Shown here: positions 1 through 64,000 of the stretch, in pieces
How the letters are laid out: every line of letters begins with the position of its first letter
How positions within the stretch are numbered: position 1 is the first letter of the stretch
Origin: a virus
Reading direction: 5' to 3' (one strand)
Virus record (IMG/VR): IMGVR_UViG_3300043410_001663
Location: 1-64,000 of that record
DNA: 64,000 bases
Notes under the pieces: generated by a model
Told to the model about the DNA's origin: nothing
Database searches by the model: none
Seen by the model: only the letters and a program-made list of their open reading frames with translations
Position numbers and translations under genes: made by a program

Positions 1-185
1 TGTGTGTCTTTGGTCATGATCAGCTCTTTGCCTTCCTTACGGATGGCGCAGCTGCCGGCGTGGCACATCGTAAGGTGTGCATAGACGTGGTCATGGCGCG
101 GCAGCCCCTCGCCTTTATTGGCGTGATAGATGTTCATCACCGCGCCGTCGTAGGTGATGGCGTGGCGAGGGTTTATGGCGATCAT
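1..185 (-). CDS. Cupin-like protein, N-terminal part (cut by window edge)
   Basis: The first 61 residues are visible; the rest lies beyond position 1. The HDH motif near residue 32 followed by a further His a few residues later, and then a Gly-rich turn, resemble the metal-binding strand pair of small cupin-fold proteins, but the second half that would confirm this is missing. The ATG overlaps the TGA of the upstream gene as ATGA, so it is probably translationally coupled in the tail-adhesin operon. Function is unknown; a virion-associated or small-molecule-binding role cannot be decided. Confidence 0.5.
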   Translation of the reverse strand, partial: MIAINPRHAITYDGAVMNIYHANKGEGLPRHDHVYAHLTMCHAGSCAIRKEGKELIMTKDT

Positions 186-478
186 AGCGTCTGGGTGCCG
201 GTGGCTGCTGGCTGGTCTGCTGCTGCGGGCCGCGGGGGCGCAGGTGGAATGACATAGATAACGCTATCGCTAGTATCAAAATACCATTGATCCGCGACTA
301 CATCATCCCCGCAATCGACCCAAAATAGTGGTTCGGCAACAGGGAATGTCTGATCTGCAATCTCCGCAACCCGAGCTGAGTTTGCGATTTCTTGCATAAT
401 TGCAACAGCAGGTGTTGTATTTGTCCATCCTGTCACCTTATAAACGGGCTGACGAGGGTCAATGATTGCATTCTTCAT
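182..478 (-). CDS. Hypothetical protein in tail-adhesin operon (98 aa)
   Basis: Small soluble protein with a Pro/Ala-rich C-terminus (PPAPPRPAAADQP). No catalytic motif is visible. It lies between a glycine-rich fibre gene and the partial cupin-like gene and overlaps the latter by four bases. Proteins of this size and layout next to tail fibres are often fibre-associated or assembly factors; that is inference from position only. Confidence 0.6.
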   Translation of the reverse strand: MKNAIIDPRQPVYKVTGWTNTTPAVAIMQEIANSARVAEIADQTFPVAEPLFWVDCGDDVVADQWYFDTSDSVIYVIPPAPPRPAAADQPAATGTQTL

Positions 479-490
479 CTATGTCTCCTA

Positions 491-1126
491 TCAATACTCA
501 AACACAACAACACCAGGGCCGCCGGTTTTTCCTACAGTTGATCCGCTACCGCCTGCGCCACCGGCTCCAACCGTGACGGAGATCGTGTTCCCTGGGGTCA
601 GCCCGGTAAACCATTTAATTGCCGTCCCGCCAGCAGAAGAAAAACCAGAGCCGCCGCCTCCAGCGCCAGCCAAACCATTGGTATTGGTTCTGGATGCGCT
701 AAACATGGTCCCAACACCAAAACCAGATCCCCCGCCGGACCCATTGATGTCTCCACCAGATCCAAGCCCGCCTATGGTAGTTCCAGTGCCTCCAGCACCG
801 CCTGTGGCTGAGACGGTGGAAATGGTTTGAGTTCCAGATGAAATGCTGGATGTTCCGCCGGTTCCTCCCGCTGTATTCGGCGCGCAACACGTTTGACCTT
901 GACCACCAGCACCACCACCAACAACGGTGACCTTGATCTGCGTCACGCCAGACGGGACGGTAAACGTGAATGATCCTGCGGTGGTATAGACCGTTGCACG
1001 GGGACCAGGAGATCCACTCGCCGCGGCGGCGGATGTCCATTTTGCGCCGTCCGATGTCAGGACGTTGCCAGACGTCCCTGGGGCCACGAACGGCCCGTAT
1101 GACGATAGTGTTGATGCGTTTGTCAT
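491..1126 (-). CDS. Glycine-rich tail fibre / adhesin tip protein
   Basis: 211 residues. A short N-terminal stretch with the phage-typical SSYGPFVAPGTSGNVLTSDG attachment-like segment is followed from about residue 45 by a glycine-rich domain with repeated GG, GGGAGG and GAGGAGGSG runs. Such Gly-rich domains (polyglycine II-type sandwiches) form receptor-binding tips of phage tail fibres, for example in T4-like gp38 adhesins. It is one of at least four adhesin-like genes in the cluster, so the receptor-binding role is plausible; the receptor cannot be told. Confidence 0.65.
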   Translation of the reverse strand: MTNASTLSSYGPFVAPGTSGNVLTSDGAKWTSAAAASGSPGPRATVYTTAGSFTFTVPSGVTQIKVTVVGGGAGGQGQTCCAPNTAGGTGGTSSISSGTQTISTVSATGGAGGTGTTIGGLGSGGDINGSGGGSGFGVGTMFSASRTNTNGLAGAGGGGSGFSSAGGTAIKWFTGLTPGNTISVTVGAGGAGGSGSTVGKTGGPGVVVFEY

Positions 1127-1344
1127 TCAATCTCCTTTACTGCTACCATGTAGACCCAGTCACCCTCCAGTACGGGCTCGCACGGGACCAGTTGTTGCGT
1201 CTCGGGGTCGTGCTCCCGAAACAGATTCACGCGAACGAGGTTCCGATCGCGCAGTTGCTCATCAGTCGGCGGCCACCACTCGCATAGCTCCTGGCAGTCC
1301 GCCACCTTCATCACTTGCCCATCAATCACTTCAGCTACTAGCAT
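1123..1344 (-). CDS. Hypothetical acidic protein (73 aa)
   Basis: Small acidic protein with paired Trp (CEWWPP) and no recognised domain. It sits between the LamG protein and the glycine-rich fibre gene and overlaps the latter's ATG by four bases, so it is co-expressed with the adhesins. Possibly a fibre chaperone or minor tail component; function unknown. Confidence 0.55.
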   Translation of the reverse strand: MLVAEVIDGQVMKVADCQELCEWWPPTDEQLRDRNLVRVNLFREHDPETQQLVPCEPVLEGDWVYMVAVKEIE

Positions 1345-1352
1345 GTGTCACC

Positions 1353-4226
1353 TTAGAAGTTCGGGAACGCCAATGCCGGCGGCGTAAAGTTGGTCGTGTA
1401 ACGTGCATATCCGTTGGTGATTCGGAAATCGTCAATGTACCCGTTTAGGAACACATCCGGTGTTCCTGAAAACGGGTATTGGTCGTCTGCGCCAAGAATG
1501 AACCGTTGAGTTCCTGTGCCACCCCAGGACGGTGTGCCTACTGCCGTCGCCGGCGTTCCAACGGACACGCCATCCACATAAAGGGTCATGGTGCCATTGT
1601 TGAGCACAAGGGCGATGTGCTTCCAGGCACCAGTGCCCAACGAAACAGTCGCGGTAATCGTTGACCACTTGGCGCTTGCTGGTGTGTTTCGGTACGAAGC
1701 AACCAGTGTGGTAGACGTGGCGGTGACTTCAAGCAAATCTGGATACCCCATCAAACCAGATGTGCCCGTCAATGAGTTGAAATAAAACCAACCTTCAATT
1801 GTCCAAGCATTAGGCGCTAAAAATACGGTCGGTGCAATCGTTGGTGTAACGAGGTAGCTGGTCCCGCCGCTGAATGACATTGAACCTGTGCCATACTTCA
1901 CAACACTTGTACTGATCTGGGCCGCGCCAACCGTCTCCAGGTCGTTGATTGCCGTATTGTCGAAGATGCCGCCGTTGGTCATGTTGAGCAACAGCTGGGT
2001 GTTCGTGACGGCGGTCACCGGCGCTGCGGGGGGCACGAAGGGACCCGTGTAAGCTGCGGTGCCTTTGATGACACGTAGGTTAGACAGGTAGCCGTTTAAG
2101 ATTGAATTCCCCGGTGAGTTTCCATCAGTGCCAATAACCGGGCGACTGGCCCCAACGGTGTATGTTTGGGTGTCTGTGTACGTTGTCCCAGCTTGCGCAC
2201 CGTTTATAAACATTTTGGTGCTGGTTCCGCTTCTGCAAACGGCCAAATGGATCCAACAGTTAGTAGGTACTGTAGGGCCTGAGATTGCAGTGGTTCCCCC
2301 GGTGTAGTAGTTAATGGCACCAGAGATATACGTCAAAACACAACAGTTGGCCGTGGACGCAGTCCCCGTAGGTCTTGCATCGAAAATCTGCTGTGTCGCT
2401 GTTGATGTGAAATAAAGCCACATTTCAACCGTGAAATCCCCAGAACCAAAAGCTAAATTCGACTGACCCCCTAAGTTCAAATAGTCCCCCGTGCCGTCAA
2501 AGTATCCTGAGCCGCCGTAGGTCGTTGTCGAGTATGGGACGGGGGACGCAGACACGGTATCAGTGAACGGGTTTGCGACCTTGGGCGTGGCGTTCCCGTT
2601 TGCCGTGACAGTGAACGCGTTGGTGCTGTTGTCAATGAACGTAGTCGATTGACAAGTAAGCAGGGACACGTTTGCCGCCGTAGCCCCTTGGCTGGTCGTT
2701 GTTAGCGGGGATGTGGGAGAGGTAAATATTGTTGTTCCGAGAGTTGTGCTGGATGTTTGATAAGAGGTCGGAACAGACCCCTTGATAATTCGCACATTAC
2801 TAAGTGACGCCTGAGACGCATATCCGGAAGTCCCGTTGCTCGCCAAATATATGTTGCCAGAACTGTCTCCAATCGACCCCGCATTTGAGTTATATGAACG
2901 CAAAACACCGTCTTGAAAAGTCCGAAAAGCGTTTCCAGATCTTGTAACAACGAGGTGTGTCCATTGGTTTTTAACAGTCGTCCCAAATGATGCGCCACTG
3001 ATAAACCACGCGGTTGATGACCCTGCGTTAAATTGTATATCCGTTCCAACCGCTGATGCCCAGCTAATTGTCAAGGGATAATCCCCTGCATCAAATGCTA
3101 ACAATGCTCCATATAGTGATTGAGCAATAGGATAAACCCACATCTCGATACAAAAATCACCCGTTCCAAAATTGAATGCGGCTCCTGCCGGAACGCTCAA
3201 ATAGTCACCACTGCCATCAAAGTAGCCGCTGTAGCTTGCCGGGGCTACTTGGTAGAACGTAAAGGGGGAGAACTTGGATACGGCGATGCTTCCGGTCGTT
3301 GTCAGCGTGTAGTTGCCCGCACTGGAGTCGGTGATACCCGCCTTGTTATTGACCAGTAGAGTCGTGTCTGATGTTGCGACTAACGGTGTTGTTGAAGGTG
3401 TGAATGTTGTCGTGTACGCCGCGCGCTTACCAATCACGCGCAGGTTGCTAATGTAGCCGTTAAAACCCTGCCAGGTTGTGCCGCCGTATACATACCCTCC
3501 CGAGCTGACATAGGTCAACGCAGGCGCGGATAGAGTGATGCTTGTGGGTCCGGTGGTTGACTCTAGGACACCGTTGACAAACATCTTGATCGCGCCGCTG
3601 CTGACGCTAAGTGCGACGTGAGTCCAGGTATTGAGCGGAATTACAGAAGACCCTTTGCAGATCTGGTTACCGCCTTGATACCAAAACACCACGAGGTTGC
3701 CGTTACTGTCCGGACCGAAAGACCAATCCGCGTTTGCCCCCGCAGGGTTCAAAGACCCAAATACATAGCCCAGCACCGCGCCGCCGCCACTATGGCGAGC
3801 GACGGGATAAATCCACGCCTCCACGGTAAACGTGGCTGTTGAGCTAAATGTGCTCCCCAGGATACCGGTTATAGTGTTTGCTGCAGTTTGCCACGCCGAT
3901 GAAGTAGCTGCATAGTAGTTACTCCAGTTGCCCGGCCCTACATAAGGATCGAATGAGCCTTGTGTCGTGTTGCCGTTACGGGTGATCGTGAAGTTGTTGG
4001 TGCTGCTATCCAGGAAGGTGTTGTTCTGCGCGCCGTTGGTTCCATCACCGTGCAACAGCAGTGTGTTGTATTGGAAGTACGGGTCCGCGCCGGAGCCAGA
4101 CGGCCAGTTACCTGCTTTCTGGTAGTACTCAGCTTCGTCAAGCGTCCACACACCCGACGCACTCGATTGAGTCGGCGCGGGGGCGGTGGCGGAAATAATC
4201 CCGCCTGTGTACCGATGCTTAGACAT
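1353..4226 (-). CDS. Multi-domain LamG/concanavalin-like tail adhesin (957 aa)
   Basis: Four related segments, roughly residues 50-290, 290-520, 520-745 and 745-957, each contain the LamG_3 hallmarks: a strand like LLLHGDGTNG or a variant, FxDSSTNxFT, a W-xH-x-A/V strand (WTHVALSVSSG, WTHLVVTRSGN, WIHLAVCRSGT, WKHIALVLNNG), MFVNG and a final GYISNLRVIxGxA-Y segment. The last ends with FTPPALAFPNF. LamG jelly-rolls bind glycans, so this is most likely a side fibre or spike that touches the host surface. The serial copies point to internal duplication. Confidence 0.85.
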   Translation of the reverse strand: MSKHRYTGGIISATAPAPTQSSASGVWTLDEAEYYQKAGNWPSGSGADPYFQYNTLLLHGDGTNGAQNNTFLDSSTNNFTITRNGNTTQGSFDPYVGPGNWSNYYAATSSAWQTAANTITGILGSTFSSTATFTVEAWIYPVARHSGGGAVLGYVFGSLNPAGANADWSFGPDSNGNLVVFWYQGGNQICKGSSVIPLNTWTHVALSVSSGAIKMFVNGVLESTTGPTSITLSAPALTYVSSGGYVYGGTTWQGFNGYISNLRVIGKRAAYTTTFTPSTTPLVATSDTTLLVNNKAGITDSSAGNYTLTTTGSIAVSKFSPFTFYQVAPASYSGYFDGSGDYLSVPAGAAFNFGTGDFCIEMWVYPIAQSLYGALLAFDAGDYPLTISWASAVGTDIQFNAGSSTAWFISGASFGTTVKNQWTHLVVTRSGNAFRTFQDGVLRSYNSNAGSIGDSSGNIYLASNGTSGYASQASLSNVRIIKGSVPTSYQTSSTTLGTTIFTSPTSPLTTTSQGATAANVSLLTCQSTTFIDNSTNAFTVTANGNATPKVANPFTDTVSASPVPYSTTTYGGSGYFDGTGDYLNLGGQSNLAFGSGDFTVEMWLYFTSTATQQIFDARPTGTASTANCCVLTYISGAINYYTGGTTAISGPTVPTNCWIHLAVCRSGTSTKMFINGAQAGTTYTDTQTYTVGASRPVIGTDGNSPGNSILNGYLSNLRVIKGTAAYTGPFVPPAAPVTAVTNTQLLLNMTNGGIFDNTAINDLETVGAAQISTSVVKYGTGSMSFSGGTSYLVTPTIAPTVFLAPNAWTIEGWFYFNSLTGTSGLMGYPDLLEVTATSTTLVASYRNTPASAKWSTITATVSLGTGAWKHIALVLNNGTMTLYVDGVSVGTPATAVGTPSWGGTGTQRFILGADDQYPFSGTPDVFLNGYIDDFRITNGYARYTTNFTPPALAFPNF

Positions 4227-4618
4227 TAACTGATGTCCTCGTAGGAGATGCTAAACGTCAGCGAGCTGCCGATTGCGGACGTCACCGTAATTGACGTGCC
4301 TTCCATCAAGTAGATGGCCGTTGACTTGTCCACACAAATCAACGAGGCGTTACCCGGCACCGACACCTGGTACACGACAGGATACGCCGTACCGCCAGAG
4401 GGGGCCGAGCCCTGAGCCACCGCGCCGTTGGTGTACACCGACACCGTAGCGTTACACGCAGTCCCCGTGGTGTTAGACGCCACAATCTGGTTGATCTTGT
4501 AGACCTTGCCAGACGACGCCGCGTTGGGCAGCAACACCACAGCCGTCGTGCCAGAGGGGGTGTAATACGTCGTCGTGCCGTAGATGGCTGAGACGTTGAC
4601 GATGTTAGGATTTGCCAT
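4226..4618 (-). CDS. Small tail-associated structural protein (130 aa)
   Basis: Ser/Thr/Val-rich protein predicted to be almost all beta strand, with no Cys pair or enzyme motif. It lies between the collagen-like fibre and the LamG protein, and its stop codon overlaps the LamG start. Similar small beta proteins are common beside phage fibres and decorate the tail or head; this placement is inference. Confidence 0.6.
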   Translation of the reverse strand: MANPNIVNVSAIYGTTTYYTPSGTTAVVLLPNAASSGKVYKINQIVASNTTGTACNATVSVYTNGAVAQGSAPSGGTAYPVVYQVSVPGNASLICVDKSTAIYLMEGTSITVTSAIGSSLTFSISYEDIS

Positions 4619-4621
4619 ATT

Positions 4622-7282
4622 TTAGAACCCAAATATCATGGCCAAAGCGATGCTCTTGCCCGGGGACACAGAGTTGGTTACGCTCAGTTGTTGATAGGAG
4701 ATAGCCTGCACGACGTCCGTCGTCAAACACGCCGCGATGGTGAACGTCGTGCCATTGGTCGCCGTAACGTCAGCCGCGGCCAGCTTCACGCCGTTCTTGA
4801 ACACGTCCAGGTAGCCGACCGTGTAGACCATCGAGAACGTCGTCTGGCCCGCTGTCGGTGTGTAGTCTGTTACGGTACGCGTGGTCGACGCGCCGCCCGC
4901 GCCCGTGGCGCCTGTCGGGCCTGTTGGGCCGCCAGAGCCTGATGTGCCTGTTGGGCCTGTAGGTCCGTTTGTGCCCGCCGTGCCGGTGGGGCCTGTGGGC
5001 CCTAAAGCGCCCGTGGGGCCTGTCGGGCCCAGCTGTGTATACATCACCTGAGTGGCCGTAAATACCACAGACGGGATACGGGGGCTTACAGGAGACGTGC
5101 CGGCGGCAATTGTTCGGAGTTCAATCTGGGTGCTGTTTGTTGACCAAACCAGCTCAATAAAATCACCGGCAGCCAAAGAAAGAACAAAGTTGACGGTTCC
5201 AATGTTGGCCCCATCAACTCCTCCGTGGCTAGAGGTGATACTAAATTTGCTATCAGTATCAGGAACGTCTCCTGTACTGCCAGAATCATTCTTTCTCAAC
5301 CAGACGTTAGCGTCATGGATCTGAGTATCCGTGTTGATAAACTGGATTGAGAATGTCAGGCTGTAAACGCCAGCGTACGCAAAAGTTACTCGGCTTCCAG
5401 AAACAACACTAACGCCGTTGTTGGATGAATCAGCACTGTTGAGAGTGATTGAATAAGGCGTATTGATTGCTGCGGCTGTCTGGGTCGTTGTGTCCCAGAA
5501 CGATCCCCAGCGTCCCAGCGCGCCACCCGCTCCGGTAGACCCTGTCGCGCCTGTCGGGCCCGTGGGGCCTGTCAGGCCGATTGAACCCGTCGGCCCAGTG
5601 GGGCCAGCAACGGTCGACGCCGCGCCTGTAGCCCCCGTTGGGCCTGTAGCGCCAGTTGGGCCAGTGGGGCCTGCAACTGTCGAGTCGGCGCCTGTAGGCC
5701 CTGTGGGGCCTTGAATGCCCTGCGCACCAGTCGGGCCTGTGGGGCCTTGAATGCCTTGAGAGCCAGTTGGGCCTGTGGGTCCGACGTCACCTTGCGCGCC
5801 GGTCGGGCCTGTCGGGCCTTGAATGCCCTGTGCGCCTGTAGGCCCTGTGGGGCCTTGAATGCCTTGTGCGCCGGTCGGGCCGGTGGGTCCAACGTCACCC
5901 TGTGCGCCAGTCGGGCCAGTGGGCCCTGTGTTACCCTGCGCACCGGTCGGGCCTGTCGGGCCTTGAATGCCCTGTGCGCCTGTTGGTCCTGTCGGGCCGA
6001 CGTCGCCCTGTGCGCCGGTTGGGCCGGTAGCACCCTGGATACCTTGCGCGCCGGTCGGGCCTGTGGGTCCAGCAACGGTCGAGTCTGCACCTGTCGGTCC
6101 TGTGGGGCCCTGCGCACCTGTGGGGCCTGTCGGGCCGGCGACGGTTGAGTCGGCACCGGTCGGGCCTGTGGGGCCTGTGGGGCCCTGCGCACCTGTGGGG
6201 CCTGTCGGGCCATAGGCCAGGGTCAGTGCGGAGTAGGAGACCGTCTGCACGATGTCACCGGCCGCACACGCGGAGATGGTGACCGAGGTCCCGTTGGTCG
6301 CCGTCACGTCGGCCGCGGCCAGCTTGACGCCGTTACGGTAGACGTCGACGTAGCCGACGATGTAGGACACCGAGAACGTCGTCTGTCCATCTGTGGCCGT
6401 AAAGTCTGTCACCGTACGCGTCGTCGACGTCCCAGCGACGCCTGTCGGACCTGTCGCTCCGGTGGGGCCCGTGGCGCCTGTTGGGCCTGTGGGGCCCTGC
6501 ACGGTTGAGTCGGCACCGGTCGGTCCTGTCGGACCGGTTGATCCCGTCGGGCCTGTCGGGCCCATCTCGAGCGATAGCACCGAGTACGTGATGACCTGGA
6601 CGATATCCCCCGCGCTACACGCGGAGATGGTGATCGAGGTGCCGTTGGTGGCCACCACATCAGCCTTGGCCAGCTTGACACCGTTGCGGTAGACATCGAC
6701 ATAGCCGGGGGTGTACGTCGTCGTGAACGACGTCTGGCCGGCTGTCGCAATGAAATCTGTGACGATACGCGTCGTGGACGGCCCCTGGATGCCTGTCGGG
6801 CCCGTAGCCCCTTGTGGGCCTGTAGCCCCTGTTGGGCCGACCACGGTGGAGGGCGCACCTGTCGGGCCTACGTCACCCTGGGCGCCTGTCGGGCCTGTCG
6901 GACCCTTGATACCTGCGAAGCCCTGCGGACCGGTTGCGCCGGTGGGCCCTGTGGTGCCCGCGGAGCCTGTAGGCCCCGTTGCGCCAGAGGAGCCCGTGGG
7001 GCCCTTGATACCCGCGGGGCCTTGAATGCCTCGCGCACCCGTCGGGCCCGTGGGGCCCAGATCACCCTGGCTGCCGGTGGGGCCGATGTCGCCCTGGCTA
7101 CCCGTGGGTCCGACTGACCCCGTAGGCCCCATAGGGCCGGTTGGACCAGGGGGACCCTGGATGCCGTTTTGAAGTAGTTGAGCCGTTACCTTCTTTGTGA
7201 TGCCATTTTGAAAAATAGGCAGCACATCGTTCACTTGAACGTAGTCTGTCGGTGGCAGCTGCCCAATACTTATGTCGGCCAT
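4622..7282 (-). CDS. Collagen-like tail fibre with C1q-like head and repeated beta domains (886 aa)
   Basis: Residues 1-40 form a probable attachment domain. Much of the rest is Gly-X-Y collagen repeat, mostly GPTGPTG with [12 protein letters not shown] inserts. Three copies of a ~65-residue module ([40 protein letters not shown]...) occur near residues 180, 290 and 815. A C1q/TNF-like beta domain lies near residues 605-745 (starting [12 protein letters not shown]). Collagen triple helices are known phage fibre shafts, so this is probably a trimeric fibre with several knob domains. The repeats explain large shadow frames on the other strand. Confidence 0.85.
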
Positions 7283-7284
7283 TT

Positions 7285-7683
7285 TTAGGTCTTCTTGAGG
7301 TCGCCAGGTGTGGGCACGGTTGTATCGTTGTCGTAAGGCGCGGGAGTCAACGCGCTGCCGGCGCCGTCGCCGATCATGTTCGGGCCCTGGTTCAGTGTGG
7401 CCACGTTCGGTGCGTTGGGGATCGGTGCGCCCTTGCCAGGGATGGCAATGGACACATCAGGCCGCGGATGACGCAGCGTGATGGTTTCGGTCTGACGTGC
7501 AGCCAGGCGCCAGGGGTCATAGACGTCCTGGTCGGCCGGGCACACCATCAGCGCCGGGGAATTGGGGTCGCGACGAAGCAAGGAATATGGTACCTTGCGA
7601 CTGCAACGGTCGCAGACAGCGATCGATAAGACCGGCTGCCCGCGGGTGTCGCAATAAACGCCGCTGTAATAGGCGTTGCCCAT
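7285..7683 (-). CDS. Structural-region protein with CxxC motif (132 aa)
   Basis: The first 60 residues carry [14 protein letters not shown] and a later CPAD, a possible four-Cys zinc site (with an extra Cys at residue 11). The rest is Pro/Asn-rich and probably disordered. Conserved proteins with this layout occur in podophage head-tail gene clusters, but their role is not known to me. Only two bases separate it from the gene before. Confidence 0.65.
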
Positions 7684-7685
7684 GT

Positions 7686-7964
7686 TTACCGAACGCCAGC
7701 CTGAATAACAGTCAGCGTGGGGTTCGTGCCGCCCGTCACACGGATGGCACGAATGGGGTCGTCCTTGATGGGGCTAGACGGAGCAGCGACCCACACAAAG
7801 GTGGGTCCATTCGGCTCCGGATAGCCTTGCGCATCCAAGGGGAAAGGGTTGGTGTATGACACCTCGACAGTACCTGAGCCTGTTGCAACGTAAGCTACGT
7901 TGATAGGCGTCAGGTACTGGTCGATGGGAACGGGTACGTTCGCCGCTACAGTAACTTGACGCAT
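7686..7964 (-). CDS. Hypothetical virion-region protein (92 aa)
   Basis: Compact beta-rich protein starting MRQVTVAANVPVPIDQYLTP. No enzyme motif. It lies between two small genes downstream of the capsid genes with short gaps, and is probably a minor head or neck component. Confidence 0.6.
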   Translation of the reverse strand: MRQVTVAANVPVPIDQYLTPINVAYVATGSGTVEVSYTNPFPLDAQGYPEPNGPTFVWVAAPSSPIKDDPIRAIRVTGGTNPTLTVIQAGVR

Positions 7965-7973
7965 GCTATCTCC

Positions 7974-8426
7974 TTACTCGTTGGTGTAGCCTTCACCCAC
8001 GTTGGTGATCGTGCCATCGGGGTTACGTGCGGTCCACACGACAGACAAGAATCCAACGGCAGAGGCACCGGCGGTGTAGCTCAGTGTCACGTCCTCGAGG
8101 CCCACGTTGGCCAGCTTGGCGACGGCTGCCGAGGTCGTCTCGAAAGCGGCGTCGTTGATACCAGCCACGTCAGCCAACTCAGCGACCTTGGTGGCGCCAA
8201 TGTTCACGTCGGGTGTACCAGGCACGGCGGCGGCTGTCGTCAGGTACGCGGTCACGCTATGCACGATCGCGCCAGCGGGGATCACCACGGTAGCGGCGGT
8301 GCCGCCGACGATGGCCTTCTGACGGGATACCAGGGCCGCGCCGGTGTTATCCGGGGCGATCGTGCCGTCGTTGGTGGGGTTGTTGCGCTTGAAGACGCGG
8401 ACGGGGGTGTTGAAAGTCACTGACAT
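7974..8426 (-). CDS. Probable head-associated structural protein (150 aa)
   Basis: Ala/Val/Thr-rich beta protein (VVIPAGAIVHSVTAYLTTAAAVPG) with a good Shine-Dalgarno (GGAGG) about ten bases before the ATG. It is the first gene downstream of the capsid terminator at 8541-8570 and follows a copy of the ATGGGTAATTCT motif, so it probably heads its own transcript. Could be a capsid decoration or head-completion protein; position is the only support. Confidence 0.6.
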   Translation of the reverse strand: MSVTFNTPVRVFKRNNPTNDGTIAPDNTGAALVSRQKAIVGGTAATVVIPAGAIVHSVTAYLTTAAAVPGTPDVNIGATKVAELADVAGINDAAFETTSAAVAKLANVGLEDVTLSYTAGASAVGFLSVVWTARNPDGTITNVGEGYTNE

Positions 8427-8516
8427 AGATTACTCCTCCATAGGAAGTTTGATAATGCAGTCTCTATGGCGTCCATCCCGAGCCGTGGGGCGGTCTGCAT
8501 TACTGATAGGCTCATA

Positions 8517-8528
8517 AGAATTACCCAT
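8517..8528 (-). promoter_or_regulatory. Late intergenic motif ATGGGTAATTCT, copy 1
   Basis: Exact 12-base motif also found at 20250-20261 and 56816-56827, with a variant at 17893-17904, each in a minus-strand intergenic gap. Here it lies 12 bases past the capsid terminator and about 90 bases before the next gene, as expected for a promoter. Its ATG could also open a 32-codon frame (8430-8528, MGNSYEPISNADRP...), but there is no ribosome binding site and the other copies give only five or fewer codons or another frame, so a promoter-type role is preferred. Confidence 0.4.
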
Positions 8529-8540
8529 AAAAAGAAAGAA

Positions 8541-8570
8541 AAACGCCCTGCTTTTTAGGGCAGGGCGTTT
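8541..8570 (-). terminator. Rho-independent terminator after major capsid gene
   Basis: Perfect 11-bp stem (8541-8551 with 8560-8570) with an 8-base loop; read on the minus strand it is followed by a T-rich tract TTTTTCTTTCTTTTT. It lies about 35 bases past the capsid stop codon, so it caps the abundant capsid transcript. Confidence 0.85.
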
Positions 8571-8605
8571 AACTGGCTGGGATCCGCCCAGCCTCGGGGC
8601 CTCAA

Positions 8606-9523
8606 TTACAGGCCGGAGGTGCCGTACACGTTACGTGCATCGTGCCAGCCGGTAGCGTAACGCTCGGTGGCCTTGTAACGCATGGAGTCCGTCTCGAAGT
8701 CGCCTTCGGTCGAGCGCTCCAACGGACGACGCATAACCAGCATCAGACCGTTCTCGGCGTTGGTCTGAACGAACCAGGCCTTGCTGGAGCTCAAACGGGT
8801 CACCACGTGGGCGCCCTGGGGGAGCATACCAGTCGACTTGATCGGGTTCAGATCGTTGTCGGCGCCGCCGGAGCGGAGGACCGACTTCAGGATCACCTCG
8901 GCCTGGAACTCCAGGGCCGGGGGAACCACCAGCTGCTCTGCCTTCAGGCGGATACGCTTGCCGTTGTTGTCCACAGCAGAACGGATCTGGATGAGCAACT
9001 GCTCAACAGACGTCTGGGACATAGCGGCGTCGGTCGACAGCTTGTTGCTGTACGAACGACCTTGCGAGATCGGGTGGGCGCTGTTGATCAGCGTCACGCC
9101 GTCACCGCCGACGTAGCCGGGTGTGAACGCAAAGTTCAGCAGGTTGGCACACAGTGTCTCCTTCGTCTCGATCATGGACTGAGCCAGATGCTTCGAGAAG
9201 GTAGAACCGATACGGATGTGGTCACCGTCTTCCATCAGGACCTTCGTCAGGGCATAAGCCAGGCCGTAGATCTTGTAGATGAATCGGGTGATGTACAGCG
9301 TACCGCCCTGATCATACGAGACGGGGGTGCCGTCAGGCATCTCGGGGGCCGTGTTCATACCGAACAACATCACTTCTTCGTGATAGTTACGCGGAATGCC
9401 GGTGATCTGGGTTACGAAACCCTTCCACTCGTCATCGCGCTGCTGGTAAACTCCGTCAAAGACTTCGTTGAGGATAGGTTCGACTACCGCACGAAAGTCT
9501 GTACTGCGCATAGGGGTTGCCAT
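8606..9523 (-). CDS. Major capsid protein (HK97-fold, Mu gpT-like)
   Basis: 305 residues, a normal length for an HK97-fold shell protein. The sequence resembles the Mu-like major head subunit family: an early amphipathic region, the INSAHPISQGRSYSN segment, a spine-helix-like SVEQLLIQIRSAVDNNGKRI and a C-terminal YATGWHDARNVYGTSGL strand. It is followed by a strong terminator and preceded by a probable cement protein and the scaffold, the usual head gene order. Confidence 0.85.
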   Translation of the reverse strand: MATPMRSTDFRAVVEPILNEVFDGVYQQRDDEWKGFVTQITGIPRNYHEEVMLFGMNTAPEMPDGTPVSYDQGGTLYITRFIYKIYGLAYALTKVLMEDGDHIRIGSTFSKHLAQSMIETKETLCANLLNFAFTPGYVGGDGVTLINSAHPISQGRSYSNKLSTDAAMSQTSVEQLLIQIRSAVDNNGKRIRLKAEQLVVPPALEFQAEVILKSVLRSGGADNDLNPIKSTGMLPQGAHVVTRLSSSKAWFVQTNAENGLMLVMRRPLERSTEGDFETDSMRYKATERYATGWHDARNVYGTSGL

Positions 9524-9541
9524 GTGCTACTTCCTTTCTTG

Positions 9542-10135
9542 TTATTCGACGTTTGCGGCAGCAAACTGGGTGTTAGCAAGTTTCACTTGCACGATGGTCT
9601 TGGCGTCGCCCCAGGCGTTCGTGATTTCGCGGCCGAGGCCAACGATGATCACTTGACCTTGGTCACCAGCGGCCACGTTGGTCGTGTCCAACCCTGCTGT
9701 GGAGGTACCCAGGCCACCGTTACCGATGATCTGGCCAGTCGCCACATCCACAAAGTTGAACTCTTGACCGACTTGGTCGTTAGCCACGCTACCGTCGGCC
9801 TGGATCTCGTACACGATTTCCTGGTCGTCGGTGATCCACATCACGACGTCAGTGGCGGTGCCCAGGGTCGGACCGAACCACTTACTCACGGTACGACGAC
9901 CGGAAGCATCTGTGTATTCGACGCCTTGGAACACGCCCATCAGGCGAGCTGTAGACAGGGGGGTATCACCCGCCACTGTGAGGGTAGAGGCCGTGCCGGA
10001 GTTATCCAACGAAACGGGGGTGCCGCTGTAGAACGTAACGGCTTCGTCATACGCGCCGGTGTAGTTCAACGAACGGATAATCCCGCTGGGGTGGTAAACC
10101 GCCTTCAGGCCAAAAGGAGTGTAAGTTGCACTCAT
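9542..10135 (-). CDS. Probable capsid cement/decoration protein (197 aa)
   Basis: Beta-rich protein beginning MSATYTPFGLKAVYHPSG, with Gly/Thr-rich loops and no enzymatic motif. It is placed directly before the major capsid gene with an 18-base gap. Small beta proteins in this position commonly stabilise the shell, so a decoration role is the best guess. Confidence 0.65.
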   Translation of the reverse strand: MSATYTPFGLKAVYHPSGIIRSLNYTGAYDEAVTFYSGTPVSLDNSGTASTLTVAGDTPLSTARLMGVFQGVEYTDASGRRTVSKWFGPTLGTATDVVMWITDDQEIVYEIQADGSVANDQVGQEFNFVDVATGQIIGNGGLGTSTAGLDTTNVAAGDQGQVIIVGLGREITNAWGDAKTIVQVKLANTQFAAANVE

Positions 10136-10162
10136 TGTTTTTGGTTCCTTTTTGGTTGTTGA

Positions 10163-10711
10163 TTAGAACCGCGTCAAAGCCGCGGCCCGGTTGGCTTCTT
10201 TCTCCATCTCCAGCATGCCACCCTCAAGGATCGAACGTCCACCCTTGCCTGCTTCTGCCGCCGAGCGTACGTTGGCCGTAACATTACGCTGGTGCTCAAG
10301 CGGGTCTTCAAGGTGCAACATCCGCATGACTTCTTGATAGATGTCTTCGGGGATCTTGAAAAGAACCATCTCATTACAAGAGACACAACCTTCAAACTTG
10401 CCTGAGCTCATCTTGCCAACGTTTTCAAAGCCTTTTCCGAGTTCGGCGGCTTTAACGGGCTCATAACCCAATGCGATGCGTTTGTCGATTGAATCGTACT
10501 GGTTGGTTGTTGACAACCAGCAGAGGTGCATCCCCGGGATTACTCCGTGAGGGATGTCCGGTAGCGCGGTGTTGGCCCATTTGTCCCGAAAAGCCTCCAG
10601 CCTTTCACGCCGCACTACTTCATCAGGCGACAGGCTTGCCTGGCGCTCTTTGATTTCTTCTACTCGGTCCTGCAGACGATCGTCCAGGTCCCGTGAAATT
10701 CGTTTGTTCAT
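10163..10711 (-). CDS. Hypothetical head-region protein with CxxC (182 aa)
   Basis: The N-terminal 60 residues are highly charged and helical, the middle has a CVSC pair, and the C-terminus is helical (EMEKEANRAAALTRF). It lies between scaffold and cement genes, so it may help assembly. No family was recognised with confidence. Confidence 0.6.
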   Translation of the reverse strand: MNKRISRDLDDRLQDRVEEIKERQASLSPDEVVRRERLEAFRDKWANTALPDIPHGVIPGMHLCWLSTTNQYDSIDKRIALGYEPVKAAELGKGFENVGKMSSGKFEGCVSCNEMVLFKIPEDIYQEVMRMLHLEDPLEHQRNVTANVRSAAEAGKGGRSILEGGMLEMEKEANRAAALTRF

Positions 10712-10715
10712 TTAT

Positions 10716-11708
10716 TTACCCCTTGTTTGCACGGTCAAAATCAGCATAGCGGCGGATCGCCTTGGCGCGTTTCTGCGGGTCGTCCCACATCCCTGCGTCC
10801 TTCAATGCCTGCACTCGCTCACGACTCAGCGTGAATGTGTTCTTGGGGTTCGCACCACCACTCACATCCGCGCGGCCCGTCGAGGTGCCACTTCGGCGGC
10901 TACGACTGTTCGTTGCCCCCGCCTTGCCCGTGTACCGATGAGGTAAACGCTCTTTCAGTCGGTTGTCCAGCTCGTCCCAGTACTCCGGGTCCGAGGGGTC
11001 CCAACCCTCGCTGGCCAGTGCGTTGTCGATGATCTTAGCGATCCGACTATCCACGTCCTCACCACTCGGGTCATACCAACTATTACTCTGCAACCAGTTC
11101 GTCGCGTTCTTCTGAACCGACGACGACACCGGGTTCGGCACGTTGTTACGGGGGCTCTTGGCCTCCTCCAACTGGCGCTGCTTAACAATCTGCGCCTGTG
11201 CCAATCGATTCTTGGACTCATGGTACTGGTCCATGAACTCCATCTGTCCGTTGATGTCGCCGGCCTGTGCCGCTTGCGTCATCTTCATCTTGGCGTACTC
11301 GACTCGAGTCGCCTCGTCTTCGATCATGCGATCGATCTGAGCGATCTGGAAGCTCGCCGCGGTGTTCTCCACCTGCGCCAGTCGCTTTGCCAACTCTTCG
11401 TTGCGTCGCTCCAGGGCACTGATCTTGTGCTTGGCGCTTGCCTCGCGCTGCTTGTTCAGTTCCTTCTTGAGCTTGCGCTCCTCGCGACGCGCGGCGCGTA
11501 GCGCCTCACGGTCCTCATCGCTGTCGTCGTCACCCTCGCCGTCGTCGCCTACCTGGCCACCCTCAGCGTGGTTCTCGACCTCTTCATCACCCTCTTCGCC
11601 CTCTTTGAACGGATCGGGTGCGTCCTCAATGGCTGCGAGCACCGTACCGTCGGTCTGCTCTTTGATCGCCACTTCTTCTTGCTGCTCTAGCTTGTCAATA
11701 GGTTTCAT
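10716..11708 (-). CDS. Probable capsid scaffolding protein (330 aa)
   Basis: The N-terminal 70 residues are extremely acidic (EGEEGDEEVEN, DDSDEDRE). A long Lys/Glu/Arg/Gln coiled coil follows at about residues 70-195, then a basic C-terminal region. Acidic N-terminus, central coiled coil and basic capsid-contacting tail are typical of phage scaffolds such as T7 gp9 and P22 gp8. Its place between portal and major capsid fits. The start overlaps the end of the HNH gene by 14 bases. Confidence 0.75.
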   Translation of the reverse strand: MKPIDKLEQQEEVAIKEQTDGTVLAAIEDAPDPFKEGEEGDEEVENHAEGGQVGDDGEGDDDSDEDREALRAARREERKLKKELNKQREASAKHKISALERRNEELAKRLAQVENTAASFQIAQIDRMIEDEATRVEYAKMKMTQAAQAGDINGQMEFMDQYHESKNRLAQAQIVKQRQLEEAKSPRNNVPNPVSSSVQKNATNWLQSNSWYDPSGEDVDSRIAKIIDNALASEGWDPSDPEYWDELDNRLKERLPHRYTGKAGATNSRSRRSGTSTGRADVSGGANPKNTFTLSRERVQALKDAGMWDDPQKRAKAIRRYADFDRANKG

Positions 11709-12258
11709 TCAAAACCTCCACTTTATTGCCTTTTGATAAATTTGCTTTTGCTGGAAGCAATTGCAAATTCCACGGTACATGTAATCCACTTACATTGCCG
11801 CCTTGTAAAGGAACAATATGATCTACATGCATGCTCCAAGGAAAAATCTTAGACAGCATTTCTGCTGCATAGTACCAATCCTTGATTGCTCCAAGCTGCT
11901 CTTTGGAGAGCCACTTAGGAGTCCTTTTAATCCTTTCGGAACGCCTTTTAGCGGTCCCTGCCGCGACTGCGGCCGGATTATTTTTTCGCCACTGCCTAGT
12001 CAATTGATTGGCTAATTCAGTGTTTTGCTCTCTCCAGAGATTAAACTTCTCTCGAAGCTCTTCTCTATTTTTTGTCAAGTATGAATCCCGAATATTTTTA
12101 ATTTTTTCGGGGTTCTCATTGCGATAGCGTGCGCCGTTCTCCAGCTCCCGTTCTCTGTTGGCTTCGTAATACTCTTTACGCTTCGCCTTCAGTTTCTCAG
12201 CGTTCTTTTCGCGATACCTCTTTTGGGCTTCGCGTTGGCGCTGCGTTTTATCACTCAT
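11695..12258 (-). CDS. HNH homing-type endonuclease (187 aa)
   Basis: The C-terminal 70 residues contain the HNH pattern MHVDHIVPLQGG...GLHVPWNLQLLPAKANLSKGN, with the His-His pair and a central Asn. The N-terminal 110 residues are Lys/Arg/Glu-rich helices likely to bind DNA. It is clearly more AT-rich than the flanking head genes, which points to recent insertion as a selfish homing gene between the GroES-like and scaffold genes. Both ends overlap neighbours by a few bases, so the insertion disrupted nothing. Confidence 0.85.
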   Translation of the reverse strand: MSDKTQRQREAQKRYREKNAEKLKAKRKEYYEANRERELENGARYRNENPEKIKNIRDSYLTKNREELREKFNLWREQNTELANQLTRQWRKNNPAAVAAGTAKRRSERIKRTPKWLSKEQLGAIKDWYYAAEMLSKIFPWSMHVDHIVPLQGGNVSGLHVPWNLQLLPAKANLSKGNKVEVLNETY

Positions 12259-12686
12259 TCAACAAAAGCTGGCATCATCGTGCGAGCAACATCAAAACTA
12301 TCAATTTTGCAAATCACTTCGCGATCTTGAAGAATGATAAAAACAACTTCCCCGTCACCATGTGGCACTGCCCAACGATCCCCTCCGTACTTGATCACAC
12401 GGACCAAATCACCTGGATCAGCCCAAGCGCCTTCGGGCCAAGGCTCCAGTGTGCTCATGTCTCGATAAGCCAATGGGCCCGTCTTGATCACCTTTGCGAC
12501 TACTTCATTCCATTTTTGGGTGGCTTTGGTTTCCGAAACCAACAAAATGCCGCCCTTGCTCAGGTCTTTGGCTTTTCGCAACTGAACAACAATTCGGTTG
12601 CCTTGGGGTTGTACGCCACAGTCGAGTTCGGGAAAAACTTCTTCTTCCGTACGACCGTCAACTTCCACTTTATGAGCAAAATCCAT
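12255..12686 (-). CDS. GroES-like co-chaperonin (Cpn10 family)
   Basis: 143 residues. The Cpn10 pattern is visible: GVQPQGNRIVVQLRKA (first strand), then KGGILLVSETK where the mobile loop and GI(V)LP-type strand lie, EVVAKVIKTG, PGDLVRVIKYGG and a final EVVFIILQDREVICKI. T4 gp31 and similar phage proteins replace host GroES to fold capsid protein, and this gene sits in the head operon. The ~30-residue insert around residues 83-100 is longer than in GroES. Heptamer formation and partner are inferred. Confidence 0.75.
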   Translation of the reverse strand: MDFAHKVEVDGRTEEEVFPELDCGVQPQGNRIVVQLRKAKDLSKGGILLVSETKATQKWNEVVAKVIKTGPLAYRDMSTLEPWPEGAWADPGDLVRVIKYGGDRWAVPHGDGEVVFIILQDREVICKIDSFDVARTMMPAFVE

Positions 12687-12871
12687 TACTCTTCTTCCTC
12701 GTCCTCTTGCAGGACACCGTTTATGATTTCCAGCGCCTCTCTCAGGCCCTGGCCTCTTCCGATGAGCCGGTTGTATGAGTCCCAGCTATCGGCTCCATTC
12801 AAGGCCGCGAATTCCAGTTCTTGGATCACGTCCTTGATTTTGAAGACTGTCTGATATATCGGATCTTTCAT
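12686..12871 (-). CDS. Hypothetical acidic helical protein (61 aa)
   Basis: Small protein ending in an acidic tail DEDEEE-like run, with a helical middle. A good GGAGG lies upstream. It is directly before the GroES-like gene, sharing one base with its start. Function unknown. Confidence 0.6.
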   Translation of the reverse strand: MKDPIYQTVFKIKDVIQELEFAALNGADSWDSYNRLIGRGQGLREALEIINGVLQEDEEEE

Positions 12872-12932
12872 ACGAAAGTCCTCCTGTATAACTATAAATA
12901 CATAAGCGGGGGCCTATCCGCCCCTTTTGTAC

Positions 12933-13130
12933 TTATTTTTTCTTCGCGTCGTACAGGCCCTTGCTGTTGACGGCCGGCACCTGAGCCAGTGCGATCTTGG
13001 CGTTGTTGGCCTGCTTCGAGCCAGAGGGGCCCTTCTCAACCGCTTGGCCAGGGCCGCCGGCGTAGCCGGGCTTGCCTGTCACCTTGTAGTTTTTACGAAA
13101 GCCCATGTCGGGGATTTGACTTGCCATCAT
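12933..13130 (-). CDS. Hypothetical basic protein in head operon (65 aa)
   Basis: Gly/Lys-rich, mostly disordered protein ending GLYDAKKK. It overlaps the portal stop codon by four bases, so it is coupled to portal translation. Could be a minor head component. The 61-base gap after it contains a short GGGGC/GCCCC hairpin without a T tract. Confidence 0.55.
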   Translation of the reverse strand: MMASQIPDMGFRKNYKVTGKPGYAGGPGQAVEKGPSGSKQANNAKIALAQVPAVNSKGLYDAKKK

Positions 13131-15997
13131 TGTTCTCCTGTTGGTGATGGTTGCATCTTCGCCAGTTCGGCTTGATGCTGTTGCTGTGAACTCTGTGCCT
13201 GCTGGTCAGCGGCCTGTTGTTGTGCCGCCATGCCTGCCTGGTGCTGCTGCTGTCCGCTTTGGTTCTGCATGTCGACCAGCTGCTGCTGTGCCGCCAGCGC
13301 GCGTTGGTGTGCCTGCTCTTGGTCGCGGCGGACCTCCTCCAGGCCATGCTTGCGCAGGTCTGCATGGGCCTGCGCCTCCGCCTCGAGCGCCGTCTGGTTC
13401 TGTTGGTGCTGCTGTGTCAGCTGCAGGTTGTCGAGCTGGGCGTTGGCCGCAATGGCCGCCACGCGCTCTTTGGATGCGTTGTTGATGTCTGCCAGTGCGA
13501 TCTTGGCCGCGTTGTCCGCGTTGGACAGCTCGCGGTCCAAATTCATGCGCGCCATGACCTCGGCCATCTTGGCCTCCATGTCGCGCATTTTGTCCTGCAT
13601 CGCCGCCTGCATCTTGGCCTGCTCCAGCTGGAACTTGGCCTCTGCCTCCTTCATCTTGCGCTGTGTCTCGGCCTGCTGTGTCTGCATGATGACGCCAGCC
13701 GCCGGGTCCGCGGCCAGGGCAGCCTGCTGCATCTGGGCCTGACGTGCCTGCTGCATCTGCTGCGCCAGCTGCTGGATGATCGGGTTGATCGCCTGGAACT
13801 CCTGCTGAGAGTCCTGGGCCACCAACTGGGCCGCCATCGCCAGCGCCTGTTGGGAGTCTGCGTCGAGCTTGCGCTCCTCGTGTAGCTTGAACGCGTCCTC
13901 GCCGCCAGCCGCCTGGGAGACATAGCCACGCATCGACTGCAGGTAGTGCAGCGTCAGGTGTTGCTTCAGGTGCTCCATCATGAGCGGGAGGATGCTCGCG
14001 CCAATGAGCGGGCTGCCACCGTACGCCGGGTCCAGCATGTACGCCAGGTGGACCTTGATGTGCTCGATGTGCTCCTGGTCCGGGAAGGCAGCCGCCGGGC
14101 TGCCCATCGTCATCTGCACGTTCTCGAGCGCGGGGTTGCTCTCGTTGGCTCCCTTCGGGTCCGGCAGGATGGCCTGGATGTCGGGGACCTTCATCAATTT
14201 GAGGATGCGCAGGTTGGCCTCGCGGACGTTGTACATCTGCGGGTTGGCCTGGGCCAGCTGCAACACGGCCTGCGCCTGTGTCAGTCGCTGGGTCTCGCTG
14301 AAGATGTTGGGGTCGGAGACCAGGCTGATGTCCGAGTTTTCCTTGAAGTCCGCGACCTCGACCTTGGCACCGGACTGGTTGTCCATCTCGTCCAGGTACC
14401 AGTAGTTGATACGGGACAGGATCTGCATGCTCTTGACCTGGCTGCGGTGCAGTCGGGCGTGAATGCTCGAGAAGACCTTGCTGCCCTGCTCGATCAGCGC
14501 CTGGGTCGTTCCAACCGGGGCGTTGCTGTTCGCGTCAGCGATACGGCCCTCGCTTGTCTTCACCACGCCCTTGGCTGCGTCCGTCAGCCACCCCAGCAGC
14601 TGGAACAGGACACTCGACGGCGGGTTGAACGGCATCGGCATCGCCAGCTTACGGATGTCGTCAACACCCGGCGCGCCCTCGATCTCAACCACCTGCGTCG
14701 GCTCCACTCGGTCAGTCTGGCCGCCCATGCGGCTGTTCTTGAGTTTGAGGAGTGTCTGGCTGTTGTTGATGTGCGCGGCGTCCATCAGCGCGCGCAGGGA
14801 TCCGGTCAATGCTGCCGTCAGTCCACCAATCAGGTGCGGCATGCCGATAGCGTATGCACCGCGCCAGGGGATGAACTTGTACTCTGTAATCCAGTCCAGC
14901 TTACGGCGGCGCTCGTCGCCAGCATCCCAGTTCCGGTATAGCGCCACGACCTTCTCGGTCAGCTCGTCGATCGCCATGATGTACGGCGCGCGCTCGCCAC
15001 CCGTCTCCGGGTCATCCTCCAAACGCAGGAAACACGTCACCTCGTACACGCGGCGCAGACCGTCCACGTTCTTGACCGGCTCAGAGACGCCCTCGATCTT
15101 GTCGTTGGCCTTCTGGGCCTGGGTCACCTTCTCAGTCGGGACCTCCTGGTCAAAGAAGTCGATGTCACGGTACTCACCCTGCTCGATGCGCTGCTCGAAC
15201 ATGTCGTGGGTGATGTCCTGGATCTCAGTCGCGCGCGGCGCGCTGTAGAAGTTGGTCGACCCAAAGGGGAGGATCATGTTGTCGATCGGGATCCACTCAG
15301 GCACCGGTCGACGCAAATCGCGATCAAAGCGCCACTTCAGGTACTGAGAGCCGCCCAGCGGCAGCTGGGTAAAGAGCTGCTCCATCTCGTCGCGGTACTC
15401 TTCAACCTGGTCAGAGAGCTGCCAGTTCAAGAAGTTCGTCTTGCGGCTGGCAATCGCCTGGCGCTGCTCGTTGGCCTCGCCCTTGATGTCACTCTTGATC
15501 AGGCCATCCGATGGCAGCAACTCTTTGGACGCGTTGGCTGCGAAGTCAACGCAGGCCTCTGCCATGATCGGATGCACCACCTTGGACGCGCCCTCAAAGT
15601 TGGCGCCACCGGGTGCATCATTACCCAGGCCGGTACGGCGCAGGCCCTCTTCGTATTGCTTGTCGCGCTCCTTGCGGGAGTCGATGTCGATCTCAATCAG
15701 CTCGAGGTAGTCGTTCGAGAGCTTGTCCAGCACGGACTCCTCAAAGACTTCTGCCAGGTTCGCGTAGAACTCAGGCGCCTCGGCCGGCTTCTTGCTCTCG
15801 GTGTAGTTGACGACAACCGAGCCATCCTCCAGCTCGATCACCTCCTCCTCAACGTCCTCAACGTCCAGGTCGAGGGCCTCGGCGATCATCTCCGTCTCTT
15901 TTTCGACGTCGGGCTCGCCCGTTTTCTCGTTCTCTACGAACGACAAGGCAGACAAATTGCCGCCTTGTTGAAGAGGAATTAAAGGTTGTTGTGCCAT
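13127..15997 (-). CDS. Portal protein (956 aa)
   Basis: Large portal of the podophage type. After an acidic start (about residues 30-70) the conserved portal region runs through EGASKVVHPIMAEACVDFAA, the wing and stem region, SVLFQLLGWLTDAAKGV and EGRIADANSNAPVGTTQALIEQGSKVF, a well conserved portal segment. From about residue 690 to the end it is a very Gln/Ala-rich helical extension (barrel-like), as in P22 gp1. Twelve copies are expected to form the DNA entry ring that docks the terminase. Confidence 0.85.
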   Translation of the reverse strand: MAQQPLIPLQQGGNLSALSFVENEKTGEPDVEKETEMIAEALDLDVEDVEEEVIELEDGSVVVNYTESKKPAEAPEFYANLAEVFEESVLDKLSNDYLELIEIDIDSRKERDKQYEEGLRRTGLGNDAPGGANFEGASKVVHPIMAEACVDFAANASKELLPSDGLIKSDIKGEANEQRQAIASRKTNFLNWQLSDQVEEYRDEMEQLFTQLPLGGSQYLKWRFDRDLRRPVPEWIPIDNMILPFGSTNFYSAPRATEIQDITHDMFEQRIEQGEYRDIDFFDQEVPTEKVTQAQKANDKIEGVSEPVKNVDGLRRVYEVTCFLRLEDDPETGGERAPYIMAIDELTEKVVALYRNWDAGDERRRKLDWITEYKFIPWRGAYAIGMPHLIGGLTAALTGSLRALMDAAHINNSQTLLKLKNSRMGGQTDRVEPTQVVEIEGAPGVDDIRKLAMPMPFNPPSSVLFQLLGWLTDAAKGVVKTSEGRIADANSNAPVGTTQALIEQGSKVFSSIHARLHRSQVKSMQILSRINYWYLDEMDNQSGAKVEVADFKENSDISLVSDPNIFSETQRLTQAQAVLQLAQANPQMYNVREANLRILKLMKVPDIQAILPDPKGANESNPALENVQMTMGSPAAAFPDQEHIEHIKVHLAYMLDPAYGGSPLIGASILPLMMEHLKQHLTLHYLQSMRGYVSQAAGGEDAFKLHEERKLDADSQQALAMAAQLVAQDSQQEFQAINPIIQQLAQQMQQARQAQMQQAALAADPAAGVIMQTQQAETQRKMKEAEAKFQLEQAKMQAAMQDKMRDMEAKMAEVMARMNLDRELSNADNAAKIALADINNASKERVAAIAANAQLDNLQLTQQHQQNQTALEAEAQAHADLRKHGLEEVRRDQEQAHQRALAAQQQLVDMQNQSGQQQHQAGMAAQQQAADQQAQSSQQQHQAELAKMQPSPTGEQ

Positions 15998-16010
15998 ATG
16001 AAAGAGGTCT

Positions 16011-17684
16011 TTAACGTGTTAGTGCGCGCTTGGCCATGCCACCAAAGGGCAGCATGTTCAGGGACTCCAGGGCGGCGCTCGGGTACTCTCCCTTGCCGAT
16101 GTAGTGCCCAATGTTGGCCGCGGAGATGGGTCCATACGCCAGCGCGCCGGGCGCGGTCGTCATGGCCGCGACATCCATCGCGCCAAAGCCGCCGGGGATC
16201 GCGCTGGACGCGCCACCGAACGCTGTCTGTGACGCACGGCGTGCGATCGGGCGGCGGATGCCAACTCGCTCCAGGAAGTCTTGACCCGTGGCAGCCAGCC
16301 GCTCAGACGGCGACGGCTTGTACTCCTCCATGCGGGGCTGGCGCTCCATCGCGCCCATGTACGCCGCACGGTCGGCCATGGTGTTGAACTGCGGGCCGGC
16401 GGAGAACAAATCCTCCAGCTGTTGAGGGGTCGGCTGTGTTCGCCCACCATCTGCGTATCCATGCACCATCAGCTGGGCCTGCATGTCGCGGGGGCTGGGG
16501 ATGAACCCGCCGGCCGCCTTCTTGACCGTACGCTTATCAGTCAGGCTTTCCAGGTCCCACCCCTGAGCGAACGGTTGGCGTGTGTCTGCCGTCGTGTCCA
16601 GCAGGTAGTCACGCTTGTGCATCGCATCCCAATCGGCTGGGTTTCTACCCCACACGCGCTCGGGCGCGCCGGCTGCTCGCATCTGAGCCTGCCAATCCAG
16701 GTACTCTTGGGTCACCTTGCCAGCCTTGGGGTCCATCATCGGGCGCTCACCGATCGGGTTAACGCCCAGGTAATTGTGTTGCGCCACGTTACGGTCGGCC
16801 AGCACCGCGTTGATGATGTCCTCCTGGTCGGGCTCGATGCCTCGCGCCAGGAAACTCTGACGGGCGCGCTCGATCTCTGCCTTGAGCGGTCGGCTTGTCT
16901 TTTCACCTGCCTGCGGGTTCAACGCCATGACCAGCTGCTCGCGCAGGTCGCCCACCTGAGCGTTTTCGATCGGGCCCGCGGTCTCCGCAAACGGGGCGCT
17001 GGCGCTGCGCGGGCCCTCTGCCAGGCCGTACGTCTCACCAGAGACCTTGGACAGTCCGCCGGCCACGTCGTCCGCGCCCTCGGCTGCGTGCTGCATCGCG
17101 ATCAGCTCCTCGGTCGAGGGGACTACACTGCGCAAGTTGGTGCGGTTGGATGTGCGGCCGACGTTGGCCATCTGCACGAACTCATCCGGACGTGCCACGA
17201 CGTCCGGCTTGGGGTCGTACAGCTTCTTGCGCGCCTTGCGCGTCTGCGGGTTGACCTCGAACTGGTTGCCTACCGAGAACCCCTGCGCACGCTCGGGTGT
17301 CGTCAGCTGGCCCGTCTTGGGGTCGATCATGCCAGAGTAGGCGCGGCCGAACTCGTCGACAAATTTGTTGGCGTTGGGCTCTTGCGCCGCCAGGCGGGCC
17401 ATGGTCGGCTGGCGCACCGGCGTCTCCGGGACACCGGCCAATGCCGGGTTCTTACCAGCCAGGAAGTGGTCCTCCAACGACTTGACCTCGTCCGCTGTCG
17501 GGTTCTTGCCCGTCGCACGACGGTAGTTGGAAATTGCGTTCTTGATGCCCGTCTCAAACTGCTTGAGCGCCTGCGAGCGGGCCAGTCCGGTCAGCGCCGC
17601 GCCAGGTACGCCACCACCGCCCAAATGCGGCAGCCCTGCCTGCTCGAACATCATCTGCGTCGGTGTCTTGATTGGGTTAAGCAT
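16011..17684 (-). CDS. Large hypothetical protein between portal and terminase (557 aa)
   Basis: Gly/Ala/Pro-rich protein with low-complexity linkers, a KKAAGGFIPSPRDMQAQLMVHGYADGG-type segment and a hydrophobic Ala/Gly-rich C-terminus (about residues 490-540). The first half is helical and charged. Similar AAGGFxP/YADGG signatures occur in the other large virion proteins here (52912-54975 and 47615-50182), so it is probably an internal or ejected virion protein. No enzyme motif is visible. Confidence 0.65.
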   Translation of the reverse strand: MLNPIKTPTQMMFEQAGLPHLGGGGVPGAALTGLARSQALKQFETGIKNAISNYRRATGKNPTADEVKSLEDHFLAGKNPALAGVPETPVRQPTMARLAAQEPNANKFVDEFGRAYSGMIDPKTGQLTTPERAQGFSVGNQFEVNPQTRKARKKLYDPKPDVVARPDEFVQMANVGRTSNRTNLRSVVPSTEELIAMQHAAEGADDVAGGLSKVSGETYGLAEGPRSASAPFAETAGPIENAQVGDLREQLVMALNPQAGEKTSRPLKAEIERARQSFLARGIEPDQEDIINAVLADRNVAQHNYLGVNPIGERPMMDPKAGKVTQEYLDWQAQMRAAGAPERVWGRNPADWDAMHKRDYLLDTTADTRQPFAQGWDLESLTDKRTVKKAAGGFIPSPRDMQAQLMVHGYADGGRTQPTPQQLEDLFSAGPQFNTMADRAAYMGAMERQPRMEEYKPSPSERLAATGQDFLERVGIRRPIARRASQTAFGGASSAIPGGFGAMDVAAMTTAPGALAYGPISAANIGHYIGKGEYPSAALESLNMLPFGGMAKRALTR

Positions 17685-17874
17685 CGTAGTCTCGCGTTGC
17701 TAAATTTTTGTTGTAGTTCTCTGGGTCGCCACCCTTGACGATATCGTTGAGCATGTCCCGGTAGCCCCGACGCACGCTGCCCCACTCGGAGAACGACTTG
17801 CCACGTGCCCGCATCATGCGACACATGTCGCAGCTGCACTGCCGGATCTCTTTCACGTGACTCGAAGTCTCCAC
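17677..17874 (-). CDS. Small Cys-rich protein with GTG start (65 aa)
   Basis: Begins with GTG, preceded by a strong AGGAGG eight bases upstream, which settles the start. The N-terminal CSCDMC triplet may bind a metal; the rest is basic and helical. Overlaps the next gene by eight bases. Function unknown. Confidence 0.6.
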   Translation of the reverse strand: METSSHVKEIRQCSCDMCRMMRARGKSFSEWGSVRRGYRDMLNDIVKGGDPENYNKNLATRDYDA

Positions 17875-17892
17875 GATATCGTCCTCCTATCA

Positions 17893-17904
17893 CGAATAAC
17901 CCAT
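17893..17904 (-). promoter_or_regulatory. Variant of the ATGGGTAATTCT late motif
   Basis: Reads ATGGGTTATTCG on the minus strand, differing at two of twelve positions from the three exact copies. It lies in the only gap between the large terminase gene and the following small gene, ten or so bases before the Shine-Dalgarno. Possible weak or degenerate late promoter. Confidence 0.25.
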
Positions 17905-17923
17905 AATCTGAGGGGCGGACGCC

Positions 17924-19369
17924 CTACGCAGCGTATGGGTTATACGCGCGGCGTCGTGCGATGTCGTCCGAGTGCCCATAGTCACGAGACGGCAGCGGGT
18001 CCAGCTCGAGCCAGCCTGAATCCCTGAGCACTCGCAAGGCCTGGGACAGCGCGTCCACGTAGTCATCGTGGCCCTTGGCCTCTGGAAAAGAACAGACCTG
18101 CCGAATGAAGCGCTTGGCCCAGGGGGCCACCTCTCCAGGGTTCTCGGGGTCCTCCGGGACATAAACGCGGCCCTTCGCGATGAGCGGCGCCACGATGTTC
18201 ATCCGCTGGACCTTGTCCGCGCGGCCCGGGTTGTAGCTCATCACCGGCAGACCGGCCTGTTGGAGCTCCTGGAGCAACGAGATACCCGCCGATTTGTCTT
18301 CCATGAGGATCAGGTCCGTCTTTTTACCCTTCGCGAACGTGTTATCGGCGCCGTACACGACCTCCTTGTAGTCATCCGTCACTTTTCGGCGCAGTTCCGG
18401 GTAAGAGAGGTGGTTGTCCCATGAATCCATGAGCAGGGCGCACATTCCGCCGTCCATTTTCTCAAAAAGCCCCAAAACAATGCACGCCGTCGGGTCGTTA
18501 TGGGTCTTTTCGCTCGTCGCGGGGTCGTATGACGCCAAAACGTACTCCAATTTCGGGGTCTCCTTCTCCGCCGGCCACATCTTGAACCACTTCCGCTTCA
18601 CGATACCCGCATTTTCGGGGTCCAGGATCTCGCCATAGATCTCCTGCTTGCCCAGATCGGTGCCTTCGTACGTCTCCAGCTGCTTGAAGAAGGTCGGGGA
18701 GAGGTTTTCCTTGTTGTCGTACGAGCTGGCGCGGCTGACGTACACGTCGCCGCCCACTTTTCCCTCGTTTAGGTCCGTAATTAGCTCGAGTGGCTTCGGA
18801 GTCGTGGTGATAATCGTCTGGACCCGCTTGATTCGGGGGTCCCTCAGACGCAAAGTGAACTGGATCTGGTCGTACGCGTCGTCAATGTACTCAAACGCGC
18901 ACAACTCGTCCATCCAGGCCCCGTGCCACTGTGTTCCCCGGAAGCGTTCCGGCTCAGATGCCGGGATTCCGCGGATCATTGAGCCGTTTTTCAGCGTCAA
19001 CTCGAACAGCGACTTGTTGTAGTCCTTGATCAGCGACTGCGGGATAATGTTCAGTAAGCCTGAATCCCCCTCAAAACACGTCGCCCGGATGTCGTTTGAG
19101 GTCGGCGCCGTCACCAACCACCGCGTGTGGTCGTAAATCGCGGCCCTCTCACCGATCCAGTTGCTCGCGGTGTGCGTCTTGCCCGATCCACGACCAGCCA
19201 AGAGCAAGAATGTGTCATATTCCCCATCGTCCGGCTCCTTTTGGTGGGGCAGGGCGGTCATCGCCCACCTCACCCGCCACAACGCCAGGTCAAGTTGCTC
19301 CTTCGGCCAACCCTTGTTCTTCTCCGCGAACTCCTTCAAGAGCTTCGTCTGTTGCGCATTCATAGGCAT
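17924..19369 (-). CDS. terL: Terminase large subunit (TerL)
   Basis: 481 residues, normal for TerL. Walker A LLAGRGSGKT at residues 56-65, Walker B WMDE at 152-155 with catalytic Glu155, and the coupling motif TTTPKP at 188-193. The RNase H-like nuclease has SYDPA with Asp282, ED at 356-357, and HDDYVDAL at 433-440. It pumps DNA through the portal and cuts concatemers. The ATG lies inside the end of the upstream Hint gene (ten-base overlap), which is unusual and suggests a former fusion. Confidence 0.93.
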   Translation of the reverse strand: MPMNAQQTKLLKEFAEKNKGWPKEQLDLALWRVRWAMTALPHQKEPDDGEYDTFLLLAGRGSGKTHTASNWIGERAAIYDHTRWLVTAPTSNDIRATCFEGDSGLLNIIPQSLIKDYNKSLFELTLKNGSMIRGIPASEPERFRGTQWHGAWMDELCAFEYIDDAYDQIQFTLRLRDPRIKRVQTIITTTPKPLELITDLNEGKVGGDVYVSRASSYDNKENLSPTFFKQLETYEGTDLGKQEIYGEILDPENAGIVKRKWFKMWPAEKETPKLEYVLASYDPATSEKTHNDPTACIVLGLFEKMDGGMCALLMDSWDNHLSYPELRRKVTDDYKEVVYGADNTFAKGKKTDLILMEDKSAGISLLQELQQAGLPVMSYNPGRADKVQRMNIVAPLIAKGRVYVPEDPENPGEVAPWAKRFIRQVCSFPEAKGHDDYVDALSQALRVLRDSGWLELDPLPSRDYGHSDDIARRRAYNPYAA

Positions 19370-20241
19370 ATCGGTAAATACCCCTCACTCACTACCACCG
19401 TGTTGTTTGGGTTCTCGGTCTTGATGTAGATGCAGGGGCGTGGCTTGACCTCCTCCATCCGCTTGATGGTCCGGAACTCGTAGTAGAACTCTTTGCCGGT
19501 CGACGTCTGACCGTCAACCAGCTTCAAGAACGTCTTGAACTCAATGTGAAATTTATTTTGGCGACCGTGCTGCGTGATCTTGGTCGCGACACCCAGCGAC
19601 TCGACCAGGTTCTGGACCTGGCGCAGGATCCCGTAGTCCCTGCTGTCAAAGAAGAACATCGCGTCCTTGGCCCGGAAGGTCCCGCGCTTGCTGAAGATGC
19701 CCCGCGCCAGTGCGAGCCTCTGCTCGAACGACCCAAAGAAGTACTCCTCGGGGATGGTCCGCGGGAGTGTCGGGTACTTCTCGATCAGCTGTCTGGTGAT
19801 GTGGGTCTGCTTGTTCTGCCTGTTGCGGCTGCGCTCACAGATCCACTGGCCGAGGATGTATGGATCCACCGGCAGCTCCCTCTCCGGCATCATGAGCGGG
19901 CGGCAGTTGATGATCCGGACCAGCTTCTCCTGTTCCATCAGCATCTCCGGGCTCATCGGTTGAGCCTCGAGCTCCTGGTGCCTGGACTTCTTGCGGGTCC
20001 ACTTCCGCAAGATCTCGGTCTGCTTGTAGGTAAGAGCAGGGATTCCAGTGCGGCCGTCTACCACCAGCGTCAGGTCGTCCCTCATCCAGAGCTTGTAGCA
20101 CGCCCGCGGCGTGAACTCCTGAGTTGAGACCACCTTCGTCGGTAGGCCATCGTATGAAAACACCGTATCCCCCGACTCGATAAGCGCCGCTGGTTTCCAT
20201 CCGGTAACCGTAGGGACCGGGGTCCGTGCGTCGAATCCCAT
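19360..20241 (-). CDS. Degenerate intein-like protein (Hint plus dead LAGLIDADG) upstream of terL
   Basis: 293 residues. Residues 2-37 match the intein N-terminal block (F-x-x-x-TPVPTVTGWKPAALIESGDTVFS, then YDG). Residues 125-134 (VDPYILGQWI) and 170-188 (GSFEQRLALARGIFSKRG) match the two helices of a LAGLIDADG endonuclease, but the catalytic acidic residues are gone (ICER and FSKRG in place of GDG and DxDG). Residues 270-293 resemble the C-terminal splice block, but end SEGYLPICL instead of the usual HN. It begins Met-Gly with no nucleophile Cys/Ser. It thus looks unable to splice or cut, and is a separate overlapping cistron. Confidence 0.75.
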   Translation of the reverse strand: MGFDARTPVPTVTGWKPAALIESGDTVFSYDGLPTKVVSTQEFTPRACYKLWMRDDLTLVVDGRTGIPALTYKQTEILRKWTRKKSRHQELEAQPMSPEMLMEQEKLVRIINCRPLMMPERELPVDPYILGQWICERSRNRQNKQTHITRQLIEKYPTLPRTIPEEYFFGSFEQRLALARGIFSKRGTFRAKDAMFFFDSRDYGILRQVQNLVESLGVATKITQHGRQNKFHIEFKTFLKLVDGQTSTGKEFYYEFRTIKRMEEVKPRPCIYIKTENPNNTVVVSEGYLPICL

Positions 20242-20249
20242 GTCTGAAT

Positions 20250-20261
20250 AGAATTACCCAT
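20250..20261 (-). promoter_or_regulatory. Late motif ATGGGTAATTCT, copy 2, before the terminase operon
   Basis: Exact copy of the 12-base motif, only eight bases before the ATG of the intein-like gene, with no Shine-Dalgarno between. If transcription starts at or just after the motif the message would be nearly leaderless. It heads the whole leftward packaging and head operon. Confidence 0.4.
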
Positions 20262-20321
20262 TTCGGTGGCTGATTGCGCCCTTTATCCAGGGGTTTATTA
20301 CAACATGCACTATAGTGCCGA

Positions 20322-20435
<114 letters not shown>

Positions 20436-20655
20436 AAACAGCACTTTTTCCTTATAAATCAACAACTTAGCACGTCTCGCCTTGCTCTCCGGCCGATTCG
20501 TAAGGTAAAAGTATTACTTTTTTGCTGTGATATGCAAAAAATATATAACACAGGGGGATTTATATGAACTTGCTGTCTGTGGGGCCCCCCGCCCCGCCTC
20601 GCCGGATGGGACCCAAACTGGGGTGATGGGGGTCGTGTTGCGCAAAAACAACAAA

Positions 20656-20891
20656 GCAAGAAGCGTGCCACTTTTTCCGCAAGCAAGAACCGTGCCAACC
20701 TGCTGACTGACCGGTCAGTCAGTAAGGCGCGGCGATCCTGGCACGAACATTGCAACGAAGCAAGAAGCGTGCCAACCCAGACTGGCACACTGCTTGCTAA
20801 TAGCAAGGACCGTGCCACCGCGGCCAAGCAAGGACCATGCCAACGTGGCGAGTGGGCGGCGCAGGCCAAGCAAGAACCATGCCAACGTGGC
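20656..20891. repeat. Array of six 15-17 bp iterons (GCAAGAACCGTGCCAAC type)
   Basis: Direct copies at 20656-20670, 20683-20699, 20760-20776, 20803-20819, 20828-20849 and 20870-20891; positions 6 to 10 vary (AAGCG, AACCG, GACCG, GACCA, AACCA). The last two extend to a shared ACGTGGC. Weaker inverted copies lie at 20739-20753 and 20783-20797. Spacing is irregular (27, 77, 43, 25 and 42 bases between starts). Iterons next to DnaA boxes are typical of origins bound by an initiator, but no initiator of the RepA type is recognised in the window. Confidence 0.65.
20703..20722. promoter_or_regulatory. Perfect 20-bp palindrome inside the iteron array
   Basis: CTGACTGACCGGTCAGTCAG is its own reverse complement. 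A palindrome this long is unlikely by chance and the TGACCGGTCA core is like TetR-family operators, so a dimeric regulator probably binds here. No TetR gene is visible in the window, so the protein could be of host origin. Confidence 0.5.
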
Positions 20892-20979
20892 CAGGGCGAC
20901 CCAGTTTGGTGCGCACGCGAGGCGCCGGTGAGGGGAGGGCGCCGCATACTGTACAAACGCCCAGGTCACGCGGCAAGAG

Positions 20980-21059
20980 TTATCCACAGCTTATCAACAG
21001 GCCAAGTTATCCACAGGTTGTTCACATGTTATCCACAGGTTGTTCACATGTTATCCACC
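20980..21059. other. DnaA-box cluster, probable replication origin
   Basis: Three perfect TTATCCACA boxes (20980-20988, 21007-21015, 21029-21037), a fourth TTATCCACC (21051-21059) and TTATCAACA (20991-20999). Between them TTGTTCACA occurs twice (21018-21026, 21040-21048), giving a 22-bp unit repeated exactly in tandem at 21007-21050. TTATCCACA is the classical high-affinity box for bacterial DnaA. This strongly suggests that the phage recruits host DnaA at this site. Confidence 0.8.
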
Positions 21060-21076
21060 GCGCCAGGTAGCAGGCC

Positions 21077-21129
21077 AACCCCCACCCGAGATGACCAGAA
21101 TAGTATCAGCAACACACCAGGAGAACAGC
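21077..21129 (+). promoter_or_regulatory. Early intergenic element, copy 1
   Basis: First of nine copies of an element with the core CCCACCCGA(A/G)(T/A)TGACCAGA, then a TA-rich TAGTATCA-like block, then a CAGGAGAAC-type Shine-Dalgarno and the ATG. This copy lies directly after the DnaA boxes and starts the early operon. Confidence 0.7.
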
Positions 21130-21321
21130 ATGAAGACAACCAAGACCAGCCAAGGCGCATACAGTGTGACGGGCCACACCAAGGCCGGCGACCTCGTCCA
21201 GTACGAGGTGGCACGCAACGGCCACGGATGGTCCGTCGATCTGGTGTATGGCAACGGCGCAGTGTTCAACATGCTGTACCCCACCAAGGCCGAGGCCATC
21301 GCGGCCATCGCCGGCCAGTGA
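21130..21321 (+). CDS. Small early protein (63 aa)
   Basis: Start chosen at the ATG after the early element and its AGGAG, not the earlier in-frame ATG that would run through the DnaA boxes. Beta-rich with an Ala-rich C-terminus (PTKAEAIAAIAGQ), a layout seen in small DNA- or protein-binding phage proteins. No family recognised. First gene after the origin, so probably expressed very early. Confidence 0.6.
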   Translation: MKTTKTSQGAYSVTGHTKAGDLVQYEVARNGHGWSVDLVYGNGAVFNMLYPTKAEAIAAIAGQ

Positions 21322-21373
21322 ACCCCCACCCGAGATGACCAGATTAGTATCAGCAACACACCAGGAGAACGAC
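21321..21373 (+). promoter_or_regulatory. Early intergenic element, copy 2
   Basis: Begins with the last base of the preceding TGA stop and runs to the next ATG. Core CCCACCCGAGATGACCAGA followed by TTAGTATCAGCA; nearly identical to copy 1 across its full length. Confidence 0.7.
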
Positions 21374-21613
21374 ATGATCGCAAAGAAGCACATCAAGGCC
21401 ATCAACGAACTGCTCAACAGCGAGTCCGCCGCGCAGTCCCTCATCGACCGCAGGGCCAGCGACCCAGGCATGACCCGCGAGCGCATGGCCCACTGGGTCG
21501 ACCACGGCCGCCGCGCGGCCACCGAACTGATGGCCACGTACGGCATCCAGTCCAGCGCCGGTTCGATCGAGTACTGGGAGAGCATGGCGATCCACTTCCC
21601 GCTCGCCGCCTGA
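21374..21613 (+). CDS. Small early helical protein (79 aa)
   Basis: Preceded by early element 2 and a GGAG Shine-Dalgarno, which fixes the start. Helical, with MTRERMAHWVDHGRRAATELM resembling a short amphipathic helix. No recognised family; role unknown but early. Confidence 0.6.
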   Translation: MIAKKHIKAINELLNSESAAQSLIDRRASDPGMTRERMAHWVDHGRRAATELMATYGIQSSAGSIEYWESMAIHFPLAA

Positions 21614-21657
21614 ACCCCCACCCGAATTGACCAGATTAGTATCAACAGGAGAACGAC
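21613..21657 (+). promoter_or_regulatory. Early intergenic element, copy 3
   Basis: Core CCCACCCGAATTGACCAGA followed by TTAGTATCAACAGGAGAACG; shorter by about eight bases than copies 1 and 2 between the core and the ATG. Confidence 0.7.
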
Positions 21658-21948
21658 ATGACCACACTGACCCAAGCCACCTACGAGCGCATGAACGACC
21701 TGCGGACCCAGGTCCGCAACGACCTGATGCGGGTCCAGCGCATGTTCAACAAGAACCCCAACGCCACCAACTGGGAGGTCTGCACCCGCGCCATGCTGGT
21801 GTTCCAGCAGGTGGACTGGGCCTGCCGCTCGAACATAGTCGACCACGTGGCGCTCCTCCTCGACCTGGACCACGCCACGGTCGGCGAGTGGGGCGACATC
21901 ATCACCCGCGCCACCCTCGGGATGTCGGTCGCCAGCGCCCTCGCCTGA
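21658..21948 (+). CDS. Small early helical protein (96 aa)
   Basis: All-helical protein with VQRMFNKNPNATNWEVCTRAML and a C-terminal LGMSVASALA. Placed directly after early element 3. No recognised family. Confidence 0.6.
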   Translation: MTTLTQATYERMNDLRTQVRNDLMRVQRMFNKNPNATNWEVCTRAMLVFQQVDWACRSNIVDHVALLLDLDHATVGEWGDIITRATLGMSVASALA

Positions 21949-21962
21949 ACCAGGGGCACGCC

Positions 21963-22118
21963 ATGAAGACGATCACCATCCTGACCTACACCGCCGGCCT
22001 GCTGGGCCTGACCAAGCACTGGCAACCGCTGTGCGACCTGACCTGGGACGAGTACGTGGCCCTGGCCGCCCGCCGCCCTGGTGAGGGCACCACGTGGCGC
22101 GCGGTGTTCAAGGCCTGA
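21963..22118 (+). CDS. Short early protein (51 aa)
   Basis: Follows the previous stop by 14 bases without an early element; the sequence MKTITILTYTAGLLGLTKHW is followed by a Trp-rich charged half. Ends with TGA where element 4 begins, which supports the reading frame. Function unknown. Confidence 0.5.
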   Translation: MKTITILTYTAGLLGLTKHWQPLCDLTWDEYVALAARRPGEGTTWRAVFKA

Positions 22119-22170
22119 ACCCCCACCCGAGAAGACCAGAGTAGTATCACCAACCACAACGGAGCACACC
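22118..22170 (+). promoter_or_regulatory. Early intergenic element, copy 4
   Basis: Core CCCACCCGAGAAGACCAGA, then GTAGTATCACCAA and CGGAGCACACC. This copy lacks the TTGACC seen in others (it reads AGACC), so the TTG is not strictly conserved. Confidence 0.65.
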
Positions 22171-22467
22171 ATGCAGACAGCCTACATCAACCTGATCAAG
22201 CACGCACTCAGCGAGGGCCACACCGTGTCGGTGTGGGACGGCGAGGAGTGGCAGGTCAAGCGGTCCACCAGCCTGCGCGCCATCACTGAGGCCGTGAAGT
22301 CGGTCGAGGAGGCCACGTTGCGCATCCGCAACCAGGACGGCGACGTGGTGGCCTGGGCCCTGGTCTCAGCGTACGGTCTGGCACCGGACGAGACCGTGAT
22401 CGACTACGGCGACAACGACTGGACCAACGCGTGGTTCGTGAACTACAGCAAGACCCAGGAGGCCTGA
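22171..22467 (+). CDS. Small early alpha/beta protein (98 aa)
   Basis: Start set by element 4. Contains VSVWDGEEWQVKRSTSLRAI and an acidic C-terminus (DETVIDYGDNDWTNAW), a compact fold with unknown function. Common in small accessory phage genes but no family recognised. Confidence 0.6.
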   Translation: MQTAYINLIKHALSEGHTVSVWDGEEWQVKRSTSLRAITEAVKSVEEATLRIRNQDGDVVAWALVSAYGLAPDETVIDYGDNDWTNAWFVNYSKTQEA

Positions 22468-22469
22468 CC

Positions 22470-22664
22470 ATGCGGACCAACATCAACCGGCCCTGGGTGG
22501 CCCACGTGGACGACGAGCGGGACATCGGCAACAGCGTGATCGTGACCCTGGCGCCGGGATGGTTTTTCAAGGGCACCGACGAGGGAGTGCGCGGGTACGA
22601 TACCATGCGCGAGGCCAAGGCGGACACCGTGCGCGCCAACGTGGAGAACCCCCACCCGAATTGA
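22470..22664 (+). CDS. Small early protein ending inside the next element (64 aa)
   Basis: The ATG follows the previous stop by two bases. The C-terminus NPHPN and the stop TGA are encoded by early element 5 (the TGA of TTGACC). So the element supplies the end of this gene. Sequence MRTNINRPWVAHVDDERD with no known domain. Confidence 0.5.
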   Translation: MRTNINRPWVAHVDDERDIGNSVIVTLAPGWFFKGTDEGVRGYDTMREAKADTVRANVENPHPN

Positions 22665-22699
22665 CCAGAATAGTATCAGCAACACACCAGGAGCACACC
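22647..22699 (+). promoter_or_regulatory. Early intergenic element, copy 5
   Basis: Core CCCACCCGAATTGACCAGA, then ATAGTATCAGCAACACACCA and a GGAG ribosome site. Its first half is also the end of the upstream gene. Confidence 0.7.
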
Positions 22700-23443
22700 A
22701 TGACCAAGCCCACCGGATTCACCATCTACCAAGGTCCCAGCATGATCGACGGCACGCCCATCGTGGCCATCGCCCTCCTCGGGTCATCGAACCGCAAGAC
22801 GGGTAACATGGTCCAGACCTATATCCTGCGCCAGGACATGCGTCCCGTCCAGGCGGTCCAGACCGGCGCGGACGTGGCCATCTGTGGCGACTGCAAGCAC
22901 CGCCCGTCCAACGGTGGCGCGTGCTACGTGGTCGTGGCCCAGGGCCCGACCGTGGTGTTCAAGACCTGGGTGGCAGGCAAGTACCCCACAGCATCCGCCA
23001 CTGAGGTCGGCCAGATGGTCGCAGGCCGCATGGTCCGACTGGGCACCTATGGCGACCCCGCCGCCGTGCCCGCCGATGTGTGGGAGAACCTGACGGCCCT
23101 GGCCGCAGGCCGCACCGGGTACACCCACCAGTGGCGCAACCCGGCCCTGTCGGCCGACCACCGTGCGCGCATCGTGCGCCTGTGCATGGCATCGGTCGAC
23201 AACGCACTCGAGGCCCAGGAGGCCCGCACCAGTGGCATGCGTTACTTCCGCATCCGCACCGCGGACGAGGTGGTCGGCCAGGGTGAGTTCGTGTGCCCGG
23301 CCAGCGCCGAGGGCGGCATGCGCAAGCTCTGCACCACCTGCGGCGCCTGCAACGGCACGACCAAGGCGACCGGCGCCAGCCCGGTGATCATCGTCCACGG
23401 CAACAAGGCCAGCCGGTTCACCACCCAGCGGGCGGCGGCCTGA
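22700..23443 (+). CDS. Conserved phage protein with two Cys clusters (247 aa)
   Basis: Start after element 5. Four-Cys-like clusters are visible: CGDCKHRPSNGGACYV near residues 61-77 and LCTTCGACNG near residues 216-225, suggesting two zinc or iron sites. I recognise this as a conserved hypothetical of phages of Proteobacteria (DUF7227-like), but the biochemical role is unknown to me. It is the largest gene of this region and may be a host takeover factor. Confidence 0.7.
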   Translation: MTKPTGFTIYQGPSMIDGTPIVAIALLGSSNRKTGNMVQTYILRQDMRPVQAVQTGADVAICGDCKHRPSNGGACYVVVAQGPTVVFKTWVAGKYPTASATEVGQMVAGRMVRLGTYGDPAAVPADVWENLTALAAGRTGYTHQWRNPALSADHRARIVRLCMASVDNALEAQEARTSGMRYFRIRTADEVVGQGEFVCPASAEGGMRKLCTTCGACNGTTKATGASPVIIVHGNKASRFTTQRAAA

Positions 23444-23487
23444 ACCCCCACCCGAGATGACCAGATAGATATCAACAGGAGAACGAC
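23443..23487 (+). promoter_or_regulatory. Early intergenic element, copy 6
   Basis: Core CCCACCCGAGATGACCAGA, then TAGATATCAACAGGAGAACG. The TA block reads AGATATCA here, showing that TATCA is the conserved part. Confidence 0.7.
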
Positions 23488-23712
23488 ATGCGATACACCG
23501 AAGCCCAATACATCGACGAGGGATTCCGTCTGGGGTCTCTGACGAACCGAAGCGCCTACGCCGCCCGGTCTGATATGCTGAACATCATGCTGTCAGCAGA
23601 AGCGCTCGAGGACATGGCCCAGGCACGTGCCTGGATCCACCAGGGTCAAGTGAAGGCCATCGAGCTGAACAACGAGATGTACCTGCGCAACCTTCAACGA
23701 GCAAAGGCCTGA
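23488..23712 (+). CDS. Small early helical protein (74 aa)
   Basis: Charged helical protein (ARSDMLNIMLSAEALEDMAQ) with no recognised domain, started by element 6. Confidence 0.55.
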   Translation: MRYTEAQYIDEGFRLGSLTNRSAYAARSDMLNIMLSAEALEDMAQARAWIHQGQVKAIELNNEMYLRNLQRAKA

Positions 23713-23714
23713 CC

Positions 23715-23879
23715 ATGACACCCATCGACAACCCCAACTTCATCCGCGTCCTGCTGGACCGGTTCGGCCCGGTCCGTGTGGAGAAGGACGGCACCAAAAT
23801 CATGCGCGTCCTGACCGACACCGACAAGGACATCTACTGGCTACTGGACAAAAACGAAATCGCACACATTGGAGAATGA
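23715..23879 (+). CDS. Short early protein (54 aa)
   Basis: Begins two bases after the previous stop; sequence MTPIDNPNFIRVLLDRFGPV then VEKDGTKIMRVLTDTDKD, ending HIGE. Its stop region supplies the GGAG ribosome site of the next gene. No family recognised. Confidence 0.5.
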   Translation: MTPIDNPNFIRVLLDRFGPVRVEKDGTKIMRVLTDTDKDIYWLLDKNEIAHIGE

Positions 23880-23880
23880 A

Positions 23881-24258
23881 ATGAAAATCGAGTACACCAA
23901 CAACCTCATCCGATACGCCTACAACGAGAAGCACGACTGCTCGGTGATGGCACTCTCCACGGCCATCGCCATGCCGTACGACAAGGCCTGGGACCTGCTC
24001 AGGGACCACGGCCGCCGTGCCCGCAGTGGTGTCCGCCTCACGCCCCTGACCAACGCATACCGGGCGGCGATGGGCCTCGAGTACCAGCCGGTGGCCGGGC
24101 GACCGACCATCGAGCAGTTCACCCAGGACCACGACACCGGGACCTGGATCGTGCGACTGAGCAACCACGTATTCGTCCTGCGTGACGGCGTGCAGATGGA
24201 CGTCCAGGTCAACAGCAAGTACCGCCACGTGCTGGGGTACTGGAGGGTCGGGGCATGA
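23881..24258 (+). CDS. Papain-like cysteine peptidase-fold protein (125 aa)
   Basis: Start MKIEYTNNL is preferred over the ATG 12 bases upstream because GGAG sits seven bases before it. Contains DCSVMALSTAIAMPYDKAWDLL (Cys at about residue 20, helix start), a GR(R) turn, then GTWIVRLSNHVFVLRDGVQMD with the His of a Cys-His pair about 90 residues later. This spacing is that of small papain-like folds widespread in phages. Activity and target are unknown. Confidence 0.6.
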   Translation: MKIEYTNNLIRYAYNEKHDCSVMALSTAIAMPYDKAWDLLRDHGRRARSGVRLTPLTNAYRAAMGLEYQPVAGRPTIEQFTQDHDTGTWIVRLSNHVFVLRDGVQMDVQVNSKYRHVLGYWRVGA

Positions 24259-24476
24259 GAGACGAAATCATCAAGATGGCGCGAGAGGCTGGAATTGTGT
24301 TTGATGAGCGAGCATTCCCATTTTATGAACGCTTCTTCCACATGGCTCAAGCCGCAGAGCGTGAGGCGTGTGCGAAGCTGGTTCAAGACAACGCAATGGC
24401 TTGCGAGCCGGGATCAATGTTGCAGGTTTATCTTGCAAGCAATGCCACCGCCATTCGAGCAAGGGGACAAACATGA
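24255..24476 (+). CDS. Paralogue family protein (MRDEIIKMAR), copy A (73 aa)
   Basis: Helical protein with MRDEIIKMAREAG, then FYERFFHMAQAAEREACAKLV. Similar proteins are encoded at 24473-24688, 34884-35102 and 35102-35341, so the phage has expanded this family. Such DUF-type proteins are common in phages of Betaproteobacteria; function unknown. ATGA overlap with the gene before. Confidence 0.7.
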   Translation: MRDEIIKMAREAGIVFDERAFPFYERFFHMAQAAEREACAKLVQDNAMACEPGSMLQVYLASNATAIRARGQT

Positions 24477-24688
24477 ACGAGCGCATCTTCCAGATGGCCA
24501 GGGAGGCCCACCTCATACCCACCACAGGGGACTGCGACCCCTGGTACATCGCCACGGTGGTGCGGTTCTACCACATGGTCCAGGCCGAGGAGCGCCGTGC
24601 CTGCGAGGCCGTATGCGATACCCTCGCCGACGAGGGCAAGACGGCATACCAATGCAGAGACGCCATCCACGCCAGGGGGCTGACATGA
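24473..24688 (+). CDS. Paralogue family protein, copy B (71 aa)
   Basis: Starts with the overlapping ATGA of copy A. MNERIFQMAREAHL, then VRFYHMVQAEERRACEAV corresponds to FFHMAQAAEREACAK in copy A. Likely tandem duplication. Followed at once by early element 7. Confidence 0.65.
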   Translation: MNERIFQMAREAHLIPTTGDCDPWYIATVVRFYHMVQAEERRACEAVCDTLADEGKTAYQCRDAIHARGLT

Positions 24689-24735
24689 ACCCCCACCCGA
24701 ATTGACCAGAGTGATATCATCAACAGGAGCACACA
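24688..24735 (+). promoter_or_regulatory. Early intergenic element, copy 7
   Basis: Core CCCACCCGAATTGACCAGA, then GTGATATCATCAACAGGAGC. The TA block reads TGATATCA here. Confidence 0.65.
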
Positions 24736-25002
24736 ATGATCAAGGTTACATACTACACCGACCCGGGCCATGGGTGGTACGCGGTCAAGCGCGACACACT
24801 GGCCAAGCTGGGCCTGCTGTACGAAGTGAGTACTTACTCTTATCAGCGGGGCGAGACGGTCTACCTGGAGGAGGACTGCGACGCCACTATCTTCTTCAAC
24901 AGAATCAACGCGATGGGGCTCAGTGTTACACTCAAGACCAAGCACACCGACAAGCGCCACCCCATCCGGTCGTACGCCGTCTTCCACCCCCACCCGAATT
25001 GA
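24736..25002 (+). CDS. Small early protein ending inside the next element (88 aa)
   Basis: Beta-rich MIKVTYYTDPGHGWYAVKRD protein; hypotheticals of this type with DPGHGW occur in phages of several hosts. C-terminal FHPHPN and the TGA stop come from element 8, as in the gene ending at 22664. Confidence 0.65.
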   Translation: MIKVTYYTDPGHGWYAVKRDTLAKLGLLYEVSTYSYQRGETVYLEEDCDATIFFNRINAMGLSVTLKTKHTDKRHPIRSYAVFHPHPN

Positions 25003-25032
25003 CCAGAGTATTATCAACAACAGGAGCACACC
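24985..25032 (+). promoter_or_regulatory. Early intergenic element, copy 8
   Basis: Core CCCACCCGAATTGACCAGA, then GTATTATCAACAACAGGAGC. TATTAT is the closest match in the set to a sigma70 -10 box. Confidence 0.7.
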
Positions 25033-25260
25033 ATGAACCGACCACTACACACCATCGCGGCAGAGATCAAGCTGTCCTGGCCCAAGCCCTATTTTGGTGC
25101 GGTGCCCTATTTGCAGGCGATGGCCTGCATGGGTGACATCAACGACCGATTCGGGTATGATGACGGCCGCTCGATCGTGAATTATTTTCTGGCCAACGCC
25201 AAGACCTGGAAGGGCGACGACGCCCGCCGTGTCAAGGCAGAACTGAAGGGGATGGTATGA
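25033..25260 (+). CDS. Small early protein (75 aa)
   Basis: Conserved-looking helical protein with FGAVPYLQAMACM then DGRSIVNYFLANAKTWKGDDARRVKAEL. Related hypotheticals are frequent in phages of Proteobacteria. Function unknown. Overlaps the next gene as ATGA. Confidence 0.65.
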   Translation: MNRPLHTIAAEIKLSWPKPYFGAVPYLQAMACMGDINDRFGYDDGRSIVNYFLANAKTWKGDDARRVKAELKGMV

Positions 25261-25556
25261 CACCGAAACGTAAAGCAATCAACGCCCTGCGCCATGTCGC
25301 GGCGATGCACTTCAACCGCAAGATGCCCAGGTGGACCAAGGTGAGCGGGCTGTGCTGGGCCACCTCGCACGTATGTGGGGAGTGTGGGGACCTGCAACCG
25401 TACGATGACGACCAGTATCAGATCATCAACCAGTGGTGCAAGCCCCATGCACGCACCGGCAACAACGACTTTCATCAGGACTACATCGCCCAACCGGGCA
25501 AGCACTGGGGCCAGCGTGCGATGTTCGCACTGTTACTGGCGGAGAGCAAGTCATGA
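25257..25556 (+). CDS. Hypothetical Cys/His-containing early protein (99 aa)
   Basis: Basic protein with CWATSHVCGECGD and later WCKPH, a possible zinc site (C, C-x2-C, C-x2-H). No family recognised; ATGA-coupled at both ends. Confidence 0.55.
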   Translation: MTPKRKAINALRHVAAMHFNRKMPRWTKVSGLCWATSHVCGECGDLQPYDDDQYQIINQWCKPHARTGNNDFHQDYIAQPGKHWGQRAMFALLLAESKS

Positions 25557-25645
25557 GACACATCAAGGACCTACTGCAGGCGGTGATCCTGGCCGCGTTA
25601 TTTGCACTCCCGTTCATCGTTTACCTGTACAATATGACGCCATGA
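25553..25645 (+). CDS. Single-span membrane peptide (30 aa)
   Basis: MRHIKDLLQAVILAALFALP followed by FIVYLYNMTP: a short cytoplasmic start and one transmembrane helix. Overlaps neighbours by four bases on both sides, which supports translation. Function unknown. Confidence 0.5.
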   Translation: MRHIKDLLQAVILAALFALPFIVYLYNMTP

Positions 25646-25908
25646 ACAACTGCGAACCCGGCGACCTCGCCATCGTCGTATCCTCACCCATCTACCCCGA
25701 GTTCATCGGGCGCATATACAAGGTCGTCGCCTTGTTTGGGTTGCAAGAGAACGGGCGTGCCGCCTGGGCCGTGGAGGGCAACTGCAAGACCAACGACGGA
25801 AAGAGGATACTGTATGTCGAAGACCAACTGCTCAAGCCAATCAGACCAGACGCCGGACCCTCACTGGCCGTTCCCACAACCGGGCCAGATCAAGCGGGTC
25901 AAGGATAA
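25642..25908 (+). CDS. Small SH3-like early protein (88 aa)
   Basis: MNNCEPGDLAIVVSSPIYPE with GRIYKVVALF and a long Pro-rich tail resembles small SH3-type beta barrels of the KOW-like kind (GDLAIVV...NxGRIYKV). No specific function. Its end overlaps the next gene in another frame. Confidence 0.55.
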   Translation: MNNCEPGDLAIVVSSPIYPEFIGRIYKVVALFGLQENGRAAWAVEGNCKTNDGKRILYVEDQLLKPIRPDAGPSLAVPTTGPDQAGQG

Positions 25909-25951
25909 CCCCAACCCCTACCCATCAGACGCGGAAGAAGCCCCATTCTGA
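25814..25951 (+). CDS. Short overlapping Pro-rich protein (45 aa)
   Basis: Overlaps the previous gene by 95 bases in a different frame. AGAGGA lies seven bases before its ATG and early element 9 begins at its TGA, as for other genes in this series; both support it. Sequence is Pro/Asp-rich and likely disordered (DNPNPYPSDAEEAPF). Confidence 0.4.
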   Translation: MSKTNCSSQSDQTPDPHWPFPQPGQIKRVKDNPNPYPSDAEEAPF

Positions 25952-25998
25952 ACCCCCACCCGAATTGACCAGAGTATTATCAACAACAGGAGCACACC
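25951..25998 (+). promoter_or_regulatory. Early intergenic element, copy 9
   Basis: Identical to copy 8 from the core through GTATTATCAACAACAGGAGC. Last full copy; a diverged relative (TTGACGAATTAGTATGAAAG) is seen at 27072-27091 before the sigma gene. Confidence 0.7.
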
Positions 25999-26250
25999 AT
26001 GAAGACAGACCTCGGAGCAGTAATCGAAGCCAGCAACGGCAAGTTCATCAGCGTGACGTTCGTCAAGAAGGACGGCTCGATCCGTGTCTTGGTCGGACGC
26101 CTGGGTGTCAAGAAGCACCTCAAGGGCGGCGAGTCGACCCTGGACGCCGACAAGTACATCACCATCTTCGACACCCAGAACGGCGGCTACCGCGCCATCA
26201 ACCGTGATACCATTCAATCTGTCCGCATCGACGGCGTGGAGTTCGCATGA
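25999..26250 (+). CDS. SH3-type beta-barrel protein (83 aa)
   Basis: The pattern GKFISVTFVKKDGSIRVLVGRLGVKKHLKGG, then KYITIFDTQNGGYRAINRDTIQSVRIDG, matches the phage SH3-fold family (WYL_2/DUF2693-like) seen in many phages. The conserved KDGSxR and GGYRxINxDTI strands are present. Probably a nucleic-acid-binding small barrel; function unproven. Confidence 0.7.
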   Translation: MKTDLGAVIEASNGKFISVTFVKKDGSIRVLVGRLGVKKHLKGGESTLDADKYITIFDTQNGGYRAINRDTIQSVRIDGVEFA

Positions 26251-26582
26251 AAACCAGTGAGATATTCAAGATGGCCGGCAAGATGCTGGCCTCCGAGGTT
26301 CAACCCAACTACAACCCCCACCATAAGGGCGAACAGTTTGTCTGTATCGCGTTGATGCGGCTCGCCAATCAAAAGCGTGTCAGTTTCAATGACAGCGTCC
26401 GGTGCAAGCAAATCATCAGAGACCTGCTCGGCGACAGAGAGAGCCTGGAGAGCTGGCTGATGTACCGCGGTTACCTTCCGGAGGTCTTCCTGGACAACCG
26501 GGCACTGTGCCGTAAAATCATGAGGACCCGCAAGGCCTGGGTCAAGCACCTCGTCAACCACTACGCCGCACAAGGGGACTGA
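26247..26582 (+). CDS. Hypothetical early protein (111 aa)
   Basis: Basic helical protein (MKTSEIFKMAGKML..., VSFNDSVRCKQIIRDLLGDRESLESWL). Lys/Arg-rich C-terminal helices suggest nucleic acid contact. ATGA overlap before it. Confidence 0.6.
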   Translation: MKTSEIFKMAGKMLASEVQPNYNPHHKGEQFVCIALMRLANQKRVSFNDSVRCKQIIRDLLGDRESLESWLMYRGYLPEVFLDNRALCRKIMRTRKAWVKHLVNHYAAQGD

Positions 26583-26583
26583 C

Positions 26584-26763
26584 ATGAGAGACTACGCCCA
26601 CGCCCTGAGAGGCTACACGCTGGGGTTCGGCCGGTCCGAGTTGGAGGACCAGATGCTGGCCATCATCGACTCCCCTGAGTTCCAGCGGTGGAAGCTGGAC
26701 AAGCAGAACCGGGAGGTTGAGACTGGCCCCTTCCTGGACCTGGACGACCTGGAGCTGTCATGA
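26584..26763 (+). CDS. Short acidic early protein (59 aa)
   Basis: MRDYAHALRGYTLGFGRSEL then an acidic tail FLDLDDLELS. Coupled as ATGA to the next gene. No family recognised. Confidence 0.5.
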   Translation: MRDYAHALRGYTLGFGRSELEDQMLAIIDSPEFQRWKLDKQNREVETGPFLDLDDLELS

Positions 26764-26993
26764 GCGAAGGCCCAGAACAGTACGACAGCCTGACCCTTGT
26801 CGCCATCTTGCGGTCCAGGGGCTGGCTGTGTTTTCGTCCGGCGCATGGCCGCATCCTACTCCCGGAGGGCCTGATCATTGACCTGAAACAACTAGTGAAA
26901 AACAGGCGCAATGACTCAGCGGCCAGGATGGTCCTGCACTGGATGTCCAACCGACTCAACTTGGACCTGACATGCGACCCCTCCCCGGAGTAA
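26760..26993 (+). CDS. Small early protein (77 aa)
   Basis: MSEGPEQYDSLTLVAILRSR and GLIIDLKQLVKNRRNDSAARM form a compact helical protein. Overlaps the gene before by four bases; its stop region encodes the ribosome site of the next peptide. Confidence 0.55.
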   Translation: MSEGPEQYDSLTLVAILRSRGWLCFRPAHGRILLPEGLIIDLKQLVKNRRNDSAARMVLHWMSNRLNLDLTCDPSPE

Positions 26994-26998
26994 TACTA

Positions 26999-27088
26999 AT
27001 GGCCTCACTGGCACTTTTTGCCGCCGGAGCCGGTCGGTTTGTGCCAGTGGTCATCGTCATCGGGTGCTTTCTTGACGAATTAGTATGA
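26999..27088 (+). CDS. Short membrane peptide (29 aa)
   Basis: MASLALFAAGAGRFVPVVIV then IGCFLDELV: one strongly hydrophobic helix. GGAG lies eight bases before the ATG; an in-frame upstream ATG at 26972 would add nine residues but has no ribosome site. The stop overlaps the diverged early element. Lysis, membrane or regulator-leader peptide are all possible. Confidence 0.35.
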   Translation: MASLALFAAGAGRFVPVVIVIGCFLDELV

Positions 27089-27105
27089 AAGTACTCATCC
27101 TAAAT

Positions 27106-27253
27106 GAGAATCATTTCGATTTGTGCAGGGTAGGCTGGATGTGCAGGGTATATCTATTCTTTTTATTTTTTTTCACACACGATTAAAAAAAAATAAATAA
27201 AGTAAACATACCCTGCCTACCCTGCAAACCCTGCACAAATAGGAATTATTCTC
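27106..27253. repeat. Long inverted repeat with TGCAGGGT motifs, copy 2
   Basis: The left arm (27106-27173) and right arm (27184-27253) are imperfect reverse complements, beginning GAGAATxATTxC and continuing ATTTGTGCAGGGT; each carries two or three GCAGGGT units and the centre is T-run then A-run. It is flanked by direct repeats GAAAGTACTCAT (27087-27098) and GAAAGTATTCAT (27272-27283). Together with copy 1 it brackets the element-controlled cassette. Confidence 0.7.
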
Positions 27254-27286
27254 AACAACTGGCAAATAAACGAAAGTATTCATTTC

Positions 27287-27799
27287 ATGGCACTCACACC
27301 TGATCAGGAAAAAGAGCTCGCGGCGATGGCCCAGGCCGGCGACGAGGAGGCCCTAGAATCGTTTTTTCAGGCCAACCGGGGCCTAGCCCTGTACGTGGTC
27401 CAAAAAATGCCCCAGTGGGCCGTAGAATCGGCCATGACCCGTGATGACCTGATCCAGGAGGCCTACATCGCCCTGGTCCACGCGATCCAGACCTGGAAGC
27501 CCAAGAAGCGATTCGCGACCTATGCCCAGAAGGTGATCATGGGCCGGGTGCGGCGCGCGGTGGAGAACGGGAGCCAGATGATCAGGATCCCGGTACCGGT
27601 CCAGGAGGACATCCGCAAGATCAAGTCGGCCCAGTCCAAGTTGCACCAGCTACTGGGACGTGAGCCCTCACTGACCGAGGTGGCCCAACTACTGGATGAG
27701 CATACAGACTGGGTGAAGGATAGAATCGTGGTAAGCCAGCGCCAGCCGGTGAGCCTGGACGCGTACAAGCGGGACAACCTATCGGAGGAGTCGGAATGA
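27287..27799 (+). CDS. Phage sigma factor with regions 2 and 3 but no region 4
   Basis: 170 residues. DLIQEAYIALVHAIQTW (about 54-70) and RFATYAQKVIMGRVRRAVEN (about 75-94) are sigma region 2.2-2.4, which binds beta-prime and melts the -10 box. IRIPVPVQED then LHQLLGREPSLTEVAQLL (about 99-136) is region 3. The protein stops before the region 4 helix-turn-helix that reads -35. T4 gp55 is a known sigma of this truncated kind for late promoters. A region-4-like protein is encoded at 37814-38110. No clear Shine-Dalgarno precedes the ATG. Confidence 0.85.
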   Translation: MALTPDQEKELAAMAQAGDEEALESFFQANRGLALYVVQKMPQWAVESAMTRDDLIQEAYIALVHAIQTWKPKKRFATYAQKVIMGRVRRAVENGSQMIRIPVPVQEDIRKIKSAQSKLHQLLGREPSLTEVAQLLDEHTDWVKDRIVVSQRQPVSLDAYKRDNLSEESE

Positions 27800-27963
27800 A
27801 GCTATATGACGTGCCGCGTAATACGCGGGTTAGGGTGGTGGAGACGGGGGAGGAGTACAACTTCGACCACATCGACGGGATGTATTCCTACTGCACCGAC
27901 GACGAGGGCAACGTGGCCCACCTAGTCGCCTGGGAAGACGTGGAGGTGGTCCATGATCGTTGA
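27796..27963 (+). CDS. Short conserved phage protein (55 aa)
   Basis: MKLYDVPRNTRVRVVETGEE then FDHIDGMYSYCTDDEGNVAHLVAWEDVEVV; a small beta barrel-like hypothetical common in phages, with GGAG seven bases upstream. Its function is unknown. Confidence 0.6.
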   Translation: MKLYDVPRNTRVRVVETGEEYNFDHIDGMYSYCTDDEGNVAHLVAWEDVEVVHDR

Positions 27964-28354
27964 AGCCGCACGACAGGCGCTGTACTTGCTGGAAGAATTT
28001 GTTGATGACCCGAGATGCCAAGGACAAATTGATGCCACCAGCATTGCCCTACGCCAAGCCATAGAGCAGGCTGAGAAGCAGGAGCCGGTGGCGTGGTTTT
28101 CGCCCTCTGGTAATTTGTATCGCTCTCGGTATCACGCAGTCGCTAACGGAGAACAGGTTGTAACCCCACTCTACACCAACCCACCCACAGCACCTGCGCA
28201 GGAGCCGATTGCCTGGATTGAGCGAGACATGATGTGCGATGAGTTTGATCCAGCCAGCGTGACCTGTAAAAAGTCTGACACAGCAACCGATGGATGGGAG
28301 TGGGTTCCGTTGGTTCTTGCCACAGCACCTGTGCAGGAGAAGAACAATGGATAG
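27953..28354 (+). CDS. Hypothetical protein with EPVAW segments (133 aa)
   Basis: Helical N-terminus, then two segments KQEPVAWFSPSG and AQEPIAWIERD linked by a Pro-rich stretch with PLYTNPP. Proteins with this EPVAW...PLYTxP layout are frequent in phages of Betaproteobacteria. Function unknown. Overlaps the gene before by 11 bases. Confidence 0.65.
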   Translation: MIVEAARQALYLLEEFVDDPRCQGQIDATSIALRQAIEQAEKQEPVAWFSPSGNLYRSRYHAVANGEQVVTPLYTNPPTAPAQEPIAWIERDMMCDEFDPASVTCKKSDTATDGWEWVPLVLATAPVQEKNNG

Positions 28355-28442
28355 TTTTCTTTTGTGGGTAATCATGATCCTGCTCGCGTATATCGGTGAT
28401 ACACTGCGCAACATGCACAACACGATCAAGGAGAAGTTATGA
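28347..28442 (+). CDS. Single-span membrane peptide (31 aa)
   Basis: MDSFLLWVIMILLAYIGDTL then a charged tail. Overlaps the preceding gene by eight bases and the next by four. One membrane helix with a cytoplasmic C-terminus; function unknown. Confidence 0.45.
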   Translation: MDSFLLWVIMILLAYIGDTLRNMHNTIKEKL

Positions 28443-28633
28443 ACCACGCAGACATCCAGCGCCCTATCGCAACGGGGGTCACGTCACCCCGCGAGTGGAG
28501 GGACCTCACGCAGAACCAGATCGAGTACATCCTCTCGGAGTACGACATGTTCTACCAGAACGACATCTTCGTCACCGACGTGATGGAGATCATCGCCACC
28601 GTGCGTCAACTGTTGAAGGAAATGAACACGTGA
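28439..28633 (+). CDS. Small hypothetical protein (64 aa)
   Basis: MNHADIQRPIATGVTSPREW with acidic, helical C-terminal half. Coupled on both sides by four-base overlaps. No family recognised. Confidence 0.55.
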   Translation: MNHADIQRPIATGVTSPREWRDLTQNQIEYILSEYDMFYQNDIFVTDVMEIIATVRQLLKEMNT

Positions 28634-28980
28634 GCATGATGGCCATCAAGGAGGTCCTCCAGCACGGGCCGCTGTCTGTCAGGGAGATGGTTGAGCTGTT
28701 GGGCCAGGCGCGCGTCGCGCTGAACAAGAGCCTGCGCCGGCTGAGAGACCGCAAGCAGGTCTACATCTGCGCCTGGGAGCGCCAACCGGAGGGCCACCAG
28801 GGTGCGTTCGTGCCGTACTACACGCTCGGCGACGAGCCCGACGCGCAACGCCCCAAGGCGCTGACGGTCTCGGAGCGCAACAAGGAATACCGGCGGCGTC
28901 ATCAAGCCGCTATCTCAGCAAGACGCTACCCTCACCTGCGCGAGACGCTGGGTGTCTGGGCAGGACTAGGAGGACGATGA
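28630..28980 (+). CDS. Winged-helix DNA-binding protein (116 aa)
   Basis: GTG start overlaps the previous TGA as GTGA; an ATG six bases later is an alternative start. LQHGPLSVREMVELLGQARVALNKSLRRLRDRKQVYI is a helix-turn-helix with recognition helix, followed by a beta wing (AFVPYYTLGDEP) and a basic tail (ERNKEYRRRHQAA). Probable transcription regulator of phage genes; operator unknown. Confidence 0.7.
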   Translation: MSMMAIKEVLQHGPLSVREMVELLGQARVALNKSLRRLRDRKQVYICAWERQPEGHQGAFVPYYTLGDEPDAQRPKALTVSERNKEYRRRHQAAISARRYPHLRETLGVWAGLGGR

Positions 28981-29300
28981 TGAAAGCAATTGTCAAACGC
29001 ATCAACCGCATGACGATCGAGGAGTTTGCTACCCAGCACGATCTGATACTACGGGTAACCGAGCGAGAAGCCGCGTATGCAGCTCCCGGGAAATGGTACT
29101 GCTATTTCCCAGAGATCGAGATTAAAAAAGGGGGCGTGCTCGAGAGCGGTTCAGGTGACGGTGACACAATCAATGACGCCATCTTCAACTACTGCGAAAT
29201 CCTAAGCAACAAGCGGGTGGTGTACAAAGCGTTCACGCCCAGCCGCGCGGAGTTTACAATGCCCGAGCTGACACCCATCTACACACTGGAGGAAATATGA
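28977..29300 (+). CDS. Hypothetical protein (107 aa)
   Basis: Mixed alpha/beta protein with MTIEEFATQHDLILRVTERE near the start and a conserved-looking AAPGKWYCYFPEIEIKKGG core. No enzyme motif seen. ATGA overlaps on both sides. Confidence 0.65.
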   Translation: MMKAIVKRINRMTIEEFATQHDLILRVTEREAAYAAPGKWYCYFPEIEIKKGGVLESGSGDGDTINDAIFNYCEILSNKRVVYKAFTPSRAEFTMPELTPIYTLEEI

Positions 29301-29608
29301 GTCTGGACGTTTACCTCGAGCAGTCGGTGTTCACCCGCAACATGACGCACAACCTTGCAGAAATGGCTGACCACGCAGGCGTATATGATTGCATCTGGCG
29401 CCCCGATGAGAACAACATCTACGAGGCCAGCGAGCTGGTCACTCCCTTGGCCAAGGGGCTGTCGCTACTGCTGAGTGACCCCGAGATGTTCAAGCGATAC
29501 AACCCCGAGAACGGGTGGGGCTCGTACGATACCCTTGTCCGTTTCGTGGCGGAGTACCTCCAGGGTTGCATCAACCACCCAGACGCACGTGTGAGGGTCA
29601 GCCGATGA
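29297..29608 (+). CDS. Conserved phage protein (103 aa)
   Basis: MSLDVYLEQSVFTRNMTHNL, AEMADHAGVYDCIWRPDENN, NPENGWGSYDTLVRFVAEYL: I recognise this as a widespread conserved hypothetical of Proteobacterial phages. Function unknown. Confidence 0.75.
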   Translation: MSLDVYLEQSVFTRNMTHNLAEMADHAGVYDCIWRPDENNIYEASELVTPLAKGLSLLLSDPEMFKRYNPENGWGSYDTLVRFVAEYLQGCINHPDARVRVSR

Positions 29609-29928
29609 AACGAGCACTCAGCGCGACATTACTGACCCTATCCCTGTACGCCAACGCGGAGTTCATGACGGGCCGCACGCTGCTGGCCAGGATGAACGGG
29701 GACGCCGCGGATCGTGCCAACGCCGTGGGCTACATAGTGGGGGTCGCAGATACACTGATGGGCGAGGTCAGCTGCCCTCCCCACGGCCTCACATCGGGCC
29801 AGTTAGCCAGTGAGGTCCGCAAGGTCCTGGAGGAGAACCCGGACAAGCTGTCTGTCAGCGCGGACGTATTCGTGCACGCGGTTATGCTAAAATGGCCGTG
29901 CAGTAGTGGCAGAAAGGTTACCGCATGA
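29605..29928 (+). CDS. Rap1a/Tai-family periplasmic protein (107 aa)
   Basis: Start at the ATG overlapping the previous stop. Signal peptide MKRALSATLLTLSLYANA, then FMTGRTLLARMNGD, AVGYIVGVADTLMGEVSCPP, LTSGQLASEVRKVLEENPDK and a final VMLKWPC. The GYIxGVADxxxxxxCxP and wPC cysteine pair match the Rap1a/Tai immunity family, which in Serratia neutralises type VI secretion amidases. A phage copy could protect the infected cell from rival toxins or from its own lysis; this is inference. Confidence 0.65.
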   Translation: MKRALSATLLTLSLYANAEFMTGRTLLARMNGDAADRANAVGYIVGVADTLMGEVSCPPHGLTSGQLASEVRKVLEENPDKLSVSADVFVHAVMLKWPCSSGRKVTA

Positions 29929-30140
29929 AACGAGAAGAGTTAGAGCAGATCGCCAAGATGGCCGGGGCGCTGTTGGTGTATAATCCACACGGCGGCCCCA
30001 TCATGGCCGACAACCTCGACCTGATGAAGTTCTCAACGTACCTCGAGGGGTGCCTGAGACTGGACGTCATCAGCGAGATCATGGAGCTGGGTCCGCAGGC
30101 GAGCCTGGAAGACATTCTGGTTCACATCTCAAGGGGATAA
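29925..30140 (+). CDS. Small helical protein (71 aa)
   Basis: MKREELEQIAKMAGALLVYN then MELGPQASLEDILVHISRG. Acidic helices with no recognised family; ATGA overlap before it. Confidence 0.55.
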   Translation: MKREELEQIAKMAGALLVYNPHGGPIMADNLDLMKFSTYLEGCLRLDVISEIMELGPQASLEDILVHISRG

Positions 30141-30142
30141 AG

Positions 30143-30322
30143 ATGATTTTCACAACGGGTATCGGTTTGATTTGCGCCGGCTGGTGGCTGGCGTGGTTCT
30201 TTGGCGACTGGCACAACATGGAGCGCAACTGGTGCGACAAGATTGGCGGCGCGCTGTTCGGCATTGGCCTGGGGCTGTCACTCAGCTCGATGATCATCGC
30301 CGCGATCAAGTACATGCCATGA
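30143..30322 (+). CDS. Two-span membrane protein (59 aa)
   Basis: MIFTTGIGLICAGWWLAWFF is the first membrane helix and GGALFGIGLGLSLSSMIIAA the second, with a basic/polar loop between. AAGGGG lies before the ATG. Could be inner-membrane takeover or lysis related; unknown. Confidence 0.55.
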   Translation: MIFTTGIGLICAGWWLAWFFGDWHNMERNWCDKIGGALFGIGLGLSLSSMIIAAIKYMP

Positions 30323-30465
30323 GCGGGAACCTGATCATATTGACGGGCGTGATCTACGCCTATGTCGCCGTTGAGCAGGGGCTCAAGGGCAACATGGGGA
30401 TGCTGATCGCATACGCCGGGTACGCGTTCGCCAACGTGGGCCTCTACCTGATGGTGACGAAATGA
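30319..30465 (+). CDS. Two-span membrane protein (48 aa)
   Basis: MSGNLIILTGVIYAYVAVEQ and MGMLIAYAGYAFANVGLYLM are membrane helices. Coupled by ATGA to the preceding membrane gene, so both may act together. Confidence 0.55.
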   Translation: MSGNLIILTGVIYAYVAVEQGLKGNMGMLIAYAGYAFANVGLYLMVTK

Positions 30466-30728
30466 AGTTCAGAAAGAAGCCAGTAGTTATTGAGGCCACG
30501 CAATGGTTTAGATACGGGGATCATCCGAAGGTTAAGATTCGATATAAACACGCAGATGATGATGAGCATTGGAATCCAACCATTCCAACTGGTGAAGGCT
30601 GGATAAAAACGCTAGAAGGTGAAATGCTTGTTACCCCGGGCGATTGGATCATCACCGGCGTGAAGGGGGAGCACTACCCGTGCAAGCCCGACATCTTTGA
30701 GGCAACCTACGAGAGGGTCGAACAATGA
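30462..30728 (+). CDS. Conserved phage protein with PGDWIITGVKGE motif (88 aa)
   Basis: MKFRKKPVVIEATQWFRYGD and TPGDWIITGVKGEHYPCKPD are hallmarks of a very widespread phage hypothetical (PGDYG-type). Its role is not known. Overlaps both neighbours. Confidence 0.75.
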   Translation: MKFRKKPVVIEATQWFRYGDHPKVKIRYKHADDDEHWNPTIPTGEGWIKTLEGEMLVTPGDWIITGVKGEHYPCKPDIFEATYERVEQ

Positions 30729-30913
30729 AGATCGAGATATGCGGCGAGTGTGCCAGCAAGCTGGTCGCGCAGGACCTCAAAGAGGTCTATAAATCGATTG
30801 ACAAGACCTCAATCAACATGTACTCGTTTGACAAAGAAGAAAACGACAAAGAGGTCAAGAAGTTCAAGGCCGCTTTGAAGACAGTGATTGAATTCTATGG
30901 GGGTAAACTATGA
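30725..30913 (+). CDS. Small charged protein with CxxC (62 aa)
   Basis: MKIEICGECASKLVAQDLKE then a Lys/Glu helical region. The single CGEC pair may bind metal in a dimer. Function unknown. Confidence 0.55.
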   Translation: MKIEICGECASKLVAQDLKEVYKSIDKTSINMYSFDKEENDKEVKKFKAALKTVIEFYGGKL

Positions 30914-31116
30914 TCAGCGAGATCGATATCAAGGACTGGGACACGCTCAAGATTGAGCTAGTCAAAGAGAACGAAGACGGCAGCGCGGACTACACGATGC
31001 ACGTCGGGCCCAAGTGTGCAAATTTTCTGATGTCGTATGCATTCGTTTCCGTACTTAAACAAGTTATCGCAGAGGGCAAAACCCTCACACCTGAGAATGA
31101 ATCAGCAGGAACGTGA
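30910..31116 (+). CDS. Hypothetical protein (68 aa)
   Basis: MISEIDIKDWDTLKIELVKE with a later CANFLMSYAFVSVLKQVIAE helix. Overlaps the next gene by 20 bases. No family recognised. Confidence 0.55.
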   Translation: MISEIDIKDWDTLKIELVKENEDGSADYTMHVGPKCANFLMSYAFVSVLKQVIAEGKTLTPENESAGT

Positions 31117-31408
31117 CCAATGGCACAAGGCGCGGGCGTGGCTGCCGCCTGAGCACGCCGGCCAGTGGACCGAGGAGGTCCGCGAGGTCTGGCTGCGGAT
31201 GAGGAAGGCCCACAAGGCCTGGCAGATGACCAAGACGCCACCCAGCGACGCCAAGGGCTCGATCAAGGAGAACGGGCAGCGCTCGGTCACCTGGATCCCC
31301 AACGACGAGTACATGCGGTACCAGATAGCTAAAGAGGACTGGCACGCGGTCGAGCCGGCATACATCAACCAAACGAGGGCCCGCAAGGGCGAGGAGGACG
31401 AGGAGTGA
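31097..31408 (+). CDS. Hypothetical basic protein (103 aa)
   Basis: Start at the ATG within the end of the previous gene. Trp-rich charged helices (MNQQERDQWHKARAWLPPEH, EEVREVWLRMRKAHKAWQM) with an acidic tail GEEDEE. No catalytic motif. Confidence 0.6.
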   Translation: MNQQERDQWHKARAWLPPEHAGQWTEEVREVWLRMRKAHKAWQMTKTPPSDAKGSIKENGQRSVTWIPNDEYMRYQIAKEDWHAVEPAYINQTRARKGEEDEE

Positions 31409-31614
31409 TCAGCAACGTACGATTCCGCACAGAGGGCGACCTCGTGGTGCTGCAGATAGCAGAGGGGTTCGGCTCGGGCACAATTTGGTTCGATGCCAAG
31501 GTGACCGACCTCCTCGAAGTGAGTGCTTACTTCAATACACAGATGGGCACGCGCCTGGAGATGGTGGAAAACAACCTCAACGCGCTGACAGATAAGGTGT
31601 GGGACGAGGCATGA
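31405..31614 (+). CDS. Small hypothetical protein (69 aa)
   Basis: Beta-hairpin start MISNVRFRTEGDLVVLQIAE, then helix. Four-base overlaps with both neighbours. Unknown function. Confidence 0.55.
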   Translation: MISNVRFRTEGDLVVLQIAEGFGSGTIWFDAKVTDLLEVSAYFNTQMGTRLEMVENNLNALTDKVWDEA

Positions 31615-31967
31615 GGAGCATCTTCTACGGGGTATACCTCTTCGGGGCGGTGATGGGCTCGGTGGCGATGTGGCTGCTGGACCCGGTCACGGCGCTCATC
31701 GCGACCATGACCATCCCCCTCGTCGTGCTGTGGGGCGCTGAGTTGTTCGGGTTCATCCACTTCCACCGCGTCGAGCTCGAGGACGACGATGACGACCTCC
31801 TGGTCAAGATCCGTGAGGAGAACCTATCGGACAAGGAGGCGATCGACAAGTACGGCCAGCAGATCATCAACGAGGTCGACCGACGCGTTGGCATGGTCGA
31901 GGCACAGCTGGCCAACATGAAGCGCCAGCGCAACGAGATGATACGTATGATGAAGGAAGAGCGATGA
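31611..31967 (+). CDS. Two-span membrane protein with coiled coil (118 aa)
   Basis: The ATG at 31611 overlaps the previous TGA and is preferred over one 12 bases earlier. Residues 4-24 and 27-49 are membrane helices, then ELEDDDDD and a long coiled coil to the basic end (AQLANMKRQRNEMIRMMKEE). It may anchor a complex to the inner membrane; unknown. Confidence 0.6.
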   Translation: MRSIFYGVYLFGAVMGSVAMWLLDPVTALIATMTIPLVVLWGAELFGFIHFHRVELEDDDDDLLVKIREENLSDKEAIDKYGQQIINEVDRRVGMVEAQLANMKRQRNEMIRMMKEER

Positions 31968-32173
31968 AACCTACAAACAGACTGCGGTTCGTCACCCGCA
32001 AAATGGTGTTCGACGCTTTCTACATGATGACAGACGGCGGCGGTAAGACCGTCCCCGCGCAACAGACCATCCGAGTCCTACAACAGTGGTGGGAGGATAG
32101 TGTTGGCGACATTGAGCAAGGCATCACCGCATTCGGTGAGTGGCGTGACGTACCATTGGAGACTGAAGAATGA
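31964..32173 (+). CDS. Hypothetical protein (69 aa)
   Basis: MKPTNRLRFVTRKMVFDAFY and VPAQQTIRVLQQWWEDSVGD: helical, no family recognised. ATGA overlap. Confidence 0.5.
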   Translation: MKPTNRLRFVTRKMVFDAFYMMTDGGGKTVPAQQTIRVLQQWWEDSVGDIEQGITAFGEWRDVPLETEE

Positions 32174-32388
32174 AAAACACAGGTGGAACAGCGTTTCCGT
32201 TTTTGGAACTGGATGGGTCAGGTATGGCACATCACCAGCATGAGGGCATGACCCTGCGCGACTACTTTGCGGCCAAGGCCATGCAGACTATGTTGCATGA
32301 CGCGCTCGAGTACGATACAACAGATAACGAGATCGCTATAACGGCCTACAAAATGGCAGACGAGATGCTGAAAGCGAGACAAGAATGA
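32170..32388 (+). CDS. Conserved phage protein (MTLRDYFAAKAMQ type, 72 aa)
   Basis: Contains GMTLRDYFAAKAMQTML, then YKMADEMLKARQE. This is a common short phage hypothetical often found next to replication genes. Function unknown. Confidence 0.7.
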   Translation: MKNTGGTAFPFLELDGSGMAHHQHEGMTLRDYFAAKAMQTMLHDALEYDTTDNEIAITAYKMADEMLKARQE

Positions 32389-32753
32389 AAGTCGAAATCA
32401 GAGAGCAGATCGAAGACTACCCGCCCAGCGGCTGGGTCACGTTCGAGTCTATGCGGCAGGCCGCGGATGTGGTAGGATGCTCTGCCCGTCAACTGGGACA
32501 GCAGATGGCGGGTCACAGAGAGTTCACGAAAACCAAGCTCGGAAAAGTAATCCAAATCAGACAACACCATGAACAAGCCAACAGTCCTACCAGTCCAGTT
32601 CGAGTCGATCCCGATCGGCCTCAAGAAAATACCCCGCTGGGTTTTGTGGCGGCTAGTCGAGGTTGGGGAAGGGTCGAGCAAGCGTTGGTCAAAGTTACCT
32701 TTGCAGTCCAATGGGTCCGCAGCAAGTTCAACAAACCCCGAGACGTGGTGTGA
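32385..32753 (+). CDS. Hypothetical protein overlapping the primase start (122 aa)
   Basis: The first 60 codons are non-overlapping and encode a helix-turn-helix-like segment (MRQAADVVGCSARQLGQQMA). The last 62 codons lie inside the primase gene in another frame, so the C-terminal half may be chance. The start overlaps the preceding stop. Could be a small DNA-binding accessory to replication. Confidence 0.5.
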   Translation: MKVEIREQIEDYPPSGWVTFESMRQAADVVGCSARQLGQQMAGHREFTKTKLGKVIQIRQHHEQANSPTSPVRVDPDRPQENTPLGFVAASRGWGRVEQALVKVTFAVQWVRSKFNKPRDVV

Positions 32754-34887
32754 TTTTCTACACGCTCAAGAGGCTTATCAAGCGGGTCGGTTTGATGGTG
32801 TCGGCTTTGTATTTGATGGCAGTGATGGCATCGTTGGGGTCGACCTGGACGACTGCATTGACCCATCGGTGGGCGTCGATTCTCTCACCCCAGAGGCGCG
32901 CGCGATCCTCGAAGGCGTCGAAGGGTACGCCGAGGTCAGCCCATCAGGCACCGGCCTCAAGATCTTCACCCGGGCAGAGATAACCGCGGCCCACGTCGAC
33001 CACGACAAGGGCCTGGAGATCTACCCCCGAGGCCGTTACTTCACGGTGACGGGGCACGTCATCGGCGGCGCGATCCCCGACGAGGTGCAGAACCTCTCAG
33101 ACATCGTCCCCGAGCGCCAGAGCTACCGCTCAGGCGACGACTTCGCCGACTACAGCCCGCCCCTGGAGGGCTGGGACCTTGCGCGTGTGGAGACGGACCT
33201 CCTGGCGCACCTCGAGCCCGACTGTGGCTACGCGGACTGGCTCCAGGTGGGGATGGCCCTACAGCACCAGTTCGGCGGCGACTACGAGGCCCAGGAGCTC
33301 TGGGACCGCTGGTCGTACCAGGACGGGAAGTGCGCGTCCTACGTCGAGGGCGAGTGCGCCCGCAAGTGGAACAGCTTCAGCGGCACGAGCGGGACGACCC
33401 TGCGGACGTTGGTGTTCAAGGTCAACCGCATGAAGGAGGCCGAGGTCATCGCCAACGGCGAGAAGGTCTTGACGGGTGGCCCATTGAACCACGCCCGGGA
33501 GTTCTTGAGCAGCACCTTCTCGTGCGAGGAGGGGACCACCTTGTCGACCTACGGCGGTGACATGTTCCAGTTCAAGGGGACACACTACGAGGACATCGAG
33601 GAGGCGACCGTGCGCGCGCACCTCTACACCTTCCTGGACAAGTGCAAGAAGTACGACAAGAAGATGAACCTGATCCCGTTCAACCCGGGCCCGTCTGTCG
33701 TCTCTGGCGTCCTGGACGCGGTGCAGGCACTGACCCACCTCCCCAACAAGGCCAACACCCGGCCGCCGGTGTGGTTGGACGGGTACGGTGCCGACAAGCC
33801 CGAGCCGGCGAAACTGGTCTCGTTGCAGAACGGGCTATTCCACACCGAGCAGAACGTGCTGATCCCCCACAGCCTGGGCTTCTTCACGCTCAACAGTTTG
33901 CCGTTCGAGTACGACCCGCTCGCCGAGTGCCCGACCTGGACGGCGTTCTTGAACGATCTGTGGAGTGACGACCCCGAGAGCATCACCTGCCTCCAGGAGA
34001 TGTTCGGCTACATCCTGAGCGGGGACTCGAGCCAGCAGAAGTTCTTCAACATCATCGGCCCGCGCCGCTCAGGCAAGGGGACCATCAACAAGGTGCTCGT
34101 GTCCCTGCTGGGCCAGCACAACACAGTGGCGCCCCAGTTGGAGGAGCTCTGTGACACATTCGGGTTGCAGCCATGGCTAGGAAAATTACTTGCATCCTTC
34201 ACGGATGCCCGAGCACCGGAAAGAAATCGGGGGGCTGTAGTGAGTCAACTGCTCCGGATTGTTGGTGGCGACACCGTGACCGTGAACCGGAAGAACAAAG
34301 AAGCCTGGAGCGGCTATTTGCCGACGCGTATCGTGATCTACTCGAACGAGGCGCTGCAGTTGACGGAAAACTCCAACGCTTTGACGGGCCGGATGATCGT
34401 CCTCAAGATGTCCAACAGTTTCTATGGTCGGGAAGACGTGTCGTTGTCCGACAAGCTGGCCAAGGAGCTCCCGGGGATCTTCAACTGGGCGATCGAGGGC
34501 CAGCAGAGACGGATGGCCAGGAACGGCCAGAGGTTCAACCAGCCGAAGACGGGCCGGGAGCTACTGGAGCTGATGGAGGAGCTGAGTAACCCGATCGGTT
34601 CGTTCGTGCAGGACGCGCTGGTGTACGAGCCGATGGGGCACGTCAACAAGGACGACGTGTTCACGTGCTGGAAGAAGTGGGCCTTGGCGAAAAACATCCC
34701 ACCAGGGACCGACCTCGCATTCAAGCGCCGGTTCCTGGCCGCGACCCAGGACCACCGTGTCGTGGCGGACCGCATCCGCGTCGACGGCGAGCAGCACAAC
34801 GTCTACCGCGGCGTCGTGCTCAACGCCAAGGCCCGCAAGTATGTCGACAGCATCAGCAACTTCGAGCGTGAGGAGATATTCGCATGA
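32569..34887 (+). CDS. Primase-polymerase and SF3 helicase (P4/D5-like, 772 aa)
   Basis: The N-terminal prim-pol domain has GFVFDGSDGIVGVDLDDCID (Asp92, Asp94) and SPSGTGLKI. A PriCT-like domain lies near residues 210-290, and a D5_N-like region near 330-390. The SF3 helicase has Walker A GPRRSGKGT (about 496-504) and later IVIYSNEALQLTENSNALTGRM. It makes primers and unwinds DNA at the replication fork. Next to nuclease and SNF2 genes, it forms the core replication module, presumably loaded at the 20-21 kb origin. Confidence 0.85.
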   Translation: MNKPTVLPVQFESIPIGLKKIPRWVLWRLVEVGEGSSKRWSKLPLQSNGSAASSTNPETWCDFLHAQEAYQAGRFDGVGFVFDGSDGIVGVDLDDCIDPSVGVDSLTPEARAILEGVEGYAEVSPSGTGLKIFTRAEITAAHVDHDKGLEIYPRGRYFTVTGHVIGGAIPDEVQNLSDIVPERQSYRSGDDFADYSPPLEGWDLARVETDLLAHLEPDCGYADWLQVGMALQHQFGGDYEAQELWDRWSYQDGKCASYVEGECARKWNSFSGTSGTTLRTLVFKVNRMKEAEVIANGEKVLTGGPLNHAREFLSSTFSCEEGTTLSTYGGDMFQFKGTHYEDIEEATVRAHLYTFLDKCKKYDKKMNLIPFNPGPSVVSGVLDAVQALTHLPNKANTRPPVWLDGYGADKPEPAKLVSLQNGLFHTEQNVLIPHSLGFFTLNSLPFEYDPLAECPTWTAFLNDLWSDDPESITCLQEMFGYILSGDSSQQKFFNIIGPRRSGKGTINKVLVSLLGQHNTVAPQLEELCDTFGLQPWLGKLLASFTDARAPERNRGAVVSQLLRIVGGDTVTVNRKNKEAWSGYLPTRIVIYSNEALQLTENSNALTGRMIVLKMSNSFYGREDVSLSDKLAKELPGIFNWAIEGQQRRMARNGQRFNQPKTGRELLELMEELSNPIGSFVQDALVYEPMGHVNKDDVFTCWKKWALAKNIPPGTDLAFKRRFLAATQDHRVVADRIRVDGEQHNVYRGVVLNAKARKYVDSISNFEREEIFA

Positions 34888-35102
34888 ACAGGGATGACAT
34901 CATCCGCATGTACGAGAAGGCAAATGGCTGGAGTCCAAAAGGGTTTGAGAATACGATTGATGACCTTGAACGCTTTGCCGCCCTAGTCGCCGCCGCAGAG
35001 CGTGAGGAGTGTGCGAAGGTGGCGCAGTCATTTGATCCGCACATGCGCTGGAGCAACTACGGCCGGGTCATCGCCAACAAGATCAGAGAACGGGGGCAGT
35101 AA
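34884..35102 (+). CDS. Paralogue family protein, copy C (72 aa)
   Basis: MNRDDIIRMYEKANGWSPKG and ERFAALVAAAEREECAKVAQ correspond to copies A and B at 24.3-24.7 kb. Copy D follows directly. Function unknown. Confidence 0.65.
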   Translation: MNRDDIIRMYEKANGWSPKGFENTIDDLERFAALVAAAEREECAKVAQSFDPHMRWSNYGRVIANKIRERGQ

Positions 35103-35341
35103 TGAGAGACGAAATCATCAAGATGGCGCGAAATTGCGGAGCAGAAGACTTCTCCAATGAGGTCTGGCTTTTGTCTTTTGAAAACCTTGAACGCTTCTTC
35201 CACATGGCCCAAGCCGCGGCGCTCGAGAAGGTGAAGACGCTGACCAACGAGCAGATTGAGAAGGTCATCAAGGACAACATGATGTTCTCGATGAACCTCG
35301 CCGGCATGCGCGTTGACCTGGTGGAGCTCATTGAGTCATGA
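35102..35341 (+). CDS. Paralogue family protein, copy D (79 aa)
   Basis: MRDEIIKMARNCGAEDFSNE and NLERFFHMAQAAALEKVKTL are nearly the same start and core as copy A; the C-terminal half is different (acidic helix). Overlaps neighbours by one to four bases. Confidence 0.7.
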   Translation: MRDEIIKMARNCGAEDFSNEVWLLSFENLERFFHMAQAAALEKVKTLTNEQIEKVIKDNMMFSMNLAGMRVDLVELIES

Positions 35342-35985
35342 CCAAACGCTACCAGTACTATTCGGTCGACGTGGGATTCTTCCCGCTGCCGGTCGCGATG
35401 TGCTTCAACGCCAAGGTCTTCAAGCAGATCCTGAAGGACTACAACGTCAAGGTCCACGAGGACCCCCAGGCGTTCGAGCTCGGCATGGCCGAGACGCACT
35501 CATTCTCGACGGCCAAGGAGTCGGTCGTCATCGTCGGCTTTGACCTCAAAGCGATCGGTGACAACCCGGCGCGCCTGGCGGGGACAATAGCCCACGAGGC
35601 GTCGCACGTCATCACGCGCCTCCTGGAGCACATCGGCGAGGACGTGGACGACTTTGGCGAGGAGACGCGCGCATACCTCATGCAGCACCTCGTCGAGCAG
35701 ATGTTTGCTGGCTGCATTTTGGAGATCGCGAAAGATGCTAAGAGAGAAGAACGTCGAGCAAAGGCTCGTCAAAAAGGTGAAGGAGAAGGGCGGCCTGTGC
35801 CTGAAGTGGACAAGCCCAGGGACGACGGGGGTACCGGACAGGCTAGTCTTTTTCCAGGGGAAGACCACCCCGGTGGAGCTCAAGTCCCCAACGGGGTCGC
35901 TATCTCCGCGACAGGTCCTGATGATATCGACATTGCGTTTGTGTGGGATCGAGACAAGGGTGCTTTCGTCGTATCAGGAGGTTGA
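35338..35985 (+). CDS. HExxH zinc-peptidase-like protein (215 aa)
   Basis: AGTIAHEASHVITRLLEHIG (about residues 81-100) contains the HEASH zinc motif of gluzincin-type peptidases; ETRAYLMQHLVEQ follows with a Glu that could be the third ligand. The last 84 residues overlap the VRR-NUC gene in another frame and are low-complexity, so the functional part is the first 130. Conserved phage proteins of this type occur in replication modules; substrate unknown. Confidence 0.65.
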   Translation: MTKRYQYYSVDVGFFPLPVAMCFNAKVFKQILKDYNVKVHEDPQAFELGMAETHSFSTAKESVVIVGFDLKAIGDNPARLAGTIAHEASHVITRLLEHIGEDVDDFGEETRAYLMQHLVEQMFAGCILEIAKDAKREERRAKARQKGEGEGRPVPEVDKPRDDGGTGQASLFPGEDHPGGAQVPNGVAISATGPDDIDIAFVWDRDKGAFVVSGG

Positions 35986-36007
35986 CGAGTTCGTTGACAG
36001 CTTATGA
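35735..36007 (+). CDS. VRR-NUC endonuclease (90 aa)
   Basis: Starts inside the previous gene, with GGAG about 10 bases before the ATG. VEQRLVKKVKEKGGLCLKWT, GTTGVPDRLVFFQGKTTPVELKSP, then PRQVLMISTLRLCGIETRVL: the GxPDR and ExK motifs are the PD-(D/E)XK core of stand-alone VRR-NUC nucleases, which cut branched DNA. It belongs with the SNF2/PolA replication module. Confidence 0.85.
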   Translation: MLREKNVEQRLVKKVKEKGGLCLKWTSPGTTGVPDRLVFFQGKTTPVELKSPTGSLSPRQVLMISTLRLCGIETRVLSSYQEVDEFVDSL

Positions 36008-36483
36008 ACCCAGATAACGATCGCGTCAAGCGCAAGTACCTCTACAAGACCCTCTACAAGGCGAAACGTCGCGCGGAGGCGAAGGGGATCCCCTTCGACC
36101 TCGACCTGGAGTTTTTATGCTCCATCGCGCCAGACATCTGCCCCGTGTTTGGCTTTGACCTGCTGTGGGCCCCGGGCTCCAAGGCCCGCGTGGGCAAGCC
36201 CGAGGACCAGTCCCCCAGCCTGGACCGCATCAACGCAGAGAGCGGCTACACCAAGGACAACGTGGCCATCATCAGCAACAAGGCAAACCAGATCAAGTCC
36301 AACGCCAAGCTGCGAGAGCTGTACGCGGTGGCCGACTGGCTGCACGACAAACTCAAAGAGATTGAAAAGTATGGAAGTGTTCGACCCACCCCCTTTCGCG
36401 ACCCTGCAAGTTCCTACATCCAGCGTCCCACGAATCCTCGAGTTACTAACAACGATGCAGCGCGCAAGCGCGGAAGCTACTGA
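36004..36483 (+). CDS. HNH-like endonuclease-fold protein (159 aa)
   Basis: IAPDICPVFGFDLLW, then SPSLDRINAESGYTKDNVAIISNKANQIKSNA, matches a phage family in which CPxxG, SLDRI and NVxxISxxANxxK form a treble-clef HNH-like fold. The N-terminal 35 residues are basic. A nuclease or a DNA-binding role is likely. Coupled to the VRR-NUC gene before and the helicase after. Confidence 0.65.
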   Translation: MNPDNDRVKRKYLYKTLYKAKRRAEAKGIPFDLDLEFLCSIAPDICPVFGFDLLWAPGSKARVGKPEDQSPSLDRINAESGYTKDNVAIISNKANQIKSNAKLRELYAVADWLHDKLKEIEKYGSVRPTPFRDPASSYIQRPTNPRVTNNDAARKRGSY

Positions 36484-37817
36484 TGTTAACTTTAGAGAAC
36501 CTACACGAGTACCAGCGCAGGCTGGTGAAACAGAGCCACGAAACGCCCAACATGGGCCTGCTCATGGAGATGGGCCTGGGCAAGACGATCACGGCGCTGA
36601 CAATCATCAAGGACCTACCGGGCAAGACGCTGATCATCGGCCCGAAGGCGGTAATCACTAACGTATGGCGGCAGGAGGCAGCAAATTGGCAACACACAAA
36701 ACAACTCAAGTTCGCGCTCATGGTGGGGACGCCCCAGGAGCGGCTGGCGGCGATGAGGTCTACAGCGGATGTGTATTTGATAAATTGCGAGAACGTCTCG
36801 TGGCTATTCGAGCAGAGATTGACTCCATCCTGGAGCAACTTGGTAGTCGACGAGTCCTCCAGATTCAAGAACCCCTCTTCCAAGAGGTGGAAGTCGCTGA
36901 AGTCAGAGCTCCCGAAGTTCAAGCGCAGGTTCATCTTAACCGGTACGCCGACCCCCAAGTCATACCTCGACCTGTGGTGCCAGGTAGGCATTCTGGACCT
37001 GGGCCAGCGACTCGGGAGATCGATGACTACTTTCAAGGACAAGTTCTTCCTGCCCGACGCGAGGGATCGTCGCACCGGAGTAGTATGGAGCTGGAAATTG
37101 AAGCCCGGCGCGAAAGAACAAATCGACGCGCTGATCGGTGACATCTGCGTCTCCCTGCGCGCCGAGGACTACCTCAAGATGCCAAAGCGCCAGGACATCT
37201 ACTGCAGCATCGAGTGGGAGAGGGTCGCGAAAACGGTCTACGAAAAAATGAAAAAAGATATGGTGGCCGAGGTGGACGACGAGACCCTGACCGCGGCATC
37301 GGCGGGCGTCCTGACCGGCAAGCTGCTGCAGCTGACCTCGGGGACCATCTACAACGAGCAGAAGTCCACGATACACGTCCACGACGGCAAGCTGGACTAC
37401 CTGGAGGACGTCCTGGACGAGACACCCACGATCGTCTTCTACAACTTCAAGCACTCCCTGAGCCGGCTCCAGGAGCGTTTCCCCAAGGCGGTGGTCCTGA
37501 ACCCCGACGACGCGGATACGATCGTCAAGTGGCGCAAAGGTGAAATCGATCTTCTACTGTGCCACCCCAAGAGTGTAGGCATTGGTTTGAACTTACAATG
37601 TAACGTAGGCGAGACGGCGCAGATCGTATGGTTTGACCTGCCGTGGAGCTCTGAGGACTACCTGCAGGCCAACGCGCGCCTGTTCCGCCAGGGGCAGGAG
37701 AAGCCGGTGATCGTTCGCCACCTACAGATGGCCAACAGCATCGACAAGCAGGTCGTTGACGTCCTGCAGGGGAAGATTGACATTCAGGCCGCATTGATGG
37801 AGGCAATTAAACTTTGA
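36483..37817 (+). CDS. SNF2-like DNA helicase/translocase (444 aa)
   Basis: Walker A MEMGLGKT at residues 28-35, DEST-like Walker B VVDESS near residue 120, ILTGTP near 160, and helicase motif VI QANARLFRQGQ near 405. The two RecA-like lobes and the ARLxRxGQ arginine finger are of the SNF2 type. In phages with DUF2800/DUF2815 these helicases belong to the DNA replication/recombination module. The start overlaps the previous stop. Confidence 0.85.
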   Translation: MLTLENLHEYQRRLVKQSHETPNMGLLMEMGLGKTITALTIIKDLPGKTLIIGPKAVITNVWRQEAANWQHTKQLKFALMVGTPQERLAAMRSTADVYLINCENVSWLFEQRLTPSWSNLVVDESSRFKNPSSKRWKSLKSELPKFKRRFILTGTPTPKSYLDLWCQVGILDLGQRLGRSMTTFKDKFFLPDARDRRTGVVWSWKLKPGAKEQIDALIGDICVSLRAEDYLKMPKRQDIYCSIEWERVAKTVYEKMKKDMVAEVDDETLTAASAGVLTGKLLQLTSGTIYNEQKSTIHVHDGKLDYLEDVLDETPTIVFYNFKHSLSRLQERFPKAVVLNPDDADTIVKWRKGEIDLLLCHPKSVGIGLNLQCNVGETAQIVWFDLPWSSEDYLQANARLFRQGQEKPVIVRHLQMANSIDKQVVDVLQGKIDIQAALMEAIKL

Positions 37818-38110
37818 AACACGTGGTAAACGCGACAATCCGACGCCTATCTGACGAGGAGCCGGATCCGATCGAGAACGATGACGCAAGCGTAGAGTCC
37901 GGCAACGCGGCGGGGTGGGCCTCATGGGGCCCGGAGACGATAAGGGACATCCAGCACGTCATCGAAAACAAACTGACCCCGCAGCAGCGTGAGATCATCG
38001 AGGCCCTACTGGCAGGCTACACGTACAAGGACCTAGCGGTCAGCGAGAAGTACTGGCGCCACCACATGGGGCAGGCCATCAAGCGAATCAAGAAGGAGCT
38101 AGGCGTATGA
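37814..38110 (+). CDS. Sigma region-4-like helix-turn-helix protein (98 aa)
   Basis: The TTG start overlaps the helicase stop as TTGA, and GGAGG lies 11 bases upstream. The C-terminal LTPQQREIIEALLAGYTYKD, then LAVSEKYWRHHMGQAIKRIK, is the helix-turn-helix of sigma region 4 (LTxxQRxVIxLLxxGxSxKEIA). The N-terminal 45 residues are acidic and unlike sigma. Together with the sigma at 27287 it could form a split sigma factor, like T4 gp55 and gp33. It could also be an independent regulator. Confidence 0.65.
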   Translation: MKHVVNATIRRLSDEEPDPIENDDASVESGNAAGWASWGPETIRDIQHVIENKLTPQQREIIEALLAGYTYKDLAVSEKYWRHHMGQAIKRIKKELGV

Positions 38111-38301
38111 GGGGATTCATTGTCGAGTACGCCGTCGAGGGGTTCCCCCACATCGACGTGCAGGTTGACGCAAGGGACCCGGTGTTTGATAAAACCAAGG
38201 AGGTTTTATCAATCTGGGAGTTTGAGAACGCAGACGAGTGTGACGCCATCCTGGCCGACCTGCGTAGTTTTAGAGACCAACAACGAAAGGGTAAAGCATG
38301 A
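38107..38301 (+). CDS. Hypothetical protein (64 aa)
   Basis: MRGFIVEYAVEGFPHIDVQV then KEVLSIWEFENADECDAILA: compact alpha/beta protein, ATGA-coupled to the sigma4-like gene. No family recognised. Confidence 0.55.
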   Translation: MRGFIVEYAVEGFPHIDVQVDARDPVFDKTKEVLSIWEFENADECDAILADLRSFRDQQRKGKA

Positions 38302-38486
38302 ACGAGGCACAGAAGCTCCAGCAGACGCTGGGCGTCCAGAGTAAAGAAAAGCGTATCCAGGAGATGGCCGGCGCCGTGACGCGCCTGGTCATCAACGAGG
38401 CCATCAAGGAGGCCAAGGAGCGGGCCAAGGTCCGGGATGCAACGCTGAACCCGCAGCCGGGCGACTCCACCCCGAAAAATGGATAG
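38298..38486 (+). CDS. Small charged helical protein (62 aa)
   Basis: Coiled-coil-like (EKRIQEMAGAVTRLVINEAIKEAKERAKV) with a Pro-rich disordered C-terminus ending 12 bases before the tRNA. Function unknown. Confidence 0.55.
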   Translation: MNEAQKLQQTLGVQSKEKRIQEMAGAVTRLVINEAIKEAKERAKVRDATLNPQPGDSTPKNG

Positions 38487-38498
38487 TTCTATATAGGA

Positions 38499-38573
38499 GC
38501 CCCATTAGCACGAAGGTCGTTGCAGACGCCTTGTAAGCGTCAGGCGGGGGTTCGATTCCCTCATGGGGCACCA
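38499..38573 (+). tRNA. tRNA-Thr (anticodon TGT)
   Basis: Acceptor stem GCCCCAT/ATGGGGC (38499-38505 with 38563-38569), discriminator A and encoded CCA. Short D-stem GCA/TGC, anticodon stem GACGC/GCGTC around loop CTTGTAA with anticodon TGT, and T-loop TTCGATT in a GGGGG/CCCTC stem. It reads ACA. A phage copy may help rare ACA codons in a GC-rich host. Confidence 0.9.
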
Positions 38574-38578
38574 AAATA

Positions 38579-38959
38579 ATGGCAACTAAATACACCTACG
38601 ATCCGAAAATGTGCGACGAGCTGGTAGAGCTCGGGAAGACTGGCGCGAGCCAGAAGATGATGTTTGCCGCGTTGGGCATTAGCTCGACGGCGGCCCAGAC
38701 CATGCGCAAGAACCACCCTGAGTTCGCCGACGCGCTGGACCTGGCCATCACACACGCACAGGCCTACTGGGAGCAGCAGATGTTGGAGAACGTCGGCAAC
38801 AAGGCATTCAACTCCCGCATCGCCGAGATCGCACTGCGCGGCCAGTTCCCTGGGGACTACCGCGAGGAGCGCATCAAGGCCGAGGTCAAGGCGGACGTCA
38901 CGGTGGACTTTGGTTCCGCGGTCAACGACCTGATCAACTCGCTCAAAAAAGCAATCTGA
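38579..38959 (+). CDS. terS: Probable terminase small subunit (126 aa)
   Basis: Begins five bases after the tRNA CCA end. KYTYDPKMCDELVELGKTGA then ALGISSTAAQTMRKNHPEFADAL is the helix-turn-helix of TerS-like proteins (pattern MCDxxxEL...G...ALGIS...HPEFxxAL), followed by a helical oligomer region EQQMLENVGNKAFN. TerS recognises packaging DNA for TerL. Here it is 18 kb from terL and on the other strand, so expected to be made earlier; this is unusual. Confidence 0.7.
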   Translation: MATKYTYDPKMCDELVELGKTGASQKMMFAALGISSTAAQTMRKNHPEFADALDLAITHAQAYWEQQMLENVGNKAFNSRIAEIALRGQFPGDYREERIKAEVKADVTVDFGSAVNDLINSLKKAI

Positions 38960-38966
38960 CGATTCC

Positions 38967-39000
38967 GTCGGTAGTTGCCAACAACTACCGACATTTTCTT
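38967..39000 (+). terminator. Rho-independent terminator after small terminase
   Basis: Perfect 11-bp stem GTCGGTAGTTG/CAACTACCGAC with a four-base CCAA loop, then ATTTTCTT. It ends the transcript coming from the replication genes. Confidence 0.85.
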
Positions 39001-39076
39001 CGCGGGAAAAGGGTAGCTCCCCTGCCAGTGCTCCACCACTGGATACCGCACCAACTAGCCGTGGAAGGGCACAGCA
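39001..39076. other. Gap before the HNH gene with a hairpin
   Basis: Contains a CCAGTG/CACTGG stem with a six-base loop; its minus strand resembles a tRNA D-arm (GTGGTGGAGCAC) but has no T-arm. GGAAGG before the ATG at 39077 is the ribosome site. No gene is seen. Confidence 0.4.
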
Positions 39077-39499
39077 ATGCAAATCTGCACTAAATGTGGC
39101 GTAGAACAGCCACTATCGGGGTTTCACAAAGACAGAACAAGACCAAACGGTTATCGAAGCATGTGTAAAACATGTTTTTCAGCTTTTCATGCGCAGTATT
39201 ATGCGGAGAACACTGAAAAAGTCAAACTGAAAAACCGTAAACTCTGGGTTGAAAGGATGTTCGGAGTTTCGTTAGACGAAATTGAAAAAATTAAAACCGA
39301 GCAAAAAGGATTGTGTGCCATATGTGAGGATAAATTGCAAGACCGGCATTTAGTTCACATAGACCACGATCACAAAACAGGGCAAATAAGGGGAATCCTG
39401 TGTCGGTGGTGTAACACCGGGCTAGGACAGTTCAAAGACTCTGAAGAGAGATTAACAAAAGCAATTCAGTATTTGAATCGCGATAAAGGAACAAAATAA
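39077..39499 (+). CDS. Endonuclease VII-type HNH nuclease (140 aa)
   Basis: The N-terminal zinc pair CTKCGVEQPL and CKTC is followed by CAICEDKLQDRHLVHIDHDH, KTGQIRGILCRWCNTGLGQF: the DHDH-TG-RG-LC-CN-G pattern of recombination endonuclease VII (T4 gp49-like). Distinctly more AT-rich than neighbours and set just past a terminator, so it is probably a mobile homing gene rather than the phage resolvase; either is possible. Confidence 0.85.
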   Translation: MQICTKCGVEQPLSGFHKDRTRPNGYRSMCKTCFSAFHAQYYAENTEKVKLKNRKLWVERMFGVSLDEIEKIKTEQKGLCAICEDKLQDRHLVHIDHDHKTGQIRGILCRWCNTGLGQFKDSEERLTKAIQYLNRDKGTK

Positions 39500-40620
39500 T
39501 GGCCGCACATGCTCTTTTAAGCGCCTCGGGATCCAAAAGATGGATGAGTTGCGCGCCTAGTGCCAGGCTCGAAGCACTACTTCCCGAACCCAAACGAAAA
39601 TCCGGCGCATTTAATTTCAGCGAGGAGGGCACGACCGCCCACACCCTGGCTGAGGCGAAGCTGCGCCGTCACTACGGCCAGATCACCGCCAAGGAGTACA
39701 TCGCCGAGGTGGAGGCCGTGAAGGCGACGCCCTACTTTGACGAGGAGTTCGAGAAGTACGTCGACAACTACGTCCTCTACGTGCGGTCCCAGATCGGGGA
39801 GGGCGACACCCCCTACTTCGAGCAGCGCGTGGACTTCAGCGAGTGGGTCCCTGACGGGTTCGGCACGGCTGACGTCGTGATCCTGTCTGAGAACAAGGTC
39901 CGCGTGATCGATTTGAAGTTTGGGCGTGGTGTGCCGGTGGACGCCGCGGACAACCCCCAGCTGCGCCTGTACGCCCTGGGCGGTTGGTACAAGTACAAGG
40001 AGGCCCACCCCAACATCACCGAGGTCGAGTACACGATCCACCAGCCGCGCCTGGACAGCATCACGTCAGAGACGGCGACCCTGGACTCCATCCTCGACTG
40101 GGCCGAGCACGTCGTCAAGCCCAAGGCCAAGAAGGCCTGGGCCGGCTCGGGCGACTTTGTGGCGGGTGATCACTGTGGATTCTGCAAGGCCAAGGCACAG
40201 TGCCGCGCGCGCTCGGAGTTCAACAACATGTCCGCCGCGATGGACTTCCGGGAGCCGGCGTTACTTTCTGAAGCCGAGTTGTCGAAGGTTTTGACCAACG
40301 CAAAACGCACCCGCTCCTGGCTCAAAGACGTCGAGGATTTCCTGCTCGAGCGGGCTGAGACTGATGGCATTACGCCACAGGGGTACCAGCTCGGGTTCAC
40401 AAATACGAAAAGAGTTATTGACGACTGCGAAAAAGCTGCGGTAAAATTGCGCCACTACGGAGAAGACATCTTCGAGCCGAAGACGTTGAAGTCTGTAGCG
40501 CAACTTGAGAAGATTGTTGGCAAGGACGAGTTGGGGCATCTACTGGGGGAGCTTATAATCAAGCCCGTTGGTGAGCCGAAGCTGGTCCCAGTCAAGAAGG
40601 CTACCGAGTTTGAGGGTTAA
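39499..40620 (+). CDS. Cas4-like exonuclease (DUF2800, 373 aa)
   Basis: MAAHALLSASGSKRWMSCAP at the start, GTTAHTLAE, GTADVVIL, VIDLKFGRGVPV and GDHCGFCKAKAQCRARSEF: the D-x-K of a PD-(D/E)XK nuclease (VIDLKFG) with Cys residues that can bind an Fe-S cluster. DUF2800 is the constant partner of DUF2815 and PolA in phage replication modules, probably as recombination exonuclease. Confidence 0.9.
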   Translation: MAAHALLSASGSKRWMSCAPSARLEALLPEPKRKSGAFNFSEEGTTAHTLAEAKLRRHYGQITAKEYIAEVEAVKATPYFDEEFEKYVDNYVLYVRSQIGEGDTPYFEQRVDFSEWVPDGFGTADVVILSENKVRVIDLKFGRGVPVDAADNPQLRLYALGGWYKYKEAHPNITEVEYTIHQPRLDSITSETATLDSILDWAEHVVKPKAKKAWAGSGDFVAGDHCGFCKAKAQCRARSEFNNMSAAMDFREPALLSEAELSKVLTNAKRTRSWLKDVEDFLLERAETDGITPQGYQLGFTNTKRVIDDCEKAAVKLRHYGEDIFEPKTLKSVAQLEKIVGKDELGHLLGELIIKPVGEPKLVPVKKATEFEG

Positions 40621-40669
40621 GGCGGGCACCCATTCAAGCCCCGTCGGTTCTGTAAAAAAGGAGGCCAAG

Positions 40670-41185
40670 ATGGCCAAAGTCAGCGAAAAAGTGGTTACCG
40701 GTAAAGTTCGTTTCTCTTACGCGAACGTCTTCACACCGAAGGCAAGCGAAGAGGGCAAGGAGCCGAAGTACTCCGTGTCGATCATCATCGACAAGAACGA
40801 CAAGGAGACCATCGCGAAGATCAACGCCGCGGTTGAGAAGGTCAAGCAGGGTAGCGCCGCCGTGTTCGGTGGGTCAATCCCCAAGGCCCTCAAGGGCGGC
40901 CTGCGCGACGGTGACGCAGAGAAGGATGACGCTGCCTACCAGGGCGCGTTCTTCATCAACGCCAACTCGTCGATGAAGCCCCAGATCGTAGACGTCAACC
41001 TGGACCAGATCATGGACCAGAGCGAGTTCTACAGCGGTTGCTACGGCCGCGCCTCGTTGACGTTCTACGCGTACAACCAGGCAGGTTCCAAGGGCATCGC
41101 CTGCGGTTTGAACAACCTACAGAAGCTGGAAGACGGCGAGAAGCTGGGCGGCGGTACCACCGCGGCACAAGACTTCGCGGTCTGA
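40670..41185 (+). CDS. ssDNA-binding protein (DUF2815, 171 aa)
   Basis: The start at 40670 has AAGGAGG upstream; earlier in-frame codons are inside the preceding gene. VVTGKVRFSYANVFTPKASE, KYSVSIIIDKNDKETIAKIN and GCYGRASLTFYAYNQAGSKG are signatures of DUF2815, an OB-fold ssDNA-binding family. It protects single strands in replication or recombination with the preceding nuclease. The reading ends just before the large structured RNA. Confidence 0.9.
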   Translation: MAKVSEKVVTGKVRFSYANVFTPKASEEGKEPKYSVSIIIDKNDKETIAKINAAVEKVKQGSAAVFGGSIPKALKGGLRDGDAEKDDAAYQGAFFINANSSMKPQIVDVNLDQIMDQSEFYSGCYGRASLTFYAYNQAGSKGIACGLNNLQKLEDGEKLGGGTTAAQDFAV

Positions 41186-41189
41186 TAGA

Positions 41190-41856
41190 TGAGTCCGGGG
41201 TCGCGCCCCGGATAGGTCAGCCCGGCCGAGTAGAAGGGACAACCCGGTGGGAAGCTCGGGGCCAATAAGTTTGGGGATCGCGCAACGGGTTAGCGCCGTT
41301 GCAGTTCTTTGATCCTTTCTTCAAAACACTGCTTTATGTGGGCGGTCTCCAAACTTGTTGGTAAAAGGGCCTAGTCAGCCCAACCTTTGCCGCGTGGTTA
41401 ACGCGGAAAGCGGACAGGTAAATCCCACTGACAATGGGCAAGCCGGAAAAGTGTTCGCAAGCTGGGAGGTTACCCTACGACCCAGCACCAACGTGAGTGA
41501 GGATTGAACGTACCAGCCACCCCTGAAAGGTGGGGCTCTGGTGGAAAGCGTTACCTGGTAACCAATGCCAGCAGTCCTCACCCATGTTGGTGTATGAGGT
41601 TCTAGTCAAACCGCGGTACTGATCACCGTAGCCTAATTCAGTTAAGGGCCACGCAACCGATGACAACGGTTCGCCAACAACCAACAAAGAAGGTGTTTAG
41701 CCAAGGCGCAGTCCCGTGAGCGGGGACTGAATCAATGCTGAGGTCGGGCGTGCGTCACCACGCCGGGGGCTATATCCTGTAGACACTTTCTTTGTTGGTG
41801 GTTAAGCGTGTTGACGCATGGCCCATAGCCATGAAGGTCGGCGCCCACCAACAACA
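41190..41856 (+). ncRNA. Large ornate structured RNA (~660 nt), GOLLD/ROOL-like
   Basis: A gene-free stretch packed with stems: 41194-41200/41206-41212; 41267-41277/41346-41356 enclosing 41282-41288/41296-41302; 41390-41394/41402-41406; 41461-41466/41481-41486; 41488-41503/41575-41590; 41655-41659/41667-41671; 41681-41699/41780-41798 (19 bp, two GU); 41709-41715/41723-41729; 41817-41822/41828-41833. Closing TTGTTGG/CCAACAA pairs join distant parts. Size, density and phage context match giant RNAs such as GOLLD and ROOL. Family assignment is inference. Confidence 0.7.
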
Positions 41857-41875
41857 TTATCAACTGGAGATTCGT

Positions 41876-42175
41876 ATGAATTTTGGACACGCAATTGAGG
41901 CCCTGAAAGCGGGCAAACGAGTGACGCGCGCAGGCTGGAACGGCCGAGGCATGTTCCTGATCCTGGCCGGTGGCTACAAGGTCCCCAAAAGCGCACTGCG
42001 CGCGGGAGGCCCCATCACCGCTGAGTTCCTGGAATCACGCGACCTGGAAGAGATGGAGATCCTTCCGCACATCGACATGTGGACCGTCAACGCGCAGGGG
42101 CGTCAAGCGTATTTGCCTGGGTGGCTTGCCAGCCAGACCGACATGCTGTCTGACGACTGGGAAACCTTGGAGTAA
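41876..42175 (+). CDS. Tad2-like anti-Thoeris protein (DUF2829, 99 aa)
   Basis: MNFGHAIEALKAGKRVTRAG, WNGRGMFLIL and PGWLASQTDMLSDDWETLE are the DUF2829 hallmarks. Members (Tad2) sequester the cyclic ADP-ribose-type signal of the Thoeris defence system, blocking abortive infection. GGAG lies before the ATG, immediately after the large structured RNA. The length is typical of the family. Whether this copy binds gcADPR is not shown by sequence alone. Confidence 0.8.
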   Translation: MNFGHAIEALKAGKRVTRAGWNGRGMFLILAGGYKVPKSALRAGGPITAEFLESRDLEEMEILPHIDMWTVNAQGRQAYLPGWLASQTDMLSDDWETLE

Positions 42176-42177
42176 TC

Positions 42178-42351
42178 ATGATCACACTGAAATTCACCGT
42201 CGAAGAAGTCAACTTCATCCTGAGCCTGCTGGGGCGCCTGCCCTTCGCTGAGGTTCACACCACCATTCGTGCAATCGCGGAACAGGGTCAGCCCCAGGCT
42301 GAGGCCCTGATGGAACAAGAAAAGGAGGAAGCACCCCAGCAGCCCGCCTAA
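42178..42351 (+). CDS. Small conserved phage protein (57 aa)
   Basis: MITLKFTVEEVNFILSLLGR then LPFAEVHTTIRAIAEQGQPQ. This VNxIL...LP...V...I..IxxQ(A/G)xPQ pattern is a very common phage hypothetical. Begins two bases after the previous stop and ends before a terminator. Confidence 0.7.
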   Translation: MITLKFTVEEVNFILSLLGRLPFAEVHTTIRAIAEQGQPQAEALMEQEKEEAPQQPA

Positions 42352-42379
42352 CACAGCCCACATAAACTTAACATAATCA

Positions 42380-42406
42380 GCCTGGCGCACGCGCCGGGCT
42401 TTTTTC
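42380..42406 (+). terminator. Rho-independent terminator after the Tad2-like operon
   Basis: GCCTGGCG/CGCCGGGC stem (one GU pair) with a CACG loop followed by TTTTTTC. It lies 14 bases before the ribonucleotide reductase gene, so that gene needs its own promoter or read-through. Confidence 0.8.
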
Positions 42407-42419
42407 TCACCACACCAAA

Positions 42420-44288
42420 ATGAATCAATACCAGCAATATATCCACAAGTCGCGCTACGCCAAGTACCTCCCCGACCAGGGCCGTCGAGAGGACTGGAAC
42501 GAGACAGTGCAGCGATACGTGGACTATATCTTCGAGCGCAACCCCAAGCTGAACCCGACCATCAAGCAGGACATCTACAACGCGATCCATGGCCAGCACA
42601 TCATGCCCTCCATGCGCGCCATGATGACCTCCGGCAAGGCAGCAGACCGCGACAACACCTGCATCTACAACTGCTCTTATCTCCCCGTGGACGACGTGAA
42701 GTCGTTCGACGAGGCGATGTTCATCCTGCTGTGCGGGACCGGCGTCGGGTTCTCGGTGGAGTCCAAGTACACCAGCAAGCTCCCGGACGTCCCCGAGCGC
42801 CTGTTTGAGTCCGAGCACCTGATCACCGTCGCGGACAGCAAAGAGGGCTGGGCCAAGGCCTACCGCCTGATGATCGCGAGCCTCTACGCCGGCGAGATCC
42901 CGAAGTGGGACGTGAGCAAGGTCCGCGCCGCTGGAACGCCCCTGAAGACGTTTGGTGGCCGCGCGTCAGGCCCCGAGCCCCTGGTCGACCTCTTCCAGTT
43001 CACCATCAAGACCTTCAAGGGCGCGCAGGGCCGCAAGCTCAACACCCTCGAGTGCCACGACCTGATGTGCAAGATCGGGGAGGTGGTGGTTGTGGGCGGC
43101 GTGCGCCGCTCGGCCATGATCAGCCTCTCTGACCTGAACGACGAGCGCATCCGCCACTGCAAGTCGGGCAACTGGTGGGACACCCACCCCCACCGCGCGC
43201 TGGCCAACAACAGCGCCGTGTACGAGAGCAAGCCCACCGTGGGGACCTTCCTGGAGGAGTGGACCTCGCTGTACAACAGCCACAGCGGCGAGCGCGGCAT
43301 CTTCAACCGCGAGGCGGCCAAGAAGATCGTCACCAAGTTCGGCAAGCGTGACCCGAATTACGAATTTGGTACTAACCCCTGTAGTGAAATCGTGTTGCGT
43401 CCGTACCAGTTCTGCAACCTAACGGAGGTGATGGTGCGCCCGGACGACACCCTGGAGAGCCTCAAGCAGAAGGTCCGCATGGCGGCCATCCTGGGGACGA
43501 TCCAGGCGACGTTCACGCACTTCCCCTACCTGCGCAAGGTCTGGCAGCGCAACACCGAGGAGGAGCGTCTGCTGGGCGTCTCGCTCACCGGCATCTACGA
43601 CCACGAGATCATGGGTAGCAGCAAATCGGCGCCGCTGTGGCTGGACCAGCTGCGTGAGGTCGCCAACGAGGCCAACGCCGAGTTCGCCGACATCCTGGGC
43701 ATCCCGCGCTCGACGGCGATCACCGCTGTCAAGCCGAGCGGCACCGTGAGCCAGCTGACCGACACCGCGAGCGGGATCCACCCCCGTCACGCGCCGTTCT
43801 ACATCCGCCGCGTGCGTGGCGACAACAAGGACCCCCTGACGCTGTTCCTGATCAGCCAGGGCATCCCTGCCGAGCCGTGCGTGATGAAGCCGGCCACGAC
43901 GACCGTGTTCAGCTTCCCTCAGCGTGCCCCCGAGGGGCTGGTGACGCGCGACGACGTCGACGCCGTCAAGCACCTGGGTCTGTGGCTGACGTACCAGCGC
44001 CACTGGTGCGAACACAAGCCCTCTGTCACCATCTCCGTGACCGAGAACGAGTGGCCGACGGTCGGCGCGTTCGTGTGGGACCACTTCGACGAGATGTCCG
44101 GCGTGTCGTTCCTGCCCCACGACGGGGGCACGTATCGCCAGGCGCCGTATGAGACCTGCACGGAGGCGGAGTACAATACGCTCCTGGCGCAGATGCCCGC
44201 CATTGACTGGCACGCGTTCTCTGAGAACCGTGACAACGTGGAGGGTGCCCAGCTCTTGGCTTGTACTGCTGGTGTGTGTGAACTTTAA
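42420..44288 (+). CDS. Class II (B12-dependent) ribonucleoside-triphosphate reductase (622 aa)
   Basis: The N-terminal half has NTCIYNCSYLP near residue 80 and GTGVGFSVE. The radical-site loop FGTNPCSEIVLRPYQFCNLTEV lies near residues 314-335 with the catalytic Cys, and the redox C-terminus LACTAGVCEL has a Cys pair. This is the monomeric adenosylcobalamin-type (NrdJ/RTPR-like), making dNTPs from NTPs. No Shine-Dalgarno is seen after the terminator. Confidence 0.9.
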   Translation: MNQYQQYIHKSRYAKYLPDQGRREDWNETVQRYVDYIFERNPKLNPTIKQDIYNAIHGQHIMPSMRAMMTSGKAADRDNTCIYNCSYLPVDDVKSFDEAMFILLCGTGVGFSVESKYTSKLPDVPERLFESEHLITVADSKEGWAKAYRLMIASLYAGEIPKWDVSKVRAAGTPLKTFGGRASGPEPLVDLFQFTIKTFKGAQGRKLNTLECHDLMCKIGEVVVVGGVRRSAMISLSDLNDERIRHCKSGNWWDTHPHRALANNSAVYESKPTVGTFLEEWTSLYNSHSGERGIFNREAAKKIVTKFGKRDPNYEFGTNPCSEIVLRPYQFCNLTEVMVRPDDTLESLKQKVRMAAILGTIQATFTHFPYLRKVWQRNTEEERLLGVSLTGIYDHEIMGSSKSAPLWLDQLREVANEANAEFADILGIPRSTAITAVKPSGTVSQLTDTASGIHPRHAPFYIRRVRGDNKDPLTLFLISQGIPAEPCVMKPATTTVFSFPQRAPEGLVTRDDVDAVKHLGLWLTYQRHWCEHKPSVTISVTENEWPTVGAFVWDHFDEMSGVSFLPHDGGTYRQAPYETCTEAEYNTLLAQMPAIDWHAFSENRDNVEGAQLLACTAGVCEL

Positions 44289-44303
44289 CTAAAGGAGAGT
44301 GAT

Positions 44304-44933
44304 ATGAGGATTTCAGCATTGCTTCTGTCGCTGGTGCTAGTAGTAGCGGCCGGTGTGGCGGATGCGCGTGGTGGATCCTCTAGCGGCGGTGGCCGCGGAG
44401 GGTTTTCTGGAGGGGGTGGCGCCAGGCCGGCGCCTGCGGCCCCCGCACGACCGGCAGCGGCCCCGGCGCCCGCACCTGCACGCACGACAACGACCACGAC
44501 GTCAACCACGACCACCCGCACCGCGGGCGGCGGCATGGTTGGCGGGCCGGTGATGTACGGCGGGTTCGGTATGGGCTATGGCTACACCAACGGCCTGCTG
44601 ACGGGCATGATCATCGGCAACATGATGCACCCCCACAACACGGTGGTGTACACGGGAGGTGGCACGTACAACAACAACGCGCTGCTATACCCGGACGGTC
44701 GCGTGGTGTCCCAGTCGGGCCAGTTGGTGGGTACGTACCAGAACGGTACGTTCACCGCCATCTCGAACGGCCCGATTGTCGCCCAGGCCGCCCCTGCGGA
44801 CGCCGTGCAGCACGCCCCCGCGCAGCCGGTGGTCATCAAGCAGGAGACCAACGCCGGTGAAATCATCGCCATGGTTCTCTTGGCTGTTGTGATTGTGTTC
44901 TTGATTATTATCCTGATTGGAGTGATTGTATGA
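44304..44933 (+). CDS. Exported Gly/Pro-rich protein with C-terminal membrane helix (209 aa)
   Basis: Signal peptide MRISALLLSLVLVVAAGVADA, Gly/Ser and Ala/Pro-rich linkers, a Thr run (RTTTTTTSTTTTRT), a GYGYTNGLLTGMIIGNMM hydrophobic stretch, then a C-terminal membrane helix from about residue 185. The layout suggests an outward-facing envelope protein. AAGGAGAG precedes the ATG. Function unknown; superinfection exclusion or spanin-like roles are guesses. Confidence 0.55.
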   Translation: MRISALLLSLVLVVAAGVADARGGSSSGGGRGGFSGGGGARPAPAAPARPAAAPAPAPARTTTTTTSTTTTRTAGGGMVGGPVMYGGFGMGYGYTNGLLTGMIIGNMMHPHNTVVYTGGGTYNNNALLYPDGRVVSQSGQLVGTYQNGTFTAISNGPIVAQAAPADAVQHAPAQPVVIKQETNAGEIIAMVLLAVVIVFLIIILIGVIV

Positions 44934-45235
44934 TGACAACCCTTCTCACCATTTTCCTCGTTCTTTTCTTCAGCATTTTGATCATCGCCATGATTCGTTC
45001 AACCTTCTATTATTCCGACTTCGACGATGAGGTCACGACAACCACAACCACGACGACCACAACGACGTACGATGAGCCAGCACAGCCCGCAGTGCACATC
45101 GTTGGCTCATTGACGCGCGAGTTCGAGGGCACGCAGGTGTTCGTGATCGACCCCGTGGACAAGATGAAGATCTGGCTGAATTCCTCCGACGACATGTACG
45201 AGGACGCAGCTGGCAAGATCTGGACCCTGCGCTGA
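44930..45235 (+). CDS. Membrane-anchored protein (101 aa)
   Basis: MMTTLLTIFLVLFFSILIIA is an N-terminal membrane anchor, followed by an acidic and Thr run and a globular C-terminus. The ATGA overlap with the previous envelope protein, and the shared Thr-runs, suggest the two work together. No known family. Confidence 0.55.
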   Translation: MMTTLLTIFLVLFFSILIIAMIRSTFYYSDFDDEVTTTTTTTTTTTYDEPAQPAVHIVGSLTREFEGTQVFVIDPVDKMKIWLNSSDDMYEDAAGKIWTLR

Positions 45236-45519
45236 TGGACGGCGTTAAGTACGACACCGAGAAGCTGCGATGGTCTCTTCTACCGCTCGAGGCGGTGGAG
45301 GAGATCGTCAAGGTCCTCGAGTACGGCGCGCAGAAGTACGCCCCCGACAACTGGATGAAGGTCCCGGGGGCCGAGGCGCGATACTGGGACGCCGCAATGC
45401 GGCACCTGATCGCGTGGAAGAAGGATGGAAAGCTGGACGACGAGACGGGGCAGTCACACCTTGCCCATGCAGCTTGTTGTCTGCTGTTTATGCTCTGGTT
45501 TGAGCAACAAGATCGGTAA
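45235..45519 (+). CDS. dATP/dGTP diphosphohydrolase-like protein (DUF5664, 94 aa)
   Basis: The ATG shares its first base with the preceding TGA stop. KYDTEKLRWSLLPLEAVEEI, VLEYGAQKYAPDNWMKVPGA, EARYWDAAMRHLIAWKKDGK and SHLAHAACCLLFML match DUF5664 nucleotide pyrophosphohydrolases (MazG-like). It probably trims dNTPs and may favour modified or balanced nucleotides together with the reductase. No other base-modification gene is seen in this window. Confidence 0.8.
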   Translation: MDGVKYDTEKLRWSLLPLEAVEEIVKVLEYGAQKYAPDNWMKVPGAEARYWDAAMRHLIAWKKDGKLDDETGQSHLAHAACCLLFMLWFEQQDR

Positions 45520-45544
45520 TTGGTGTGCCCCCTTGTGGGGTTTT

Positions 45545-45580
45545 GGGGAACAGTGATACAATCACTGTTCCCCCTTTTTT
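45545..45580 (+). terminator. Rho-independent terminator before DNA polymerase
   Basis: Perfect 13-bp stem GGGGAACAGTGAT/ATCACTGTTCCCC with an ACA loop, followed by CTTTTTT. Strong intrinsic terminator just upstream of the polymerase gene. Confidence 0.9.
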
Positions 45581-45613
45581 CCGGATTCGTCCGATAGCCT
45601 TTAGGAGCACGAA

Positions 45614-47575
45614 ATGATTCTCTCGATTGACTTTGAAACACGCAGCCGCATCGACCTCAAAGACCGCGGCCTTGACGTTTACTCCAGCGACTCAAGCACA
45701 GAGATCCTCTGCCTCGCTGCTGGATTCACCCCCGACAAAGTAGAAGTGTGGCGCGCAGATGAGGTCCCGCAGTGGGTCTTCGATCACGTGCTGGACTGGG
45801 GCCCTGTCTCCGCGTGGAACGCGGCGTTCGAGTACCACATCTGGAACCGGGTAGGCACCAAGCTCGGTTGGCCCGCGCTGAAGTGGGAGCAGCTAGTTGA
45901 CTCGATGGCCATCGCGGCCGCCAACAACATCCCCCAGGACCTGGACACGGCCGGCGAGGTGATGGGCTCAGAGTTCCAGAAAGACAAGCGCGGCAAGAAG
46001 CTGATCCAGCTGTTGTGCAAGCCTAAGAAGGCTAAAAAGGTCGGCGAGCTTCCTGAGTTCAACGAGGACCCAGAGCTGATGCAGGAGCTCTTGGACTACT
46101 GCAAACGAGACGTACAGACCGAGATGTCGATCGTCTCCAAGCTGCGCCCGCTCAACGCCAACGAGCGCAAGATCTGGAACCTGACCCAGCAGATCAACGA
46201 CCGTGGGGTGCCGGTGGACCCACGCGAGCTGGACAACGTGATCGGCGTAGTCAATGCGGAGCTTGAGTTAATTAACTCAGAGATCACGTCATTGACTGGG
46301 GGGATTGAGGTCACAAAACGTGATCAGCTGATGAAGTGGTTTAACGACCGCGGGATGGGGCTGACTGACATGCAGGCCGAGACCCTGGAGAAGGCGCGAG
46401 CTAACACAAAACTCGACGCTAACAGTGACGTTGTTAGAGTCCTCGATTTACGGTTAGAAGGCTCCAAGACATCCGTCACCAAGTTCAACAAGATGGCCGA
46501 GGTCCACGTGGGCGGCCGCATCCGTAACGGCCTCGTGTATCACGGCGCCTCGACGGGGCGATGGGCGTCCAGGGGGATCAACCTCCAGAACATCGCACGC
46601 CCAGCGTTGTGGATGAAAGATGAGCACATCAACAAGGCGGTCCAGTTGGCGCTGGAGTACGGCGACTACGACCTTATGAAGGTAGCCTTCGAGGACCAGG
46701 CAATGGACGCCTGCTCGTCGATCGTGCGCAACGCCATTAAGGCCCCGGAGGGCTACACGTTCGTCGACGCCGACCTGAGCTCGATCGAGAACCGGGTATC
46801 TGCCTGGATGGCCGGCCAGAACGACAAGCTGGAGCTGTTCCGCGACGGCATGGACGAGTACAAGATGTTTGCCACCATCCTCTACAGCGTGTTGTATGAG
46901 GAGGTCACCAAGGACATGCGGCAGGTCAGCAAGTCGGCGGTGCTGGGGTGTATGTTCGGCCAGGGGGCCAAGGGGCTCGTGGCTTACGCTGAGACGATGG
47001 GGGTTAAGCTGACCTTGGAACAGGCTGAGACGATGGTGAACGCGTACCGCGCGGCGTACGCCAAGGTGAAGAACTGCTGGTACGCGATGGGGCAGGCGGC
47101 GGTTGACGCCATCAAGAGCCCGGGGACGGCGTTTGCGGCCGGGAAAGTGAAGCTGAAGGTTGCGCGTGGCGCGCTGTGGATGCAGCTACCGAGTGGGCGG
47201 CTTATCTGCTGGCAGCGCCCGGAGGTGGTTCAGGAGCTTACCCCATGGGGCAAGATGGCCGACGTCATTTACGTCCTCAGCCAGAACACCTACACTCGGA
47301 AGTGGGGCCGCAACAAGCTCATCGGATCCAGCATTTTTCAGAGTTCCGTCCAGGGCACTGCACGAGATTTCCTTGCCGAATCTGCGCGGACGCTGAATGA
47401 TAAAGGCGTGGATGTGATCAACCTTATCCATGACGAGATCCTTTCACTCTGTCGCATCGATGACGCGAAAGAGGTAGAGAAGTTGATGATGACCGCTCTC
47501 ACCACCCCGCCAATTTGGGCGCCCAACTTCCCTCTCGCCGCGGAGTCGTGGATCGATACTCGCTATCGAAAATGA
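45614..47575 (+). CDS. Family A DNA polymerase with 3'-5' exonuclease (653 aa)
   Basis: Exonuclease motif I LSIDFETRS at residues 3-11 (Asp6, Glu8). Polymerase motif A FVDADLSSIENRVSAW near residues 381-396, motif B RQVSKSAVLGCMFGQGAKGL near 436-455 and motif C NLIHDEI near 602-608. Similar to phage PolA enzymes that pair with DUF2800/DUF2815. GGAG is seven bases before the ATG. Last gene on the plus strand; the next genes are convergent. Confidence 0.93.
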   Translation: MILSIDFETRSRIDLKDRGLDVYSSDSSTEILCLAAGFTPDKVEVWRADEVPQWVFDHVLDWGPVSAWNAAFEYHIWNRVGTKLGWPALKWEQLVDSMAIAAANNIPQDLDTAGEVMGSEFQKDKRGKKLIQLLCKPKKAKKVGELPEFNEDPELMQELLDYCKRDVQTEMSIVSKLRPLNANERKIWNLTQQINDRGVPVDPRELDNVIGVVNAELELINSEITSLTGGIEVTKRDQLMKWFNDRGMGLTDMQAETLEKARANTKLDANSDVVRVLDLRLEGSKTSVTKFNKMAEVHVGGRIRNGLVYHGASTGRWASRGINLQNIARPALWMKDEHINKAVQLALEYGDYDLMKVAFEDQAMDACSSIVRNAIKAPEGYTFVDADLSSIENRVSAWMAGQNDKLELFRDGMDEYKMFATILYSVLYEEVTKDMRQVSKSAVLGCMFGQGAKGLVAYAETMGVKLTLEQAETMVNAYRAAYAKVKNCWYAMGQAAVDAIKSPGTAFAAGKVKLKVARGALWMQLPSGRLICWQRPEVVQELTPWGKMADVIYVLSQNTYTRKWGRNKLIGSSIFQSSVQGTARDFLAESARTLNDKGVDVINLIHDEILSLCRIDDAKEVEKLMMTALTTPPIWAPNFPLAAESWIDTRYRK

Positions 47576-47614
47576 TGGTGGGCGCGGCTTCTCCGTCCGC
47601 TTTGCCCGAATGGA

Positions 47615-50182
47615 TTACAGCCCGGTGAGGCCGCCGCGGGCCTTCTCTTCCATCTGAGAGGCCCCCAGGCCGACACCGGCCGCGCCGCCATACAACGGTG
47701 ACGTCCGCTGGACCAGGCTACGCTCAACGACCTGCTCTGGGGTCATGCCTGTCACGCGCGAGGTCCGCTCAATCGCCTCGTTGACGTGCTGGATCATCGG
47801 CTTGCCCTTGGTACCCTTGGCGCCGGCCCATGCGACTTCTTGGAAGTTGACCGGGGACACGCCATGCTGGCGCGCGACGTCGTTCAGGACCTGCTCGGTG
47901 ATGCCATAGGAGTCGCCAGGGGGGACGACCATACCAGGCTTGTACAGGCCGCTCATCTGCTCATCGATGGTGGGTCGGTCCATGTGGCCCATGAAGTCCG
48001 CGGCGAAGTTGAACCGCTTAGGTGTCGCCGGCGTCAGTCCTGCGCCCTGGTTCATCACCTTGTCATACATCGCCATGTTGCCGCTGGCGTACCGGCCGCC
48101 GATCGGGTAGGGCATCTCGTACGCCGCTGCAGGCATCGGCATACCCTGCTTTTTCAGGTAGTTGCCGTAGTAGCTCATCAGCAGGTTGGACGTCGGGTCG
48201 GCGCCGCCGGTGGTAGCGGCCATTGGCTCCGCGAAGGACTCACGGAACGCCTTGCGGCCGGCCTCCGGGCCGAGTCGCTTGACGTACTCGTTCTCCAGCT
48301 GCCCCATGGCGTACCAGTTCCAGGTCAGGGGGTCGCCCTTGGCCTTGTTGAAGGCCTCACTCAGTCGACCATGCACCTCGGGGGTATCAAACTCAGCACG
48401 CCATTTGTCGATCGTGGCCTGCTTCTTGGGCATCGCCTGGGTGATCGTCGACCCCTGGAGGGGGTAGTTCGCCGGATCAACATGGAACCGCTTGGACACG
48501 TCAAAAAACGGCGTGTAGTTGCCTTTGTCGATATCCTTCTGCGCCTGCTTGCGGATGGCCTCGACCATCATTGCCTCGGGAGAGTTCTGTTTTTGTAGAA
48601 ACTCTTTGCCCGTCTTTTTGTCAATCGCAAGCGCAGGCGGCGCGGTGAGCGGGTAACGGTTGGCCATGATGGACCCGGCACCGCTGGGCGCCCGACCAAT
48701 CAGGTCCTCGACCTTCTTGATGCCCTCACCAACCAGCTGCCCTTTAGGGTTGCGGCCGGCGTACTTTGGTAGATCAGTAAGACCTCCGGCGGCCTTGTGA
48801 GTGACCTCTTTGTCTGCCTCCTGTTGAGCACGCATGCTCTTGATGTAGTTATCAATGGGCGGGATACCGGTGTCACCGGTCAGGTTGCTGGCGCCCTCAC
48901 GGAGGTAGTCATACAGCTGTTGCGCGCCTGCTGTCGCGGCGCCAAACAAACCGGACGCCATCGCGGCCTTGGGGTTACGCAGTTGCGTACCAGCGCCACC
49001 GAGGGCGCTGGCCCCGCCAAGGGTCGCACCAATGACATCACCCTCCTCAGCGCGACGGATCGCGTTAGATCCTTGCAACGCAGCGAGGCCGGTCCCGAAA
49101 CCGGTTCCAATCCGACCCTTATGAGAACCCATGTAGGGCTCCTTCACCGGCGCGGGGGGCACTGTCTCCAACACCGGACGCTTTGGCATCGGGAAATGAG
49201 ACTCCACGGGCGGGGGCGGCGTGCTCATCGGTGTCCCAAACGGCAACGACAGACCCGTGCGCGGGTCGATGTTGGTAGCCATCGGGTCCAGCGTTGAGGC
49301 GCGTTGCAGGTTGCTCTGAACCTTTGGCACCTCACCTTGAGCCCCGGTTTGGGTTACGATCAACGGGTTAGACGTGATGACGTTCGAGCTGCCCGGCTTG
49401 AGCATCTTGTTGGTGTACTGATCAAGCGAGTGGGGCGCCTGCTGTTCTGTCGCCGCCTGGATTGCCTTATTGCGAAGCTCCATGGCGTCGTTGTATTTAG
49501 CCTCCTCCGCGCGGAATTCTCGTTCCCGCATCTTGTTGGTGGCGTCGATCTCACCTTGCTTTTGTCCTTGCAAACGAAGCTGGTTTGCTACAGACGCCGC
49601 CGAGCGCGGCGAATGCGACGAGAAAAGAGTGCCGCCAATAGTACCAGCGGTACCAGCGAGGACGTCGCCAATGTCATACATTGACCCGGTGCCAGCGGAG
49701 TCAGCCTCTGCTGCATTTGCTCTTTTAATTGCTGGAAGAGAACTCCCAGTTGTGGCCACCGTCGACGGAACTGTTCCGCCAAATTGTGGTATATAGCCAA
49801 AGACTTTACCCACATGCTCGGTTGCCTCGGGAGACGCATTCCCTTTTTTGAATGTGCCAGGGCCGTCGTGGTAGTCAATAATCGCCGCGTGGACGTTGCC
49901 TTTGTTTCTATCCAGGTTCTGCTTGTAGTAACGAGCCATCGCGATGATGTTCTGGTCTTCGTTATACCGATCTTTGATCCCTGCATCGATCGCAGCCTTA
50001 GCACCAATCTGACCAACACCAACAGGACCTGTTTTTGAAATTTTGTTTTGATCGAACCCACTCTCTTGCATGGCCATGGCCAATAGCACGTGAGGGTCAA
50101 CGCCAACCTCTTTCGCGGCCCGTTTGATTTTTTGGGCTACGCGAAGTTGTTTAGCGTTCAGGCTGTCATAGATGTCTGCCAT
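47615..50182 (-). CDS. Virion protein with N-terminal lytic transglycosylase (855 aa)
   Basis: Residues 1-115 form an SLT/lysozyme-like domain: VGVDPHVLLAMAMQESGFDQ with catalytic Glu40, KTGPVGVGQIGAKAAIDAG, RYYKQNLDR and HAAIIDYHDGPG. The remaining 740 residues are long Gly/Ala/Pro-rich linkers with helical segments. Such proteins ride in the virion and open the cell wall on DNA entry, like T7 gp16. The low-complexity tail contains KAAGGLTDLPKYAG as in other internal proteins here. Confidence 0.8.
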   Translation of the reverse strand: MADIYDSLNAKQLRVAQKIKRAAKEVGVDPHVLLAMAMQESGFDQNKISKTGPVGVGQIGAKAAIDAGIKDRYNEDQNIIAMARYYKQNLDRNKGNVHAAIIDYHDGPGTFKKGNASPEATEHVGKVFGYIPQFGGTVPSTVATTGSSLPAIKRANAAEADSAGTGSMYDIGDVLAGTAGTIGGTLFSSHSPRSAASVANQLRLQGQKQGEIDATNKMREREFRAEEAKYNDAMELRNKAIQAATEQQAPHSLDQYTNKMLKPGSSNVITSNPLIVTQTGAQGEVPKVQSNLQRASTLDPMATNIDPRTGLSLPFGTPMSTPPPPVESHFPMPKRPVLETVPPAPVKEPYMGSHKGRIGTGFGTGLAALQGSNAIRRAEEGDVIGATLGGASALGGAGTQLRNPKAAMASGLFGAATAGAQQLYDYLREGASNLTGDTGIPPIDNYIKSMRAQQEADKEVTHKAAGGLTDLPKYAGRNPKGQLVGEGIKKVEDLIGRAPSGAGSIMANRYPLTAPPALAIDKKTGKEFLQKQNSPEAMMVEAIRKQAQKDIDKGNYTPFFDVSKRFHVDPANYPLQGSTITQAMPKKQATIDKWRAEFDTPEVHGRLSEAFNKAKGDPLTWNWYAMGQLENEYVKRLGPEAGRKAFRESFAEPMAATTGGADPTSNLLMSYYGNYLKKQGMPMPAAAYEMPYPIGGRYASGNMAMYDKVMNQGAGLTPATPKRFNFAADFMGHMDRPTIDEQMSGLYKPGMVVPPGDSYGITEQVLNDVARQHGVSPVNFQEVAWAGAKGTKGKPMIQHVNEAIERTSRVTGMTPEQVVERSLVQRTSPLYGGAAGVGLGASQMEEKARGGLTGL

Positions 50183-52023
50183 TATTGTCCTCTCAGTTCA
50201 CGACGCAGCGCTGCTGCCTCGTCTTCTTCACCCGCACCGTCACGCACAAACTTGGGGTTCTTAACACCAAGCGCTTTTGCGGACTCATAATACTGACGCT
50301 CTTGCATTTGCTGATACGCCGGAGACGCCTTGAAGCGTTGGAGACTACGCTCGCCACCACGTTGAGCTGTATTCCAGGCTTCGTTTGCCTCTCTTGTGTG
50401 TTGGTAGTTGAGGCGTGCGACCAGGATGCGTTTCTTCAACCCCTCGGCATCAATCCGGGATGCGTCACCCACAGAGTCACGATACATCTGACGCTCAGAG
50501 TTAGACACCTGGCCCTGGCCTTCGTTCGCAATAGCCGTGTAGTCGGCCAGCACCTTGTTCATGGCGCCAGCGACGTCGTACCAAGCGGTGATGGCCTTGG
50601 GATCTTTGCGTGCGACAGGATCCAACTGAATGGAGTACTCGTTGACGCCGGGGAACCCGATATTGCCGAGGCGGCCGGCCGACACACCCTGCGAGAGCGC
50701 ATTGAGCACGGTAGAGGTCAGCGTCGGCTTCATCAGCCGACCGAACATGGACGGGTAGCTATCCAGTGCCTCCAACGCCCTGTCCAACTCTGGGACTCGG
50801 TTTTTGGCTTGATCAGACACGATGGACATCCGCGAGATCTCTTTCGCATCGCCTTCGCCCACGTTCTTGGCTGCTGACTCCTCGACGTTGATGTTAGCCT
50901 TGCCGCGAGCCTCTTCAAACTGAGCCCAGCGCGGGTCTGTGCGAGGATACGGGTTGGGCGTAGTAACAGCGCTGCCTGCGGGGCCTGCTGCAACCGGTGC
51001 AGCTGGGGCTGCGGCCGGTGTTGCAGGCGCTGCTGCGGCGCCACCAGGTGCTGGCATGGCAACAGAACCCGTGGGCGCTGAGACGCCGCCAGCCGGAGCT
51101 CCAGGTGCGCGCGGCGAAATGCCGTACAGCTCTCGTTGCAGTTGTGTGCGCGGCACGCGCATTTCAAAACCGGGGTTGTTCGGATCCGGCACCGTGACGT
51201 ATTCTGCCGAGGATCCAGCGTGCTTGGCCAGGGCGGCAGTCTGATATGCCTCCGGAGTCAAGAACGACAGCTCGCGCTGCAAGTCTGTCGGCTTCGTCAG
51301 GCTGATCAACTGCTCCGAGAACTTTGTCGGGTTGTTGTATTGCAAGTCCATCAACGCAAACTTCTGCGCCGGCGGCAACGACTGGAGCGTGGTGTCCATC
51401 TGTTGTTGCGGAGACGGCGCGGGTGTGAACGCCGTCTGCGGGCGGACCGCGGAAAGCCCTCCAGCGGGTTGCCCCTCGGTGCCGGGACCTTGTGGTCGTT
51501 GGGCGTTGATGCCGAGTCCACCTGTAGAAGGCGCGTTGCTGGTCATTGTGTTCGCAGCGTCAGCGGTAGATAGACCGCCACCAGTTGCGCCAGGCATCTG
51601 CGTAGCAGGCGCGCCATCCAATCCAAAGCGTTGAGCCCACTGTGCTCGCTCCTGAGCCAGCCGCTTGACTCGGGCCTCTTCACTGGCCAACTGTGCGACA
51701 CCCATGCGCATCTGCAATAGGTCCTGCTCACGTTGACGGTTGCGAGTCATGTGCTCGCCGTAGTTGCGCGTGAACTCACCCGGGGCGCTGCCAGCCAGGG
51801 CCAGGTGCTCCATGGCGCCCTGCATTGACTTACCGTAACCTTCACGCTCTGCGATCATCTGCATCAGCCGTTCGCGGATATCAGAGCTTTGGGGTGCCTC
51901 CAACGAGACGCCCTTGAGTCCGGCCACAGAGACATTACCCTTTGTGCCTGGGCGCAGTACGGCTTCGGTTTCTTCAGTTGTCGCGGGCAGACCGCCAATT
52001 TGATCGTTAGGGGTCATATTCAC
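50182..52023 (-). CDS. Internal virion protein (613 aa)
   Basis: Long helical, Gln/Arg-rich protein with Pro/Ala-rich linkers, e.g. PAPGGAAAAPATPAAA-type repeats near residues 310-340. No enzymatic motif. Its place between the transglycosylase gene and another large virion gene fits an ejection protein of T7 gp15/gp16 type; this is inference. Stop and start share bases with neighbours. Confidence 0.65.
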   Translation of the reverse strand: MNMTPNDQIGGLPATTEETEAVLRPGTKGNVSVAGLKGVSLEAPQSSDIRERLMQMIAEREGYGKSMQGAMEHLALAGSAPGEFTRNYGEHMTRNRQREQDLLQMRMGVAQLASEEARVKRLAQERAQWAQRFGLDGAPATQMPGATGGGLSTADAANTMTSNAPSTGGLGINAQRPQGPGTEGQPAGGLSAVRPQTAFTPAPSPQQQMDTTLQSLPPAQKFALMDLQYNNPTKFSEQLISLTKPTDLQRELSFLTPEAYQTAALAKHAGSSAEYVTVPDPNNPGFEMRVPRTQLQRELYGISPRAPGAPAGGVSAPTGSVAMPAPGGAAAAPATPAAAPAAPVAAGPAGSAVTTPNPYPRTDPRWAQFEEARGKANINVEESAAKNVGEGDAKEISRMSIVSDQAKNRVPELDRALEALDSYPSMFGRLMKPTLTSTVLNALSQGVSAGRLGNIGFPGVNEYSIQLDPVARKDPKAITAWYDVAGAMNKVLADYTAIANEGQGQVSNSERQMYRDSVGDASRIDAEGLKKRILVARLNYQHTREANEAWNTAQRGGERSLQRFKASPAYQQMQERQYYESAKALGVKNPKFVRDGAGEEDEAAALRRELRGQ

Positions 52024-52928
52024 TCTTCGGTTGTGTCTGTGGTAAACCCAGCAGCCAGGTCGGCGTCAGAGATAGGTCCAGTGTACAGCGTGCCGTCGGG
52101 GTTCAGTCCTGACGTCGTGTTATTGAAGTCGGCGCTGCTGACGGCACCACCATCGCCAACTGTCGACTGGTTACCCTTCAACCAGTTATCCAACCAACCA
52201 ATCCCCGTGGTGCCTGCACGAATATTGTCGATCGTCTTACCGGCGCCGATTGCCATCTGCAGGCCCTTGCTGATGTTCTCCGCGGTGCTGCCCTTGTTGA
52301 TCTCTTCGACCGTCTTGGGTGCATAGGCGCCCATGTTGTTGACGATGTCGCTGTACTTGGCCAGAGACGGCAATCCACCCAGCATCTGGGTGTTGGCGAG
52401 GTTGATGCCCGTCGTGCCATACTGGGAGCCGATGTTACCGATACCCTGCAGTGCCTGGATGCCTTGTGTCTGTGCGTTGAGTAGCGCCTGATTTTGCTGT
52501 TCTGTCAGGGTCGTCAGAGCGCCGGCGCGTGCGGCGGCGTTGGCCGTTTGTCCGCGCAGGGAGTTGAAGTTGCCAGAGCCAATGCCAGCCGCGCCCTCTT
52601 TGGCCGTGATCTGGGGTAGGATCTGGTCGAGCTTGGCGTACTGGGACGCGAACAAAGATCCAAGGGGGCTGGCGGGATTCGGCTGCCCGCTGGCATCAAA
52701 CGGTGTGCTGATGCCCTGATACACATCCTGCAGGCCGCCCATCGCCGTCGTGAACGGGTTCTGGGCCGTGTTGAACGTCTCACCTACACCCTTGAGTGCG
52801 GTCTCTCCAGGGGCCGGCGTGGCGCCGTACACGGTGCCCGCGGTGCCCGCGATATTCTGCTGCGCGTTGGTGAACCACGACGGTAGCGCCGTGGACGTTG
52901 TTTTGGAGGTATCAAAGATTCCGGCCAT
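52020..52928 (-). CDS. Virion-region protein (302 aa)
   Basis: Helical with many Gly/Asn/Gln/Ala and short repeats (TEQQNQALLNAQTQGIQALQ, GIGNIGSQYGTTGINLANTQ). C-terminus acidic. Co-transcribed with the internal virion genes and overlapping both by a few bases. Could be an ejection or tail-knob component. Confidence 0.6.
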   Translation of the reverse strand: MAGIFDTSKTTSTALPSWFTNAQQNIAGTAGTVYGATPAPGETALKGVGETFNTAQNPFTTAMGGLQDVYQGISTPFDASGQPNPASPLGSLFASQYAKLDQILPQITAKEGAAGIGSGNFNSLRGQTANAAARAGALTTLTEQQNQALLNAQTQGIQALQGIGNIGSQYGTTGINLANTQMLGGLPSLAKYSDIVNNMGAYAPKTVEEINKGSTAENISKGLQMAIGAGKTIDNIRAGTTGIGWLDNWLKGNQSTVGDGGAVSSADFNNTTSGLNPDGTLYTGPISDADLAAGFTTDTTEE

Positions 52929-54975
52929 GCTTACTTCCTTTGGAAAGGGCTGCTGTCAAATATTCAAGTGGGCCCGCGCTGTCGGGAGGCAGCTCGCCCG
53001 GGTCGTTGGATCGACGGTGCGTGCGGATCTGGCGCACGAACTGATCCAGGACCGAAGCCCCCGCGTCGCTGGACCCATTGCCCAACGAAGATACGATGTC
53101 GGCCGGGAGGACGTACTCGTCTCTCGCCACCATGGCCGGGATGTCGTCAGAGGTGCCGTCGCCGTCACCCTTGACCTGGAGGCTGGTCAGTGCGCCCTCA
53201 GAGTAATATTGCGGCTCCCCCATAGGGTGCGAGGCACCAGCGAGGCCGCCCTTGGAGAACCACTCCGTCGGCGCGTCAAACGTGTTCTGCACCGGGTTAT
53301 CGAACGAGGTGCCGAAGGAAACGTCGAGGGCCGTCGCGGGCTTGTTGAGGGGGTTGTCACGGGTTGAGCTCGACGCCGGACCCAGGCCGGTCAAAGAGAA
53401 CAGGACCGGATTCAACAAGGTCATGTCCGAGTACGCGTTCTTGTACACCGGGTTGTCCATGGGCACGTAGGACGAGCTGGCCGGCGCCTGGGTGGGCGTG
53501 GTGCCGCCGGCGGTCGACGTGCCGCCAGTTGTGGCGGGCAGCCCTGCGATCAGCGCCTTGCCGATCGTCGAGATGCCGGTGCCGCCGCTGGTGGTCGTAG
53601 GTGTTGTCGTAGGTGTTGTCGTATCAGTCAGCCCGGCAGCGACGTCCTCGATCGGCAGCTCGCCGCCGTAGACGTTCTGCAGGTCAGAGGTGGCCGCATT
53701 TAGGTCGACTTCAGCGGGCGCCTCCGTGGCGATCGGCGTGGTCGTATCCGTTCCAGGGGAGACCTCGGTGCCGGTGCCCGTATCTGCACCAGCCCCGGTT
53801 GTATCTGCACCAGCCCCGGTTGTATCTGCACCAGCCCCGGTTGTATCTGCACCAGCCCCGGTTGTATCTGCACCAGCCCCGGTTGTATCTGCACCAGACG
53901 AGGAGGGTGTCCCGCTGATATCGCCGGTGATGGCAAACGGGTCAAGCGTGTCCTCGGGGATCGTGCCCTCTGTCTGATCGCCAGCTTGCAGTGTCAACTG
54001 GTCCTGCAGCTGCTGCACCTCTTGGTTCGGCGTGAACCAGGCGTTCTGTGTGGCGTCGTAATATGCACCTTCAGGCCGCTGGTCGGCCTGGGACATGCTC
54101 ATCAGGTCATATCCATATGGGGCGGACACGTTTCCAGCGCCCGAGGACTCGGCGTAGATCGGCACGCCGCCAATCGAGACCGTGTAGGGGGCGTCTGCGT
54201 CAGACATGGTGCCTGTATCGGCAGAGGCCAGGTTGACGCCGGACGGGGGTGCCGTTGTAGAGTCAGGAGTATACTGACGGGCCTCTGAGATGCCTGCGCT
54301 GATCGCGGAGTTGATGAGCGCCTGTGATGGGTCGCCGCCGGCCAGCTTCGCCGCCACCACGGAGTTAACCGCGCGCTGCTGTGCGGCTGTCAGGCTCTCA
54401 AACCCTGGGATTTGTGCGGTCGCCGCGGCGGTGCCAGCGTTGATGCCACCATTGGTCAGCGCAGTCAGAGGGTCCTGGCCGCGCACGATATTGGCCGCGG
54501 TGCTGCCGATGCTGTTACCAACGAGGTCGTTGACTGTGCCCATGCCGGCCTCTTGGGCTGCGAGCATGGCCGTCTGTTGCGAGCCCAGGTCCGTGCCGTA
54601 CGTGGCCGCCGCGGTGGCTTGATCGCCCACGCCGCCAGCGTACTGGCCAACGCCCTGTGCTACGTAGGTTACTGCCGCGGACTTCAGCGCGTCACCCAGG
54701 TCGCCCCCCTTGGCGAGTGTGTTTCCAGCAGAGACGAGAGGCAGTAGCTCGGGGGCCACGATGGCCGTAGCCACCGTGGCCATCGTCCCAATCGGGTCGG
54801 CCGCTGCGGCCTTGATGGTGTCCGTGGCGACAGTGGCGACAGGAGACACGACGTTATCGTATACCGCGGCCGCTGTATCTTGAACTGTGTCGATAGCCGC
54901 AGATCGCACGGTCTGTGCGGTATCGGCTACTGTATCGTAGAGGCCCCCGGTGACTGATGTTACTGCTGAACCCAT
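52912..54975 (-). CDS. Large virion protein with 7-residue tandem repeats (687 aa)
   Basis: The N-terminal half is a helical Ala/Val/Thr-rich region; near residues 350-400 GADTTGA is repeated five times, encoded by the 21-bp repeat at 53780-53897. The C-terminus has MVARDEYVLPADIVSSLGNG and SDAGASVLDQFVRQIRTHR, a conserved motif of phage virion proteins (GEYVxPADVVxxLGNGsxxAGAxxLD). Role unknown; the motif is also in portal-adjacent internal proteins. Confidence 0.65.
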   Translation of the reverse strand: MGSAVTSVTGGLYDTVADTAQTVRSAAIDTVQDTAAAVYDNVVSPVATVATDTIKAAAADPIGTMATVATAIVAPELLPLVSAGNTLAKGGDLGDALKSAAVTYVAQGVGQYAGGVGDQATAAATYGTDLGSQQTAMLAAQEAGMGTVNDLVGNSIGSTAANIVRGQDPLTALTNGGINAGTAAATAQIPGFESLTAAQQRAVNSVVAAKLAGGDPSQALINSAISAGISEARQYTPDSTTAPPSGVNLASADTGTMSDADAPYTVSIGGVPIYAESSGAGNVSAPYGYDLMSMSQADQRPEGAYYDATQNAWFTPNQEVQQLQDQLTLQAGDQTEGTIPEDTLDPFAITGDISGTPSSSGADTTGAGADTTGAGADTTGAGADTTGAGADTTGAGADTGTGTEVSPGTDTTTPIATEAPAEVDLNAATSDLQNVYGGELPIEDVAAGLTDTTTPTTTPTTTSGGTGISTIGKALIAGLPATTGGTSTAGGTTPTQAPASSSYVPMDNPVYKNAYSDMTLLNPVLFSLTGLGPASSSTRDNPLNKPATALDVSFGTSFDNPVQNTFDAPTEWFSKGGLAGASHPMGEPQYYSEGALTSLQVKGDGDGTSDDIPAMVARDEYVLPADIVSSLGNGSSDAGASVLDQFVRQIRTHRRSNDPGELPPDSAGPLEYLTAALSKGSKHGRNL
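53780..53897 (-). repeat. 21-bp tandem repeat, five full copies plus a partial
   Basis: Five consecutive identical 21-base units and a sixth that breaks off after 13 bases, inside the 687-aa virion gene. On the minus strand they encode GADTTGA repeats. Identity to the base suggests recent slippage; copy number may vary between virions. Confidence 0.85.
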
Positions 54976-54976
54976 A

Positions 54977-55420
54977 TTAGCCCTTTGCCGGTCCCAGAAT
55001 TAAAACCAGTCTTGTTTCGCCTGATTTCATAGGAAGGATTTGATACTCCATGCCAGGCATGGGAGGATTACGAGAGATGCTCTTCGCAATCATCTCGATC
55101 TCTCTGCCTTTGAACTGCGTGACCAGGAAACTCAGACCGAGCTCTTTTTTAGCCCACACGCAGAACTGTCGGCTGTTGTTGATGTAGTTTTGTGCGATAT
55201 CCGCGTTCAGGGCGCGGAAAAAAGCCTTGCCATCTTTGTCCGGGTGAACGATGAATAAGGTGTTGCCGATTTGTTTGTACACGCAGTTCGGGCCAGATAG
55301 CTCTTGCAAAATGGCCGGGATGACCTGCTGGAGGGGGATGCCTGTACCTGCGTTATCCGCGCCATATGTCACAATGTCCGCAATGTTTAACTTTCGCTGT
55401 CTACTATCAAACGTAGGCAT
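54977..55420 (-). CDS. Hypothetical protein of the KAS/ACP operon (147 aa)
   Basis: Start MPTFDSRQRK at 55420 is chosen because GGAG lies upstream and the upstream frame has an unlikely Cys/Pro/Arg-rich head. Alpha/beta protein with FRALNADIAQNYINNSRQFC and YQILPMKSGETRLVLILGPA. Its start overlaps the KAS gene's stop by a few bases. Unknown function; the coupling suggests it acts with the condensing enzyme or is a virion protein. Confidence 0.6.
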   Translation of the reverse strand: MPTFDSRQRKLNIADIVTYGADNAGTGIPLQQVIPAILQELSGPNCVYKQIGNTLFIVHPDKDGKAFFRALNADIAQNYINNSRQFCVWAKKELGLSFLVTQFKGREIEMIAKSISRNPPMPGMEYQILPMKSGETRLVLILGPAKG

Positions 55421-55421
55421 C

Positions 55422-56519
55422 TCAGATCTCCGTGGACAGCACTGCGGCTGAATAAATGTTGCCCATGCCCGCGGCAAGGCTCAGGATTGTGTTGCCGGGC
55501 ACCGCAATGTCCTCAGACAGGAAACGAAGGTCTTGATTGGTCCGGTTGGCGATCCCTGGGACAACGCCCGTGTTCGCCATGTCGTCCAGCAACAGGCAGG
55601 TCTCCAACAGGCCGCTCGAGCCCATCGTGTGTCCGATTTTTGCCTTGTATGACGTTGCCACAAAATCCTTCAGTCTTGCCTCTATTGCGGCCTTCTCGGC
55701 GACGTTGTTTGACGCCGTCCCAGTGCCATGCGTTTTAACTATTGAAACCTCTTTGACCTTAGCCAAGGCCATCGCCCCGTCCATGGCCCGGATGAACCCC
55801 TGTCCATCCTCTCGTTGCCCGATAGCGTTCGTGCTATCCTCGCTGGCGCTATACGCACCCAGCAGCTTGGCCTTTGCGTTCTGCGCCACCCGATCAGACT
55901 CGAATACCGCCAACACGCTCCCCTGCCCAATCCTGAACCCTCGGTTCACTGTATCGAAGGCCGAGGGCAACACGCCGTCTTGCTCTTCTTTCCAGGACAG
56001 GGAGGCCTTCGTCTCTCCAAAGAACTCCAACACCGTGTTTGACACGCCGTCCTCAACCGACAGCACGACCACCCTATCAAATCCGTACATCTCAATCAGC
56101 GTCTGCACGTCCATCAAGGCCTTCAGGCTGGATGCACACGCCGATGCGTCTGTCACCACGTGCTCAACGCCTCCCAGGGCCTGGGCCACACGGCCCGCGT
56201 AGACCTGGGTCAACGTGAGCGGCAAGAAACGGTAGTCATACGTCAACCGCGTCTCGGGCCTCTCTGGTGCCTTCAACCCAGCAAATGCAGTGTTGCCGGC
56301 GGCCAGGATGAGCGCCGTCTTGCACGGCCTATCTTTAAGCACACTCATCAATGCAGGATCCAGGACCTTCTCCGCCACCTTATGGGGCGGGTAGAACATG
56401 CCGGTCTTCACCCTGGCATACGTCTCTGGGAACCAATGCACCCGTTGAGGGAACATGATGTCATCCAACAACTCGACCTGCGTCGAGTGCGCCGTCCTGT
56501 AGTCTGTGAGGTAGATCAA
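55422..56519 (-). CDS. Beta-ketoacyl-ACP synthase (FabF/KAS II-like, 365 aa)
   Basis: Thiolase-fold condensing enzyme. Active-site Cys128 in TDASACASS, His264 in VKTHGTGTASNNVAEK, Lys292 and His297 in YKAKIGHTMGSSGLLE, and a C-terminal GMGNIYSAAV glycine loop: the complete C-H-H-K set of FabF-type enzymes. At 365 residues it is about 45 shorter than FabF, mostly at the N-terminus. It joins acyl-ACP to malonyl-ACP. The adjacent ACP gene is coupled to it. A condensing enzyme in a late phage operon is very unusual. Confidence 0.85.
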   Translation of the reverse strand: MIYLTDYRTAHSTQVELLDDIMFPQRVHWFPETYARVKTGMFYPPHKVAEKVLDPALMSVLKDRPCKTALILAAGNTAFAGLKAPERPETRLTYDYRFLPLTLTQVYAGRVAQALGGVEHVVTDASACASSLKALMDVQTLIEMYGFDRVVVLSVEDGVSNTVLEFFGETKASLSWKEEQDGVLPSAFDTVNRGFRIGQGSVLAVFESDRVAQNAKAKLLGAYSASEDSTNAIGQREDGQGFIRAMDGAMALAKVKEVSIVKTHGTGTASNNVAEKAAIEARLKDFVATSYKAKIGHTMGSSGLLETCLLLDDMANTGVVPGIANRTNQDLRFLSEDIAVPGNTILSLAAGMGNIYSAAVLSTEI

Positions 56520-56800
56520 TTGATCAGCCCCACAGCCTCTTCGATCGACGTCGGAACCTTTGTCCTGTGCTGACAGACCAGGTCGTACAGCTGTTGCAAG
56601 GTCTCCGGGTGCATCTCCTTGGCCACCTTCTCCTCGATGCCGTAGATGTCCGAGAAATAAATCGCGATCATCAGCATATCGAGTGAGTCCAGGTCCGAAT
56701 CCTCAAACCTTTGATCCATCGACTCGAGCGGCGCAAAAGCGTGATGGGCCGGTCGAGCAATTCGGGCAACTCTGTTAAAGAGATCTATGAAATCTATCAT
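56516..56800 (-). CDS. Acyl carrier protein (94 aa)
   Basis: The motif DSDLDSLDMLMIAIYFSDIY at residues 34-53 is the ACP helix II with Ser39 as the phosphopantetheine site (compare GADSLDTVELVMALEEEFD in bacteria). The rest is helical. It is ATGA-coupled to the KAS gene. A dedicated phage ACP suggests a specific product rather than general fatty acid synthesis. Preceded by the ATGGGTAATTCT late motif. Confidence 0.8.
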   Translation of the reverse strand: MIDFIDLFNRVARIARPAHHAFAPLESMDQRFEDSDLDSLDMLMIAIYFSDIYGIEEKVAKEMHPETLQQLYDLVCQHRTKVPTSIEEAVGLIN

Positions 56801-56815
56801 GATATTTCCCTATAA

Positions 56816-56827
56816 AGAATTACCCAT
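56816..56827 (-). promoter_or_regulatory. Late motif ATGGGTAATTCT, copy 3, before the ACP/KAS operon
   Basis: Exact copy of the 12-base motif in the 39-base gap between a small gene and the ACP gene. It is followed on the minus strand by TTATAGGGAAATATC and the ACP ATG. Confidence 0.4.
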
Positions 56828-56839
56828 TTTATCACATAA

Positions 56840-57079
56840 TTACGCCCCATCTCCGTTGATAGACTCGGTCAACTGATGTGCCCACTGGCGCCAGTCCGTG
56901 AACGCCTCGGGGGCCGGGACGCCGTACTTGTCAAAGACCGGGTTCAGGGCGATGGCGTTGGCCAGGACCCTCCAGTCCGCCTCGGACACAAAGGGGAACT
57001 GCTGCTCCGCAAAGTAGTGGATCATGTTCCCGTTCCAGTCGTCCCAGGTCCCATAATCGGGTAGGAATTCGATGAACAT
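56840..57079 (-). CDS. Conserved small phage protein next to tail genes (79 aa)
   Basis: MFIEFLPDYGTWDDWNGNMI, FVSEADWRVLANAI and NPVFDKYGVPAPEAF match a conserved family in podophages located beside adaptor and fibre genes. Acidic and helical. Perhaps a minor tail component. Confidence 0.65.
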   Translation of the reverse strand: MFIEFLPDYGTWDDWNGNMIHYFAEQQFPFVSEADWRVLANAIALNPVFDKYGVPAPEAFTDWRQWAHQLTESINGDGA

Positions 57080-59199
57080 CAGGGTCGCTCGTCGCCCATC
57101 TCGGCGGTGATCATGATGCGGCCGGCCTCGTAGTTGCCGTCGATCACGTTGCTCTTCCAGCGTAGGTTGATCAGGCGGTGCTCGACACGCATGTCGATCT
57201 TGCCGTCATTCTCCCCGAACACGAACTCCTCGGTCTCCACAGACGGCGACTGGGCAAACGGCCGCCCCACGATGACCATGGACATCTCCCCCCGCTGGTT
57301 GAAATCCGGCTCGATACGGGTGATGTGCATTCGGCGGTTGGCCGAAATCGTATGGTCCTCCGCGGGCGTCCCGCCGACCCAGCTGATGTCTGACGTCTCC
57401 GCGTAGGACTCAATGGCGTACTCCTCGGTCGCCGTGATCTTGTTGCGCCCGAACTCGTGCTCCCAGATCTGGTATCCGCCGGTAATCTGGGCCATGGTTG
57501 AACCAGTCTCCAGGGCAGGGTCCAGCATGTCGGCGAACGTGATCAGCGTCGTGCCGCCGTTCGAGTCGTTGGTAAACGTGGCCGACACGATCTGGTTGAT
57601 CGTGGCCTCGTCGTTCTCGAAGACCATGTAGCTACCAGGTGGGTTGGTGGAGAGGTCCCCGTCAACAATAACCTGGTACTCCGTCGTGGCCGGGCTGCCG
57701 TTATTGGGGCCGTATGCCAACTGATAGTTGATGCCTAAAGTAAATTCAGGGTCCCAGCCGCACCAGATGGGTCGGGGGAACACCTCGGTGATGTAGCCAC
57801 ACGAGCGGCGGGCGCCCTCGGCCATCCCAGCGTCGTACCAGATGTCGTCCTTGACGTTGTAGATGATCGCGTCGTTGCACTCCGTGGCCGTGCCCTTGGG
57901 GTAGAACCACCAGATCTCGTTGAACCGGGGGACCTTGGTCGCCCAGACTTTTTGACGCTGTTGGAAGTTCAGGTTGTCAAAGAGGTAGTTGACGTTCTTG
58001 TCGTTCGGCAGGACCTTGACGGCGCCGTTGTAGATGTAGAACCGATCTGTCCCCATCCAGTAGAAGATGCCGTCCATCTCGGTCACCGCGTTGGATGACA
58101 TGATGGAGACCTCCGTGGCGATGGTGTCATAGCGCCAGTAGTACGGCGAGGTGGACGTGAACGAGACACGCGCCAGGCCGTTGGTTGACCAGACGAGGCC
58201 TGACGGCGACGCGGTGCCGCCGCGCACGGGGTACCCACGCACGATCTTACCCGCGGTGATGTTCACGTCGTTGGCCAGGGGACCATTCCAGTCGGAGAAC
58301 GTCTGCACCGTCGTCGAGCCAGGGGTGAACGTGACGTTGTTGTTGCGCAGGTTGCCGAAGTTGCTGTACACGAAAATGAACGGGTATAGCACCACGACGC
58401 CGCCGCTGACATCGATCGGCTGGTACGTCGGCTGCGAGCCCGTGGAGTCCACGACCTGGGTCAGGATGTACTTCTGTGTCGCGGCGTCAGGCAAGAAGTT
58501 GCCCGCGTACAGCGAGGTCACAACACCTGAGTCGATGTTGTGCAGGTTCTTCCCTGGGTGTGCCAACAGCTTGGAGTTACCGGCGCCGGTGGAGTCAAAT
58601 GCAATGTCGAACTGCCACAGGTACTCATCGCTTACAGGAAACGTAATAGGGGTGTAGATCTCGAGCGGTGTTGTGGTCGGCAGCCCCGCCAACGAGGTCA
58701 GGGTGATCGTCGTCTTGTCGGTGCCAGAGTTGTAAGACGGCGATCCGACCGTGGTGTAGTCTGTGCGTAGCTCAGAGGTATTGTAGGCCCAGAACGTGGT
58801 GTCGTCAGGGAAGATCGACGTGACGTCGCCGGCCACCTCAATGGTGACCGGGCCTGAGTGGATGTCTGTCACGACGTAGGTGTTGCTGAACTCCACCTGG
58901 AACGGGCCCACGCCCACACCCTGGTCTGTTCCGGTGTTGAAGACTTCGATGCCTTCGCGGTTACCCACGAAGACGTAGTTCACACCGTTGTAGGGGTTGG
59001 TGATGATCCCGCGCGGGACGTTGTAGGGGGTCGCGAACATCTGACGATACCCGCCGACCTTCTTCGCCTTCCCGCGCTGGAACCGGACCCATTTGCCATC
59101 GCTGAATTGGTCGCCCTCAAAGCGCGTACCGTCGCGCTTGATGCCCGGCTTGACAAACAGCGTGAAGATTTTAGACGCGCCGTCTTGTCCGTCAGCCAT
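57079..59199 (-). CDS. Neck/tail beta-propeller-like structural protein (706 aa)
   Basis: Begins MADGQDGASKIFTLFVKPGIKRDGTRFEGD and has WVRFQRGKAKKVGGYRQM, then many beta strands with NGVNYVFVGN, YQLAYGPNNG and ISANRRMHITRIEPDF. The pattern resembles P22 gp10-like neck proteins (phage stabilisation family) but I cannot prove the assignment. Placed between a small adaptor-linked gene and a fibre-like gene, it would seal the head-tail junction. Confidence 0.6.
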   Translation of the reverse strand: MADGQDGASKIFTLFVKPGIKRDGTRFEGDQFSDGKWVRFQRGKAKKVGGYRQMFATPYNVPRGIITNPYNGVNYVFVGNREGIEVFNTGTDQGVGVGPFQVEFSNTYVVTDIHSGPVTIEVAGDVTSIFPDDTTFWAYNTSELRTDYTTVGSPSYNSGTDKTTITLTSLAGLPTTTPLEIYTPITFPVSDEYLWQFDIAFDSTGAGNSKLLAHPGKNLHNIDSGVVTSLYAGNFLPDAATQKYILTQVVDSTGSQPTYQPIDVSGGVVVLYPFIFVYSNFGNLRNNNVTFTPGSTTVQTFSDWNGPLANDVNITAGKIVRGYPVRGGTASPSGLVWSTNGLARVSFTSTSPYYWRYDTIATEVSIMSSNAVTEMDGIFYWMGTDRFYIYNGAVKVLPNDKNVNYLFDNLNFQQRQKVWATKVPRFNEIWWFYPKGTATECNDAIIYNVKDDIWYDAGMAEGARRSCGYITEVFPRPIWCGWDPEFTLGINYQLAYGPNNGSPATTEYQVIVDGDLSTNPPGSYMVFENDEATINQIVSATFTNDSNGGTTLITFADMLDPALETGSTMAQITGGYQIWEHEFGRNKITATEEYAIESYAETSDISWVGGTPAEDHTISANRRMHITRIEPDFNQRGEMSMVIVGRPFAQSPSVETEEFVFGENDGKIDMRVEHRLINLRWKSNVIDGNYEAGRIMITAEMGDERP

Positions 59200-60473
59200 C
59201 AGAATGTACCCCCAGAGATGAGGCCCGCACGAACCTCACCCGTGATTGTCGTCACGAAGTTACCGGGCCCGCCCGTGCCGTCCATGACCACGATGTCCTG
59301 GCCGTTGACAGAGAAACCGAGCTGCGCGTCGTTAGGCGAGTACATGCCAGACGACGGGTCCGCACTGAACGAGTACGCCGGGCTCGCGGCAGAGCCGCGG
59401 TCAGCAAGGAACTGACCGACGTTGGCCTGCAGCAGGGGGTAGATGTTGTTGCCGTCGCTCAACACGATCGCCTGCCGCCCTTCAGCCAGGGAGTACGGCG
59501 TCTGGGAGCTGCCCTGCACCTGGAACTCGATGTTGTACGAGCTCTGTCCGGTGTCATTCAGGAAGTAGTAGACCTGCGTCACAGCCGGCAATTCAACCAG
59601 CAACGACGTCGTGCGCGAACCGCTCAACGCGGTGAAGCGTTGGATGATAGGTGTGTTGGTGATCAGGCTCAGTGTCGCGCCGACAACGGTATCCACGTCA
59701 TAGGTCGCCGAGGAGAACGTCAGGCTGTTGGGTCGCGCGCGGCCGACGGTGAAGAAGTCCTGCTTGGTGATGTCGCGGTTGACACAGATAAAGCAGGAGT
59801 CTCCAAGGGGGAGCGTGATGTTACTCTGGCCGTCGATCGTGGAGTTGACCGCGGAGGTCTCGATCGTCAAGGCGCCGGTGCCGTTGTTGCGGATCAGGAT
59901 GAACCAACCCTCAGACAGCGAGGAGACCGCAGGCAGCGTCCAGGTACCGGCGCCGCTGGTCCAGACCAGGCAGTGGCCACGAGAGGAGTCAGTGATGCTC
60001 GGCGCGATGATGTAGGAGCTCGTGACGAACGCCGTCTCAAGGCGGCCCAGGATCGCGGCGGTGCTGTTTCCGGCGAGTGTCGCCGCGTCAGCATAAGCCA
60101 CACCAGCACCGAACGCAATGTTGCCCCAGACGCCGCCGGTCGTGGTGTTGTCTGTCAGATATGTGTACGATGCCGTCCCTGTATCAACAACAAACGAGTT
60201 GACCTCATCGTAGTTCTGTACGAAGAAGGCGTAGCTGCCGACGTTGCGGATCAGGATGTCCGAGCCATCAGATCCCTGCAACGCGTTTGGCAGAGTCAGG
60301 ATGGAGTCGGGGCTGGTCGCGTTGACGTCGATGATGCGGGCCACGACCTGCTGACCGTCGTTGACATACTGCGGCCAGTACAGCTGCAGCGTGCCGCTGA
60401 GGTCAAACGCTGCGTAGCTGACGTCGGTCGGCTGGATTACGTTGCCAGTAAAGGGGGAGGTAAATGTCGGCAT
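59199..60473 (-). CDS. Tail spike/fibre-like protein (424 aa)
   Basis: Almost all beta strand with Asn/Thr/Ser, GVAYADAATLAGNSTAAIL, and a C-terminal GSAASPAYSFSADPSSGMYS, then PNDAQLGFSVNGQDIVVMDG, the signature of phage fibres (GSAAxPxxxFxxDxxxGxYxPxxxQxGFxVNG). Probably a short tail fibre or knob protein. Confidence 0.7.
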   Translation of the reverse strand: MPTFTSPFTGNVIQPTDVSYAAFDLSGTLQLYWPQYVNDGQQVVARIIDVNATSPDSILTLPNALQGSDGSDILIRNVGSYAFFVQNYDEVNSFVVDTGTASYTYLTDNTTTGGVWGNIAFGAGVAYADAATLAGNSTAAILGRLETAFVTSSYIIAPSITDSSRGHCLVWTSGAGTWTLPAVSSLSEGWFILIRNNGTGALTIETSAVNSTIDGQSNITLPLGDSCFICVNRDITKQDFFTVGRARPNSLTFSSATYDVDTVVGATLSLITNTPIIQRFTALSGSRTTSLLVELPAVTQVYYFLNDTGQSSYNIEFQVQGSSQTPYSLAEGRQAIVLSDGNNIYPLLQANVGQFLADRGSAASPAYSFSADPSSGMYSPNDAQLGFSVNGQDIVVMDGTGGPGNFVTTITGEVRAGLISGGTF

Positions 60474-61090
60474 TATGATTCCTGTCGTGAAGTGTTGCGG
60501 TCAACCATGCGGCTTCCATCCTCGCCTTTGAGTGCGGTGATGGCGTCGGTGTAATATTGCTTCCACACGGCCAGCTTCTCTGTGTTTTTCAAGTAGCCCT
60601 GGGCCTGCAGCAGCGTGCCATAGAGCAGAGCCTGCGGCGCCTCGCGGGTCAGCAGGTTCTCCTGGTTCGTCTGGTCCAGGGGCTGGATGCGGCTGTAGTA
60701 GATGATCTGAACCGGGTAGTCCTGGTCCGCCGCGGGAGCAAAACCCCAGTGGTCATAGTCATACTCGGCGTAGTACAGCGGCTGCCCGGCGGGGGCCTCG
60801 CTCAGGTACTGCGTCACGTAGTCCATGGATCGGTCCAGGACGGGGACGCCATTGATCTTCATGCTCGTCGTCTTGCGCCAGCGCACAGGCTTCTCCAACA
60901 CAGAGTCGCCGGCGGCAATCACCGTGTTGACCACGTTCAGCTGGATCAGCGTCTTGATCTCCGCGGCGATACTCTGCTCGGTGAGCATGATCAGGCGTGG
61001 GATCTGGGTCACGAAGGACTCGTCGTTTCGTTCTGCGTACTTGATGACATCCTCAACGAGGCTGTCGTATGTCATGTTTGCTGCGGACAT
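60473..61090 (-). CDS. Phage adaptor (head-tail connector) protein (205 aa)
   Basis: MTYDSLVEDVIKYAERNDES then QIPRLIMLTEQSIAAEIKTL, VRWRKTTSMKI, YYAEYDYDHWGFAP and APQALLYGTLLQAQGYLKNT are the hallmarks of the adaptor protein family common in podophages of Pseudomonas and Burkholderia. It docks below the portal and links to the neck. Confidence 0.8.
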   Translation of the reverse strand: MSAANMTYDSLVEDVIKYAERNDESFVTQIPRLIMLTEQSIAAEIKTLIQLNVVNTVIAAGDSVLEKPVRWRKTTSMKINGVPVLDRSMDYVTQYLSEAPAGQPLYYAEYDYDHWGFAPAADQDYPVQIIYYSRIQPLDQTNQENLLTREAPQALLYGTLLQAQGYLKNTEKLAVWKQYYTDAITALKGEDGSRMVDRNTSRQES

Positions 61091-61095
61091 CTTGT

Positions 61096-61524
61096 TTACG
61101 CGTAGATACGCGTCCCTTGTTTGTCAATGATGAGCGCCTGGTGCCGTGGCTTATCCAGGGGGCTATTGGGCACGGAGATATGGGTCCACCGATCAAACTC
61201 ACGGATCACCTGGTCATACGGCAGCTGGGCCGCAATGACGGCCTTGACCACCTCGTCGGGTGTCATCCCGGGAACCCGAATGTCAGCAGCACAGCCCCGG
61301 CGATGCTGAGAAGTGTCTTTACTGCCCACAGCGTCATTGACAGCCTTGGATCGGAAGGCGCTGTTGACCATGATCGGCTTGCCTCCGAGGGTCGACTTGA
61401 CATCTTCCAGGAACTCGGCGAGGCGTTTGAGGTTGTTGATTTCGGAGTCATTCGGGGTATTGTCCAGCTCACGGTGGTCCGTGTGTGTCAACTCTTCGAG
61501 TGTGAAGTGAGGGCTCAGGTTCAT
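61096..61524 (-). CDS. Peptidase M15 endolysin (142 aa)
   Basis: MNLSPHFTLEELTHTDHREL, SAFRSKAVNDAVGSKDTSQH with His74, GCAADI with Asp81, and DRWTHISVP with His115: the zinc ligands of M15-type L-alanyl-D-glutamate or D-Ala-D-Ala peptidases. It cuts the host wall at lysis; no signal peptide is seen, so a holin is needed. Confidence 0.85.
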   Translation of the reverse strand: MNLSPHFTLEELTHTDHRELDNTPNDSEINNLKRLAEFLEDVKSTLGGKPIMVNSAFRSKAVNDAVGSKDTSQHRRGCAADIRVPGMTPDEVVKAVIAAQLPYDQVIREFDRWTHISVPNSPLDKPRHQALIIDKQGTRIYA

Positions 61525-61955
61525 TTTTTGTTCTTCATGTCGATGATTTTTTCAAGCGTGCGGCCGCCAAAATAGAACGACATGATTAGCATGCCCCACT
61601 GACCCAACAACTCAACGTATGCCTGGTTGGTGTTCTTTTCAAAAGCGGACATCATTGCAAAAGTAAAGTAGCCCGTTAAAATTGCAATGAGAGTCAGGGG
61701 CCGTATGTTCTTGGACAGCCATGAATCACTCCCCATATCCGCCTGCAGGCGCTGGGTCAGGTTATTCTGCTCGGTCTCAAACAGTTTGGTGTCGCTGGCC
61801 ATCTTGGCCAGTTCGCCCTCCTGGGCGAGCTTGGCGAGCTCCAACTTGGCCGCCTCATTGGCCGCGGGGTCCGGGATAACACGGTCCAGGATCTTGCTGC
61901 CGACAGAGACCAATGCCCCCATGGGGCCGGTTGCGAGTGCGTCCAGGATGCCCAT
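61521..61955 (-). CDS. Holin of the 3TM superfamily (144 aa)
   Basis: An amphipathic/charged N-terminus is followed by NIRPLTLIAILTGYFTFAMM (about 86-105) and LLGQWGMLIMSFYFGGRTLE (about 115-134) with a W-L-S-K-N/IRP motif typical of the Holin_3TM family. It makes the pore that releases or activates the endolysin. Ends overlap the endolysin start by four bases. Confidence 0.8.
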   Translation of the reverse strand: MGILDALATGPMGALVSVGSKILDRVIPDPAANEAAKLELAKLAQEGELAKMASDTKLFETEQNNLTQRLQADMGSDSWLSKNIRPLTLIAILTGYFTFAMMSAFEKNTNQAYVELLGQWGMLIMSFYFGGRTLEKIIDMKNKK

Positions 61956-62107
61956 TACTTGTCCTTCTTGTTGATGAGCTCAAACAACGTCTTGACCTTC
62001 TCCTCCAGCACGGCAACGCGCAGGTCGAGCTTGGACAACACGATGATCAGTGTGATGATGGCCAACAACATCGGCCAGCCTTTTGCAAGAATGTCAATGA
62101 GTTCCAC
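61955..62107 (-). CDS. Small membrane/coiled-coil protein of the lysis cassette (50 aa, GTG start)
   Basis: Begins with GTG one base after the stop of the preceding gene. The N-terminal helix ILAKGWPMLLAIITLIIVLS spans the membrane, and a coiled coil VAVLEEKVKTLFELI follows. Such small genes beside holins can be spanin-like or holin partners; exact function not known. Confidence 0.5.
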   Translation of the reverse strand: MELIDILAKGWPMLLAIITLIIVLSKLDLRVAVLEEKVKTLFELINKKDK

Positions 62108-62108
62108 G

Positions 62109-63233
62109 CTATGCTACCGCCCCGTACAATGTTCCAGACCCACTGATCACAACTGTGTTTCCATTTAACGCCACGGCTTTTCCTCCCGCGCCCCCCGTTG
62201 TAATTACATCCGTATATAAAATGTAAGAAGAACCCCCCGCGGCGCCCCAACCGCCACCCCCCGCACCCGGCAGATAAACGCCTGCATATGTGCCACCAAC
62301 ACCCGGATTGTTGCCGGCGCCTCCGTTGTACCCATTAAAACCGCCGGATATTCCACTCAAAAACATACCCCCTCCGCCTCCACCAGCGCCGCCGCCAAAA
62401 CCACCGTTTTGTTGCAGTGTGTAATCTATTGAAGGGTTTACTATTCCTCCTGAGCCGCCTGAGCCCGGAATTTGTCTGCCTCCGCCGCCGCCGGCACCGT
62501 AGTTTTCAAGAGACCCTTCCCATTCTTGGGGAATAGAGCCGCCTTTGACTCCCGTGCCATTCAAAGTTCCACCGGCGCCTCCTAAAGCCGTTCCGGTGCC
62601 CGCGCCTAAAAAATATGTGCTGTAGTCCCCGCCGGCGCCTCCACCGGCGCCACCACCACCAGCAGCAAACTCCCCCATTCCTCCGCCGCCACCGCCGCCG
62701 CAAATGTATCCATTGTTTACTATGTTGCAGTTAGCCCCCGCTGACACTGCAGGCCCCCCGGCTTGCGCAGGAACGGGGGTATAGTAGATTGGTTCTGGGT
62801 CTCCTGGTTTTTTTGATCCTCCACCTTTACCGCCCTTACCAAGGATATACCCTTTGTTTACGATCGTTAAACCCCCAGGCCATGCTCCCCCTATGATTAA
62901 GCCTGCAACAGTTACATCATCGCTCCAAATGTAAACTCCTGTATCTATTGTTACTGTTACGGCTAAAGTGCCATTCCAACCGTTTGCTAAAACCCACGCA
63001 CGTAGGTCCAGCTGTTTTTGATTTGTTGTGATTGTAAAACTTGCCCCCGTAGACTTACCCCAGAACCCACCAGGCATACTCAACGATGTGCCTGCTGTCG
63101 TGCCTGTCAACGTGCGCACATTGGCGTCGTTGAAGGAGATGGTAGTCGTAGCCGACTGGCCAAGCTCTAGGTTGACAGATTGCCCCACAGTGGAACCGCC
63201 GAGGCTGATTGGTCCTGAAGCGTTGAGGGCCAT
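62109..63233 (-). CDS. Glycine-rich tail adhesin (374 aa)
   Basis: Start at MALNASGPISLGGS, one base after the upstream stop; a TTG 15 bases earlier is less likely. A beta N-terminal half with VNLELGQSATTTISFNDANV, then from residue 150 an extended Gly-rich domain (GGGGGGMGEFAAGGGG, GGAGGGGGGMF and GAGGGGWGAAGG). Similar to the adhesin at 491-1126, so the phage has two of these tips. Confidence 0.7.
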   Translation of the reverse strand: MALNASGPISLGGSTVGQSVNLELGQSATTTISFNDANVRTLTGTTAGTSLSMPGGFWGKSTGASFTITTNQKQLDLRAWVLANGWNGTLAVTVTIDTGVYIWSDDVTVAGLIIGGAWPGGLTIVNKGYILGKGGKGGGSKKPGDPEPIYYTPVPAQAGGPAVSAGANCNIVNNGYICGGGGGGGMGEFAAGGGGAGGGAGGDYSTYFLGAGTGTALGGAGGTLNGTGVKGGSIPQEWEGSLENYGAGGGGGRQIPGSGGSGGIVNPSIDYTLQQNGGFGGGAGGGGGGMFLSGISGGFNGYNGGAGNNPGVGGTYAGVYLPGAGGGGWGAAGGSSYILYTDVITTGGAGGKAVALNGNTVVISGSGTLYGAVA

Positions 63234-63234
63234 G

Positions 63235-64000
63235 TTACGGACCACCAAGAAGCAAAGTTGACGCGGTTGTTGTGTACGCCGTTGTGTAGAAAGTTATTAC
63301 ATACGGGTAGTACGAGCTGGTAGCAATTGTTGCGGACCCCGCTGTGTCTGATAACGCGGTGGCGTCGCTAATCGACGCAGTAACAGCGAGATAACTGAAG
63401 CTGATTCCCGCCAAGCTATAGCTCCCTTGATCGGTGCCCGTGGTCGGCAAGATGGCCATAAAATCAAAATACTGGCCTGTGGACGGTTTGGGTATGTTAC
63501 TACACACCCACAAATTACCATCGGGGCCTATCTGCGTCAGGCCCCAACAGCCTGAAGCTGAAGCGACGGGGGCCGTGGTTTTAACTTCATTCAACCAGCG
63601 CAGCGTACCGGACGAGGTTACGCTTCCAAAAAATTGAGTTTTAGGTCCGCCTGTATATGGCCCAGGCACACCAAAATACACATTGTTTGACGAGTCAACA
63701 GATATGCTGATAGCCGGCGTCACATTGTTGGATGTAAAGGTTGCCGTTGTAGGTGTGATTACTTTTTTCCATTGAAGCGTGCCGCTGCTGTTGTATTTAA
63801 CCAGCAACGCGCTGCCATTAACATACGTAGAAGAGGCAAACATATACACATTCGACGAAGAGTCAAACGCAATATCCCAACCATCCACAGAATCTGTGGC
63901 ATGGGTTAAATTGCGTTGCCACAATATGTTTGCGTTGCTATCCAGTTTCATCACCGCCGCGACAGCGCCCGCAGTCCCAGATAGATACAAATTATTCGAC
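63235..64000 (-). CDS. Beta-propeller (SBBP-type) protein, C-terminal part (cut by window edge)
   Basis: The open frame continues past position 64000, so only its C-terminal 254 residues are visible. Repeats of the form DSSNNVYFGVPGPYT and FDSSSNVYMFASS are SBBP-like propeller blades; GPDGNLWVCSN is another. It ends ASTLLLGGP before the Gly-rich fibre gene. Probably an adhesin or tail-associated propeller. Confidence 0.7.
   Translation of the reverse strand, partial: SNNLYLSGTAGAVAAVMKLDSNANILWQRNLTHATDSVDGWDIAFDSSSNVYMFASSTYVNGSALLVKYNSSGTLQWKKVITPTTATFTSNNVTPAISISVDSSNNVYFGVPGPYTGGPKTQFFGSVTSSGTLRWLNEVKTTAPVASASGCWGLTQIGPDGNLWVCSNIPKPSTGQYFDFMAILPTTGTDQGSYSLAGISFSYLAVTASISDATALSDTAGSATIATSSYYPYVITFYTTAYTTTASTLLLGGP

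What the first reader, a model, noticed from the sequence alone, without database searches (positions are those of the whole stretch)
20656..21059. Bacterial-type origin of replication with iterons and DnaA boxes
Three perfect TTATCCACA boxes, two more one-base variants, two TTGTTCACA boxes and a duplicated 22-bp unit follow six 17-bp iterons. Phage origins seldom carry so many DnaA boxes. With a prim-pol/SF3 helicase but no recognised initiator, the phage may use host DnaA, perhaps to replicate as a plasmid or to titrate DnaA.
Basis: partly seen in the sequence, partly recalled or inferred. Interest (0 to 1): 0.7.

Follow-up and report, generated by a model that had tools for sequence, protein, structure and literature searches.

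The report
Phage origin region with DnaA-box array
In a freshwater-type phage, the gap between the packaging genes and the early genes carries a phage-specific repeat array (probably its replication origin) plus a tandem array of binding sites for the host's own replication starter DnaA, which this phage family seems to have gained or lost several times.

Summary
At 20656-20884 there are six direct iterons plus two inverted ones. At 20980-21059 there are seven same-strand 9-mers, mostly at 11-bp pitch: 3 perfect TTATCCACA, two one-base variants, 2 TTGTTCACA. The cluster is far beyond chance. The site is the divergent intergenic region between terL and the early genes.

Relatives in IMG/VR show two layers. 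The core is conserved: an AT-centred palindrome, a 59-bp GGGGCCCC...GGGACCC block and inverted/direct GCAAGN5TGCC iterons, in most relatives. DnaA boxes are optional, present in about a quarter of relatives. They changed at least 3-4 times on the terL tree, lie on either side of the iterons, and always point toward the early genes. The phage has an initiator candidate: its prim-pol/SF3 protein ends in a confidently modelled RFX-type winged helix, the domain logic of P4 alpha.

Best reading: an iteron origin run by a phage initiator, with an accessory host-DnaA array, like plasmid P1 or RK2 origins. 'DnaA instead of an initiator' and 'phage-plasmid' are not supported. DnaA titration, promoter control and a packaging role remain open. 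Similar arrays occur in T5-, T7- and SP6-like phages.

The parts
20320..20433 (.). AT-centred palindrome (imperfect here; A29 run at 20371-20399), possible unwinding element; first of two copies in this genome
   Evidence: lowest GC of the region, 22% at 20341-20440; same element with long, nearly perfect arms at this place in relatives
20567..20625 (.). conserved block GGGGCCCCCCGCCCC...GATGGGACCC of unknown role
   Evidence: blastn matches of 77-87% identity in most terL-side relatives; recognisable even in the 75%-identical MAG phages L174/L175
20656..20670 (+). iteron 1 GCAAGAAGCGTGCCA
20683..20697 (+). iteron 2 GCAAGAACCGTGCCA
20703..20722 (.). perfect 20-bp palindrome CTGACTGACCGGTCAGTCAG, also in L088
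20739..20753 (-). inverted iteron (2 mismatches), pairs head-to-head with iteron 3
20760..20774 (+). iteron 3
20783..20797 (-). inverted iteron (1 mismatch), pairs head-to-head with iteron 4
20803..20817 (+). iteron 4
20828..20842 (+). iteron 5
20870..20884 (+). iteron 6
20980..21059 (+). array of seven DnaA-box-like 9-mers, mostly 11-bp pitch, with a duplicated 22-bp unit
   Evidence: significance; recurrence in relatives
21077..21129 (+). first of nine copies of a repeated leader element (CCCCCACCCGARNTGACCAGANTAGTATC) ahead of early genes
32569..34887 (+). prim-pol / SF3 helicase protein, candidate initiator
   Evidence: Pfam PriCT_2, D5_N, DUF5906; PHROG DNA primase; NrS-1 prim-pol fold and sequence match
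34573..34884 (+). C-terminal winged-helix domain of that protein, candidate iteron binder
   Evidence: AlphaFold2 mean pLDDT 87.7; Foldseek RFX DNA-binding domain, TM-score to target 0.76-0.80

Best explanation
The region 20320-21059 is the phage's replication origin, built like an iteron-plasmid origin with two layers. A phage initiator, most likely the prim-pol/SF3 protein through its C-terminal winged helix (inferred), binds the inverted and direct iterons. The AT-rich palindrome next to them melts, and the SF3 helicase and primase start synthesis by the phage PolA replisome (inferred from P4 alpha and pRN1). The tandem TTATCCACA array binds host DnaA as a short filament, one monomer per helical turn (inferred from sequence). 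DnaA then helps initiation by bending or melting the origin or by attracting host proteins, as in plasmids P1 and RK2. The array is a recent, clade-specific addition and is dispensable in the family as a whole. Shown: the elements, their conservation or its absence, and the domain architecture. Inferred: every binding event and every step of initiation.
For: Six direct and two inverted iterons, found only here in the 68.4-kb record. Iterons and/or the conserved block recur at the same place upstream of terL in most relatives with enough sequence, often as alternating inverted and direct copies about 21 bp apart. Perfect TTATCCACA is about 34 times denser in this region than elsewhere in the terL loci: 20 boxes in 69 kb against 7 in 810 kb (loci are related, so the printed p-value overstates independence). 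All 20 point toward the early genes. Nine of 36 loci with at least 2 kb upstream have a box there; the trait needs at least 3-4 changes on the terL tree. Box arrays lie after the iterons (window, L088, L139, L148, L153) or between the palindrome and the block (L150, L157, L160, L166); in L075/L076 four boxes at 11-bp pitch adjoin a similar palindrome just upstream of the primase gene. The window has 7 boxes where its 97%-identical relative L088 has 2, a local expansion. The initiator candidate has prim-pol, SF3 and winged-helix parts. P4 alpha binds its origin repeats with a winged helix, then unwinds and primes (PMC4234260). P1 has two DnaA-box arrays of which the second can compensate for the first, and DnaA-box orientation matters in RK2 (PMC4980987).
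Against: No coverage, footprint or replication data were available. Cumulative GC skew has its minimum at 26-27 kb, about 6 kb to the right of the site; in four relatives the minimum lies from about 4.5 kb before to about 7 kb after terL, and skew is confounded by gene direction. No direct link between the winged helix and the iterons was tested; iteron and winged-helix co-variation was not measured. The region is one of few large non-coding gaps, so any non-coding element would tend to collect there. Box arrays in several cultured phages lie at genome ends rather than at known origins.
Confidence: 0.5

Rival explanations
1. DnaA titration or takeover: the array is a decoy. As phage copies rise, the boxes soak up host DnaA and stop host chromosome initiation; the adjoining iterons may be an origin or not.
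For: Arrays of perfect boxes recur in lytic phages that carry their own replisomes, such as T7-like A7 (4 perfect boxes at 22-136), T5-like DT57C (4 in about 80 bp) and SP6-like FBKp16 (6 in about 160 bp). In this family the boxes are optional and their place varies. Plasmids with DnaA-box regions do titrate DnaA in E. coli (PMC5835720).
Against: Titration does not need fixed orientation, yet all 20 boxes in relatives point the same way (about four to five independent events, so weak). Boxes sit beside the conserved origin-like core rather than scattered. Seven sites per genome would matter only after many copies exist.
Confidence: 0.22
2. Packaging or terminus region: the iterons and conserved block are the recognition site of terminase (pac or cos region) and the boxes are incidental or help end processing.
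For: The region lies just upstream of terL. In the distant relative Caulobacter phage RW the record's terminal repeat ends in the equivalent divergent gap, judged from duplicated genes gp001-009 and gp097-105. Box arrays lie within about 140 bp of genome ends in T7-like A7 and Arthrobacter phages. Contig ends of relatives cluster upstream of terL.
Against: Those contig ends are scattered over about 1 kb and many stop inside the A-run or repeats, which looks like assembly breaks, not one fixed end. The window contig and many relatives run straight through. The terminase small subunit candidate (38579-38959, phrog_309) is not next to terL.
Confidence: 0.14
3. Transcription control: iterons and DnaA boxes are operators of the divergent early and late promoters, with DnaA acting as a transcription factor.
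For: The array ends about 20 bp before the repeated leader element that precedes the first early genes. The phage encodes a sigma-70-like factor (27287-27799).
Against: Only weak sigma-70-type promoter matches in the region, none of them at the array. The leader element also precedes many early genes without boxes or iterons.
Confidence: 0.1

Closest known systems
Iteron-plasmid origins with DnaA boxes (P1 oriR, RK2 oriV, pSC101)
   Same: Iterons beside an AT-rich element and a tandem array of DnaA boxes; boxes can sit on either side of the iterons; P1 has two arrays (PMC4980987).
   Different: No Rep of the RepE/TrfA type was recognised in the proteins scanned; the candidate initiator is a prim-pol/SF3 protein; the iterons are mixed inverted and direct; boxes are absent in most relatives.
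Phage P4 origin and alpha protein; pRN1 replication protein
   Same: One protein with primase, SF3 helicase and C-terminal winged helix; [quoted passage not shown]
   Different: P4 alpha has a TOPRIM primase and pRN1 no iterons; DnaA boxes are not part of either as described there. Foldseek's best hit for the winged helix is RFX, not P4 alpha.
DnaA-box clusters in lytic phages (T5-like DT57C, T7-like A7, SP6-like FBKp16, Arthrobacter Tiff81, Limnohabitans DC31)
   Same: Three to six perfect TTATCCACA in non-coding DNA.
   Different: Those arrays were found near genome ends or in other gaps; none was checked here for a neighbouring iteron array.
NrS-1 prim-pol phage protein
   Same: N-terminal prim-pol domain matches by sequence and fold.
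   Different: Nothing about its origin was compared here.

Membership tests
Iteron-type origin | several direct repeats of about 15-22 bp in a short non-coding stretch | tested here: met
Iteron-type origin | adjacent AT-rich unwinding element | tested here: met
   22% GC at 20341-20440, 32-41% to 20590
Iteron-type origin | DnaA boxes in or beside the origin | tested here: met
   optional in relatives
Iteron-type origin | cognate initiator that binds the iterons | not testable with these tools
   a candidate with a winged helix exists; binding not shown
Iteron-type origin | drives autonomous replication | not testable with these tools
   needs experiment
P4-alpha-like initiator | primase + SF3 helicase + C-terminal winged helix in one protein | tested here: met
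   (winged helix is from a model)
P4-alpha-like initiator | TOPRIM-type primase domain | tested here: not met
   the primase is of the NrS-1 prim-pol type, so it is not a P4 alpha family member
Bacterial oriC (DnaA-only origin) | DnaA boxes required and conserved | tested here: not met
   most relatives with the core lack consensus boxes
Phage-plasmid | partition or plasmid replication genes | tested here: inconclusive
   none among the proteins scanned; many small early genes were not scanned
cos/pac site | fixed physical DNA end or read-end pile-up | tested here: inconclusive
   contig ends scattered; no reads available

The most novel reading that the evidence does not exclude
Lytic phages repeatedly and independently acquire arrays of host DnaA boxes as a host-sensing or host-takeover device that is separate from origin recognition, and this family, with close relatives that carry 0, 2 or 7 boxes, is a natural experiment for it.
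Probability: 0.25. Interest if true: 0.7.

Novelty: new variant of a known kind. Interest (0 to 1): 0.45.

Why it matters
If the reading holds, it shows how a phage with its own prim-pol/SF3 initiator can still plug host DnaA into its origin, and that this connection is gained and lost on short time scales. The 0, 2, 3 and 7-box relatives give a ready comparison for what DnaA boxes do for a lytic phage, a question also raised by the T5-, T7- and SP6-like arrays.

Tried and rejected
BLASTN of the region or of 20 kb of the genome against cultured phages: no match. Exact pattern of the alternating TTATCCACA/TTGTTCACA array in viral contigs: none. 'Host DnaA is the only initiator': rejected as a family-wide rule because boxes are optional. 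'Contig ends mark a cos site': rejected because ends scatter and stop in the A-run. GC skew as origin evidence: not used, confounded with gene direction. Host identification: two contigs with terL relatives (75%) in one betaproteobacterial MAG, weak and not relied on. The AT palindrome as a unique origin mark: weakened, since a second copy lies at 27119-27240 and relatives often have two. Full-length model of the prim-pol protein: mean pLDDT 68, helicase part poor, so only its N- and C-terminal domains were used. Caulobacter phage RW lacks such boxes in the parts read. Rfam on a hairpin upstream of the RNR gene: nothing.

Full report
OBSERVATION. The window is 64 of 68.4 kb of an IMG/VR phage record. 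Between a leftward unit (terL 17924-19369 and an overlapping upstream ORF, 19360-20241) and the rightward early genes there is a non-coding gap of about 0.9 kb. It holds, in order: an AT-rich palindrome with a run of 29 A (20320-20433), a GC-rich block (20567-20625), six direct iterons (20656-20884) with two inverted ones between them, and seven DnaA-box-like 9-mers on one strand (20980-21059). Five sites within one mismatch of TTATCCACA in 90 bp never came close in 60 simulated windows (maximum 2). The iteron is found nowhere else in the record.

RELATIVES. Scans with the prim-pol/SF3 and terL proteins gave 80 loci each, at 64-96% and 76-97% amino-acid identity. Aligned by terL, relatives have the same gap. 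The block 20567-20625 is matched at 77-87% identity in most of them, and GCAAGN5TGCC iterons appear in most that reach far enough, often as alternating inverted and direct copies about 21 bp apart. Some divergent members, including two contigs in a betaproteobacterial MAG (L174, L175), keep the palindrome and a GGGGCCCC block but have few or other repeats.

THE DnaA LAYER. In the terL loci perfect TTATCCACA occurs 20 times in 69 kb of this gap region against 7 times in 810 kb elsewhere, and all 20 face the early genes. But only 9 of 36 loci with at least 2 kb upstream have one. On a terL tree the trait needs 4 changes, at least 3 forced by well-supported branches; the tree cannot tell gain from loss. 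Placement differs between clades: after the iterons in the window clade (11-bp pitch) and in L139/L148/L153 (19-20-bp pitch), before the block in L150/L157/L160/L166. L075 and L076 have four boxes at 11-bp pitch beside a similar palindrome, directly upstream of the primase gene; the contig of L075 stops inside terL and that of L076 has no terL match, so the usual site could not be seen. Different placements suggest independent gains. L088, at 97% terL identity, has two boxes where the window has seven, so the window array looks freshly expanded from a 22-bp duplication. L088 is the only close relative with the full region, so this rests on one comparison.

INITIATOR. The 772-aa protein at 32569-34887 has PriCT_2 and D5-type SF3 signatures, an N-terminal prim-pol domain matching phage NrS-1 by sequence and fold, and a C-terminal domain modelled as a winged helix with mean pLDDT 87.7, whose best solved match is the RFX DNA-binding domain. 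P4 alpha and the pRN1 replication protein combine the same functions: the winged helix binds the origin, SF3 opens it, the primase primes (PMC4234260). The link from this winged helix to these iterons is inference; no co-variation test was made.

MECHANISM. I think it most likely that the prim-pol/SF3 protein recognises the iterons, that the AT-rich element opens, and that host DnaA on its array helps. The DnaA step is the weaker part. In plasmid P1 two DnaA-box arrays exist and one can stand in for the other, and in RK2 inverting one box abolishes replication (PMC4980987); mobile but oriented arrays fit that. Titration fits the optional character of the boxes and their presence in phages with other replication systems. 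The packaging-site reading gains from the neighbourhood of terL and from phages whose arrays lie at their ends, and loses from the scatter of contig ends.

HOW RARE. Three perfect boxes at exactly this pitch occur in at least 120 viral contigs (scan stopped at its limit), mostly without detectable kinship to this phage. In cultured phages clusters are found in T5-like, T7-like, SP6-like, Arthrobacter and Limnohabitans phages. So the array is uncommon but a recurring feature. What is less ordinary is its turnover beside a conserved iteron core within one phage family.

LIMITS. The host is unknown, reads were not available, the relatives are metagenomic fragments that often break in this region, and related loci are not independent in the counts. 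The locus selection was by terL similarity, not by presence of boxes, except for the 18 records, which were chosen partly because they had boxes and are not used for rates.

Noticed in passing
20320-20433 and 27119-27240; L093, L109, L117, L150, L153, L160 and others: AT-centred palindromes with GC-rich arms of about 17-39 bp, built of 9-11-bp units, in intergenic gaps; relatives often have two copies. Arm sequence usually agrees within a genome but differs widely between genomes while staying self-complementary. Function unknown.
   Followed up: partly
19360-20241 (-): Intein-like (Hint/LAGLIDADG) ORF overlapping the start of terL; it matches intein-bearing terminase profiles and weakly LAGLIDADG_3. 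A homologous stretch lies upstream of terL in relatives.
   Followed up: partly
21078-26003 (+), nine copies: Repeated leader CCCCCACCCGARNTGACCAGANTAGTATC...AGGAG ahead of early genes, perhaps a phage promoter; the phage encodes a sigma-70-like protein at 27287-27799.
   Followed up: no
41676-41803: Long hairpin (21-bp arms) upstream of the ribonucleotide reductase gene; no Rfam match.
   Followed up: partly
55422-56519 (-): Beta-ketoacyl synthase-like gene among structural genes; a similar gene is annotated in the relative MW202545.
   Followed up: no
viral contigs L176-L255; phages A7, DT57C, Tiff81, FBKp16, DC31: Tandem TTATCCACA arrays in many unrelated phages, several close to genome ends.
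   Followed up: partly

Follow-up and report, generated by a model that had tools for sequence, protein, structure and literature searches.

The DNA analysed here, referred to throughout as the window, comprises positions 1 to 64,000 of the IMG/VR virus record IMGVR_UViG_3300043410_001663, a freshwater phage. Within it, a structured non-coding region separates a gene for an Enc34-type ssDNA-binding/annealing protein (SSB; PF10991) from a gene for a Tad2-like protein (PF11195), confirming the replication and anti-defence neighbours named in a preliminary description of the sequence (Table 1). That description had pointed to some 660 gene-free bases containing long helices, and this is borne out: the longest open reading frames (ORFs) between the SSB stop codon and the Tad2-like start are 50-70 aa and lack family support, leaving no supported ORF in 41186-41876. 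The long inverted repeats are likewise present (41262-41284/41339-41361, 41486-41506/41572-41592 and 41676-41699/41780-41803), and the closing strands CCAA(C/T)...(G)TTGG are found at all three long hairpins. The tRNA placed 2.6 kb from the region is tRNA-Thr (38499-38573), which lies upstream of the array and is the sole tRNA that ARAGORN finds in the window. The array belongs to an operon in which no terminator occurs before 42379-42400, and its RNA is probably contained within a transcript running from the SSB gene to that terminator.

Table 1 Features of the non-coding array and its surroundings. z, folding energy relative to shuffled sequence; R1, covariance model of the K family.
Feature	Position	Strand	Evidence and remarks
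Upstream gene, Enc34-type ssDNA-binding/annealing protein	40670..41185	+	PF10991, 8.9e-67; phrog_112
Structured non-coding region	41186..41861	+	from the SSB stop codon to just past the final CCAACAAC, ahead of the ribosome-binding site of the Tad2-like gene; z -8.66; no supported ORF
5' GC-rich hairpin TCCGGGGTCGCGCCCCGGA	41194..41212	+	5' piece 41186-41261 weakly better than chance, z -1.5
H1, 20-bp CCAAT/RTTGG hairpin with M1 as head	41262..41361	+	z -8.5
M1 core hairpin 1, AACGG(GTTAGCG)CCGTT	41284..41300	+	at least 119 IMG/VR stretches carry the exact 17-mer
M1 core hairpin 2, CAC(TGCTTTAT)GTG	41327..41340	+	occurs once in the phage record; conserved across aligned M1 copies
K1 linker domain, GTTGGT/ACCAAC closing	41357..41492	+	z -3.3; R1 12.3 bits (E 0.95), ends coinciding exactly
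H2, canonical H hairpin CCAACGTGAGTGAGGATTG...CAGTCCTCACCCATGTTGG, structured insert	41488..41590	+	z -5.5; arms in relatives; stem covariation
K2 tRNA-like domain	41586..41678	+	geometry descriptor match; R1 10.8 bits, E 2.1; energy at chance, z -0.2
H3, 19-bp CCAAC/GTTGG hairpin, multibranched head	41681..41798	+	z -5.8
K3, short linker, GTTGGTGG/CCCACCAAC closing, 3' end of array	41794..41852	+	z -4.5; R1 15.2 bits, E 0.2
Downstream gene, Tad2-like protein	41876..42175	+	PF11195, 1.3e-22
Intrinsic terminator	42379..42400	+	after a 57-aa ORF, before the ribonucleotide reductase gene

On the + strand, the 691 nt of 41186-41876 fold to -296 kcal/mol, compared with -243.5 +/- 6.1 kcal/mol for dinucleotide shuffles, none of which (0/20) folds as well (z -8.66); the opposite strand reaches z -3.78. 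A cmscan of the window against the 4,227 families of Rfam 15 gave no match at gathering thresholds; relaxing the cut-off to E <= 10 added just two, both at chance level and to unrelated families. The identity first suggested for the RNA, GOLLD (RF02032) or ROOL (RF03087), was rejected, as neither model matches at gathering threshold or at E <= 10. The suggestion that it could be a new class is upheld, this being a large ornate phage RNA that no Rfam 15 family matches. A tmRNA identity was also set aside: the window RNA gives no match, and tmRNA-like stretches were found only in gammaproteobacterial phage arrays. Furthermore, blastn against 50,697 phage records found no relative of the window RNA, of the M1 leader or of the array at locus L201 (both described below), and thus the closest forms are known from uncultured phages only. 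GOLLD and ROOL are large ornate phage RNAs with kissing (complementary) loops and are often near phage tRNAs (PMC12286853). The window RNA is like them in style, being phage-borne with complementary loops and tRNA neighbours, but it differs in having no Rfam match and in being built from exchangeable units, strung together in numbers that differ from one relative to the next.

The ~670-nt RNA is composed of three tandem units, each a hairpin (H) followed by a linker (K), with CCAAY/GTTGG strands closing throughout. In each of K1-K3 the closing strands are the next CCAAC and the GTTGG that ends the hairpin before it, so that the same GTTGG strand can pair upstream, within H, or downstream, within K. 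The first hairpin, H1, has a counterpart in the first hairpin of the L201 array (L201 5371-5480), with ~75% identity over 112 nt and compensatory changes in both outer and inner stems. K1 contains the hairpins GGGC(CTAGTCA)GCCC (41367-41381) and CCCA(CTGACAA)TGGG (41424-41438), whose loops are complementary; extra hairpins make it tRNA-like in part only. K2 is bounded by an acceptor GTTGGTG/CGCCAAC and carries a D-arm-like hairpin GGTT(CTAGTCA)AACC (41598-41612) and a T-arm-like hairpin AACCG(ATGACAA)CGGTT (41655-41671), the latter abutting the acceptor 3' strand and the two loops again being complementary (GTCA/TGAC). Read from the sequence, the loops CTAGTCA and TGACAA are common to K1 and K2 on different stems, at spacings of 51 and 52 nt. 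The interior of K3 is not tRNA-like, and a search for relatives of the H3 head found none.

Membership of the window RNA in two of the families described below, M1 (through H1) and H (through H2), is firm. The placing of K1-K3 in the K family is suggestive and is based on geometry and on the repeated loops. Three of the ten best R1 matches in the 64-kb window coincide exactly with K1, K2 and K3, but their E-values, 0.2-2.1, are not significant. The geometry descriptor matched by K2 is estimated to give ~8 spurious matches in 3.7 Mb of strands.

M1 comprises AACGG(GTTAGCG)CCGTT, a variable part and CRC(TGCTTYAT)GYG, all carried on a free outer stem; the core AACGGGTTAGCGCCGTT ... CTGCTTTATG is invariant, and the outer stem can be of almost any sequence. 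In the window (41262-41361) the core is exact and 21/22 bp of the outer stem are formed. The 17-mer of the first hairpin, present in at least 119 IMG/VR viral stretches, occurs in 0/300 genomes of the Polynucleobacter order, and M1 has no match in Rfam. The core is unchanged in 43 aligned copies; these were collected by the 17-mer, and thus only the second hairpin and the outer stem count as independent evidence. In 51 distinct copies the outer stem has a mean of 12.7 uninterrupted bp, against 3.8 for mismatched flanks, and reaches at least 7 bp in 49 of the 51, against 10% when the flanks of different copies are combined. M1 was seen in three settings: the interior of H hairpins, the GTTGGTGG...CCACCAAC slot of K, and the 5' leader of a phage gene encoding 140 aa. 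In this last setting it is found between a promoter-like sequence and the ribosome-binding site of a ~140-aa protein (L227, L231, L255, L288, L291 and others) that belongs to PHROG 13900, a minor head protein; the M1 leader is a candidate cis-regulatory RNA.

The H family is defined by a 19-bp hairpin with TGAGGATTG ... CAGTCCTCA arms, CCAAC/GTTGG ends and exchangeable inserts, a definition that H2 (41488-41590) fits in stem, arms and ends. A strict pattern of the H2 arms matched 11 IMG/VR stretches and a shorter one at least 120, the latter also matching a Polynucleobacter genome and a Burkholderiales MAG. When the five genomes matched by the H pattern were scanned with the K model, support was obtained in Polynucleobacter only; contigs L209, L211 and L213 (Actinomycetes, Planctomycetaceae and Limosilactobacillus) have exact matches to the H 3' arm and no K domain by the model. 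The H set was picked for pairing (at least 15 of 19 bp), and hence its covariation counts as evidence and its percentage paired does not. Six pairs of the stem are altered on both sides (for example, GG/CC to CC/GG), with a covariation score reached by 0/500 shuffles. Compensatory change of this kind, the check put forward at the outset and one whose failure would have counted against an RNA, is seen in the relatives. A U.G wobble is present in the stem of 27/33 sequences, which fits an RNA of this strand. At the fifth pair 19/33 have G.G, a mismatch that makes the bottom of H looser than the K closing stem.

The inserts carried by H range from 24 to 104 nt and, taken alone, are barely more structured than chance (mean z -0.77). 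In 38 pairs, inserts from different loci share at least 80% identity; the downstream sequence is unrelated in 19 of these pairs and the sequence on both sides in 12, so that the inserts are exchanged independently of their surroundings. A simple arm search found two H-type hairpins in 31 arrays, three in four arrays and five in one. H hairpins fall within ORFs of at least 90 aa in 24/100 cases, compared with 78% of random positions, and the genes downstream of them are co-directional in 82/99. There is a modest excess of -10-like boxes just upstream of the first H (10/76, against ~3 in other windows of the same size), and terminators occur just downstream, after K, in 6/78 arrays and in 0/78 random windows. 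These boxes and terminators suggest that some arrays give rise to free RNAs. As a separate observation, CGGAAAGACG hairpins recur a short way 5' of many H hairpins.

Many H hairpins are followed immediately on the 3' side by the K sequence, GTTGGTGAATGCGNAGGCTGATNCGC ... GCCGGAGATCAGCACCGGCCACCAACAAC. Its plan is a 7-bp acceptor-like stem (GUUGGUG/CACCAAC), a short linker, a 4-bp D-arm-like hairpin, a variable region in the position of a tRNA's anticodon and variable arms, and a 5-bp T-arm-like hairpin that abuts the acceptor 3' strand. Pairing is nearly complete in 27 K sequences that were selected by loop motif alone and not by pairing: 188/189 cells are paired in the acceptor, 134/135 in the T-stem and 107/108 in the D-stem. 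Double changes are present, and the acceptor varies between GTTGG/CCAAC, TGTGG/CCACA and GATGG/CCATC. At the loop-loop position, the same 27 sequences have G-C in 18, A-U in five, G-U in four and A-C in none. K is thus like a tRNA in its acceptor-like 7 bp, its D-like 4 bp, its T-like 5 bp abutting the acceptor and its D and T loops able to pair. It is unlike a tRNA in that the loops join by 4-6 Watson-Crick pairs rather than by tRNA contacts, in that the T-like loop is of 7-9 nt, and in being without an anticodon arm or CCA; neither ARAGORN nor the Rfam tRNA model (RF00005) calls the K domains of the window. At locus L172, genuine tRNA-type D and T arms occupy the K acceptor slot.

By blastn, K is also found in cultured Klebsiella, E. 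coli, Pseudomonas and lambdoid phages, and it is present in 636/5,426 E. coli genomes. In the late leader of HK620, K is flanked by pR'/qut and the tQ terminator, and Klebsiella phage UPM 2146 has it beside tRNAs, in a 3.3-kb stretch without annotated genes. The latter stretch (L216 1396-4731, corresponding to ~88,006-91,340 of MN478483) has no annotated gene and looks full of structured RNAs, with a canonical K, an STnc100 match, D-arm-less tRNA-like folds and then tRNA genes.

The nearest known relative of K is STnc100 (RF02076), the consensus of which has an 8-bp UGGUG/CACCA-closed stem, a short hairpin and a CCGGG(AGGCA)CCCGG hairpin abutting the 3' strand, as in the plan of K. K2 (41586-41678) shares this arrangement, being stem-closed with a short hairpin on the 5' side and a hairpin abutting the 3' strand; the STnc100 model itself finds no match in the window at E <= 10. 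A gathering-level STnc100 match is present in UPM 2146 in the same array as the canonical K, and the K model independently gives the site of that STnc100 match a weak score of 19.6 bits (E 0.02). Unlike the window RNA, STnc100 comes without a described H, M1 module or tandem array in the literature examined. PasD, identified through Hfq RIL-seq and northern blotting, is regarded as having a common ancestor with STnc100, and both are expressed prophage sRNAs (PMC13192938).

Several other structured RNAs were observed in loci that carry K. Stretches resembling tmRNA lie upstream of it in L214 2236-2394, L216 2196-2394, L217 1578-1667 and L218 2206-2353 (the HK620 late leader); they match the Rfam permuted and beta tmRNA models weakly, and their putative tag frames would encode ANDDVVLMAA, ANDNTFLAVA, ANDNQYLAVA and ANEEMYLAVA, each followed by a stop. 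A tmRNA mimic is possible in lambdoid and Ackermannviridae phages. In a Salmonella IncFIB phage-plasmid (NZ_CP030187; L217 2302-2431), a tRNA-like gene keeps its acceptor, D-arm and T-arm intact while a structured insertion of ~85 nt replaces the anticodon arm. In Pseudomonas phage PS-1 (L215 2264-2343), a Proteo-phage-1 RNA (RF03044, 63.7 bits) lies ~150 nt upstream of a K domain, and this orphan motif may be part of the same arrays.

The slot behind the SSB gene was compared across 80 IMG/VR loci with a related SSB. Among these first 80 loci a CCAA(C/T)...(G)TTGG hairpin was found in L012 only, along with a weak 283-nt match in L015; L012 and L102 each have a single H hairpin in the slot. 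L002 has 129 nt that are 94.6% identical to K1 and, as in the window, directly 3' of the SSB gene. L015-L017 have two or three genuine tRNA genes in the same SSB-RNR slot, and none of the slots of the fetched relatives contains a Tad2-like gene. Since the slot can hold tRNAs, a K1-like piece or H, it is a site at which tRNAs and tRNA-like RNA modules substitute for each other. In the closest loci, L003-L008, the slot is of ~50 nt, and TGACAGCCCGGAAAGACGGGCACC, directly after the SSB stop, resembles a truncated K-type remnant. Beyond this slot, a tRNA lies within 200 nt of an H hairpin in 9/100 cases, where 1.5 are expected, and 17/17 tRNAs near H hairpins are on the same strand.

Taken together, our findings demonstrate structure, covariation and modularity in these RNAs, the restriction of M1 to phages and an association with tRNAs. 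There can be little doubt that the window RNA is a member of an uncatalogued modular phage RNA superfamily. That it represents a new modular RNA class is proposed with high confidence on the basis that nothing in Rfam 15 matches it; the check for prior description covered the open-access literature, and one known family, STnc100, appears to be an outlying relative of one module.

The best explanation for the whole joins this modular superfamily to a trans-acting scaffold for host factors, and we hold it with a confidence that falls just short of even. Its functional part, in which the window RNA is a trans-acting phage RNA presenting swappable modules on tRNA-like scaffolds, is put forward tentatively. 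The H hairpin leads directly into the K acceptor stem and carries the exchangeable insert, which in the first unit of the window is M1, and phages exchange inserts, K domains and genuine tRNA cores within one frame. We infer two steps, transcription as one RNA and action in trans. During host takeover or counter-defence, the scaffold could then offer its modules to host factors, the likeliest being proteins of the tRNA, translation or RNA-decay machinery, and shuffling would change the factor engaged. Several results count against this explanation: R1 gives K1-K3 no significant score, K2 folds at chance-level energy, K1 and K3 deviate from tRNA geometry, isolated H inserts are barely more structured than chance, and the searches of inserts against rRNA and of the window modules as antisense to their own genome gave no excess. 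A functional precedent for tRNA-type phage RNAs exists in the phage tRNAs that serve as counter-defence against tRNA-cutting defences such as PARIS/AriB (PMC11455837); those are real tRNAs with altered anticodon stem-loops, whereas the array RNAs are putative mimics.

It is tempting to speculate further that M1, H inserts, K cores and sometimes real tRNA cores are exchanged within the tRNA-like scaffold and strung into arrays as a combinatorial RNA toolkit, giving rise to rapidly evolving decoys or ligands aimed at tRNA-directed or RNA-binding factors of the host; we regard this extension as unlikely on present evidence.

Also rather improbable is a cis-acting role, in which the hairpins and tRNA-like folds would protect, punctuate or process the SSB-Tad2 mRNA through paired 5' ends and RNase P- or RNase E-type cleavage by the acceptor-like stem, as for tRNAs in polycistronic RNAs. 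The position of the window array inside an operon, with no terminator until 42400, is consistent with such an element, as are the co-directionality of 82/99 downstream genes, the frequent placing of M1 in a 5' leader, between a promoter-like sequence and the ribosome-binding site of a gene, and the junction of the H 3' strand with the acceptor 5' strand, which are contiguous at the point expected for RNase P cleavage. However, some arrays end in their own terminator, inserts are exchanged regardless of the adjacent sequence, and M1 and K keep their loop cores constant on varying stems, which suggests specific recognition over mere stability.

Lower still we place a family of base-pairing sRNAs whose variable regions would be seeds for host or phage mRNAs. 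The K-plan relatives STnc100 and PasD are prophage sRNAs, PasD coming from Hfq RIL-seq (PMC13192938), and the inserts are the exchanged part, as such a role would favor. Against it, the inserts are mildly structured and not open, and antisense signal is lacking: the inserts match rRNA in both senses no better than shuffles do, and the window modules show no excess over shuffles when searched as antisense to their own genome. At shuffle level, rRNA mimicry or antisense by the inserts and own-genome antisense by the window modules were both rejected as candidates.

Self-assembly through complementary loops into a cage or multimer, as in GOLLD and ROOL, seems highly improbable. The complementary, covarying loops, phage location and tRNA neighbours do resemble those RNAs (PMC12286853), and covariation cannot separate intramolecular from intermolecular pairing; nevertheless, neither sequence nor covariance-model searches matched the RNA to GOLLD or ROOL, and a unit number of 1 to 5 is ill-suited to a fixed cage. 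Most doubtful of all is an integron-like function of the repeats as DNA, in which folded strands or short homologies would serve cassette recombination in the manner of attC and the RNA fold would be a by-product: modules are exchanged between phages and short CCAAC/GTTGG ends are common, but the H-stem U.G wobble (27/33) and the strand asymmetry in folding energy fit an RNA of one strand, on which the nearby tRNAs all lie.

Should the presentation of swappable modules on tRNA-like scaffolds prove right, an ‘empty’ layer of phage genomes, amounting to 3.3 kb in one Klebsiella phage, the lambdoid phage late leader and more than 100 intergenic regions of freshwater phages, would be a shared and shuffled vocabulary of structured RNAs. 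The orphan sRNA STnc100 would gain a wider family and a fold, phage tRNA genes would be linked with tRNA mimics, and M1 and K would provide concrete motifs for binding-partner tests. If the toolkit reading were also true, such arrays would be an RNA counterpart to shuffled anti-defence genes.
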